Below the pieces are notes generated by a model. The model saw only the letters and a program-made list of their open reading frames with translations, searched no databases and had not been told where the DNA came from. Positions 1 to 35,488 of a DNA stretch of 35,488 bases are shown one piece after another; within the stretch, counting starts at the first letter, position 1; each line of letters starts with the position of its first letter. Position numbers and translations under genes: made by a program. This DNA is from an uncultured Eubacteriales bacterium (GTDB taxonomy: Bacteria; Bacillota; Clostridia; Peptostreptococcales; Anaerovoracaceae), in NCBI GenBank assembly GCA_902786355.1, contig CADABZ010000018.1:1-35488 (forward strand), in the 5' to 3' direction.

Positions 1-1359
1 TATCAGGAGGGAAGCGTAAGAAAGAGAGGAAGAAAATACTACTACAGATTCAGGATGGAAGAGCCTGACGGCACGATGAAGATGCACGAATTCGTCGGGA
101 CCGAGTCGAAGCGTGAGACAGAGAACATACTGAAGAAAGCGATCGATGAGTACAACGAGCTCGGTAAGCTCCTTGATCCCGGTGACATAACTGTTGAGGA
201 ACTGATGGACGAATGGTTCCGGACAGAGATAGAACCGAGCAGCCGTGCAACTACTACGCTTGACAGCTATCGTAATGTGATGGATCACGTAAGGGCTCAC
301 CGTATCGGTAAACTGAAGCTGAAAGAGGTGACTGTGGAGGTCCTGCAGGCGTATGTCGATGAAAAATACTTCGGCGAATACGATGAAAACGGCAAAGAAA
401 TCAAACATGCTTACTCTGAAAGCTCGATGAAGGAAGAATTCGTGGTCCTGAACGGGATCTTCAAATTCGCTGTCTATCCGAAGGAGTATCTGAAATCGAG
501 CCCGATGCAGCATGTGAAGAAGCGCAAGAAACCAAAAGAGTCAGATCTTTTCGGCGATGATGCGGAGAAAGTGGAGACCATTACCCATGATGAATTTCTG
601 AAGGTCGTCGAATTCCTCAGCACTCATAAGAACAGCTACGGAGACGGTTACGAGTATATGGTCCTGCCTGTGCAGATCTCATACTACACCGGGCTTCGCG
701 CCGGCGAGATCGCAGGCCTTTGCTGGGACGATATCGATATCCCGGGGCGCAGGCTCATTGTAAGACGTTCGATGTTCAAGGATACCGGAACAAATTGCTG
801 GGAACTCAAAGTGCCTAAGAACGGCAAGCAGAGAGTCGTTGACTTCGGCGAGACGCTTGCTGGCATCCTTACAGAAGCCAAGGAACAGCAGGAGCGTGAC
901 AGAAAGCTGTACGGTGAGCTTTATCAGAAGCATTACTGCCAGATCCAGAGCATCAAAGGCAGGCAGCACAACATGATATTCACGGATATCCATACGAAAA
1001 ACGGCGTTATCGGCAGCAGGGTAGGACACGGCAGGCTCGTTGAGGAAGCGGATAAAAAGATAAGGCTCTTGCCTCTGGAATTCGTCTGCAGAAAGTCAGA
1101 CGGCGAAATGGTCACGATCCAGACTCTCAAGAACTGCAACAAGGTCGTTCAAAAGAACCTGAATACCATCCCGTTCCATATGCACGGGCTTCGCCATACT
1201 TATGGATCGAACATGATAGCAAGCGGAGCGAATTACAAGGACGTACAGGAACTGATGGGACATTCAGATATAAGTATCACGCTGAACACCTATGCTCATG
1301 TGAACGAGAGGACCCGTAAGCGTGCGGTGGATCTGATGGAAAAAGAGCTTGCCCACTAA
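1..1359 (+). CDS. Tyrosine recombinase (integrase), 5' end outside the window
   Basis: Site-specific recombinase that would integrate and excise a mobile element. The frame is open from base 1. The first codons read YQEGSVRKRGRKYYYRF, which looks like the basic, aromatic-rich arm-binding N-terminus of this family, so the true start is probably a few codons left of the window rather than the ATG at 55. A SAM-like core-binding domain follows (about bases 180-560), then the catalytic domain. The catalytic residues are visible: Arg in TGLRAGE (near 690), the His-x-x-Arg box in HMHGLRHTYG (near 1180), and the later His and Tyr nucleophile in GHSDISITLNTYAHV (near 1260-1300). The enzyme therefore looks intact. 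It ends about 100 bases from the 3' end of a tRNA-Lys gene, the usual arrangement at one end of an integrated prophage or conjugative element. Which type of element cannot be told from this window. Confidence 0.93.
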   Translation, partial: YQEGSVRKRGRKYYYRFRMEEPDGTMKMHEFVGTESKRETENILKKAIDEYNELGKLLDPGDITVEELMDEWFRTEIEPSSRATTTLDSYRNVMDHVRAHRIGKLKLKEVTVEVLQAYVDEKYFGEYDENGKEIKHAYSESSMKEEFVVLNGIFKFAVYPKEYLKSSPMQHVKKRKKPKESDLFGDDAEKVETITHDEFLKVVEFLSTHKNSYGDGYEYMVLPVQISYYTGLRAGEIAGLCWDDIDIPGRRLIVRRSMFKDTGTNCWELKVPKNGKQRVVDFGETLAGILTEAKEQQERDRKLYGELYQKHYCQIQSIKGRQHNMIFTDIHTKNGVIGSRVGHGRLVEEADKKIRLLPLEFVCRKSDGEMVTIQTLKNCNKVVQKNLNTIPFHMHGLRHTYGSNMIASGANYKDVQELMGHSDISITLNTYAHVNERTRKRAVDLMEKELAH

Positions 1360-1362
1360 CTT

Positions 1363-1383
1363 GTGGGCAAAAATGTGGGCAAA
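1363..1383. repeat. Direct repeat GTGGGCAAA, possible integrase arm sites
   Basis: Two copies of GTGGGCAAA start 12 bases apart (1363 and 1375), directly after the integrase stop codon. The first copy also pairs with TTGCCCAC at 1349-1356 to form an 8-bp hairpin whose loop holds the stop codon. A related GTGGGC occurs at 1461, at the tRNA end. Short direct repeats between an integrase gene and its att core are typical arm-type binding sites. That role is inferred from position. Confidence 0.5.
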
Positions 1384-1403
1384 CGGCATTTTTAGGCTGA
1401 TTT

Positions 1404-1453
1404 TGAAGAAAAGGAAAATCCCCAACCGCTTGCAATCACTGAGGTTGGGGATT
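1404..1453 (-). terminator. Intrinsic terminator of tRNA-Lys
   Basis: An 11-bp perfect inverted repeat (arms 1417-1427 and 1443-1453, 15-base loop) begins 6 bases past the encoded CCA of the tRNA. On the minus strand it is followed by a T-rich stretch (TTTTCCTTTTC). On the plus strand there is no T-run, so it serves the tRNA and not the integrase. Confidence 0.8.
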
Positions 1454-1458
1454 CGGTT

Positions 1459-1495
1459 TGGTGGGCGATCAGGGGTTCGAACCCTGGACACCCTG
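1459..1495. other. Probable attachment-site core in the tRNA-Lys 3' half
   Basis: Integrases of this kind commonly recombine within the T-arm and 3' end of a tRNA gene, and the element copy restores the tRNA sequence. The neighbouring integrase and repeats point to this segment. The exact limits are not visible because the second copy lies outside the window. By this model everything left of about 1459 is element DNA. Confidence 0.5.
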
Positions 1496-1534
1496 ATTAA
1501 GAGTCAGGTGCTCTGCCAGCTGAGCTAATCGCCC
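1459..1534 (-). tRNA. tRNA-Lys (CTT anticodon)
   Basis: A 76-base cloverleaf read on the minus strand. The acceptor stem pairs GGGCGAT with ATCGCCC, the D-arm is GCTCAGCTGGCAGAGC, the anticodon stem CCTGA/TCAGG encloses the loop CTCTTAA (anticodon CTT), and the T-arm carries GGTTCGAACC. The 3' CCA is encoded (1459-1461 on the complement). It has its own promoter (1569-1597) and terminator (1404-1453). Its 3' end faces the integrase, so the 3' half probably served as the integration site. Confidence 0.96.
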
Positions 1535-1568
1535 TCAGCTATGTGTGGCTCTCTCAAGCCGCTCATGT

Positions 1569-1597
1569 ATACTAACACCTGAAAGGGACTTAGTCAA
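1569..1597 (-). promoter_or_regulatory. Sigma-A-type promoter of tRNA-Lys
   Basis: On the minus strand TTGACT (1597-1592) and TAGTAT (1574-1569) are separated by exactly 17 bases. Transcription would begin about 27 bases upstream of the mature tRNA. Confidence 0.8.
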
Positions 1598-1692
1598 TAG
1601 GTAAATCAGAAATAATTCAGAAAAAATAAATAAGAAAAACCGAACGGATCTACCTTAACAAACCTATATATATAGAAATTATGTTCAAAACA

Positions 1693-1721
1693 TTGAAATA
1701 CAAGGCTAAATAGTGTAGTAT
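1693..1721 (+). promoter_or_regulatory. Sigma-A-type promoter of the zinc-ribbon gene
   Basis: TTGAAA (1693-1698) and TAGTAT (1716-1721) with a 17-base spacer, in an AT-rich intergenic region. The predicted start near 1728 leaves a leader of about 139 bases before the GTG start codon at 1867. The rest of the gap (1598-1692) is AT-rich and shows no gene. Confidence 0.65.
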
Positions 1722-1727
1722 TTCACT

Positions 1728-1866
1728 GAATAATTATAGAAAAGGCGTTTTTTCGTGTGCATATTTTGGCACGGAGAGATATATACACATGCAGGTACTA
1801 AGGCCTGCAAAGGACGCGAAAAACTGACAGCCCGTGAGGGCAATAGAAAAAAGCGGAGGTATTAGA
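1728..1866 (+). promoter_or_regulatory. Long folded 5' leader, unidentified
   Basis: The leader contains nested pairings: GTTTTTTCG (1749-1757) with the CGAAAAAC near 1818-1825, GTGC with GCAC (near 1759-1773), the hairpin TGCAGG/CCTGCA (near 1792-1811), and an alternative CACGG/CCGTG pairing. The last two thirds are richer in G+C than the flank. It ends in GGAGG (1856-1860), 6 bases before the GTG. The mutually exclusive pairings suggest a cis-regulatory RNA, but I could not match it to a riboswitch class. Confidence 0.35.
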
Positions 1867-4800
1867 GTGTTCTGTAGTAATTGCGGTAGCAAGCTTCCTG
1901 AAGGGGCAAGATTTTGCAGCACTTGTGGAGTAAGAGTTGCTGAAGTATTTGAGGTGCCGGAAGTTTCCGAAAAACCTGTTTCTGTACCTGAAACAGTAAA
2001 GCCGGAAGCGGCACCGGAAAAAACTTATGAGGCACCACTCAAGAAAAGAGTTACTTTTGACTGGAGCAATGTTATCGACGAGCCTCAGAAGAAAGTTGTT
2101 GCAGATATCAAATCGCCATGGGAATCATCCAGTAGCGTTGATGAAAAAGAACTTTATTCTGAAATGCCGGAGCCTTCCGGCCGCAGCCGTACGATGAGCT
2201 TCATCGATGTGCTCAAGGCAGAAAAGGAAGAGCTTGCGAAAGAGGCAGCTCCTGCAGCTGAACCAGTCAAGAGAGAAAGACCGATCGAGTATACAGAAGT
2301 GCTTGATCCTGGTTATCTTAATGGTGAGACAGCCGAAGAAAAGAAAGAAGAAATTCCTGAACTCCGCATAGCACCGCTTTATGAAGATATCGATGAGCCG
2401 GTTGTTACTCCGTTCGACATTCCAGAGGAAAAACCTGCTGAAGCAGAAGCAGCTCCTGCAGCAGAACCGGAAGTACCGACTGAGGAACCTGAAGCTCCTG
2501 CAGAAGAGCCTGCTGTAGCTACGGAAGAGCCTGCAGCACCTGCAGAAGAAGCAGCACCGGAAGCTGAGGCCCCGAAGCAGGATCTCAGTGAGTCCGAGAA
2601 AGAGCTCTTTGAATTACCAGACTTCCTGAAACCAAAGGCAGACGAGCGCAAAACCTTCGCTGAATTTACTTTCCCGGCCGTTGAGCCTCTGGTCCTCGAG
2701 GAAGAGCCTGCAGCACCTGCAGAGCCGGTATTCGAAGAACCTGTATATGAAGAAACCGAAGAAACACCTGCTGAAGAGCCTGTAGTTCTCACAGAGCCTG
2801 AATTCGCAGATGAAGAGCCTGTAGTTTTCACAGAGCCTGAATTCGCAGATGAAGAGCCTGTAGTTATCGCAGAGCCGAAGTTTGCAGATGAGGAGCCGGT
2901 CGTTCTCACCGAGCCTGAGTTTGCAGATGAGGAACCTGCCGCTGCACCTGAAGCAGAAGAAGCTCCTGCAGCAGAACCTGAAGTACCGGCAGAAGAGTCT
3001 GCAGCACCTGCAGAGGAACTCCTTTCTGCAGAGGATTACTACAGTTCTTCGTTCGTAAGCACAGAAGATGAATACCTCAACCTTGATACAGACAGAGCTG
3101 CTGAGTCTTCAAGAGCATCAGCAGAGCCTGAAGTATATGAAGAGGATGAGGAAGTAGACGAGGAAGAACTCTTCGAAGAGATGCAGGAGTCACAGCCTAA
3201 GCATTCAGGCATGACTATTGCAGCACCTGCAGACAAAGAGTCCGAGATCGAGGCTCTTAAGAGAAGACTTGCTGAGCTGATGGGAACATCCTGGGAAGAA
3301 CCTGCCGCAGCACCTGCAGAAGAGGCACCTGCAGAAGAGGCACCTGCGGAGCCTGAAGAAGCACCTGCAGAGGCAGAAGAAGTTAAGCAGGATTACTATT
3401 ATGTCGATCCACAGCCTTCTGCAGATGAAGTTTCTATCGAAGCACCTGCATATGAAGAATATGATCGTGCTGACCTGACCCAGTATGAGAATACTGAGCC
3501 TGCAGCACCATACCATGATGAATATATGATCCCTGTTTCAGAGACAGCGATCCCTGCAGCAGAGCCTGAAGCACCTGCTGAAGAGCCAGCTGCACAGGTT
3601 TCACTTGAACCAGCGCTGGTATTTGAGCCGGCAGCTGCACCGGAAGTGGCTGAAACTGTAACAGAAGAACCTGCGGCAGAGCCTGAGGTAATCGAAGAGG
3701 TTGCAGAGGCACCGGTACCTGAGGTAGTCGAAGATGTTGTCGTGGCAGCAGAGCCTGAAGTGATCGAAGAGGCCGCTCCTGCAGCAGAAATCAGTGTCGA
3801 GGATGCATACCTTGACATTCCGGAGTCTGCAGTATTTACAGAAGAGCCTGCAGCAGTCGAAGCAGCTGCTCCTGCAGCAGAGCATGAGGTAATCGAAGAG
3901 GCTGCAGAGGCACCTGAAGCAGTCGAAGAGACTGTCGTGGCAGCAGAGCCTGAGGTAATCGAAGAAGTTACCGTGGCAGCAGAGCCTGAGGTGATCGAAG
4001 AAGTTGCTGAGGCACCGGCACCTGAAGTAATCAAAGAAGTTGTTGAAACAGCAGAACCTGCACCAGTTGAGGAAGTAATCGAAGCAGAGCCTGCAGCAGT
4101 TGAAGAGGTTGCTCCTGCAGCAGAAGAAGCTCCTGCAAAAGCACCTTCCGCAGAAGCTCAGTCTATAGACGATTTCCTTAACGCATTCCTTGAGGATCAG
4201 CCTAAGCCAGTTGAGGCTGCACCTGCACCTGCACCTGCAGCAGCAGAAGCAGAGCCGGCAGCAGTCGAAGAGGCTGCACCGGAAGCAAAGCCTGAAGCAC
4301 CTAAGTCAGTCGATGATTATCTGGCAGCTATACTCGCAGACGGCGCAGCAAAACCTGCTGAACCGGCGCCTGTAGTAGAGGCAGCACCTGTTGTCGAAGC
4401 AGAGCCTGTAGTAGAGGCAGTACCTGTTGTTGAAGCAGAGCCTGCAGCCGAGGCAGCACCTGTCGTTGAGGCAGCACCTGTTGTTGAAGTAACTCCTGCA
4501 ACTGAGGCTGAACCGCAGTCGGTCAAGAAGGAATCGGATGCGCTCTCCCTTGAGGAGCTTGAAGCTGATCTGTTCGGTTCATCAACTCCGCAGGCAGAGA
4601 CCGAAGCAACCAAGAAGATAGATAAGTTCTACACACTCTATCGTAAGAACGAGGAGTTCCAGAGACTGCTCGACGAAGAGTATAACAAGCTCAAGGCAGC
4701 CGGCGGTCCGGCACCTGAGCCGGCTATCCCTGATCCGGAACCTGTTTCCAACAAGAAGATCGAGGATGCCACTATATATCAGGATTTCGATCTTGAGAAG

Positions 4801-5190
4801 GAAGCTGCAAAGCTTAAAGCAGAGCAGGCTCAGGCTGAAGCCGCAGCCGCAGCAGTTTCTGAGACAGCTGAAGCACCACAGGAAGTATCCGGCGTCGCAT
4901 CAGCAGCAGTTCCTGCCGCAGCAGCAACTGCGACAGCTGTAGCCACAGCAGCAGCTGCAGCCGCTGCTGACAAGGAAGAGCCTGAGGAAGAAGTTGTAGA
5001 AAAGGGCAGCGGATGTCTGACAGTAATTGCGGTAGTGATCGCACTTCTGCTGATCGTCCTGCTCGGAATAATCCTTGTTCTCAACTTCATGCCTGACAGT
5101 GCGATCGCATTCCAGATCGATTCGATCATCGAAAACATCACAAGCCATTTCACTGCTGTAGATGTAATGGGCAGAGAAGTATTGCTCTGA
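1867..5190 (+). CDS. Zinc-ribbon, acidic repeat-rich, tail-anchored membrane protein
   Basis: Function unknown. I chose the GTG at 1867 because GGAGG lies 6 bases before it and it opens directly on a zinc ribbon (Cys at residues 3, 6, 17 and 20). The 1107-residue product then has about 1,000 residues rich in Glu, Pro, Ala and Val, predicted disordered and extremely acidic. This part includes a four-fold 13-residue repeat (2773-2928) and a seven-fold 6-residue repeat (4366-4491). Short non-repetitive islands stand out: IDDFLNAFLEDQ, VDDYLAAILADG, LSLEELEADLFG, and a helical KKIDKFYTLYRKNEEFQRLL segment near residue 920. One hydrophobic helix (about residues 1050-1074) lies near the C-terminus, followed by a tail of about 33 residues. 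With a cytoplasmic zinc ribbon it would be tail-anchored with the long acidic arm inside the cell. That topology is inferred. A terminator separates it from the UPF0182 gene. Confidence 0.88.
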   Translation: MFCSNCGSKLPEGARFCSTCGVRVAEVFEVPEVSEKPVSVPETVKPEAAPEKTYEAPLKKRVTFDWSNVIDEPQKKVVADIKSPWESSSSVDEKELYSEMPEPSGRSRTMSFIDVLKAEKEELAKEAAPAAEPVKRERPIEYTEVLDPGYLNGETAEEKKEEIPELRIAPLYEDIDEPVVTPFDIPEEKPAEAEAAPAAEPEVPTEEPEAPAEEPAVATEEPAAPAEEAAPEAEAPKQDLSESEKELFELPDFLKPKADERKTFAEFTFPAVEPLVLEEEPAAPAEPVFEEPVYEETEETPAEEPVVLTEPEFADEEPVVFTEPEFADEEPVVIAEPKFADEEPVVLTEPEFADEEPAAAPEAEEAPAAEPEVPAEESAAPAEELLSAEDYYSSSFVSTEDEYLNLDTDRAAESSRASAEPEVYEEDEEVDEEELFEEMQESQPKHSGMTIAAPADKESEIEALKRRLAELMGTSWEEPAAAPAEEAPAEEAPAEPEEAPAEAEEVKQDYYYVDPQPSADEVSIEAPAYEEYDRADLTQYENTEPAAPYHDEYMIPVSETAIPAAEPEAPAEEPAAQVSLEPALVFEPAAAPEVAETVTEEPAAEPEVIEEVAEAPVPEVVEDVVVAAEPEVIEEAAPAAEISVEDAYLDIPESAVFTEEPAAVEAAAPAAEHEVIEEAAEAPEAVEETVVAAEPEVIEEVTVAAEPEVIEEVAEAPAPEVIKEVVETAEPAPVEEVIEAEPAAVEEVAPAAEEAPAKAPSAEAQSIDDFLNAFLEDQPKPVEAAPAPAPAAAEAEPAAVEEAAPEAKPEAPKSVDDYLAAILADGAAKPAEPAPVVEAAPVVEAEPVVEAVPVVEAEPAAEAAPVVEAAPVVEVTPATEAEPQSVKKESDALSLEELEADLFGSSTPQAETEATKKIDKFYTLYRKNEEFQRLLDEEYNKLKAAGGPAPEPAIPDPEPVSNKKIEDATIYQDFDLEKEAAKLKAEQAQAEAAAAAVSETAEAPQEVSGVASAAVPAAAATATAVATAAAAAAADKEEPEEEVVEKGSGCLTVIAVVIALLLIVLLGIILVLNFMPDSAIAFQIDSIIENITSHFTAVDVMGREVLL
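2773..2928 (+). repeat. Four tandem 39-base in-frame repeats
   Basis: Four consecutive 39-base units encode EEPVVLTEPEFAD and close variants. The first two differ by little at DNA level and the last two have diverged at synonymous positions. This suggests at least two rounds of duplication, and the unit number may vary between strains. Confidence 0.85.
4366..4491 (+). repeat. Seven 18-base in-frame repeats (PVVEA)
   Basis: Seven 6-residue units of the form [A/E/V]PVVEA, with one PAAEA variant and a final V, in the acidic arm of the zinc-ribbon protein. Looser AEPEVIEEV-type units occupy about 3670-4090. Confidence 0.8.
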
Positions 5191-5215
5191 TGCAGTTAAT
5201 CTGACATGTAATTGC

Positions 5216-5254
5216 TTGCAGCGGCAGCCAGACGCTGTCGCTGCAATTCTTTTC
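5216..5254 (+). terminator. Terminator after the zinc-ribbon gene
   Basis: A 13-bp stem (arms 5216-5228 and 5234-5246, one G-T wobble, 5-base loop) followed by an imperfect T-tract. It lies 26 bases past the stop codon. Some read-through into the UPF0182 gene is possible, as no clear promoter follows. Confidence 0.65.
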
Positions 5255-5294
5255 TGATATATTGATCCATTGTTAACAGAAAGGGGTCTTAAAA

Positions 5295-8200
5295 TTGGCA
5301 TTCGGTAGAAAAAAACAACAGAATAGCGAAGAGTCTGAATTCAAGGGTAAACGCAAAAGACCGCGGAAAGGATTATCCATCATCATAATGCTGATAGCTA
5401 TAGTCATCTGCGCAGTTATGATGCTGGTTAATTACATAACCGACTGGATGTGGTTCAAGGATCTGGGATACACAAGTGTATTCTGGAAGAAGCTCCTCAC
5501 AGAATTTGAGATCGGCATACCGACATTCGTCGTTGTGACACTGCTGACCAGGTTCTATTTAAGGACACTCAGAAACGGATATTTCCGCAAGATAGAATCA
5601 CACGAGATACCTAATGCAAAACGCATGAACTCCATGGCGTGGACACTGTCGCTCCTGTTCGGAGCAGGCGTCGGTCTGTACGCATCATGGGGCACATGGC
5701 TGATTTTCCTGAAATCAGCAAATTCGACAGCTTTCGATCTGAAAGATCCGCTGTTCAATCTGGATATAGGGTTCTATATATTCCAGCTTGACTGGCTGGA
5801 TACTCTAAACGAGATAATCCTCGGTGCCATCATCGGACTGGTAGTGGTGACTATTATCTACTATCTGTATCTGCTTTCTGTGCGGACACCGGATTTATTC
5901 ATCCACGAGGCTCCGCCGGTAGAGGAAGAGCCTGAACCTGAACCGGCCGAAGAGGACGAGGAACCTAAGGTCATATATCGTACTCCGATCGATCATTCCG
6001 TTATCGGAAGGATGTTCAGAGCCAGCAAGAAAGCTGTTGACACTGCTTTTGACAAGGATCATAAACGGAAACAGGGCAGAAGAGTTGATGTCAACAACAG
6101 CAACCTCGAGCACCTTATGGACATAGCAAGCGGCAAGCTTATCGTGCTCGGTGTCCTGTTCTATCTGATGCTCGGAGTAGATTTCTTCCTCAAGCAGTTC
6201 GATCTTCTGCATACACATACCGGTGCGGTATATGGTGCCGGATTCGTTGATGTCAATATCACACTGTGGGTATACAGAATAATAATACTGCTTTCACTTA
6301 TTGGTGCAATTACTCTGGCTGTACACATCAGGAAGGGAGAGATAACCAAGCTCCTCAAAGTTCCTGTGATCATGGTAGTTGTATTTGCGCTTGGTTCAGG
6401 TGCAGCGAGCCTGGTACAGTCACTCGTAGTCAGCCCTGATGAAATCAACAAAGAGACCAAGTACCTTGAGAACAATATCGAGTATACGAGACATGCGTAT
6501 GCTATTGATGATGTAAGAGTAGCTCCTTATTCTGCTGACGATACTATAACGGCGGATACGATCAAGAACAATGAGGAGACTATCGGAAACATCAGGATCA
6601 ATGACTATGAGCCTGTTAAGGACTTCTATAATCAGACTCAGTCGATCCGTCAGTACTACAGATTCAACGATACAGATATTGACAGATATATTATCAACGA
6701 TCAGATCACTCAGACATACCTCTCAGCAAGAGAGATCGATGAGGATAAGATCAGTGATACATGGATCAACAGACATCTCAAGTACACACACGGTTACGGA
6801 GTTGCAGTATCTCAGGTAGATACCGTCACCGCATCCGGACAGCCGGATGTCATCGAGGGCAACATCCCGCCGGAGACAAATGTAGATGTACTCAAGATCG
6901 ACAGACCTGAGATCTATTTCGGCGAACTGTCCAAAGACTATATCATCGTAAACACCAAGGAAGCCGAGTTCGACTATCCTGACGGCAGCGAGAACAAGTA
7001 CACTGAATACAAGGGAAGCACCGGAATAAAGCTCAATCTGCTCAACAGATGCCTGTTCGCTCTCAGAGAAGGAAACATCAAGATCCTCGTTTCTTCGAAC
7101 ATCACTTCGAATTCGAAGATGATATACTTCAGAAGCGTAGTAGACAGAGTCGAGAAGATAATGCCTTACCTCTCATATGAGGAAGATCCTTATATGACTG
7201 TTATTGACGGCAAGCTGTACTGGATACTCGATGCTTACACAACAAGCAGCAAATATCCGTATTCAGAGCCATATACCGGACAGGTCAATTCAACCAATTA
7301 CATCAGAAACTCTGTCAAAGTAGTTGTGGATGCATACAACGGAACTGTTGACTTCTACGTTGTGGATGAAGCGGATCCTATTGCTCAGACATTCAGAAAG
7401 ATCTATCCGAAGCTGTTCAAGACAGCTGATCAGATGCCTGAGAACATGAAGGCTCACCTGAGATATCCTAATGCTCTGTTCAAGATCCAGGCAGGTGTCT
7501 ACACCAAGTACCACATGAACGAAGTCAAGGTGTTCTATCAGAGAGAGGACCTGTGGGATATAGCGCATCAGATCTACGGAACAGAAGATGTCCAGATGGA
7601 TCCAAGCTACTACATCTTCAATCTGCCTGACACAGAGGAAAGTGCGGAATTCATCAACATGGTTCCGTTCACACCTAAGTCAAAACAGAACATGACAGCG
7701 ATCATGATGGCTCGTAACGACGGCGACAATTACGGACAGCTCATCGTATATACGATGCCTAAGAACAAGACGGTCTACGGTCCGATGCAGATAGAAGCAC
7801 AGATCGACCAGAACACAGAGATATCCAAGGAATTCTCACTGTGGGCATCATCAGGATCAAAATATAAGAGAGGCGATCTGTTCGTAATACCTATCGGTAC
7901 ATCACTGATGTACGTTGAGCCGGTATACCTCGAGGCGTCTAACCAGGCTATCCCTGAGGTAAAACGAGTTATCGTAGCTTATCAGGACAAGATCGCTTAT
8001 GAGCCGACGCTTTCTGAAGCGCTTATGAGCCTGTTCGGAGGCACGATCGAAGGACGAAAGGCCGACAGCGTGACAGATACAGGAAGCGATGAGGCAGGGA
8101 CAAGCAATGATGTACAGTCTCTGATCAGCATGGCTCAGAATGCATATGACAAGGCTATTGAGGCACAGAAGAATGGTGACTGGGCTGAATACGGCAAGTA

Positions 8201-8351
8201 TATAGGCCAGCTGGAGAAATACCTGAACAGGCTCAGCAATATGAGCCAGGGCTCAGCATCAGGTGAACAGGCAGCTGCAGCCGAAACACCGGCAGCAGAA
8301 ACACCCGCAGAAGAGCCTGCAGCCGATGAGGCTGCGGCCGCGGCCGAATAG
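5295..8351 (+). CDS. UPF0182 family membrane protein
   Basis: A large membrane protein of unknown function belonging to the UPF0182 (COG1615) family, recognised from the conserved N-terminal WMWFKDLGY motif and the layout. The product is 1018 residues, close to the family's usual 900-1000. Seven hydrophobic helices lie at about residues 28-50, 70-88, 112-135, 172-195, 283-303, 325-345 and 357-380. A long loop of about 85 residues between helices 4 and 5 is acidic and then basic. The rest is a large domain of about 540 residues, probably outside the cell, ending in an Ala/Glu-rich tail. The start is a TTG at 5295, preceded by AAAGGGG about 9 bases upstream. The acidic EEPEPEPAEE loop and the tail resemble the composition of the neighbouring zinc-ribbon protein, so the two may work together. 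That is inference from adjacency. Confidence 0.93.
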   Translation: MAFGRKKQQNSEESEFKGKRKRPRKGLSIIIMLIAIVICAVMMLVNYITDWMWFKDLGYTSVFWKKLLTEFEIGIPTFVVVTLLTRFYLRTLRNGYFRKIESHEIPNAKRMNSMAWTLSLLFGAGVGLYASWGTWLIFLKSANSTAFDLKDPLFNLDIGFYIFQLDWLDTLNEIILGAIIGLVVVTIIYYLYLLSVRTPDLFIHEAPPVEEEPEPEPAEEDEEPKVIYRTPIDHSVIGRMFRASKKAVDTAFDKDHKRKQGRRVDVNNSNLEHLMDIASGKLIVLGVLFYLMLGVDFFLKQFDLLHTHTGAVYGAGFVDVNITLWVYRIIILLSLIGAITLAVHIRKGEITKLLKVPVIMVVVFALGSGAASLVQSLVVSPDEINKETKYLENNIEYTRHAYAIDDVRVAPYSADDTITADTIKNNEETIGNIRINDYEPVKDFYNQTQSIRQYYRFNDTDIDRYIINDQITQTYLSAREIDEDKISDTWINRHLKYTHGYGVAVSQVDTVTASGQPDVIEGNIPPETNVDVLKIDRPEIYFGELSKDYIIVNTKEAEFDYPDGSENKYTEYKGSTGIKLNLLNRCLFALREGNIKILVSSNITSNSKMIYFRSVVDRVEKIMPYLSYEEDPYMTVIDGKLYWILDAYTTSSKYPYSEPYTGQVNSTNYIRNSVKVVVDAYNGTVDFYVVDEADPIAQTFRKIYPKLFKTADQMPENMKAHLRYPNALFKIQAGVYTKYHMNEVKVFYQREDLWDIAHQIYGTEDVQMDPSYYIFNLPDTEESAEFINMVPFTPKSKQNMTAIMMARNDGDNYGQLIVYTMPKNKTVYGPMQIEAQIDQNTEISKEFSLWASSGSKYKRGDLFVIPIGTSLMYVEPVYLEASNQAIPEVKRVIVAYQDKIAYEPTLSEALMSLFGGTIEGRKADSVTDTGSDEAGTSNDVQSLISMAQNAYDKAIEAQKNGDWAEYGKYIGQLEKYLNRLSNMSQGSASGEQAAAAETPAAETPAEEPAADEAAAAAE

Positions 8352-8389
8352 CCAGTTAATTCTCAGGATATAAGATAGAGATCAGCGGC

Positions 8390-8413
8390 AGAGCGGGAGA
8401 CTGATCCCGCTCT
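8390..8413 (+). promoter_or_regulatory. 9-bp hairpin before the glutamine synthetase start
   Basis: AGAGCGGGA (8390-8398) pairs perfectly with TCCCGCTCT (8405-8413) around a 6-base loop. No proper T-run follows, and the GS ribosome binding site (GGGGGA) begins 15 bases later. It is either a weak terminator for the UPF0182 gene or a leader hairpin affecting GS expression. Confidence 0.45.
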
Positions 8414-8436
8414 TCTGCATGAATTATGGGGGAATA

Positions 8437-10362
8437 ATGATCAGATTTGATTTAAACAGGATGCTGTATACACTGACTCCGGATGAACACGATCCGGAAA
8501 CAGTGAAGACGAGACTTTTCGCTCACCCGGAGGTAAAATTCGTTTCGTTCACGGGCGTAGATATGGGCGGCCATAACACTGATGAGAAGATACCTGTACT
8601 GGCATTTATCGATGACATGGAGAATCTTCTTGCCAACGGTGTTCAGACTGACGGATCATCCGTAGCCCTGCCTACTATAGCAGATCTTTCCAATGCCCGT
8701 GTGGATATCATGCCGGACCCCGATGTAAACTGGTATGTTGAATACAATTTTACCAATATCGACTACGGCACAGGTCTTCCGACAGGGACGCTAAGGATAC
8801 CATCATTCCTCCGCCACAACGGAGACACCATGGTAGGCTCGAGGACATTCCTCAAAGATTCCGTTGAAAGATTCAGCGGTGAATTCAGCCGTATCCTGAG
8901 AGAGAATCCTTATGTATTTGAACATATCGGAGGGATCAGCGGACCTGATGATATCGAAGAGCTGAGACTTACCAATGCGACAGAGCTGGAGTTCTGGGTC
9001 AAGACACCTGATGACAGAGCTGACAGGAACCAGCTCTCTATAGCTCAGGAGCTCAAGGAACAGTACTGGAAGAGAGTTACCGGGCCGGTAGGAACCGCGA
9101 TGGAGCAGACCCTCGAGATACTTGATCACTATGGCTTCGGCGTTGAGATGGGACACAAAGAGGTCGGCGGCGTCAAGGCCAAGATGGGTAATTCCGGTGC
9201 TTTTGACCACATCATGGAGCAGCTTGAGATCGACTGGAAGTATGCCGATCCTATGCAGGCTGCAGACAACGAGAGCCAGGTAAGAAATATCATCCGCGAT
9301 GTGTTCAGGATGAACAATCTGGAAGTATCTTTCAGGGCAAAGCCGATGTTCGGCGTTGCAGGCTCAGGAGAGCACACGCATTTCGGACTGGCTGCTAAGC
9401 TGAAGGACGGAAGCATAGTAAATCTGTTCGAACCGGTCCACAAGGAATCTGAGTTCATGAGTCCTGTCGGATTCGGAGCGCTTATGGGCATGCTCAGACA
9501 CTACGAACTGCTCAACCCTATCGTCGCACCGACGCATGATGCATTCCAGAGACTCAAGCCTGGATACGAAGCGCCTGTATGTATAGTTACATCACTGGGT
9601 GTTGATCACAGGACACCGTCCCGTAACAGAACCATTCTGGTGGGACTGGTGCGCGACCTGAAAAACCCGCTTTCCACGAGATTCGAGCTCAGATCGCCGA
9701 ACCCGCATACCAATACATATCTTGTAATAGGTGCGGCATATCTGCTTATGCTCGACGGCATCAGAGCGGCACTTGAAGCCGGTAAGACACCGGCAGAGCT
9801 CGAGCAGTCGATCAGCAAGAAATACGGCGAAGAAGATTTCTACCTCGAGAAAAACAGAGAGTACAGATCAGAACGCAATATCTACACTGACTACACTCGT
9901 GAGGAACGCGAGAAGCTGTTCGGAGTACCGCCTGCTAACGTATGGCAGTGCTTCGCTGCATGGGGAGATCAGGAGGACCCGATGAAAAATGTCGGACTGA
10001 TCACCTGCGGCGATGAGACGATGAAGATGATCCTTCGCTCCTACAGAGAGCAGATGATCCTCAAATGGTCCATGGAATACCATGACAGATATATTGAGAA
10101 TACCATGGATTATCTCAGGAGCTGCGTCAGACTGCATGATGATGACAGCAATGAGTACGACCGCAGCAACTGGCAGACAGTAGCAGACCTCAAGGATCTG
10201 ATCGGTCATGAGGTCAATGGCAGAGCATCCCTTCTGATGATGGCAAGGATCGCTATTGACACAGCAGATTATGAAGAACTGAGCAGACTTGAGATAATGA
10301 TAGAGGAGAAGCTCGAAGAGCTGAGGACTGTATATAATAAATACCGCAGAAATATTTTTTAG
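8437..10362 (+). CDS. glnA: Glutamine synthetase, long form
   Basis: Would make glutamine from glutamate, ammonia and ATP. The beta-grasp N-terminal region carries VKFVSFTGVDMGG and TDGSSVALP, corresponding to the family's DGSS motif. The catalytic barrel shows the ATP and glutamate sites: SGEHTHFGL (near 9370) and ELRSPNPHTNTYL (near 9690). At 641 residues it is longer than a standard class I enzyme (about 440-470). The extra roughly 170-residue C-terminal region is helical. It does not start like the long type III enzymes. I prefer the ATG at 8437, which has GGGGGA just upstream, over the ATG at 8419. The gene ends 19 bases before serS, so the two are probably cotranscribed. Substrate specificity is assumed from the family and could be for a related amine. 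Confidence 0.85.
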   Translation: MIRFDLNRMLYTLTPDEHDPETVKTRLFAHPEVKFVSFTGVDMGGHNTDEKIPVLAFIDDMENLLANGVQTDGSSVALPTIADLSNARVDIMPDPDVNWYVEYNFTNIDYGTGLPTGTLRIPSFLRHNGDTMVGSRTFLKDSVERFSGEFSRILRENPYVFEHIGGISGPDDIEELRLTNATELEFWVKTPDDRADRNQLSIAQELKEQYWKRVTGPVGTAMEQTLEILDHYGFGVEMGHKEVGGVKAKMGNSGAFDHIMEQLEIDWKYADPMQAADNESQVRNIIRDVFRMNNLEVSFRAKPMFGVAGSGEHTHFGLAAKLKDGSIVNLFEPVHKESEFMSPVGFGALMGMLRHYELLNPIVAPTHDAFQRLKPGYEAPVCIVTSLGVDHRTPSRNRTILVGLVRDLKNPLSTRFELRSPNPHTNTYLVIGAAYLLMLDGIRAALEAGKTPAELEQSISKKYGEEDFYLEKNREYRSERNIYTDYTREEREKLFGVPPANVWQCFAAWGDQEDPMKNVGLITCGDETMKMILRSYREQMILKWSMEYHDRYIENTMDYLRSCVRLHDDDSNEYDRSNWQTVADLKDLIGHEVNGRASLLMMARIAIDTADYEELSRLEIMIEEKLEELRTVYNKYRRNIF

Positions 10363-10378
10363 AAATCAAAGAGGCTAG

Positions 10379-11656
<1,278 letters not shown>

Positions 11657-11706
11657 TAAGAACATCAATAATAAGAACCCTGCTCAATGGAGCGGACAAC
11701 AAAAAG

Positions 11707-11736
11707 CCTCAGGAGATATCTCCTGAGGTTTGCTTT
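11707..11736. terminator. Bidirectional terminator between serS and the decarboxylase
   Basis: A 22-base perfect palindrome (11707-11728) forms a strong stem. It is followed by TTTGCTTTT on the plus strand and by CTTTTTG on the minus strand, so it can end transcription of both convergent genes. Confidence 0.88.
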
Positions 11737-11753
11737 TATATACTGGAAACTCT

Positions 11754-13256
11754 TCATCTCAGCGGCTCGGCTCTTATCATGCCTTCTTCATCTACGCCGC
11801 TGACTTTTTCACCCTTGCTGATAGCATCAGATATATAGCTTATGACTTCCAGATTCAGGATCTCACCCGGGCATGCTATAGGTGTGCCCGGCGGATATAC
11901 GATGAGCGGGTCGTACAGAACCATACCGTCTGCGCTGTAGAGAGGGACAGACACAGCTTCAAATGGAACTGATGTGCAGTCCAGACAGAACTCCGCTGCC
12001 GGATGAGGCTTGCGGTTCTGGATCCTCGATAAGCCGTAATTGTCAGCGATGTCGCTGAGAGCATCGAGGAGTCTGTCATAGTCGGAGCTGACGGTCCCGG
12101 CTCCTGTCATCAGCATCACATATTCACCGTGTATCATCTCGCTTATGATCCCGCGATGCCTGAGCTCTCTGTCAAGCTGCTCTCCGCTCATCCCGAGACC
12201 TGCCATGCTGATGTTGATCTTGGTAAGATCCAGACCGGTGCGCGCACGGTACATAGGAAAAACAGATCCGGCATCTTCGCTGCTCCTTGGCTGGCCGACG
12301 ATGCTGAGGCCGTGGATCCTTCCGGCTTTTCTGTAAAATCTTGCCAGCTCATCTCTCCAGACTGAGATCAGAGCCTGCCCGTGTCTTCTCATTATCCTTT
12401 CGTTGATATCCAGGCTTGCCATAAGCAGGTAGGACGGACTGGTCGTCTGAAACATCCGGAGCGCGTCGGCTACCTGAGTTATGTCCACTCTGTCAGAGCA
12501 TATGTTGAGGACTCCGGTTCCGGTGAAGCTCAGAAGGGTCTTGTGGGTGCTGTTTATGACTATATCAGCACCGAGCGATTCCGCACTGTGATACGGGAAT
12601 GGCACGTATGCTCCTTCATCGCGCAGCGCTGCGGCGTCATTATCGAAAAATTTAAGATGAGCGCCGTGTGCCTGATCGACTATCAGGATCATACCGTGCT
12701 CGTGTGCGATCGAAGCAAGTGATGCAATGTCTGAAAGCATCCCGTAATAATTAGGACTGGTTATCAGTACAGCTTCGGCATCCGGATTAGCCTGACAGGC
12801 TTCTCTCAGAGCGGCAGCTGATATCTCGCTTACAAGGCCGGAGTGCGGATCTGTTTCAGGCCTTACATATACAGGATTGATGCCGCCGAGCCTGAGCGCA
12901 CTGAAGGCAGAGTGGTGAGAATTCCGCCCGAGTATGAGCTTGCCCCCGACAGGGACGCAGCCCGTTACAGCAGCCATGACACCCGCGCTCGAACCATTGA
13001 CAAGAAGCTCGGAGTGAAGTACGCCGTACTGCTCTGCATAATTGTCCATTACTGCGCGGATCGTCGTCTCCGGGCAGAACAGAGCATCGGCTCCCGGGAT
13101 CTCTGTTATGTCGCATGTGACGATATTCTGCAGAAAATCGCCATATCCTGCTTTTGCATAGAGATCGCGCCGTCCTTTGTGGCCCGGCATATGAAACGAT
13201 ACTGGCGGAGCCTTGGCATATTCATAAAGAAAATCGATTATTGTTTTGTTGTTCAT
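11754..13256 (-). CDS. Orn/Lys/Arg decarboxylase-type PLP enzyme
   Basis: A fold-type I PLP enzyme of the small Gram-positive Orn/Lys/Arg decarboxylase group (YaaO/SpeA-like). It would release CO2 from a basic amino acid to give a diamine or agmatine. Visible motifs are FHMPGHKGRRD near the N-terminus, NGSSAGVMA for phosphate binding, DQAHGAHLKF with the PLP-binding Asp, and STHKTLLSFTG with the Schiff-base Lys. The C-terminal region with YPPGTPIACPGE is typical. Length is 500 residues from the ATG at 13256. A GTG at 13295 could add 13 residues, but neither start has a ribosome binding site. A good -10 box ends 6 bases before the ATG. Which amino acid it uses cannot be read from the sequence. 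Confidence 0.92.
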   Translation of the reverse strand: MNNKTIIDFLYEYAKAPPVSFHMPGHKGRRDLYAKAGYGDFLQNIVTCDITEIPGADALFCPETTIRAVMDNYAEQYGVLHSELLVNGSSAGVMAAVTGCVPVGGKLILGRNSHHSAFSALRLGGINPVYVRPETDPHSGLVSEISAAALREACQANPDAEAVLITSPNYYGMLSDIASLASIAHEHGMILIVDQAHGAHLKFFDNDAAALRDEGAYVPFPYHSAESLGADIVINSTHKTLLSFTGTGVLNICSDRVDITQVADALRMFQTTSPSYLLMASLDINERIMRRHGQALISVWRDELARFYRKAGRIHGLSIVGQPRSSEDAGSVFPMYRARTGLDLTKINISMAGLGMSGEQLDRELRHRGIISEMIHGEYVMLMTGAGTVSSDYDRLLDALSDIADNYGLSRIQNRKPHPAAEFCLDCTSVPFEAVSVPLYSADGMVLYDPLIVYPPGTPIACPGEILNLEVISYISDAISKGEKVSGVDEEGMIRAEPLR

Positions 13257-13262
13257 ACAAAT

Positions 13263-13291
13263 ATTATATGTAGAGAAACATGTGTGTGCAA
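13263..13291 (-). promoter_or_regulatory. Promoter placing transcription start at the decarboxylase ATG
   Basis: On the minus strand a perfect TATAAT (13268-13263) lies 17 bases downstream of TTGCAC (13291-13286), a weak -35. Only 6 bases separate the -10 box from the ATG, so transcription would begin at or next to the start codon. This suggests a leaderless mRNA. Confidence 0.5.
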
Positions 13292-13375
13292 GCACGCGGA
13301 CAGCAGACGTGTGCGGAATTGATGGTCATGTATTCAAAAATAGACACTGTAAGCCAAGTTGCTTTTTTCACAAAT

Positions 13376-13404
13376 GTGTTTTTTTGATGAAAGTATTATA
13401 TAAT
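13376..13404 (+). promoter_or_regulatory. Possible rnf operon promoter
   Basis: A perfect TATAAT at 13399-13404 lies 136 bases before rnfC. The hexamer at -35 spacing is poor (GTGTTT), so an activator or alternative site may be involved. No gene is seen between 13257 and 13539. That gap holds this candidate, the divergent promoter and leader hairpins. Confidence 0.4.
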
Positions 13405-13476
13405 GACGAAGTTAAAGCGGCAGAGCTGCTCTGGTATTATTGTGCTCTGATGAAGCACCGGGCTGCAGCCAGTAAT

Positions 13477-13494
13477 ACGGGAAATAATTCCCGT
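13477..13494 (+). promoter_or_regulatory. Hairpin in the rnf leader
   Basis: ACGGGAA and TTCCCGT form a 7-bp perfect stem with a 4-base loop, 45 bases before the rnfC start. Upstream GTGCT/AGCAC and GGCTGCAGCC pairings could extend a folded leader. There is no T-run, so it is not a terminator. Confidence 0.4.
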
Positions 13495-13539
13495 GCCATG
13501 TAAGATATTGGTAGTATATGAAAGGAGTTTCTAAAAGGG

Positions 13540-14850
13540 ATGAGCCAAAGGAAACATTTGCCAAGCATCCACGTACCTCATCACAAGAACACGGCAGCAT
13601 GTGAGACCGTGACGATGCCGGTACCGGATGAAGTCAGCATCAGCATGTCCCAGAATATCGGCGCTCCTTGTAAGCCTCTTGTTGCAAAAGGGGATTACGT
13701 CAAGGTAGGACAGAGGATCGGCGACGTCGAAGCCTTTGTAAGCGCACCTATCTTCTCAAGCGTCAGCGGGACTGTTAAAGCTATCGAGCAGGTCCGTGGT
13801 TCGATGGGTGGTTTTGAGACACACATCGTCATCGAAACGGACAAGAAGCAGGAAGTCAGCGAAGAGGTCAAAGTTCCTGAGATCAACAGCTTTGAGGATT
13901 TCGTCAAGGCTGCAAGAGACAGCGGAATGGTAGGTCTCGGCGGTGCGTCATTCCCGACACACGTCAAGCTGAATCCTAAGAATCTTGATGAGTGCAAGTA
14001 CCTCGTAGTCAACGCTGCAGAGTGCGAGCCGTTCATCACAACAGACAACAGAGAAATGGTCGAGAATGGTCAGGATGTCATCGACGGCATGAAGATGATC
14101 ATGCACTGGCTTGGTCTTGAGAGAGGATACATCGGTATCGAGACCAACAAGCCTGATGCTATCGCCAACATGAAGAGACTGATCGAGCAGAACGAGATCA
14201 AGGACATGGAAGTAGTTCCGCTGCCATCAAGCTATCCTAAGGGAGCTGAGCGTGTACTCGTTTACGAAGTCACAGGCAAGACTATGAATGCAGGTGTCCT
14301 CCCGGCACAGCTCGGAGTAATTCTTGATAACGTTTCAACTATCGGCGTCATGGCTGAATACATGAAGACAGGAATGCCGATCGTAAGAAGAAGAGTTACA
14401 GTCGACGGAGATGCAGTCACTGAGCCTAAGAACGTATTCGTTCCTATCGGAACAAGGATCGCTGATGTAGTTGAATTCTGCGGCGGCTACAAGAAGGAGC
14501 CTCGCAAGATCATCATGGGCGGACCTATGATGGGAAGAGCAACCAAGGGCGACGATTCCCCGACTATGAAGAACACTTCTTCGATCCTCTGCTTCAGCCA
14601 GGAGATGGCAGAAGTCAAGGAAGAGACAGCCTGCCTTAACTGCCAGCGCTGCCACACAGCTTGTCCGTTCGGACTCATGCCAAGCATTTTCGCAGATGCG
14701 TATGAGAGAAAGGACGTAGACACACTTAACAGATTCAATGTCATGCAGTGCATGGAGTGCGGAAGCTGCTCATACACATGCCCGGCTAGACGTCCTCTGA
14801 GCATGACCAACAAGCTCGCTAAGATGATGGTAAAGGAGGCATCGAAGTAA
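13540..14850 (+). CDS. rnfC: Rnf complex subunit C (NADH-binding)
   Basis: Cytoplasmic, peripheral subunit of the Rnf ferredoxin:NAD+ oxidoreductase. It binds NAD(H) and FMN and passes electrons through Fe-S clusters. It shows the biotinyl/barrel-like N-terminal region, the glycine-rich nucleotide loop VGLGGASFPTHVK (near 13930), NAAECEPFIT, and two C-terminal 4Fe-4S motifs, CLNCQRCHTACP and CMECGSCSYTCP. The product has 436 residues, a normal clostridial length without the long Ala/Lys tail of some proteobacterial forms. A GAAAGGAG site precedes the ATG. It is the first gene of six in the order C-D-G-E-A-B. Confidence 0.97.
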   Translation: MSQRKHLPSIHVPHHKNTAACETVTMPVPDEVSISMSQNIGAPCKPLVAKGDYVKVGQRIGDVEAFVSAPIFSSVSGTVKAIEQVRGSMGGFETHIVIETDKKQEVSEEVKVPEINSFEDFVKAARDSGMVGLGGASFPTHVKLNPKNLDECKYLVVNAAECEPFITTDNREMVENGQDVIDGMKMIMHWLGLERGYIGIETNKPDAIANMKRLIEQNEIKDMEVVPLPSSYPKGAERVLVYEVTGKTMNAGVLPAQLGVILDNVSTIGVMAEYMKTGMPIVRRRVTVDGDAVTEPKNVFVPIGTRIADVVEFCGGYKKEPRKIIMGGPMMGRATKGDDSPTMKNTSSILCFSQEMAEVKEETACLNCQRCHTACPFGLMPSIFADAYERKDVDTLNRFNVMQCMECGSCSYTCPARRPLSMTNKLAKMMVKEASK

Positions 14851-14851
14851 T

Positions 14852-15823
14852 ATGGATAAAAAGTTTCATACTAATTTGATAGTATCCTCCGCACCTCATA
14901 TCGTAACGGAATCGGATACAACCAGACTCATGGGAACAGTCATCCTTGCACTCGTTCCTGCATGGGCAGCAAGTATCTATATTTTCGGATTCAGAGCCCT
15001 GCTTCTGTCTGTAGTATGTGTTTTTTCAAGCGTGCTCTTCGAGTACCTGTATAACAAATTCATGAACAGACCTCAGACTGTAGGAGATCTCTCCGCAGCA
15101 CTGACAGGACTTCTGATCGCATTCAATGTTCCTTCAAACTTCCCGTTCTGGCAGGCAGTAATCGGATGCCTTTTCGCCATCGTGGTAGTAAAGCAGCTCT
15201 TCGGAGGCATAGGAAGGAACTTCAGTAACCCTGCTATCACAGCAAGAATCTTCCTGTTCATCTCTTTCTCAGCAAGCATGTCAACATGGCCGCTGACAAG
15301 ACTTGAGACAGCAACAGATGCTATAACAGGACCGACACCTCTTGCGATCCTCGCAGAGGGAAGCACAGATCAGCTCCCTGGACTCGGAACACTGTTCCTT
15401 GGTTTCCACGGCGGATCTACCGGAGAAGTCTGTGCACTGGCACTGATCATCGGCGGCGTATTCCTGATCGTCCGCAAGGTCATCAGCCCTGTCATTCCTT
15501 GCGCATTCATCGGCACAGTATTCGTATTCGCGCTGATCGCTACAGGAAGCCTTCACATGGCACTTTTCCATGTACTCGCAGGCGGCGTGCTCCTCGGAGC
15601 ATTCTTCATGGCTACAGACTATGTCACATCGCCTAAGCTGCCTCTCGGACAGCTGATCTTCGGTATCGGCTGCGGAATCATCACTATGAGCATCAGACTC
15701 TTCGGATCATATCCTGAAGGTGTATCCTTCTCGATCCTCCTGATGAACATCTGCACACCGCTGATCAACAACCTGTCATACAAGTTCTACCTGAAGGAGG
15801 GAGGTGCTAAGAATGGAAAATAA
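14852..15823 (+). CDS. rnfD: Rnf complex subunit D (membrane flavoprotein)
   Basis: Integral membrane subunit, a NqrB homologue with about nine or ten hydrophobic helices in 323 residues. It carries a covalently bound FMN. The attachment motif is seen as DAITGPTPLA, placing the FMN-accepting Thr at about residue 162, with Pro in place of the usual Ala of SGAT. It starts one base after the rnfC stop. Attachment should need the ApbE enzyme encoded at 32439-33575. The C-terminus (LKEGGAKNGK) overlaps the RnfG ribosome binding site and start. Confidence 0.97.
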   Translation: MDKKFHTNLIVSSAPHIVTESDTTRLMGTVILALVPAWAASIYIFGFRALLLSVVCVFSSVLFEYLYNKFMNRPQTVGDLSAALTGLLIAFNVPSNFPFWQAVIGCLFAIVVVKQLFGGIGRNFSNPAITARIFLFISFSASMSTWPLTRLETATDAITGPTPLAILAEGSTDQLPGLGTLFLGFHGGSTGEVCALALIIGGVFLIVRKVISPVIPCAFIGTVFVFALIATGSLHMALFHVLAGGVLLGAFFMATDYVTSPKLPLGQLIFGIGCGIITMSIRLFGSYPEGVSFSILLMNICTPLINNLSYKFYLKEGGAKNGK

Positions 15824-16391
15824 AAACAGCACATTCAAGGAATTCATCTCGCCTATTCTGGTACTCGTCATCATATGCTTTGTAGTAACATTCCTGCTGG
15901 CATTCGTATACGGCATCACTAAGCCGATCATTGATGAGAATACAGCTAAAGCTGCAAGTGAAGCAAGAATGGAGCTGCTGCCTGACGCAGACAACTTCAC
16001 AGACAGCGGCGCTGACCTCTTTGTACTCGAGGAAGGCAAAGTATACGCAGTCGATGCTTATACGGCAGATAACGGAGCAGGTATGGTCGTTACTGTCAAG
16101 TCCAATTCCTACGGCGGTCTCCTGACAGCTATGGTAGGTATAGACAAAGACGGTGCTATCACAGGTGTCAAGGTAACTGAGCATGCAGATACTCCTGGTG
16201 TAGGAACCAAGGCACATGATGCAGGCCACCTGGCACAGTATGCAGGCCATACAGAACTCGGAAGTGATACCATCAAGGCACATGCAGATGATATCGTCGA
16301 AGTCACAGGTGCTTCCGTATCATCCGGAGCTGTCCACAAAGCTGTATACTGCGCACTCGAACAGTATAAGCAGATGGGAGGTGTGAAGTAA
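15813..16391 (+). CDS. rnfG: Rnf complex subunit G (covalent FMN subunit)
   Basis: A single-span membrane protein whose FMN-binding domain faces outward and relays electrons within Rnf. I chose the ATG at 15813, with AAGGAGGGAGG just upstream, rather than the GTG at 15804. It has 192 residues. One helix spans about residues 13-36, followed by the FMN-binding domain. The flavinylation motif reads VTGASVSSGAV, so the acceptor would be Ser168 where many RnfG proteins have Thr. The stop codon shares its last A with the rnfE start (TAATG), implying translational coupling. Confidence 0.95.
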   Translation: MENKNSTFKEFISPILVLVIICFVVTFLLAFVYGITKPIIDENTAKAASEARMELLPDADNFTDSGADLFVLEEGKVYAVDAYTADNGAGMVVTVKSNSYGGLLTAMVGIDKDGAITGVKVTEHADTPGVGTKAHDAGHLAQYAGHTELGSDTIKAHADDIVEVTGASVSSGAVHKAVYCALEQYKQMGGVK

Positions 16392-17101
16392 TGGAAAAGA
16401 AAAGCAAACTCGCGATTCTGACTAACGGAATCATCAAGGAGAACCCTACACTCGTACTTCTCCTCGGAACATGCCCGTTCCTGGCTACATCTTCATCACT
16501 GATCAATGCGCTCGGAATGGGACTCTCTGCAACAGCAGTACTGATCTGTTCCAACATCGTTATCTCGATGCTTCGTAAGGTAATTCCTGATAAGGTCAGG
16601 ATCCCTTGCTACATCGTAGTAATCGCCGGCTTCGTAACACTGGTACAGTTCGTGCTCCAGGCTTACGCACCGGACATCAACAAGGCACTCGGAGTATTCA
16701 TTCCTCTTATCGTAGTTAACTGCATCATCCTCGGAAGAGCTGAGGCATTCGCTAACAAGAACACCGTTATAGACTCCGCTCTCGACGGAATCGGAATGGG
16801 ACTCGGATTCACTCTCGCTCTTGCTGCTATGGGAGCTATCAGAGAGTTCTTTGGTACTGGATGCCTCCTCGGCTTCACTATCATCCCGAACTTCTCGATC
16901 GGTTTCTTCAACCTGCCTCCAGGCGGATTCTTCGTGTTCGGAGTGCTGATCGCGATCATCCAGGCAGCTACAAAGGGCAAGGCTCTCAAGGCAAAGGGAT
17001 TCAGCTGCGGACTGTGCCCTATGTACAATTCATGCAACACTGCTGAAGCCAACGAAGAGCTTGAAGCAAAGAAGGCAGCTAAGGCTGCACCGGCAGTATA
17101 G
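16391..17101 (+). CDS. rnfE: Rnf complex subunit E
   Basis: Six-helix membrane subunit paired with RnfA. Together they form the ion-translocating and inner Fe-S core (NqrD/NqrE homologues). NPTLVLLLGTCPFLATSS near the N-terminus carries the conserved Cys that helps bind the membrane-embedded iron. The second conserved Cys lies in VNCIILGRAEAF. At 236 residues it has a Cys-bearing C-terminal tail (GFSCGLCPMYNSCNT) followed by an Ala/Lys-rich end. The tail cysteines could bind metal, which is inferred only. Confidence 0.96.
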   Translation: MEKKSKLAILTNGIIKENPTLVLLLGTCPFLATSSSLINALGMGLSATAVLICSNIVISMLRKVIPDKVRIPCYIVVIAGFVTLVQFVLQAYAPDINKALGVFIPLIVVNCIILGRAEAFANKNTVIDSALDGIGMGLGFTLALAAMGAIREFFGTGCLLGFTIIPNFSIGFFNLPPGGFFVFGVLIAIIQAATKGKALKAKGFSCGLCPMYNSCNTAEANEELEAKKAAKAAPAV

Positions 17102-17118
17102 AAAGGAGGACGCTCATA

Positions 17119-17700
17119 ATGGTAAACCTTATCGTAATCTTTATGGCGATAGTCCTCGTTAACAACTTCGTACTGTCGCAGTTCCTGGGAATCTGTTCAT
17201 TCCTCGGAGTATCCAACAAGATGAGCTCAGCAGTAGGTATGGGCGGCGCGGTAGTCTTCGTAATGGTTATCGCCGAGCTCGTAACATGGCCTGTAATGCA
17301 GCTCCTCAACAAATTCGAGATCGGATATCTGCAGACTGTAGTATTCATTCTCGTAATCGCAGCACTCGTACAGTTCGTAGAGATGTTTATGAAGAAATAC
17401 CTGCCTGCTCTTCAGAAGGCACTCGGTATCTTCCTCCCACTGATCACTACTAACTGCGCTATCCTCGGTGCTACGATCAACGCAATCAGTTTTGGCTACA
17501 CATACATTCAGTCCATCGTGTATGCTTTCGGAGCCGGCGTCGGCTACATGCTGGCAATGGTACTCTTTGCAGGCATCCGCGAAGAGAAGCTTGTGAACAT
17601 GGACGGTATCCCGACACCTTTCAAGGGCGTAGGTATCATCCTCGTAAGTGCTTCTATCATGGCACTTTCATTCATGGGCTTCACAGGAATGTTCCAGTAA
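17119..17700 (+). CDS. rnfA: Rnf complex subunit A
   Basis: Six-helix membrane subunit, 193 residues, standard length, homologous to RnfE in inverted topology. Conserved features are NNFVLSQFLGICSFLGVS and LITTNCAILG, which bring in the two cysteines of the membrane Fe-S centre. An AAAGGAGG site precedes the ATG. The gap to rnfE is 17 bases and to rnfB 12 bases. Confidence 0.97.
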   Translation: MVNLIVIFMAIVLVNNFVLSQFLGICSFLGVSNKMSSAVGMGGAVVFVMVIAELVTWPVMQLLNKFEIGYLQTVVFILVIAALVQFVEMFMKKYLPALQKALGIFLPLITTNCAILGATINAISFGYTYIQSIVYAFGAGVGYMLAMVLFAGIREEKLVNMDGIPTPFKGVGIILVSASIMALSFMGFTGMFQ

Positions 17701-17712
17701 GGAGGTGGAGAT

Positions 17713-18642
17713 ATGAGTAATGTTATGACACCTGTACTGCTTGTAGCAGTTATCGGTTTTGTCTGTGCAGGACTTCTTGTTTTCGCTTCCAAGGTATTCC
17801 ATGTAGCAGTAGACGAGAGAGTCACACAGGTAAGAGAAGTCCTTCCGGGCGCTAACTGCGGTGGATGCGGATTCGCCGGATGCGATGACTATGCATCTAA
17901 CCTGGTAGCTGATGAAGAGCTACCTTGCACAAAATGCTCACCTGGCGGTGCGGCTGTTGCAGCTCAGATCGCTGAGATCCTCGGCAGAGCTGCCGGTGCT
18001 GCAGAGCCTCAGTCTGCACAGGTAATGTGCAATGGAAACTGCAATGCGAGACGTACTGTTCTCGAGTGGCAGGGACTCCAGTCCTGCAAGGGCGCAAAGG
18101 GATGGTTCTCATCTCCTAATGCCTGCATGTACGGATGTATCGGCCTCGGAGACTGTGTCAAGGCTTGTCAGTTTGATGCCATCGGTATCGTAGACGGCAT
18201 TGCTAATGTCAACAGAGAGAACTGCGTGGCATGTGGCGCATGCGCAAGCGTCTGCCCGCAGAAGATCATTGATCTCGTTCCTAAGAAAAACATGGTACAC
18301 GTTCTGTGCTCATCCACAGACAAGGGCGCAGTTGCACGCAAGAACTGTGACAACGCATGCATCGGCTGCATGAAGTGCACAACAGTCTGCAACTTCGACG
18401 CTATCCATGTTGAGAACAATCTCGCCAAGATCGATCCTGCAAAGTGCAAGTCCTGCGGACTGTGTGCTGCAGTATGCCCGACAGGAGCTATCAACAGCTT
18501 CAAGAAGCTTCCTTCCAAAGAGCAGGCTGAAAAAGTCGCTGCTGCAAAGAAGGCTAAGGCTGCTGCTGCTCCTAAGCTGACACCGGAGCAGATCGAAGCA
18601 CTCAAGGCTAAGAAGGCTGCTGAAAAGGCTGCCCAGGCATAG
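17713..18642 (+). CDS. rnfB: Rnf complex subunit B (ferredoxin-accepting)
   Basis: Accepts electrons from reduced ferredoxin and delivers them to Rnf. One N-terminal membrane helix (about residues 5-25) is followed by the four-Cys Fe-S domain (ANCGGCGFAGC, then two more Cys). After it come four ferredoxin-type Cys motifs: CMYGCIGLGDCVKAC, CVACGACASVCP, CDNACIGCMKCTTVC and CKSCGLCAAVCP. Extra cysteines in CNGNC may belong to the same region. The 309-residue length suits a clostridial RnfB. The C-terminus is a Lys/Ala-rich tail. It is the last gene of the operon, followed by a strong terminator. Confidence 0.97.
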   Translation: MSNVMTPVLLVAVIGFVCAGLLVFASKVFHVAVDERVTQVREVLPGANCGGCGFAGCDDYASNLVADEELPCTKCSPGGAAVAAQIAEILGRAAGAAEPQSAQVMCNGNCNARRTVLEWQGLQSCKGAKGWFSSPNACMYGCIGLGDCVKACQFDAIGIVDGIANVNRENCVACGACASVCPQKIIDLVPKKNMVHVLCSSTDKGAVARKNCDNACIGCMKCTTVCNFDAIHVENNLAKIDPAKCKSCGLCAAVCPTGAINSFKKLPSKEQAEKVAAAKKAKAAAAPKLTPEQIEALKAKKAAEKAAQA

Positions 18643-18662
18643 TCTTACAGTAAGATCACATA

Positions 18663-18697
18663 AGAGAGTCGCAGAATGAACTGCGGCTCTCTTTTTT
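18663..18697 (+). terminator. Terminator of the rnf operon
   Basis: A 12-bp stem (18663-18674 with 18681-18692, one G-T pair, 6-base loop) followed by a run of T. Confidence 0.93.
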
Positions 18698-18701
18698 CGT
18701 G

Positions 18702-18731
18702 TTGACTTTCATATCCCAAAAGGTCTAACAT
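18702..18731 (+). promoter_or_regulatory. Promoter of the BMP-fusion operon
   Basis: TTGACT (18702-18707) and TAACAT (18726-18731) with an 18-base spacer, immediately after the rnf terminator. The ATG at 18772 has AAGGGG upstream. Confidence 0.6.
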
Positions 18732-18771
18732 ACAACAGGTCAAAAAACGAAACCTCAAGGGGAAACACTAT

Positions 18772-20877
18772 ATGATAGATGAATATATCAAAGCCAGGAA
18801 AACAGGCGAGAAGGAATATAAAGCAGCACAGGCAGCGGGACATTACCCGTTTCTGCCTGCTCTTGACTATATGCTTCCGGGCAATGACACAATGTCGAGG
18901 CAGAAGCTCGGCCTGATCGAGATACCTGTAGAACAGATAGCAGGCACAAAGACGCAGGCAAGGCAGAATTCATTCTCGCCCGGTTTCATGCCGCTTCTCG
19001 ATGCGGATACAGAATTCGCAGCGAAGTGGAGCAACCTCTATCAGGCGCAGATGTCAGAGGGCTTCAACTGCCCAATCAAGGTATATGAATATCTTCACAG
19101 GTTCTACGTACAGGAAGGCAACAAGAGAGTTTCTGTAAGCAGGTTCCTTGAGATGCCTTCGATCACTGCAGATGTCACGAGGATAATTCCGGACAGCGCA
19201 GTTCTTGAGAAAAACCCGGTATATGCTGAATTCCTAGATTTCTACAGGGTAGCACCACTGTATGATATCGAGTGCCTTCATGCCGGTTCATACACAGATA
19301 TTGCAGATGCCCTGGGTATGCAGATCGGAAGAAATGCAGATAAGTGGCCGGAGGAGCTCGTTATGTCGCTGAAGTCGGCATACTGGCGGTTCTGTGAGAC
19401 CGTGAGAGGCATGCAGGAGAGCAAAATCTCTGACAAGCCGCTGGGAGATGCTTTTGCGACATATCTCAGGATATATTCCGGGGATGCTCTCGATGTGCGG
19501 CCGGGCAAAGAGCTTGAAAAGAGGATACGCAGCATCAGAAAAGAGCTGCTTACCGTGTATAACATCGATAACGTCTCTCTGGTGGAGACCTCAGAGGATG
19601 CCATCAATGCCGGCAGTCTGATCACGAAGACAGGCGGATTCATCACAAGACCGGGATCGCTCATCGGCAAGGTGATACCGCAGATCTCGTATTCACAGAA
19701 GCATCCGCTCAGGGCTGCATTCATATATGACTGGCTCCCGGTAGATTCAGACTGGATATACAATCATGAAGCCGGAAGGCTCAGGCTTGAACGTACATAT
19801 GGCGGTATCGTCAGGACTGCAGCTTTTGTAGGCAACAAGGAGTACATGAGATCAGAAGCTCCATGCAGGGAAACCGATGGTGCGGAAGGCCGCAGAAGAA
19901 GCAGTGAGAAAGAGCACTCATGCCAGGTATACGGCGATATCAGGGCAGCTATTGATGCCGCTGCAGAATGGGGAGCTGATGTGATATTCACCACATCTCC
20001 GAGGCAGATGCAGGACGCACTCCGCGCAGCGATACAGTATAAAGATGTGCATTTTCTCAACTGCTCTGTCAATCTGGCACATCAGGCGGTCCGCACATAT
20101 TACGCTAAGCTCTATGAGGCAAAATTCCTCGCAGGTGTCATAGCGGGTGTATACTCCGCGGGCGACGGCAGCCATATGATAGGATACTGCTCGGACTACC
20201 CGATATACGGTACGATCGCGGGGATCAATGCTTTTGCCATAGGCGCGGCAATGACAGATCCTAAGGCTAAGATATATCTCGAATGGTCGACACGCCAGAA
20301 TGCAAACTGGTGGTGGGATATGCAGGACCGAGGGATCCATGTAGTCTCTGCTATCGACTCAACTCACAACAGAGACGGAAGCAATGCCTACGGACTGTGC
20401 TATGTGGAGAAAGCAGCACCGGGAGAGGGCACGGATCTTTCGGGAGAGTTCAGAGTCTCCAATCTCGCTCAGCCTATATGGAAGTGGGGAAAACTATACG
20501 AGACGATCGTAAAGACTATGCTTGACGGTACATATCATGCGAGCAGGGTCGACCGCAAGGATCAGGCTACCAATTACTGGTGGGGAATGATCTCCGGAGC
20601 AGTCGACATCAAGCTAAGTGATATACTTCCGTCCGGAACACGTCAGATGATCGATGTTCTGAGATCAAGCATTATGTCCGGCTCGTTCAATCCTTTCGAC
20701 GGAGAGCTGAAAAGCCAGAGCGGACTTGTAAGGAGCGTCTTTGACAGACCGCTTACGAGCAAGGATGTCATAACGATGGACTGGCTCAATGAGAATATTA
20801 TCGGGGAGATCCCGGATGCGGATTCTCTCAATGATGAAGCGCGAGAGACCGTGAGTGTCAGTGGAATAAAAAAATAA
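18772..20877 (+). CDS. BMP-family ligand-binding protein with ParB-like N-terminus
   Basis: Function unknown. The 701-residue product seems to have two parts. Residues 1-150 resemble a ParB/sulfiredoxin-like fold, with the stretch VEQIAGTKTQARQN and the motif QEGNKRVSVSRFLEM that parallels the GxxR region of that fold. A helical linker follows (about 170-300). From about residue 305 to 640 comes a domain of the BMP (PnrA/Med nucleoside-binding) family: AFIYDWLPVDSDWIYNHEAG, ADVIFTTSP, AKFLAGVIAGVYS and GINAFAIGAAM. BMP proteins are normally exported lipoproteins that feed ABC transporters. This one has no signal peptide or lipobox and no transporter genes nearby, so it probably binds a ligand inside the cell. 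It is cotranscribed with the next two genes (gaps of 5 and 3 bases). Confidence 0.82.
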   Translation: MIDEYIKARKTGEKEYKAAQAAGHYPFLPALDYMLPGNDTMSRQKLGLIEIPVEQIAGTKTQARQNSFSPGFMPLLDADTEFAAKWSNLYQAQMSEGFNCPIKVYEYLHRFYVQEGNKRVSVSRFLEMPSITADVTRIIPDSAVLEKNPVYAEFLDFYRVAPLYDIECLHAGSYTDIADALGMQIGRNADKWPEELVMSLKSAYWRFCETVRGMQESKISDKPLGDAFATYLRIYSGDALDVRPGKELEKRIRSIRKELLTVYNIDNVSLVETSEDAINAGSLITKTGGFITRPGSLIGKVIPQISYSQKHPLRAAFIYDWLPVDSDWIYNHEAGRLRLERTYGGIVRTAAFVGNKEYMRSEAPCRETDGAEGRRRSSEKEHSCQVYGDIRAAIDAAAEWGADVIFTTSPRQMQDALRAAIQYKDVHFLNCSVNLAHQAVRTYYAKLYEAKFLAGVIAGVYSAGDGSHMIGYCSDYPIYGTIAGINAFAIGAAMTDPKAKIYLEWSTRQNANWWWDMQDRGIHVVSAIDSTHNRDGSNAYGLCYVEKAAPGEGTDLSGEFRVSNLAQPIWKWGKLYETIVKTMLDGTYHASRVDRKDQATNYWWGMISGAVDIKLSDILPSGTRQMIDVLRSSIMSGSFNPFDGELKSQSGLVRSVFDRPLTSKDVITMDWLNENIIGEIPDADSLNDEARETVSVSGIKK

Positions 20878-20882
20878 AAACA

Positions 20883-21548
20883 ATGAAGATCCTTTGTGTA
20901 GCGGATAATGAATCAAGAGAGTTGTGGGATCACTGGAAGAGCGCAGGCAGCAGGATAACCGAGGGCGTTGAGCTCATTCTTTCTGCGGGCGATATCAGAC
21001 CTGAGTATCTGGAGTTCCTTGTGACGATGCTGAATGTTCCGTGCATGTATGTCAGAGGCAACCATGACGGTATGTATGATGAGCGGCCGCCGCAGGGCTG
21101 CGTATGCATTGAGGACAGAGTCGTGAGCCTTTATGACGGATCAGGCACCAGATGCATCAGAGTCGCCGGACTCGGAGGCTCGATGCGCTACCACGACGGG
21201 CCGGACATGTATACGGAGCGTGAGATGTCGCGGCGCGTCAGAAAGCTCAGCCGCAGGCTTCTGTTAAGAAGGGCTGCCGGCGGACTCAGCGGAAGCAGAC
21301 GGACAAGTGACGGATGCGAGGAAATCAGCATACTTCTCACCCATGCGCCGAGCCTTGGGCATGGCGATCTTGAGGATCTGCCGCACAGAGGTTTTGCGTG
21401 CTTCAATGATCTGATGGATCGGTGGCAGCCGGATTATCATCTGTACGGCCATGTACATATGGAGTACGGTAATTTTACCCGCGAACATACGCACCCGGCA
21501 GTGACCAGGCTCATCAATGTAAGCGGGATGTATATTCTGGAGGTATAA
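20883..21548 (+). CDS. Metallophosphoesterase, calcineurin-like
   Basis: Probable two-metal phosphoesterase, substrate unknown. The 221 residues contain most family motifs: AGDI (about 37), RGNHD (about 59), LTHAP (about 155) and GHVH (about 190). The first metal motif, usually DxH, reads ADNES, so a metal-ligand His is missing. Some clostridial homologues appear to share an acidic residue there. Between the GLGGSMRY motif and LTHAP lies an Arg/Ser-rich insert of about 40 residues. No clear ribosome binding site precedes the ATG, which is 5 bases from the upstream stop, so translation may depend on coupling. Confidence 0.88.
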   Translation: MKILCVADNESRELWDHWKSAGSRITEGVELILSAGDIRPEYLEFLVTMLNVPCMYVRGNHDGMYDERPPQGCVCIEDRVVSLYDGSGTRCIRVAGLGGSMRYHDGPDMYTEREMSRRVRKLSRRLLLRRAAGGLSGSRRTSDGCEEISILLTHAPSLGHGDLEDLPHRGFACFNDLMDRWQPDYHLYGHVHMEYGNFTREHTHPAVTRLINVSGMYILEV

Positions 21549-21551
21549 CAA

Positions 21552-22346
21552 GTGAATACTTTTGCAATCACGATGATCGTAGCTATGATCGTCAGCTCGA
21601 TAGGTTTCAGGAAATATGTATGGTTCATATCCATTGGTTACGGATTTGCGATATGTGCTATCGGTATCACACTGACAGTGATGTATCGTGGCAGCCTGGA
21701 TGCCGGACTCCTGATCCAGTGCATACTGCTGATCCTCTACGGGCTCAGGCTCGGAGGCTATCTGGCGCTGAGAGAAGGCAGGAAAGGCACATACAACCGG
21801 AAGATGCAGGGCGAGATCAAGGACGGCAAGAGCATGAGCCTGGGCGCAAAGTGCGCTATATGGATATCGGCATCGCTTCTCTATGCATGCCAGACATCTC
21901 CTGTATCATTCAGACTGGAAAACGGTGATTTCACGGACGGCTGGGTCATAGCCGGCGCTGTACTCATGGCTGCAGGACTGGCTCTGGAGACAGCTGCCGA
22001 TGTGCAGAAGAGCAGAGCCAAGAAAATAGCACCTTACAGATTCGTAGACACAGGTCTCTACAGGATAGTCAGATGTCCTAATTATTTCGGAGAGATGACA
22101 TTCTGGACTGGCGTCATGCTGAGCGGAATAGGATCGGTAAGCGGATTCTGGCAGATACTTGCTGTATTCACCGGATATGCCGGCATCATATATGTTATGT
22201 TCAGCGGAGCAAGGCGTCTTGAGATGCGCCAGAACAGGACTTACGGAGATGATCCGGAGTATCAGGCTTACGTGAAAAAGACTCCGATCATGATCCCGCT
22301 CATCCCTCTGTACAGCGTTGAAAAACACAAATGGCTCGTTGGTTAG
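21552..22346 (+). CDS. DUF1295 membrane protein (steroid reductase/ICMT-like)
   Basis: An integral membrane enzyme of the DUF1295 family, related in fold to steroid 5-alpha reductases and isoprenylcysteine methyltransferases. The substrate is unknown. Its 264 residues hold about six to seven hydrophobic segments. The cofactor-binding signature near the C-terminus is clear: VDTGLYRIVRCPNYFGEM, then RRLEMRQNRTYG and YQAYVKKTPIMIPL. The start is a GTG at 21552 with GGAGG 8 bases upstream, overlapping the end of the preceding gene. Third gene of its operon. No terminator is obvious after it. Confidence 0.85.
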   Translation: MNTFAITMIVAMIVSSIGFRKYVWFISIGYGFAICAIGITLTVMYRGSLDAGLLIQCILLILYGLRLGGYLALREGRKGTYNRKMQGEIKDGKSMSLGAKCAIWISASLLYACQTSPVSFRLENGDFTDGWVIAGAVLMAAGLALETAADVQKSRAKKIAPYRFVDTGLYRIVRCPNYFGEMTFWTGVMLSGIGSVSGFWQILAVFTGYAGIIYVMFSGARRLEMRQNRTYGDDPEYQAYVKKTPIMIPLIPLYSVEKHKWLVG

Positions 22347-22381
22347 CGAAGCTGCCCGGACTGAAGCGAAAATAACTGATG

Positions 22382-22415
22382 TTTAAACTGTATTTAAGGA
22401 TGCTCATGTTATAGT
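22382..22415 (+). promoter_or_regulatory. Regulator promoter with 11-bp-spaced TTTAA repeats
   Basis: TTTAA at 22382 and TTTAAG at 22393 are in phase at 11 bp, the spacing typical of OmpR-family dimer sites. The second repeat ends about 11 bases before a TATAGT -10 box (22410-22415), taking the place of a -35. A second TATCAT lies at 22415-22420. The same pattern occurs at 24627 and 26448. Confidence 0.6.
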
Positions 22416-22454
22416 ATCATTATGGATAATAATGAACAGTATGGAGGATGACAC

Positions 22455-23135
22455 ATGAGGATACTGCTGGCTGAGGATGAAAAAGCTCTGTCGAGAGCTG
22501 TAGTCAAGATATTCGAAAGGAATAACTATTCGATCGATGCAGTGTATGACGGCGAAGAAGCTCTTGATTATCTCGAAGCCGGCAATTATGACTGCGCCGT
22601 TCTGGATATTATGATGCCTAAGATGGACGGCATCACCGTACTGAAGAAGCTCCGTGAAAGCGGAAGCACTCTTCCTGTTCTGATCCTTACGGCCAAGGCA
22701 GAGATAGATGACAAGGTGCTCGGGCTTGACAGCGGAGCTAACTATTACCTGACCAAGCCTTTCGATGCCAAAGAGCTCCTGGCAGCGGTCCGCGCGATCA
22801 CGCGCAAGAACCCTGAGGCAGGCACAAAGCTGTCTTTTGGCAATATCACACTCGACCGCTCTACCTTCGAGCTTGAATCGCCTTCCGGCAGTGTGAAGCT
22901 TGCCAATAAGGAGTTCCAGATGCTCGAGATGCTGATGGCCTCACCTAAGAATATAATCTCGGTGGATACGTTCATGGACCACATCTGGGGCTATGATACA
23001 GATACAGAGAGCAATGTTGTATGGGTGTATATCTCATACATCCGCAAGAAGCTCACTTCGCTGAAGGCTAATGTGAAGATAAAAGCATCAAGGAATGCAG
23101 GCTATTCGCTGGAGATCGCAGACGATGATCAATAG
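22455..23135 (+). CDS. OmpR-family response regulator
   Basis: DNA-binding partner of the histidine kinase encoded next. The 226 residues comprise a receiver domain (1-115) with the acidic pocket AEDE (Glu7, Asp8), the phospho-acceptor Asp51 in LDIMMP, Thr79 and Lys101, and a C-terminal winged-helix domain (about 125-222) ending in the usual NVVWVYISYIRKKL and AGYSLEI. A GGAGG site precedes the ATG. Its last codons overlap the kinase start by 11 bases. Direct repeats upstream of it and of two downstream transcription units suggest that it regulates itself and the surface-polymer genes. Confidence 0.95.
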   Translation: MRILLAEDEKALSRAVVKIFERNNYSIDAVYDGEEALDYLEAGNYDCAVLDIMMPKMDGITVLKKLRESGSTLPVLILTAKAEIDDKVLGLDSGANYYLTKPFDAKELLAAVRAITRKNPEAGTKLSFGNITLDRSTFELESPSGSVKLANKEFQMLEMLMASPKNIISVDTFMDHIWGYDTDTESNVVWVYISYIRKKLTSLKANVKIKASRNAGYSLEIADDDQ

Positions 23136-24564
23136 ACTCAAACGCAGATTCATAGTTCTCGCCATGATGTCGCTGAGCGTGCTTCTTGCAGCGATAGTCG
23201 CGGGAATGAATATCATGAACTACAATACAGTAGTCAATAAAGCGGACAAGACTCTTGAAATGCTGTCGGAGAACAAGGGGCGGATGCCGCTCCTTTTCGG
23301 CGACAAATCTGACAAAACGTATGATGACGATGATTCCGCAGATCAGGCTGCCCGGAAGCAAGAATACGATGACATAGACGCTGAGACCGGAGATTATAAC
23401 GGATCAGACGGAGCAGCTTCCGGAATGAACGGCAGAGGCGGAATGGCGCCCGGAGATATTTCCAGGGATGAGGCAGAGGAGATCAGGTTCTTTTCAGTTC
23501 TTGTAGATAAGGACGGAAAAGCAGTCTGGTCAGATACCGGCAGGATATACGCAGTAGACAGTGAGCAGGCTGAGGAATATGCAGAGGAAGCAGCAGCTTC
23601 GGGCAAGGACAAAGGCTTCAGGAACGAATACAGATATGCAGTATCTGAGGAGGGGGATAAGACAAGAGTCACATTTCTTGACTGCGGCAGGACGCTCAAG
23701 TCTTTCAGAGAGTTCCTGAGAGCGAGCATCATCATGTCTCTTGCAGGACTTCTCGCGGTCTTTGCGGTCATATGTTATTTTGCCGGGAAGATCGTCAGAC
23801 CGGTAGCTGAGAGCTATGAGAAGCAGAAGCGCTTCATCACTGATGCCGGACATGAGATCAAGACTCCGCTTGCTATCGTAAAGGCCAATATCGATGTGAT
23901 GCGAATGGACCTCGATGATATAAGGGAGGAAGAATCCGTCCGGGGAGACGGTGCCGGGGCAGAGCACGGAGATAAGGTAATGGAAGCCGTTGACAGCCTC
24001 GGTGAAAGCCTTTCAGATATAGACGGACAGGTGGACAGGCTGACTTCACTGACCAATGACCTTGTATATCTGTCAAGGATGGAGGAATCCGGCAGTCAGC
24101 TGACGATGACAGAGATACCGGTATCGGATATTGTATCAGAGACAGCCGACTCGTTCAGAACACTGGCAGCTGAGAGGAACAAATCTATCTCAGCGGATAT
24201 CACTCCGATGCTTACGATGACGGGAAGCAGCAAGGAGATCGAAAAGCTCGTATCCATACTCATGGAAAATGCTGTCAAGTATTCGCCTGAGGGAGGAAAC
24301 ATCAGTATTAAACTTTCAAGAGAAGGTAAGAATGTTGTGCTCGAGGTGGGAAACAAAGCCATCACACCTCTTTCGGATGAGGATCTCGGGCATGTATTCG
24401 ACAGATTCTACCGAACAGATAAATCCAGAAATTCCGAAGCCGGCGGGCATGGCATCGGGCTCTCGATGGCGAGCGCGATCGTAAATGCCCATGGCGGAAA
24501 GATCCGCGCCCGCAGCGGTGACGGATCGGAATTCATAGTCACCGCAGCCATGCCGGCGGTATGA
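23125..24564 (+). CDS. Sensor histidine kinase
   Basis: Membrane sensor that would phosphorylate the preceding regulator. I start it at the ATG at 23125 (GGAG 10 bases upstream, overlapping the regulator's end), giving 479 residues. Helix 1 spans about 9-31. An external domain of about 170 residues follows, including an Asp-run (YDDDD) and a Gly/Met stretch (GMNGRGGMAPG near 100-110). Helix 2 spans about 200-222. No clear HAMP domain separates helix 2 from the HisKA box GHEIKTPL with His243. The ATP-binding domain has the N-box MENAVKYSP, FDRFYRTDKSRN, and GGHGIGLSMA. The spacing between the H-box and the rest of HisKA is widened by a charged insert (REEESVRGDGAGAEHG). The stimulus is unknown. 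Confidence 0.94.
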   Translation: MINRLKRRFIVLAMMSLSVLLAAIVAGMNIMNYNTVVNKADKTLEMLSENKGRMPLLFGDKSDKTYDDDDSADQAARKQEYDDIDAETGDYNGSDGAASGMNGRGGMAPGDISRDEAEEIRFFSVLVDKDGKAVWSDTGRIYAVDSEQAEEYAEEAAASGKDKGFRNEYRYAVSEEGDKTRVTFLDCGRTLKSFREFLRASIIMSLAGLLAVFAVICYFAGKIVRPVAESYEKQKRFITDAGHEIKTPLAIVKANIDVMRMDLDDIREEESVRGDGAGAEHGDKVMEAVDSLGESLSDIDGQVDRLTSLTNDLVYLSRMEESGSQLTMTEIPVSDIVSETADSFRTLAAERNKSISADITPMLTMTGSSKEIEKLVSILMENAVKYSPEGGNISIKLSREGKNVVLEVGNKAITPLSDEDLGHVFDRFYRTDKSRNSEAGGHGIGLSMASAIVNAHGGKIRARSGDGSEFIVTAAMPAV

Positions 24565-24581
24565 TCTGCAACAGCTACACG

Positions 24582-24620
24582 GCAGCAGCGTTTCACAAAA
24601 GAAACAGCTGCTGCTTTTTT
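24582..24620 (+). terminator. Terminator of the two-component operon
   Basis: GCAGCAGC-GTTTC pairs with GAAAC-(A)-GCTGCTGC around a short A-rich loop, with one bulged A, followed by a T-run. Confidence 0.9.
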
Positions 24621-24626
24621 ATTTTC

Positions 24627-24659
24627 TTTAAGTTTTGTTTTAGTTTGCGGTTTTATCAT
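24627..24659 (+). promoter_or_regulatory. VTC-gene promoter with 11-bp-spaced TTTAAG repeats
   Basis: TTTAAG (24627) and TTTTAG (24638) are 11 bp apart. The second starts 16 bases before a TATCAT -10 box (24654-24659). The geometry is identical to the DUF4956 promoter at 26448 and very close to that of the response regulator. No conventional -35 is present, as expected for an activator-dependent promoter. Confidence 0.65.
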
Positions 24660-24684
24660 TCACATATCAAAGGAGGACAGAAAT

Positions 24685-25575
24685 ATGGCATACCAGAAAG
24701 TCTTCAAAAGATATGAACTCAAATATATGCTGACAAAGGAGCAGAAGGACAAAGTCGTCAGAGCCCTTCAGCCATATATGTCTATAGATCAGTACGGAAA
24801 GACTACAATCAGAAATATATATTTTGACACACCGGATTATATCCTTGCGCGTCATTCTATCGTCAAACCTGACTTTAAGGAGAAGCTTCGCGTGAGAAGC
24901 TACACCCAGGTCTCATCTGACGAGAAGGTATTCGTAGAGCTCAAGCGCAAATTCGATCACGTAGTATACAAGAGGAGGGTCGCTATCGCTGAGAAGGCTG
25001 CTATGGAATGGACTACAGGAGCCAAAGCATACGGTCATCAGGATGGACGCACCAATCAGCTCTGCAGCGAGATCAACTACTTCCTTGATTATTATAAAGA
25101 TCTGCAGCCGGTCATGTTCTTAAGCTATGACCGCGAGGCGTACAAAATGAGACCGGGACTGGATGATCAGGATTTCAGAGTGACTTTCGACGAGAACGTT
25201 CTGTGCAGAGATCACGATATGTCGCTTTGCTCTGAAGCATACGGAACGCCGATACTCGAAAGCGGCAAGGTACTGATGGAGCTGAAGTGCTCAGGAGGTA
25301 TCCCGCTCTGGATGGTCAGCATCCTTTCAGAAGAGAAGCTGTACAAGACATCCTTCTCAAAATACGGAACAGCATATACTCAGCTTGTAATCCCTGAGAT
25401 GGCAGAAGCGGCTGCTGCATCTGTGCTGCAGAGGCAGGCTGCCGGCGAGACAGAAGCAGAGACAGCAGAGAAAAGAAGCCCGCATACCGCTCCGGAAGTC
25501 AGAAAAAGAGCATTCAGGCAGCGCATGTTTCCGCACTGGACAGGATTTATGCAGGCTGCAGGCAAGACTGCCTGA
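24685..25575 (+). CDS. VTC-domain (polyphosphate polymerase-type) protein
   Basis: Belongs to the VTC domain family, whose eukaryotic member Vtc4 makes polyphosphate from ATP inside a tunnel-shaped fold. The tunnel residues are visible in order: FKRYELKYML, IRNIYFDTP, KEKLRVRSY, VFVELKRKF, YKRRVAI, and the late MELKCSGGIPLWM. The polymerase core thus seems complete in about 245 residues. A basic tail of about 50 residues without membrane helices completes the 296-residue protein. Bacterial members typically sit next to DUF4956 membrane proteins, as here (two genes downstream, under a matching promoter). Whether it makes polyphosphate or modifies another polymer is open. An AAGGAGG site precedes the ATG. 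Confidence 0.92.
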   Translation: MAYQKVFKRYELKYMLTKEQKDKVVRALQPYMSIDQYGKTTIRNIYFDTPDYILARHSIVKPDFKEKLRVRSYTQVSSDEKVFVELKRKFDHVVYKRRVAIAEKAAMEWTTGAKAYGHQDGRTNQLCSEINYFLDYYKDLQPVMFLSYDREAYKMRPGLDDQDFRVTFDENVLCRDHDMSLCSEAYGTPILESGKVLMELKCSGGIPLWMVSILSEEKLYKTSFSKYGTAYTQLVIPEMAEAAAASVLQRQAAGETEAETAEKRSPHTAPEVRKRAFRQRMFPHWTGFMQAAGKTA

Positions 25576-25613
25576 TCAGGAAACTGATCATTTTCCATAC
25601 TTTTCCTTAGAGG

Positions 25614-25655
25614 AAACACACCGCATAACGGATAAACAATATGCGGTGTGTTTTC
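25614..25655 (+). terminator. Terminator after the VTC gene
   Basis: A perfect 13-bp stem (25614-25626 with 25641-25653), 14-base loop, ending in TTTT. The stem's T-run overlaps the -35 of the next promoter. Confidence 0.88.
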
Positions 25656-25679
25656 ATTTGCTCCGAAAAAGGATATAAT
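25651..25679 (+). promoter_or_regulatory. Promoter of the flavin reductase gene
   Basis: TTTTCA (25651-25656), 17 bases, TATAAT (25674-25679). A leader of about 80 bases follows. It lacks the TTTAAG repeats of the neighbouring promoters, so this gene appears to be separately controlled. Confidence 0.6.
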
Positions 25680-25765
25680 CTGCTGTGAAAACAGACCGGC
25701 GGTCAGGATCGCAGGAGTATCCGGATGTTCTGAGGAGCCGGCTAAAATTACAGGAGGAAGAGAAA

Positions 25766-26335
25766 ATGAAAAAAGATCTTGGGATCCAGCAGGCAGTATT
25801 TCCTATGCCGGTGCTGATGGTCGCAGCTTATGATGCAAATGGTAAGGTCAATGCTATGAATGTAGCCTGGGGACAGATCGCAGGTTCAGATAAGATCTAT
25901 CTGTGTATCGGCAAGGGCAAGAAGACTCTGGCAAATATCAGAGAGAGCAAGGCATTTACTGTAGGACTTGCAGACCTGGCTCACATGAAGGAAGCAGACT
26001 TCCTCGGTATCGCTTCTGGCAATACTATGGAAGATAAATTCGAAAGATCCGGACTTACCGCAGTTAAGAGCAACAAGGTGAATGCACCTGTTATTGAGGA
26101 GTTTCCTGTCGTGATCGAGTGCGAGTTCCTTGAGGAGCTTGATACCGGGAACATACACGGAGCTGTAGGAAAGATCGTCAATGTCAAGGCAGAAGAATCC
26201 GCGCTTGATGAAGACGGCAAGCTTGATGTGACTAAGCTGAACATCCTTATGTTCGATAATTCAAAGCATGGCTACTTCACAGTAGGTGACCAGGTCGGTA
26301 CAGCATGGACAGAAGGCGTTGAGCTCATGAAATAA
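25766..26335 (+). CDS. Flavin reductase-like FMN-binding protein
   Basis: A small (189-residue) protein of the flavin reductase/FMN-binding split-barrel family, which holds FMN and passes electrons from NAD(P)H or a partner. The typical start FPMPVLMVAAYDANGKVNAMNVAWG and the segment LANIRESKAFTVGLA are seen. The substrate is unknown. I prefer the ATG at 25766 (AGGAGGAAG upstream) over an earlier in-frame start at 25685 that adds 27 unconserved-looking residues. It has its own promoter and terminator and lies between two units of the presumed two-component regulon. It may be an unrelated inserted gene. Confidence 0.9.
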   Translation: MKKDLGIQQAVFPMPVLMVAAYDANGKVNAMNVAWGQIAGSDKIYLCIGKGKKTLANIRESKAFTVGLADLAHMKEADFLGIASGNTMEDKFERSGLTAVKSNKVNAPVIEEFPVVIECEFLEELDTGNIHGAVGKIVNVKAEESALDEDGKLDVTKLNILMFDNSKHGYFTVGDQVGTAWTEGVELMK

Positions 26336-26404
26336 CGTGCGAAGGTGTCCTCCGGCATCTGTCAGAGGCGATCATAACATAATTAAATTAATCGCAATAT
26401 GTTT

Positions 26405-26447
26405 ACAGGACTGATAATTTCAAAATCAGTCCTGTTTTCTTTTTTTA
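26405..26447 (+). terminator. Terminator after the flavin reductase gene
   Basis: A perfect 11-bp stem (26405-26415 with 26425-26435), 9-base loop, followed by TTTCTTTTTTT. Confidence 0.94.
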
Positions 26448-26480
26448 TTTAATTTTGGTTTAAGTTCCTGCCCTTATCAT
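26448..26480 (+). promoter_or_regulatory. DUF4956-operon promoter with 11-bp-spaced TTTAAG repeats
   Basis: TTTAAT (26448) and TTTAAG (26459) are 11 bp apart, and TATCAT (26475-26480) starts 16 bases after the second, exactly as at the VTC promoter. It begins right after the terminator T-run. Confidence 0.65.
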
Positions 26481-26511
26481 TTAGCTGCAAACGAAAAAGG
26501 AGGAAAAAGAT

Positions 26512-27201
26512 ATGGATAACATTCTTACAGGACTTACACAGACACAGGCGGCAGACATAAGCATGTCACAGTTTGCACTCTCGGGCGCAGCAGCGCTTCT
26601 GCTCGGACTGGTAATAGCTTTTACATATATGTACAACACAAGATATACCAAGAGCTTCGTAGTGACGCTCGCACTTCTTCCGGCGATCATCTGCGTGATC
26701 ATAATCATGGTCAACGGAAGCGTCGGTACAGGTATCGCGGTCGCAGGCGCATTCAGCCTGGTCAGATTCCGCTCAGTGCCGGGAACAGCCAAGGAGATAT
26801 GTGCTCTCTTCCTGGCGATGGCATCAGGCCTCGTAGCCGGAACGGGCTACCTCGGGATCGCGGCAGTGTTCACAGCAGTGATGTGCCTGGCATTCATAAT
26901 ACTCAACAAGCTCGACCTCGGTTCGAAGAAGAACTCAGACAAATACAAGAGCTTCAGGATCATGGTCCCGGAAGATCTTGACTATACAGGTGTGTTCGAG
27001 AATGTGTTCGAAGAATACACAAGCTCATACGAACTGGTACAGGTAAGGACAACGAATATGGGCAGCATGTTCAGACTGACATATGACGTAGTGCTCAGAG
27101 ATCCTTCAAAAGAGAAGGAACTTATAGATAGGATCCGCTGCCGTAACGGCAACCTCGAGATCAATGTTTCAAGACAGGCAACATCGGCAACAGAACTCTA
27201 G
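26512..27201 (+). CDS. DUF4956 membrane protein
   Basis: An integral membrane protein of the DUF4956 family, function not established. Four hydrophobic helices (about residues 20-42, 48-68, 72-85 and 100-135 as a longer segment) surround the family hallmark GAFSLVRFRSVPGTAKEI. A soluble domain of about 85 residues ends the 229-residue protein. Family members usually accompany VTC-domain proteins, so it may be the membrane partner or exporter for that enzyme's product. That is inference. An AAGGAGG site precedes the ATG. First gene of a five-gene operon. Confidence 0.93.
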   Translation: MDNILTGLTQTQAADISMSQFALSGAAALLLGLVIAFTYMYNTRYTKSFVVTLALLPAIICVIIIMVNGSVGTGIAVAGAFSLVRFRSVPGTAKEICALFLAMASGLVAGTGYLGIAAVFTAVMCLAFIILNKLDLGSKKNSDKYKSFRIMVPEDLDYTGVFENVFEEYTSSYELVQVRTTNMGSMFRLTYDVVLRDPSKEKELIDRIRCRNGNLEINVSRQATSATEL

Positions 27202-27225
27202 CATCGCAGAAGGAGACAGATAATC

Positions 27226-28932
27226 ATGAATAATACAGAAATGAAAAAGAACGGAAGGAGCAACTGGAGGATCACCAGAAAGATGACTGCAGCAGCTATT
27301 GCAGCAATGCTGCTCTTCACAGGCTGCGCAGGCACAACCGCAGCTGCCGGATCAGATGTTTCAGCAGAAAAAACAAGTGCTGTCACAGAAACTGCAGCCG
27401 CATCAGAATCAGAACAGTTTACAGAACGCGACCTTTCCGGAGAATATGACGAAAGCAGTTCGGCCCGGATCACTCTCAGCGGCAGCAGCGCTTCAGCTGA
27501 TTCATCCGCATCCGGAGTAAGCATAGACGGCAGCACGATCACACTGAGCGCTGAGGGAACATATATCTTCAGCGGTACTCTGACAGACGGGCAGATAATC
27601 GTCGATGCAGATGATACAGCTAAGGTTCAGATAGTCCTGAACGGTGCGGACATCACCAGCAGCACTTCAGCAGCTGTATACGTCAGATCCGCAGACAAGG
27701 TCTTCGTGACTACAGCAGCCGGCAGTGAGAATACTCTGGCTAACGGCGGAACTTTTACAGCCATCGATGACAGCAATATAGATGGAGCTGTTTTCGCCAA
27801 GGACGACATCACATTCAACGGAAGCGGAAGCCTTACAGTCACTTCACCTGCAGGTCACGGTATCGTCGGCAAGGATGATGTCAAGATCGCAGGCGGCACC
27901 CTGAAGATAAGTGCGGCAAAGCACGGAGTGCAGGCCAATGACAGCGCAAGGTTCGCTGCAGCAGATGTGACCATAGAAGCCGGCACTGACGGAGTCCATG
28001 TTTCAGATAATGCTGATGAAGAGGAAGGTACAGCATCAGACAGTTACTTCTACATATCAGATGCTGATCTTAAGATCGATGCCGGAGATGACGGTGTCCA
28101 CGCAGATGCTCAGGCACTTATAGAAGGCGGCAGCATCACGGTCAGCAGTTCATACGAGGGCATCGAAGCTCTGGAGATATCCGTAAGCGGCGGTGACATA
28201 GATGTGACAGCCTCTGATGACGGATTCAATGCAGCAGGCGGAAATTCATCATCAACAGATACATCTTCCTTCGGTGAAGATGACTGGATGGGAGGCAAGG
28301 GAGGATTCCCGGGCGGCGGCGGATTCTCAGACGGAGGATCTGACGGAAGCATCAGCATCAGCGGAGGCAATATCAGGATCACAGCCGGAGGCGACGGCGT
28401 GGATTCCAATGGATCAGTACAGATCAGCGGAGGTACGACTGTAGTACAGGGACCTTCGCAGGGAGATACATCGATCCTGGATCACAATGTCTCAGCTACG
28501 ATAACCGGCGGAACATTCATCGGCACAGGCGGAGCAGGCATGGGTGAGACATTCACAAGTGTGGAGAATCAGGGTCTGATCACAGTCAGCACAGGCAGTC
28601 AGTCGGCCGGAAGCACAGTGAAACTCACGGATTCTGACGGAAATGTGATCGCAGAAACAACTCCTGAGCTTGACTATACAGCTGTATATATCAGCACAGC
28701 AGATATGGATGCGAACGGAACTTACACACTTACAGCAGGCTCGTACAGTGAGACGATCCAGCTGACAGACGGAGTATACAGCAGCATGGGCGGCGGCGCA
28801 GGCATGGGCGGCAAAGGCGGCATGGCCGGCGGACAGCAGAACTCTGGCGGCGAAGAAATGAGAGGCGGCGGTCCGGGAGGCCACTCAGGAATGGGACCTG
28901 GCGGCATGGACGGCGGCAGTCAGATGCAGTAA
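27226..28932 (+). CDS. Carbohydrate-binding-domain lipoprotein (beta-helix)
   Basis: A secreted, probably lipid-anchored protein. After a basic start, the hydrophobic stretch AAAIAAMLLFTGC ends in a lipobox-like site, with a Ser/Ala/Thr-rich spacer. Residues about 90-450 form repeated short strands with Gly/Asp turns (for example ADDGFNAAGG and GGDGVDSNG), typical of the right-handed beta-helix 'carbohydrate-binding domain' (DUF4353) family. Two Gly/Met-rich low-complexity patches occur: one inside (near 350-370) and one as the C-terminal 50 residues (such as GGHSGMGPGGMDGG). Length is 568 residues. An AAGGAGA site precedes the ATG. It presumably binds or organises the polymer made by this locus. 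No catalytic motif is recognised. Confidence 0.86.
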   Translation: MNNTEMKKNGRSNWRITRKMTAAAIAAMLLFTGCAGTTAAAGSDVSAEKTSAVTETAAASESEQFTERDLSGEYDESSSARITLSGSSASADSSASGVSIDGSTITLSAEGTYIFSGTLTDGQIIVDADDTAKVQIVLNGADITSSTSAAVYVRSADKVFVTTAAGSENTLANGGTFTAIDDSNIDGAVFAKDDITFNGSGSLTVTSPAGHGIVGKDDVKIAGGTLKISAAKHGVQANDSARFAAADVTIEAGTDGVHVSDNADEEEGTASDSYFYISDADLKIDAGDDGVHADAQALIEGGSITVSSSYEGIEALEISVSGGDIDVTASDDGFNAAGGNSSSTDTSSFGEDDWMGGKGGFPGGGGFSDGGSDGSISISGGNIRITAGGDGVDSNGSVQISGGTTVVQGPSQGDTSILDHNVSATITGGTFIGTGGAGMGETFTSVENQGLITVSTGSQSAGSTVKLTDSDGNVIAETTPELDYTAVYISTADMDANGTYTLTAGSYSETIQLTDGVYSSMGGGAGMGGKGGMAGGQQNSGGEEMRGGGPGGHSGMGPGGMDGGSQMQ

Positions 28933-28954
28933 CTGCAGAGAAGGGAGATAAGCA

Positions 28955-30214
28955 ATGACAACAGCATACATAGCATTGATACCGGCGTATGAGCCGGACA
29001 GGAAGCTGCTCGGTGTCATTGCAGGCCTCGGCAAAGCGGGTATGGATATAGTTCTGGTCGATGACGGAAGCGGGACTGAGTATTCAGAATTGTTTGAACA
29101 GGCCTGCGAGAGACTTCCGGGACGCTCCGGAGGCAGCGTGACCCTGCTCATACATGAGGAAAACCAGGGCAAGGGTGCAGCGATCAAGACCGGACTGAGG
29201 CATATCAGCAGCATAACAGCCGGTGATCCTTCAGACACCGTGATCGTGACAGTTGATGCAGACGGACAGCATCTGACGGGCGATGTGATCAATACAGCAC
29301 GTGCAGCAGCTTCAAGACCGGGTACGCTCGTTCTGGGGAGCAGGAGCTTTGCGGGTGATGTCCCTGCAAGGAGCCGCTTCGGCAACTCCGTGACAAGAGG
29401 AGTGTTCAGGCTGGCTTCAGGCAGGAAGATATACGACACACAGACAGGTCTGAGAGCTTTTACCGCTGACATGATACCAATGATGCTCAGCATCAGCGGC
29501 AACAGATATGAATATGAGATCAATGTGTTGCTGGAGCTCGCACATAACGCATCTGCGATCACAGAAGTGCCGGCTGAAACAGTCTACCTTGACGGTAACA
29601 GTTCATCACATTTCAGCACACTCAAAGATTCATACAGGATCTACAGAGAGATAGGACGGTATTTTGCATCGCATACGCTGAAGCAGATGATAGGTTTTTC
29701 GGCCTCATCGTTCGTCTCATTCCTGATAGACTATGCCCTGTACGCTCTGATACTCTTCTGCGGCGCAGGGATAATCACAGCCAATATAGGCGCCAGAGTG
29801 ATCAGCGCTGCAGCTAACTATACGATCAACCGCAGGATGGTCTTCAGGAGCAAAACAAGTGTTACGCAGTCTGCTGCAAAATACTTCCTCCTCGCTGTGA
29901 TGATCCTCGCGGGAAATACCATAGTTCTCAGTACGCTATGCGGCGCCGGTATGGGAAAGATGACGGCAAAGATCATCACTGAGATAACATTCTTCCTGAT
30001 CAGCTGGATAGTTCAGAGATATGTCATCTTCTACCGCGATGAGATGAATACAGAAGCAGCTGAAGAGGCTGCCATCAGCACACAGGCAGAACCGGCAGCC
30101 GGCAGCAGAAGATTCACTATGGAATACAGGGCGGTCAGGCCTAAGAGACTGCGCGAAATGTACTGCAGAAGCAGCCTGCAGATGAGCGCAGGTCTGCGTG
30201 AGGCCGCAGACTGA
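28955..30214 (+). CDS. Bifunctional GT2 glycosyltransferase-GtrA protein
   Basis: The N-terminal part (about 1-235) is a GT2 glycosyltransferase of the dolichol/undecaprenyl-phosphate sugar type: ALIPAYEPD, VLVDDGSG, NQGKGAAIKTGL, the DxD-like VDADGQH, and TGLRAF. The second part (about 240-360) is a GtrA domain with four membrane helices (SFLIDYALY, NYTINRRMVFRS, and WIVQRYVIFY), proposed to flip lipid-linked sugars. A tail of about 60 charged residues follows. Such fusions load a sugar onto a lipid carrier and move it across the membrane for transfer to a surface polymer. AGGGAGA precedes the ATG. Third gene of the operon. The sugar is not predictable. Confidence 0.93.
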   Translation: MTTAYIALIPAYEPDRKLLGVIAGLGKAGMDIVLVDDGSGTEYSELFEQACERLPGRSGGSVTLLIHEENQGKGAAIKTGLRHISSITAGDPSDTVIVTVDADGQHLTGDVINTARAAASRPGTLVLGSRSFAGDVPARSRFGNSVTRGVFRLASGRKIYDTQTGLRAFTADMIPMMLSISGNRYEYEINVLLELAHNASAITEVPAETVYLDGNSSSHFSTLKDSYRIYREIGRYFASHTLKQMIGFSASSFVSFLIDYALYALILFCGAGIITANIGARVISAAANYTINRRMVFRSKTSVTQSAAKYFLLAVMILAGNTIVLSTLCGAGMGKMTAKIITEITFFLISWIVQRYVIFYRDEMNTEAAEEAAISTQAEPAAGSRRFTMEYRAVRPKRLREMYCRSSLQMSAGLREAAD

Positions 30215-30234
30215 ACGGAAAGGACGGCGCGGAT

Positions 30235-31146
30235 ATGATCAGAAAACACAAACTGATGACCATAAGCATGATACTGCTTATGAGCTTCACGATATACGTG
30301 ATAATGGATACATTCTTCATTGCAAGAGTTTACGGAGACGAGACGTCCCGGGCGGCAGAAACGGCTGCAGCAGAAACTGCATCATCTGAGACCGTCAGAA
30401 ATGAGGCGGCTTCAGAGGCTGCAGTGACAGAAGACAGCTATTCTGACGGGAACATCAATGTGACTCTCTCAGAATACAGACAGAATGATACGACCATATA
30501 TGTCGCAGATGTTACGGTCTCATCGCCTGAATATCTTAAAACAGCTCTGGCTGAAGGAACTTATGGCAGGAATATCACACAGACGACTTCAGATATAGCG
30601 GAGGATGCGGGTGCCGTTCTGGCAGTAAACGGCGATTATTACGGGGCGCAGGAGAACGGATATGTCATAAGGAACGGAGTCCTGTACAGAGATAAGGGCG
30701 AAAGCGGACAGGAGGACCTTGTCATATACAGCGACGGCTCTATGAAAGTGATCGATGAAGGAGAGGTAAGTGCACAGGAACTTCTCGAAGACGGCGCTCA
30801 GCAGACCTTGTCGTTCGGACCTGCTCTGGTTGAAGACGGCAGCATAAGTGTCAGTGAGGGAGAAGAAGTCGGCAGAGCAATGGCAAGCAATCCGCGGACA
30901 GCGATCGGAATGATCGACGAGAACCACTACATATTCGTAGTGTCCGACGGCAGAAGCGATGAAAGTGAAGGGCTTTCACTGTATGAGCTTGCTGAATTCA
31001 TGCAGTCAATGGGGGCTGAGACTGCATACAATCTCGACGGAGGCGGCTCATCGACTATGTACTTCAATGGCGAGATAGTCAACAACCCGACCGGCGGAAG
31101 AGGAGAGAGCGAAAGGAAGGTGAGTGACATTGTTTACATCGGATAG
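30235..31146 (+). CDS. Phosphodiester glycosidase family protein
   Basis: An exported hydrolase related to the human 'uncovering enzyme' (NAGPA), which removes sugars linked through a phosphodiester. One N-terminal signal/anchor helix (about 8-33) is followed by an Ala/Glu/Ser-rich linker and the catalytic domain. Conserved motifs are AVNGDYYG, NPRTAIGM, VVSDGRS, AYNLDGGGSSTMYFNG and the closing DIVYIG. Length is 303 residues. In this operon it would trim or remodel a phosphate-linked glycan, consistent with the nearby sugar-lipid transferase and VTC protein. It ends inside the next gene (23-base overlap), so the two are coupled. Confidence 0.93.
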   Translation: MIRKHKLMTISMILLMSFTIYVIMDTFFIARVYGDETSRAAETAAAETASSETVRNEAASEAAVTEDSYSDGNINVTLSEYRQNDTTIYVADVTVSSPEYLKTALAEGTYGRNITQTTSDIAEDAGAVLAVNGDYYGAQENGYVIRNGVLYRDKGESGQEDLVIYSDGSMKVIDEGEVSAQELLEDGAQQTLSFGPALVEDGSISVSEGEEVGRAMASNPRTAIGMIDENHYIFVVSDGRSDESEGLSLYELAEFMQSMGAETAYNLDGGGSSTMYFNGEIVNNPTGGRGESERKVSDIVYIG

Positions 31147-31555
31147 AAATGATCTGAGGACAGCTTTCAGATATCTGATCATTTCAGTTCTGCTTGCCTT
31201 CGGAGGCGCTGTGTATGAAATGTTCAGCTTCGGAGTCTATTCCTACTTCATGATATATGCATTTGCAGTGCCGCTGTGCATGGGAGCTATCCCGTTTATG
31301 ACAAAATACATGCTCGGTCTCCGGAAGGATGAAACCGCGGGCGAAAGGTACAGCGCAGTGAGAAAATGGTCAGGAGAGCTGTATCACTCGGCTGTAGCAG
31401 CACTGACTATAGGAAGCATAGTTCAGGGAGCTCTGGAAATATGCGGAAGGCCAAATCATCTGGTAGCCGTATATCCTATGGCAGCCATAGTGCTTCTGCT
31501 GATGAGCCTCCTGCTTATGATCCCGGTTCACCTGAGGACACGCAGTATCATCTGA
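31124..31555 (+). CDS. Small four-helix membrane protein, unknown
   Basis: A 143-residue protein with four hydrophobic segments (about 16-37, 42-62, 87-107 and 113-135) and short charged loops. I do not recognise the family. The GTG at 31124 has AAGGAAGG nearby and overlaps the preceding gene's end. The motif VYEMFSFGVYSYFMIYAF lies in the first half. As last gene of the VTC/DUF4956-type operon it is likely a membrane accessory. Its 3' end overlaps the opposite-strand transporter gene by 28 bases, and no terminator separates them. Confidence 0.75.
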   Translation: MTLFTSDRNDLRTAFRYLIISVLLAFGGAVYEMFSFGVYSYFMIYAFAVPLCMGAIPFMTKYMLGLRKDETAGERYSAVRKWSGELYHSAVAALTIGSIVQGALEICGRPNHLVAVYPMAAIVLLLMSLLLMIPVHLRTRSII

Positions 31556-32031
31556 GATGTGATACCGACGAATATGCCTGCGGCAATACCGCTGAAAAGC
31601 AGGACAGGAAAATAGAAGAATATGCGAAGATCTTCGATAAGGGCAGCTGCGACGAGCAACTGCCCTAAGTTGTGGAGGACACCTGCGGCCATGCTGACTC
31701 CGGTAACAGAGAAGAGACCTGTCTTCTTAAGACCTATCATGCCCAGAAGACTCAGCACAGCACCGGCAAGTGAATAAAGCATGCCGAATACTCCGTTGAA
31801 CAGAAGGCCGGCAATGACTATTCTTATGACACTGACACATGCAGCTTCTTTCCATCCGTATCTGTACAGCGCGATGACTGTCACGATGTTGGCCACGCCA
31901 AGTTTGATCCCCGGTATGCCCGGGTTGTATGGTATAATAGCCTCAATATATGAGAAGATAAGAGCAAGCGAAGCGAGCAGAGCGACTCTGGCTACGAACT
32001 GAGCAGAGCTTTTACGAGGTGACTGAGTCAT
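31528..32031 (-). CDS. Gx-type transporter family protein (HepPP synthase component I-like)
   Basis: A 167-residue protein with about five hydrophobic helices of the 'Gx transporter/heptaprenyl diphosphate synthase component I' family, similar in size to ECF transporter substrate-binding subunits. The family segment YIEAIIPYNPGIPGIKLGVA and the following GWKEA are clear. The proposed role is uptake of a small molecule, often linked with ApbE and Rnf genes. It overlaps the NusG-II gene upstream by 20 bases, forming a two-gene operon. Its 3' end overlaps the convergent gene. Confidence 0.9.
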   Translation of the reverse strand: MTQSPRKSSAQFVARVALLASLALIFSYIEAIIPYNPGIPGIKLGVANIVTVIALYRYGWKEAACVSVIRIVIAGLLFNGVFGMLYSLAGAVLSLLGMIGLKKTGLFSVTGVSMAAGVLHNLGQLLVAAALIEDLRIFFYFPVLLFSGIAAGIFVGITSQMILRVLR

Positions 32032-32410
32032 AGCCGCCTCCTTCCTCAGATCCGCCTGCTTCTATACGGACGATCAGTCTGTTGGGCAGACATACGATGC
32101 TCTCGCCGCCGCGGGATATACTGCCGTGGTGCACGCATACCTGGTTTTTGCATGTAGCTTCGCTCACACAGACCTCGCCGTTCTCTATAGTGACGGTATT
32201 GCTGCCTTTGTTTCCATACGCAGGCACTTCAACAGTGCGGTCCTCGGAGAGCGGATAGGTTGCATACAGCTCTCCTCCGGACTCGATCACGACTTTCGCA
32301 TCAGCACCGGCGTCGGCATGCGAGAAGCTCAGTGCAGCGGATACTGCGAGACCTGTCAGGACCAGTACTATGAAAAGTATTATGTCTGCCTTGCGGATGT
32401 ATTGCTTCAT
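32012..32410 (-). CDS. NusG domain II-containing exported protein
   Basis: A 132-residue protein with one N-terminal membrane or signal helix (about 10-30) and an extracytoplasmic NusG domain II-like fold, recognised from SEATCKNQVCVHHGSISRGG and ESIVCLPNRLIVRI. Three cysteines are conserved in the family (two in CKNQVC). Despite the name, it is not a transcription factor. It is frequently found beside Gx-type transporters, ApbE and Rnf genes and may be involved in flavin or redox assembly, which is inference. It diverges from the ApbE gene with only 28 bases between the chosen starts. Confidence 0.88.
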   Translation of the reverse strand: MKQYIRKADIILFIVLVLTGLAVSAALSFSHADAGADAKVVIESGGELYATYPLSEDRTVEVPAYGNKGSNTVTIENGEVCVSEATCKNQVCVHHGSISRGGESIVCLPNRLIVRIEAGGSEEGGGYDSVTS

Positions 32411-32438
32411 TAATCTTCAGATATTAGTATCAGAATCA

Positions 32439-33575
32439 ATGCGTAACATTAACATTTCAGCTCAAAACGATAAATATCCGGTCGGACCGAAGCTGCCGGC
32501 CTGCTTCAGGCTGTCCGCCCTGCGAAAAGCCGTGTGCCTTACCGTTCTGGTTCTGCTCATTATAACACAGACGGGCTGCAGCAGCGACAGCGCGAAACCT
32601 GTTACAGGAGAAAACTACCTTCTGGACACTGTCTGCACCATCAGCATTTATGAAATGAAAGCAGCTGATGGAAACGGAAGCGATGTGGTCCTGGCTTCCG
32701 CTGATGAGGAGAGGGCGAATGCCGCGATCGACGGGGCGTTCAGCCTGTGTGCTGAACTTGACAAGACCCTGAGCAGGACGGTTGAGGTTTCGGATGTCAG
32801 CAGGATCAACAGCGCTAAAGGCAGCTGGACAGAGGTGTCGGATGACACGGTCAGACTGATCACAGAAGGCAGGAAGTATTCAGAGCTTGCGGATGGTGCT
32901 TTTGACATAACCGTCGGGGGCGTCACTTCCCTGTGGGACTTTCATGCAGATGCTGACGACGCAAAGCTTCCGGATGCAGATAAGCTTGCTGAAGCTGTGA
33001 CTCATGTCGGATATGAAGGAATAGAGATCGACGGGAACAAGGTCAGATTAACTGATCCGGAAACCCGCATCGACCTGGGTGGTATAGCCAAGGGCTATAT
33101 CGGCGACAGGATGGCAGATTATCTGGAAGGCGAAGGAGTCAGCTCCGGGATCGTCAATCTCGGCGGCAATGTCATATGTATAGGCAGCAAACCGGGAGAT
33201 GAGGATTTTGTTATAGGTGTCGAAGCGCCTTTCTCTGACCGCACACAGATAGTGGGGACTATCAGGGCCAGAGATCTGACGCTGGTCACTTCGGGCGTAT
33301 ATGAGCGCAAGATAGAAGTAGACGGAAAGCTGTATCATCACATACTTGATACAGAGACAGGATGGCCGGCGGAGACAGACCTGAGTGCTGTAACTCTTAC
33401 AGCGGCAAAAGGCAAGTCGATGGATATCGATGCACTCAGCACTATATGTCTCATCAAGGGACATGAAGAGGCGAAAAAGCTTATTGAAGCTACCGACGGA
33501 GTAGAAGCAGTCTTTATACTCAGCGACGGCAGTACGGATCAGACCTCCGGGATGGAATTTGATCCGGAAAAGTGA
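32439..33575 (+). CDS. apbE: FAD:protein FMN transferase
   Basis: Moves FMN from FAD onto Thr or Ser of target proteins outside the membrane. Signal helix at about residues 29-46, ending TQTGC, an imperfect lipobox. Family motifs are LLDTVCTISIY, INSAKGSW, FDITVGGVTSLWDF, DLGGIAKGYIGDRMADYL, SSGIVNLGGNV, and HHILDTETGWPAETDLSAVT near the metal site. From the ATG at 32439 the product has 378 residues. An earlier ATG at 32370 has AGGA 8 bases upstream and would lengthen the N-terminus by 23 residues, overlapping the divergent gene. The likely substrates in this window are RnfD (Thr162) and RnfG (Ser168). Confidence 0.94.
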   Translation: MRNINISAQNDKYPVGPKLPACFRLSALRKAVCLTVLVLLIITQTGCSSDSAKPVTGENYLLDTVCTISIYEMKAADGNGSDVVLASADEERANAAIDGAFSLCAELDKTLSRTVEVSDVSRINSAKGSWTEVSDDTVRLITEGRKYSELADGAFDITVGGVTSLWDFHADADDAKLPDADKLAEAVTHVGYEGIEIDGNKVRLTDPETRIDLGGIAKGYIGDRMADYLEGEGVSSGIVNLGGNVICIGSKPGDEDFVIGVEAPFSDRTQIVGTIRARDLTLVTSGVYERKIEVDGKLYHHILDTETGWPAETDLSAVTLTAAKGKSMDIDALSTICLIKGHEEAKKLIEATDGVEAVFILSDGSTDQTSGMEFDPEK

Positions 33576-33592
33576 CAGGACGGGGGACAGAC

Positions 33593-34981
33593 ATGAAGAG
33601 GATTCTTATTACGAATGATGACGGGATCAGTGCTTCCGGACTTCTTGCGCTTGCAGAATACCTGGGCAAAAAACACGAGGTATATGTCGCAGCTCCTGCA
33701 GAGCAGCAGAGTGCTAAGAGCATGGCGCTGACTTTCATGAGAGAAGTGAAGATAGAAAAAGCTGAAGTGCCCGGCGCCGCCGAAGCATATGCACTTGACG
33801 GCACACCTGTTGACTGCATCAACTGGGCCGTGGAGTGGTTCTCGGAGCGCGGCATCACATTCGACTATATTTTCAGCGGCATCAACCTCGGAGCCAATGT
33901 CGGCATAGCAGCATACTACTCCGGGACGATAGGAGCAGCCAGGGAAGGCGCTCTGCACGGGATAAGATCTGTTGCTTTGTCTGTAGGAACATTCAGATCC
34001 ACACATTTTAAATATATATGCAGCATACTGCCTCGCGTTATGGAGATGGCAGATACACTGAGCCCTCAGATCATGCTCAGTGTCAATGCGCCAGATCTGC
34101 CGCCTTGGGAAGTAAGGGGACTTCGCATTGCCGAAGTCGCTCCATACGGATATGCCGAAAAATACAGTTTCCATCCTGCCGGGGATGCTGCGGGGCTGAG
34201 CGCAGATGAGATAAGCTGGGACGGTCCTGTAAACTTCCAGATGGGTCAGGTGGCACTCGATGACAAGGGCACTGCAGGCCAGTCATCACTTATAGGCCCG
34301 GGAATGACAGTTTCCAGGGGAGGGATGCTTTCTGACGAAGATCTCAGATATGATCTTGACTGCATGAGATATGGATTCGCTGCTGTCACACCGCTTTCAT
34401 CCTCAGTCGGGGATGATGTTGCGTTGCGCAAGCTTCAGGGCAGGTACTCTTCTGATCTTGTCGCGGCGGTCATAATAGATCCGCAGGAGAATCTGGCATC
34501 AGGGATCGAGATGCGCAACAGATACACCGGCAATCTTTCCCGTTATGCCGCATGCATCAGAAGGCTTGGGATCCCTGCGGCAGTCACTGAGATGATAGGC
34601 TGCGGACGCATTATAAAGGAGGCAGAAGAAAGCCTCAGAGGAGGCAGAGTAGAGAGCATAGTCAGGCGCGAGTTTTCTGCGTGGGGTTCAGCAGATTTTG
34701 AGAGGATCATGAATTCCATGCCTGCACGCAAGGTCCTCATTGCCGGCCTTGAGACTCATGCCGCTGTCATGCAGACTGCACTCGATTTCAGACGCCTGGA
34801 CTACGAAGTCACGATCGTCGAAGACTGCTGCGCTTCAAGAGAAGGGCATGATCATAAAATAGCGATAGAGAGACTCAGAGACAGCGGATGCACGGTTACG
34901 ACAAGCAGAGCTGCAGTCATGGAGCTTATAAGTGTGCTGAATCACCCGGCTGCAGACGCTGTTCGCAGGATCCTCGGATAA
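33593..34981 (+). CDS. surE: SurE nucleotidase fused to isochorismatase-like domain
   Basis: Residues 1 to about 250 are SurE, a metal-dependent 5'/3'-nucleotidase with ITNDDGISASG, the PAEQQSAKS stretch, FSGINLGANVG and YSGTIGAAREG. From about residue 290 a second domain of the isochorismatase/cysteine hydrolase fold follows, with IIDPQENL (Asp296) and LIAGLETHAAVMQTALDF. The active site of this fold is a triad of Asp, Lys and Cys. Here the Lys site is Arg358 and the Cys site Ala391, so the domain is probably inactive and may regulate or bind a ligand. SurE alone is usually about 250 residues, so the 462-residue product is a true fusion. The start is the ATG at 33593 with GGACGGGGGA upstream, not the in-frame start at 33572. 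It follows apbE by 17 bases. Confidence 0.9.
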   Translation: MKRILITNDDGISASGLLALAEYLGKKHEVYVAAPAEQQSAKSMALTFMREVKIEKAEVPGAAEAYALDGTPVDCINWAVEWFSERGITFDYIFSGINLGANVGIAAYYSGTIGAAREGALHGIRSVALSVGTFRSTHFKYICSILPRVMEMADTLSPQIMLSVNAPDLPPWEVRGLRIAEVAPYGYAEKYSFHPAGDAAGLSADEISWDGPVNFQMGQVALDDKGTAGQSSLIGPGMTVSRGGMLSDEDLRYDLDCMRYGFAAVTPLSSSVGDDVALRKLQGRYSSDLVAAVIIDPQENLASGIEMRNRYTGNLSRYAACIRRLGIPAAVTEMIGCGRIIKEAEESLRGGRVESIVRREFSAWGSADFERIMNSMPARKVLIAGLETHAAVMQTALDFRRLDYEVTIVEDCCASREGHDHKIAIERLRDSGCTVTTSRAAVMELISVLNHPAADAVRRILG

Positions 34982-34984
34982 GAT

Positions 34985-35013
34985 TCATCTGCCTTTCTGA
35001 GGCAGATGATTTC
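34985..35013 (+). terminator. Terminator after surE fusion
   Basis: A 9-bp stem (34985-34993 with 35001-35009) and 7-base loop, followed by a short T-rich stretch. The T-tract is weak. Confidence 0.65.
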
Positions 35014-35058
35014 TGCCTGAAAAGGCTGGCTGCATTAACAGAGAAACAACCTGAATCC

Positions 35059-35087
35059 TTGACACAAGCAAGGGGTTAAGGTATTAT
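35059..35087 (+). promoter_or_regulatory. Strong promoter of tRNA-Thr (and probably tuf)
   Basis: A consensus TTGACA (35059-35064), 17 bases, TATTAT (35082-35087), 14 bases before the tRNA. Confidence 0.85.
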
Positions 35088-35101
35088 TGTTAATGCTATG
35101 C

Positions 35102-35178
<77 letters not shown>

Positions 35179-35190
35179 GCGAAACCCGCA

Positions 35191-35226
35191 TTAGGGACAG
35201 GGACGCTTGTCCCTAACTTTTTTTAA
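35191..35226 (+). terminator. Hairpin with T-run between tRNA-Thr and tuf
   Basis: TTAGGGACA (35191-35199) pairs with TGTCCCTAA (35208-35216) and is followed by CTTTTTTT. It ends the tRNA transcript or acts as an attenuator, since no separate tuf promoter is seen after it. Confidence 0.88.
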
Positions 35227-35230
35227 AAAT

Positions 35231-35301
35231 AAGGTTATCGATGATCGTAGGGCGCTGCCGTTATGTAGATAACCTTGACCTCCGGAGGCAAGCTCCTCCG
35301 G
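35231..35301 (+). promoter_or_regulatory. Two hairpins in the tuf leader
   Basis: AAGGTTATC (35231-35239) pairs with GATAACCTT (35268-35276), enclosing 28 bases. CCGGAGG (35282-35288) then pairs with CCTCCGG (35295-35301). Together they occupy the leader before the tuf ribosome binding site. A decoy CGGAGG (35283-35288) resembles the ribosome binding site and is hidden in the second stem. The structure could regulate EF-Tu production. Confidence 0.5.
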
Positions 35302-35332
35302 CAAAACGTTCTAGAACAAAGGAGGAAGTTCA

Positions 35333-35488
35333 ATGGCAAAGCAGAAGTACGAGAGAACGAAGCCGCATATCAACATCGGAACAATCGGACACGTTGACCA
35401 CGGCAAGACAACTCTTACAGCAGCTATCACATCCGTACTTAACAGAAAGTATGGACTTGGCGGAGACGTAGCATTCGATCAGATCGAT
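35333..35488 (+). CDS. tuf: Elongation factor Tu, 3' end outside the window
   Basis: GTPase that delivers aminoacyl-tRNA to the ribosome. The first 52 residues are present. [19 protein letters not shown] leads into the P-loop GHVDHGKTT (residues 20-28). After it, [14 protein letters not shown] matches the start of switch I. The ATG has AAAGGAGG upstream. The frame is open to the last base, so the gene is cut by the window edge and not truncated biologically. Confidence 0.97.

Follow-up and report, generated by a model that had tools for sequence, protein, structure and literature searches.

The 11-base repeat that precedes three neighbouring genes in the window, the whole 35,488-nt stretch analysed here, is a real and conserved control site, and it is very probably bound by the response regulator (RR) encoded beside it. 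We consider it highly likely, on the sequence evidence given below, that a CiaRH-like system with a boxed RR gene switches on itself, the gene of a VTC-domain protein, the DUF4956-Cthe_2159 operon, a lipoprotein gene and, often, the gene of HtrA. The CiaR-type switch itself is known, and the largely different set of targets is new. RR binding, activation, the signal and the polymer made were all inferred.

Read directly, the half-sites were exactly 11 bp apart at 22382, 24627 and 26448, in agreement with an earlier sequence-only reading. On the plus strand, the box before the RR gene (22382..22398) was TTTAAA-N5-TTTAAG with a CTGTA gap, followed after 11 nt by the -10 hexamer TATAGT (22410..22415). 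The box before the VTC gene (24627..24643) was TTTAAG-N5-TTTTAG with a TTTTG gap, and that before the DUF4956 gene (26448..26464) was TTTAAT-N5-TTTAAG with a TTTGG gap, each followed after 10 nt by TATCAT (24654..24659 and 26475..26480, both plus strand). The description of the half-sites as TTTAA-type held in general, except for the second half-site of VTC, which reads TTTTA(G), and the -10 started 17 bases after the start of the second half-site at RR and 16 bases at VTC and DUF4956, as had been claimed. Each box carried one mismatch to TTTAAG-N5-TTTAAG over the 12 half-site positions (n=3); the last base of the first half-site was A at RR and T at DUF4956, and the second half-site ended in G at all three. 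The absence of a normal -35 from these promoters was also borne out, the best agreement with TTGACA being 2/6 at spacers of 15-19. On both strands of the window, TTT[A/T]A-N6-TTT[A/T]A was found at the three box positions only, compared with a mean of 0.075 and a maximum of 2 per window in 200 dinucleotide Markov controls, and the repeat plus -10, scored at 15/18 or more, occurred 3 times in the window and 0 times in 100 control sequences. The flavin reductase-like gene (25766..26335, plus strand), which is outside the regulon, served as an internal negative control: its promoter was correctly described as lacking the repeat, and an ordinary sigma-70-like match was located at 25651..25679 on the plus strand (TTTTCA, 17, TATAAT; 10/12), with a box at 0/4 flavin reductase starts. 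This gene was present at just 4/40 VTC loci, some of them on cut contigs.

Orthologous promoters that keep the gene order and have lost the repeat had been named as evidence against the proposal; the opposite was found. Boxes scoring at least 14/18 were detected before 23/26 RR, 34/40 VTC and 23/37 DUF4956 starts, window included, and before 2/127 control gene starts, both of which were accounted for. One of the two, before a BMP start (1/7), is really the RR box of locus L064, which lies about 270 nt upstream of RR and is additional to the 23/26. The other, before a GT2 start (1/23), belongs to a distant relative (G057, locus L069) in which a single box before GT2 heads a rearranged row of GT2, NAGPA, VTC, DUF4956 and Cthe_2159 genes. 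The HK (0/24), Cthe_2159 (0/26) and 31124-ORF (0/22) starts had no box of their own. In same-genus promoters, 11 was the commonest spacing of TTTAAG-like pairs (VTC 23/31, RR 18/22, DUF4956 12/28), compared with 0/88 at the starts of four control genes from the same genus; a 10-bp pair was also frequent in RR promoters (11/22). The gap between box and -10 was N10 in 71/74 same-genus promoters scoring at least 14 (RR 18/21, VTC 30/30, DUF4956 23/23) and N9 in genera further removed. While the flanks varied, the 11-bp spacing and the AAG in the second half-site were kept. In the AT-rich genomes G090 and G097, the boxes were less distinct from shuffles (best-of-shuffle means 12.7 and 13.1).

Judged by its boxes, the predicted regulon extends beyond the three window promoters to the gene of an unlinked lipoprotein and also, in many of the relatives, to htrA. 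The genus-wide pattern scan gave 130 matches versus 31 with the reversed pattern, and 81 of the 130 stood before five families (VTC 22, DUF4956 19, HtrA 18, lipoprotein 13 and regulator 9), leaving 49 unassigned, which we do not claim as regulon members, against the 31 in total for the reversed pattern. With genomes treated as independent and incomplete assemblies included, the 32 genomes with an RR ortholog had a mean of 3.4 matches (control 0.6) and the 15 genomes without it a mean of 1.5 (control 0.7), a higher number with than without the ortholog (p=0.0002). The box was found at 19/20 distinct scorable promoters of the unlinked lipoprotein, which is predicted to be secreted; 7/28 loci that had no N-terminus in the match were left out, and L108, a duplicate of L101, was counted once. 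This protein gave no Pfam match and no PDB match, and a beta-helix fold is our guess from its repeats. For htrA, 30 of the 43 matches in the genus were looked at and 22/30 loci scored at least 14. The other 8/30 had no box scoring 14, and seven of these were in genomes with RR; a script chose the htrA gene starts, several of which (L170, L177, L178 and L192 among them) look wrong. The own-genome htrA site, TTTATA-N5-TTTAAA, was weak.

Within the own genome, the scans were only just above the control by number (9 versus 6 matches, and 7 versus 3 in a second scan with N11), and the real sites stand out by position and conservation, not by match count. The matches at C8:43620, before an ORF that we take to be phosphofructokinase-like, C8:56142, C9:4863, C12:4863 and C13:23878 are not claimed as regulon members, nor are the six of seven N11 matches other than the RR promoter, or the genus matches present in one or two genomes before assorted ORFs, some of them presumably alanine-racemase-like or formyltransferase-like. 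A csRNA-like arrangement was met incidentally at L155 in one relative.

The RR (22455..23135, plus strand; Pfam Response_reg and Trans_reg_C) has a receiver and a winged helix and adjoins a sensor histidine kinase (23125..24564, plus strand; HisKA and HATPase_c), an arrangement that constitutes an OmpR/PhoB two-component system. Its recognition helix, VVWVYISYIRKKL, is CiaR-like and is identical at 9/13 positions to that of CiaR, VVEVYVSKVRKKL, the differences including a W for E, while the overall identity to the extracted CiaR proteins was 36-40%. The best match of RR was CiaR in both Streptococcus genomes searched, and the best match of CiaR in the own genome was RR, by a small margin among five OmpR-type matches. 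When the exact helix VVEVYVSKVRKKL was searched as a DNA pattern, 78/78 stretches were in records titled Streptococcus. In a tree of 47 sequences, the RR clade and CiaR fell, along with two further regulators, into a single 26-row group (94/85), within which the tree gave no firm branching order. The streptococcal CiaR box is TTTAAG-N5-TTTAAG, 10 nt before the -10, in the accessible text of PMC3091779 and PMC8317062; the same repeat, 5-bp gap and 10-nt distance (N11 at the window RR) recur here, together with a box at the regulator's own promoter and, in many relatives, at htrA, a known CiaR target. By contrast, the final G of both half-sites is given as invariable in the csRNA promoters of the CiaR regulon (PMC3091779, in part), whereas G is missing from the first half-site at two of the three window sites. 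Further differences from CiaRH are that the kinase showed similarity just in its C-terminal half and that the predicted targets are VTC, DUF4956 and secreted-protein genes. The best reading of box, helix and reciprocal best match is that RR and kinase form a CiaR-type two-component system.

It is unlikely, although some genomes fit this, that the boxes are real regulator sites with a different OmpR-type regulator, a paralog, as their main binder, the neighbouring RR being a bystander or one of a pair of regulators. Where no RR ortholog was found at E<=1e-60, boxes stood before VTC in G022, G026 and G039 (92, 87 and 67% complete), before htrA in G042 (L170) and before the lipoprotein gene in G022 (L086). 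G097 carries a 62% RR ortholog without a box close upstream and a 44%-identical second RR (L275) with one before its own gene. A further exception to the main reading is G058, which has no box at VTC although its RR match reaches about 50% identity. Against the paralog, the own genome holds no more than four further OmpR-type matches, none above 38% identity to RR and all with different recognition helices; the box recurs before RR's own gene, genomes without RR have fewer matches, and the helix VVWVYISYxRKKL was constant across the extracted same-genus orthologs, barring I/V, I/L and one final M. The claim of a regulon shared under the adjacent RR was supported by co-occurrence, with these exceptions, the box-headed gene row, the CiaR-like helix and the unlinked targets.

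In the mechanism we propose, the kinase would perceive an envelope-related signal and partner RR, and the phosphorylated RR dimer would bind TTTAAG-N5-TTTAAG head-to-tail. The half-sites, spanning roughly -39 to -23, would stand in for the missing -35, and bound RR would recruit RNA polymerase to the -10 placed 10-11 nt downstream. RR would then activate two operons, its own and DUF4956-Cthe_2159, and the genes of the VTC protein and the unlinked lipoprotein; the HtrA protease gene would be a further target in many relatives, though less strongly in this genome. Repression through the same box is quite improbable: the box overlaps the -35 region, and CiaR represses one target, manLMN (PMC8317062, in part), but no -35 is there to occlude, and the box is placed as in CiaR-activated promoters, 10 nt from the -10 (PMC3091779, in part). 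The restriction of the repeat to three places in the window, the comparison with Markov sequences, the starts of control genes and the unlinked targets led us to reject chance or AT-richness as the origin of the boxes. It is very improbable that they are terminator T-tails and AT-rich UP-like DNA matching by chance with no specific regulator: by eye, an inverted repeat with a T-run, both belonging to the gene in front and not listed by the terminator scan, ends just before the VTC and DUF4956 boxes, so some box T's may have another origin, but the conserved AAG and spacing amid variable flanks, the boxed lipoprotein and htrA promoters beside unboxed control starts, and the genus-wide excess before five families all argue against it.

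The target genes, all on the plus strand, are predicted to form a cell-surface (envelope) module. They encode the VTC-domain protein, a putative polyphosphate-polymerase-type enzyme (24685..25575; PF09359, E=8e-42), the DUF4956 protein (26512..27201; PF16316, E=1e-15) and, 24 nt after it and predicted to lie in one operon with it, a Cthe_2159-family protein, predicted to be secreted, with a Gly/Met-rich tail (27226..28932; PF14262, E=7e-72). The genes of a glycosyltransferase 2 with a GtrA-type membrane protein (28955..30214; PF00535, PF04138) and of an NAGPA-type phosphodiester glycosidase (30235..31146; PF09992) are probably in the DUF4956 transcript because of gaps of 22 and 20 nt, respectively.

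Related systems have been described elsewhere. BAS0540-BAS0541 of Bacillus has, outside streptococci, a CiaR-like regulator that in EMSA bound upstream regions carrying TTTAAG-N5-TTTAAG-type sites, its own among them; unlike the present system, its target table, in the portion accessible, has no VTC/DUF4956 gene (PMC4938410). CotH, poly-phosphate-polymerase and DUF4956 accessory genes adjoin Gram-positive pel operons (PMC7112168, in part), where the latter two proteins are likewise encoded together; those genes go with Pel polysaccharide and CotH, whereas here a Cthe_2159-type protein, a glycosyltransferase and a two-component system are found. The accessible parts of other papers list expression of a Clostridium perfringens VTC-domain gene with no regulator named (PMC4983038), show a 17-bp AT-rich motif for CarSR in a figure only (PMC12186487) and state that no LisR consensus was known (PMC4132741). 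Among the open-access literature matches listed, we found none linking VTC/DUF4956 genes to a two-component system or reporting a CiaR box in Clostridia.

As its name states, DUF4956 is a domain of unknown function; three papers in the open-access literature searched mention it. The regulator, the box and the co-regulated HtrA and predicted secreted proteins link the VTC/DUF4956 module to envelope functions, and one short motif permits regulon prediction across many uncultured genomes. A broader reading, which we put forward tentatively, is that the CiaR-type box with htrA may not have arisen in streptococci but represent an ancient regulon of envelope homeostasis, whose main output in this lineage would be a VTC/DUF4956/repeat-rich-protein machine making or anchoring a phosphate-containing surface polymer. 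It is made less probable by PMC4938410, which, in its accessible part, contrasts the predicted BAS0540-BAS0541 regulon with the CiaRH regulon, which includes HtrA. If true, it would give DUF4956 modules their first regulator and a handle for finding the conditions in which they act.

The three direct repeats with 11-bp spacing (TTTAAG-N5-TTTAAG followed by a -10, hereafter the box) that a sequence-only reading had placed ahead of the genes for the OmpR-type response regulator RR (box at 22382, gene 22455-23135), VTC (24627, gene 24685-25575) and DUF4956 (26448, gene 26512-27201) were recovered with exactly the same sequence and position. A search of both strands of the window (35,488 bases) for TTT[A/T]A-N6-TTT[A/T]A found these three places and no others, where a Markov model predicts 0.075. 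When the repeat and the -10 were scored together, 3 sites were detected in the window versus none in 100 control sequences. As had also been claimed, a -35 was absent at all three sites (best 2/6 matches), and the flavin reductase promoter lacked the repeat; an ordinary promoter match (10/12) was found there.

VTC matches were obtained in 58 of 99 genomes, own genome counted in, and 39 of the 57 loci from relatives (L017 and 38 new regions), chosen largely by highest score, were compared after mapping the genes by tblastn. The 260 nt upstream of each gene start were scored for the best match to TTTAAG-N5-TTTAAG-N9..11-TATAAT with a threshold of 14/18. With the window counted in, the box reached at least 14/18 at 23/26 RR, 34/40 VTC and 23/37 DUF4956 starts. 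None did so at the control starts of the sensor histidine kinase HK (23125-24564; 0/24), Cthe_2159 (27226-28932; 0/26), ORF 31124 (0/22), flavin reductase (0/4), MPE (0/7), NAGPA (30235-31146; 0/6), ApbE (0/6) and DUF1295 (0/2). Single control matches were seen for GT2 (28955-30214; 1/23), at L069 where the box heads a rearranged gene row, and for BMP (1/7), which was rejected as a script artefact, being in truth the RR box of L064. In same-genus promoters, 11 was the commonest spacing of TTTAAG-like pairs (RR 18/22, VTC 23/31, DUF4956 12/28), with spacing 10 also present in 11/22 RR promoters, while spacing 11 was absent at the starts of four control genes (0/23, 0/22, 0/22, 0/21). The same-genus consensus was TTaAgTTT.atTTAAGTTTcg.ctg.TATcaT at VTC and TTtAgTTTcgTTTAAGtTtgggccgtTATTAT at DUF4956. 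In L043 and L048, DUF4956 lies close behind VTC and lacks a separate box; in L047, L052 and L066 its promoter scored 13, one below the threshold.

Just 4 of 40 VTC loci were found to have the flavin reductase gene (25766-26335 in the window, where it separates VTC from DUF4956), and in L066 it was present in a different arrangement. In the window, the DUF4956 box was intact despite this gene upstream.

Among more distant relatives, VTC boxes were also detected in G054, G068, G090 and G097, with the best fit at a 9-nt gap before the -10; shuffled sequences from the AT-rich G090 and G097, however, reached high best scores too (12.7 and 13.1). In G097 the VTC box was present and RR lay on a separate contig. 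In G057, RR was divergent from the row GT2-NAGPA-VTC-DUF4956-Cthe_2159, with one box ahead of GT2. No box scoring at least 14.5 was found in L065, L068, L070 and L071. A second RR of G097 (L275, G097:C1:1142064; 44% identical, helix NNVEVYISFLRKKL) is itself encoded behind a box, here spaced 9 nt from the -10, and this regulator and the VTC-type RR may use the box in common.

Scanning the own genome (GCA_902786355.1) with up to 3 mismatches gave 9 places (the VTC and DUF4956 sites and 7 others) versus 6 for the reversed pattern, so the number alone proves little, and position and conservation decide. On contig C10, the -10 of the box TTTTAG-TTTCG-TTTTAG-N10-TATACT ended 34 nt ahead of the gene for a predicted lipoprotein of 494 aa whose tail is rich in Gly and Pro. 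Its orthologs were found in 23 of 60 genomes searched, that is 23/36 of the genus (own counted in) and 0/24 others, and the box was present at 19 of 20 distinct scorable promoters. On contig C22, a weak site lay 41 nt ahead of an HtrA-type protease gene (HtrA domains were scanned on the ortholog in L143). HtrA matches occurred in 43/47 genus genomes; 22 of the 30 loci examined among them had htrA promoters scoring at least 14, and the boxes were closely alike in the ten nearest species.

Across 47 genomes of the genus, 130 matches with up to 2 mismatches were obtained versus 31 for the reversed pattern. Five gene families accounted for 81 of the 130, counting coding-strand matches no more than 260 nt ahead of the gene (VTC 22, DUF4956 19, HtrA 18, lipoprotein 13, RR 9). 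For HtrA, whose N-terminus is variable, the limit was 800 nt. The remaining 49 are unassigned. The mean was 3.4 matches in the 32 genomes with an RR ortholog and 1.5 in the 15 lacking one, compared with 0.6 and 0.7 for the controls (one-sided Mann-Whitney p=0.0002, uncorrected for kinship and incomplete assemblies). At the VTC loci, RR and box occurred together in 31, RR without box in 3 (L061, which is cut short, L065, and L069 with its box at the row head), box without RR in 3 (G022, G026, G039) and neither in 3 (Fisher p=0.03, likewise uncorrected for kinship and incomplete assemblies). The htrA box of G042 and the lipoprotein box of G022 also occurred in genomes without an RR ortholog.

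Several boxes had other surroundings. In G023, a good box (L156) lay near the end of contig C11, VTC started 180 nt into C21 (L061), and the ends of both contigs shared one repeat; a repeated element may have come between the VTC gene and its promoter. A box preceded a PDZ-type membrane protein gene in L152 (G015:C31) and L158 (G043:C20), the PDZ domain being scanned in L152 only; in G043 this gene is directly upstream of RR, and the G039:C20 box was identical in sequence to that of G015. The boxes of L150 (G020:C25) and G017:C3 were also identical, the former preceding what we take to be an alanine-racemase-like gene. In L155 (G030:C18:72417-72449, minus strand), the -10 of a good box had a long inverted repeat behind it, starting about 75 nt further on and closing with a T-run; no clear ORF lay in the interval. 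This putatively csRNA-like layout was found in a single genome.

The box coincides with that of the streptococcal regulator CiaR, TTTAAG-N5-TTTAAG, modelled in searches with a spacing of ten before the -10 (PMC3091779). Compared with the CiaR recognition helix VVEVYVSKVRKKL (PMC3091779), the helix of RR, VVWVYISYIRKKL, is identical at 9/13 positions; as a DNA pattern, the exact CiaR helix occurred only in Streptococcus-titled records of the collection searched (78/78 stretches). The best match of RR in the two Streptococcus genomes searched was CiaR (E 2e-45 and 7e-44; next 2e-30 and 2e-29), and RR was the best match of CiaR among the five OmpR-type proteins detected in the own genome for 4/4 CiaR queries, ahead of L110 by 2 to 12 bits. 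In a 47-protein tree, the RR and CiaR clades fell into one 26-row group (support 94/85) together with two other regulators. Both CiaR genes tested as positive controls (L273, L274) had a box near the start. CiaR targets include htrA and ciaRH itself (PMC8317062). A Bacillus CiaR-like regulator is reported to bind such sites by EMSA, and its predicted regulon has been contrasted with the HtrA-containing streptococcal one (PMC4938410). The kinases beside CiaR matched HK over its C-terminal half only, at 28-31% identity and with 109-117 bits, narrowly ahead of the next kinase at 104 bits. Classing RR as a CiaR ortholog is not supported: the recognition helices are not identical, two of the first half-sites lack the invariable G, and the tree joins the two clades only at the level of the 26-row group. 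Judged by sequence, the window system is predicted to work like CiaRH.

With transcription assumed to start 7 nt past the -10, the first half-site would span roughly -39 to -34 and the second -28 to -23. Given this geometry and the usual behaviour of OmpR/PhoB regulators, a head-to-tail dimer of the regulator would stand in for the -35, so that RR would more probably activate than repress these promoters. The targets, a VTC-type polymerase, DUF4956, Cthe_2159-type and other predicted secreted proteins, and HtrA, suggest that the system would serve envelope polymer assembly and quality control.
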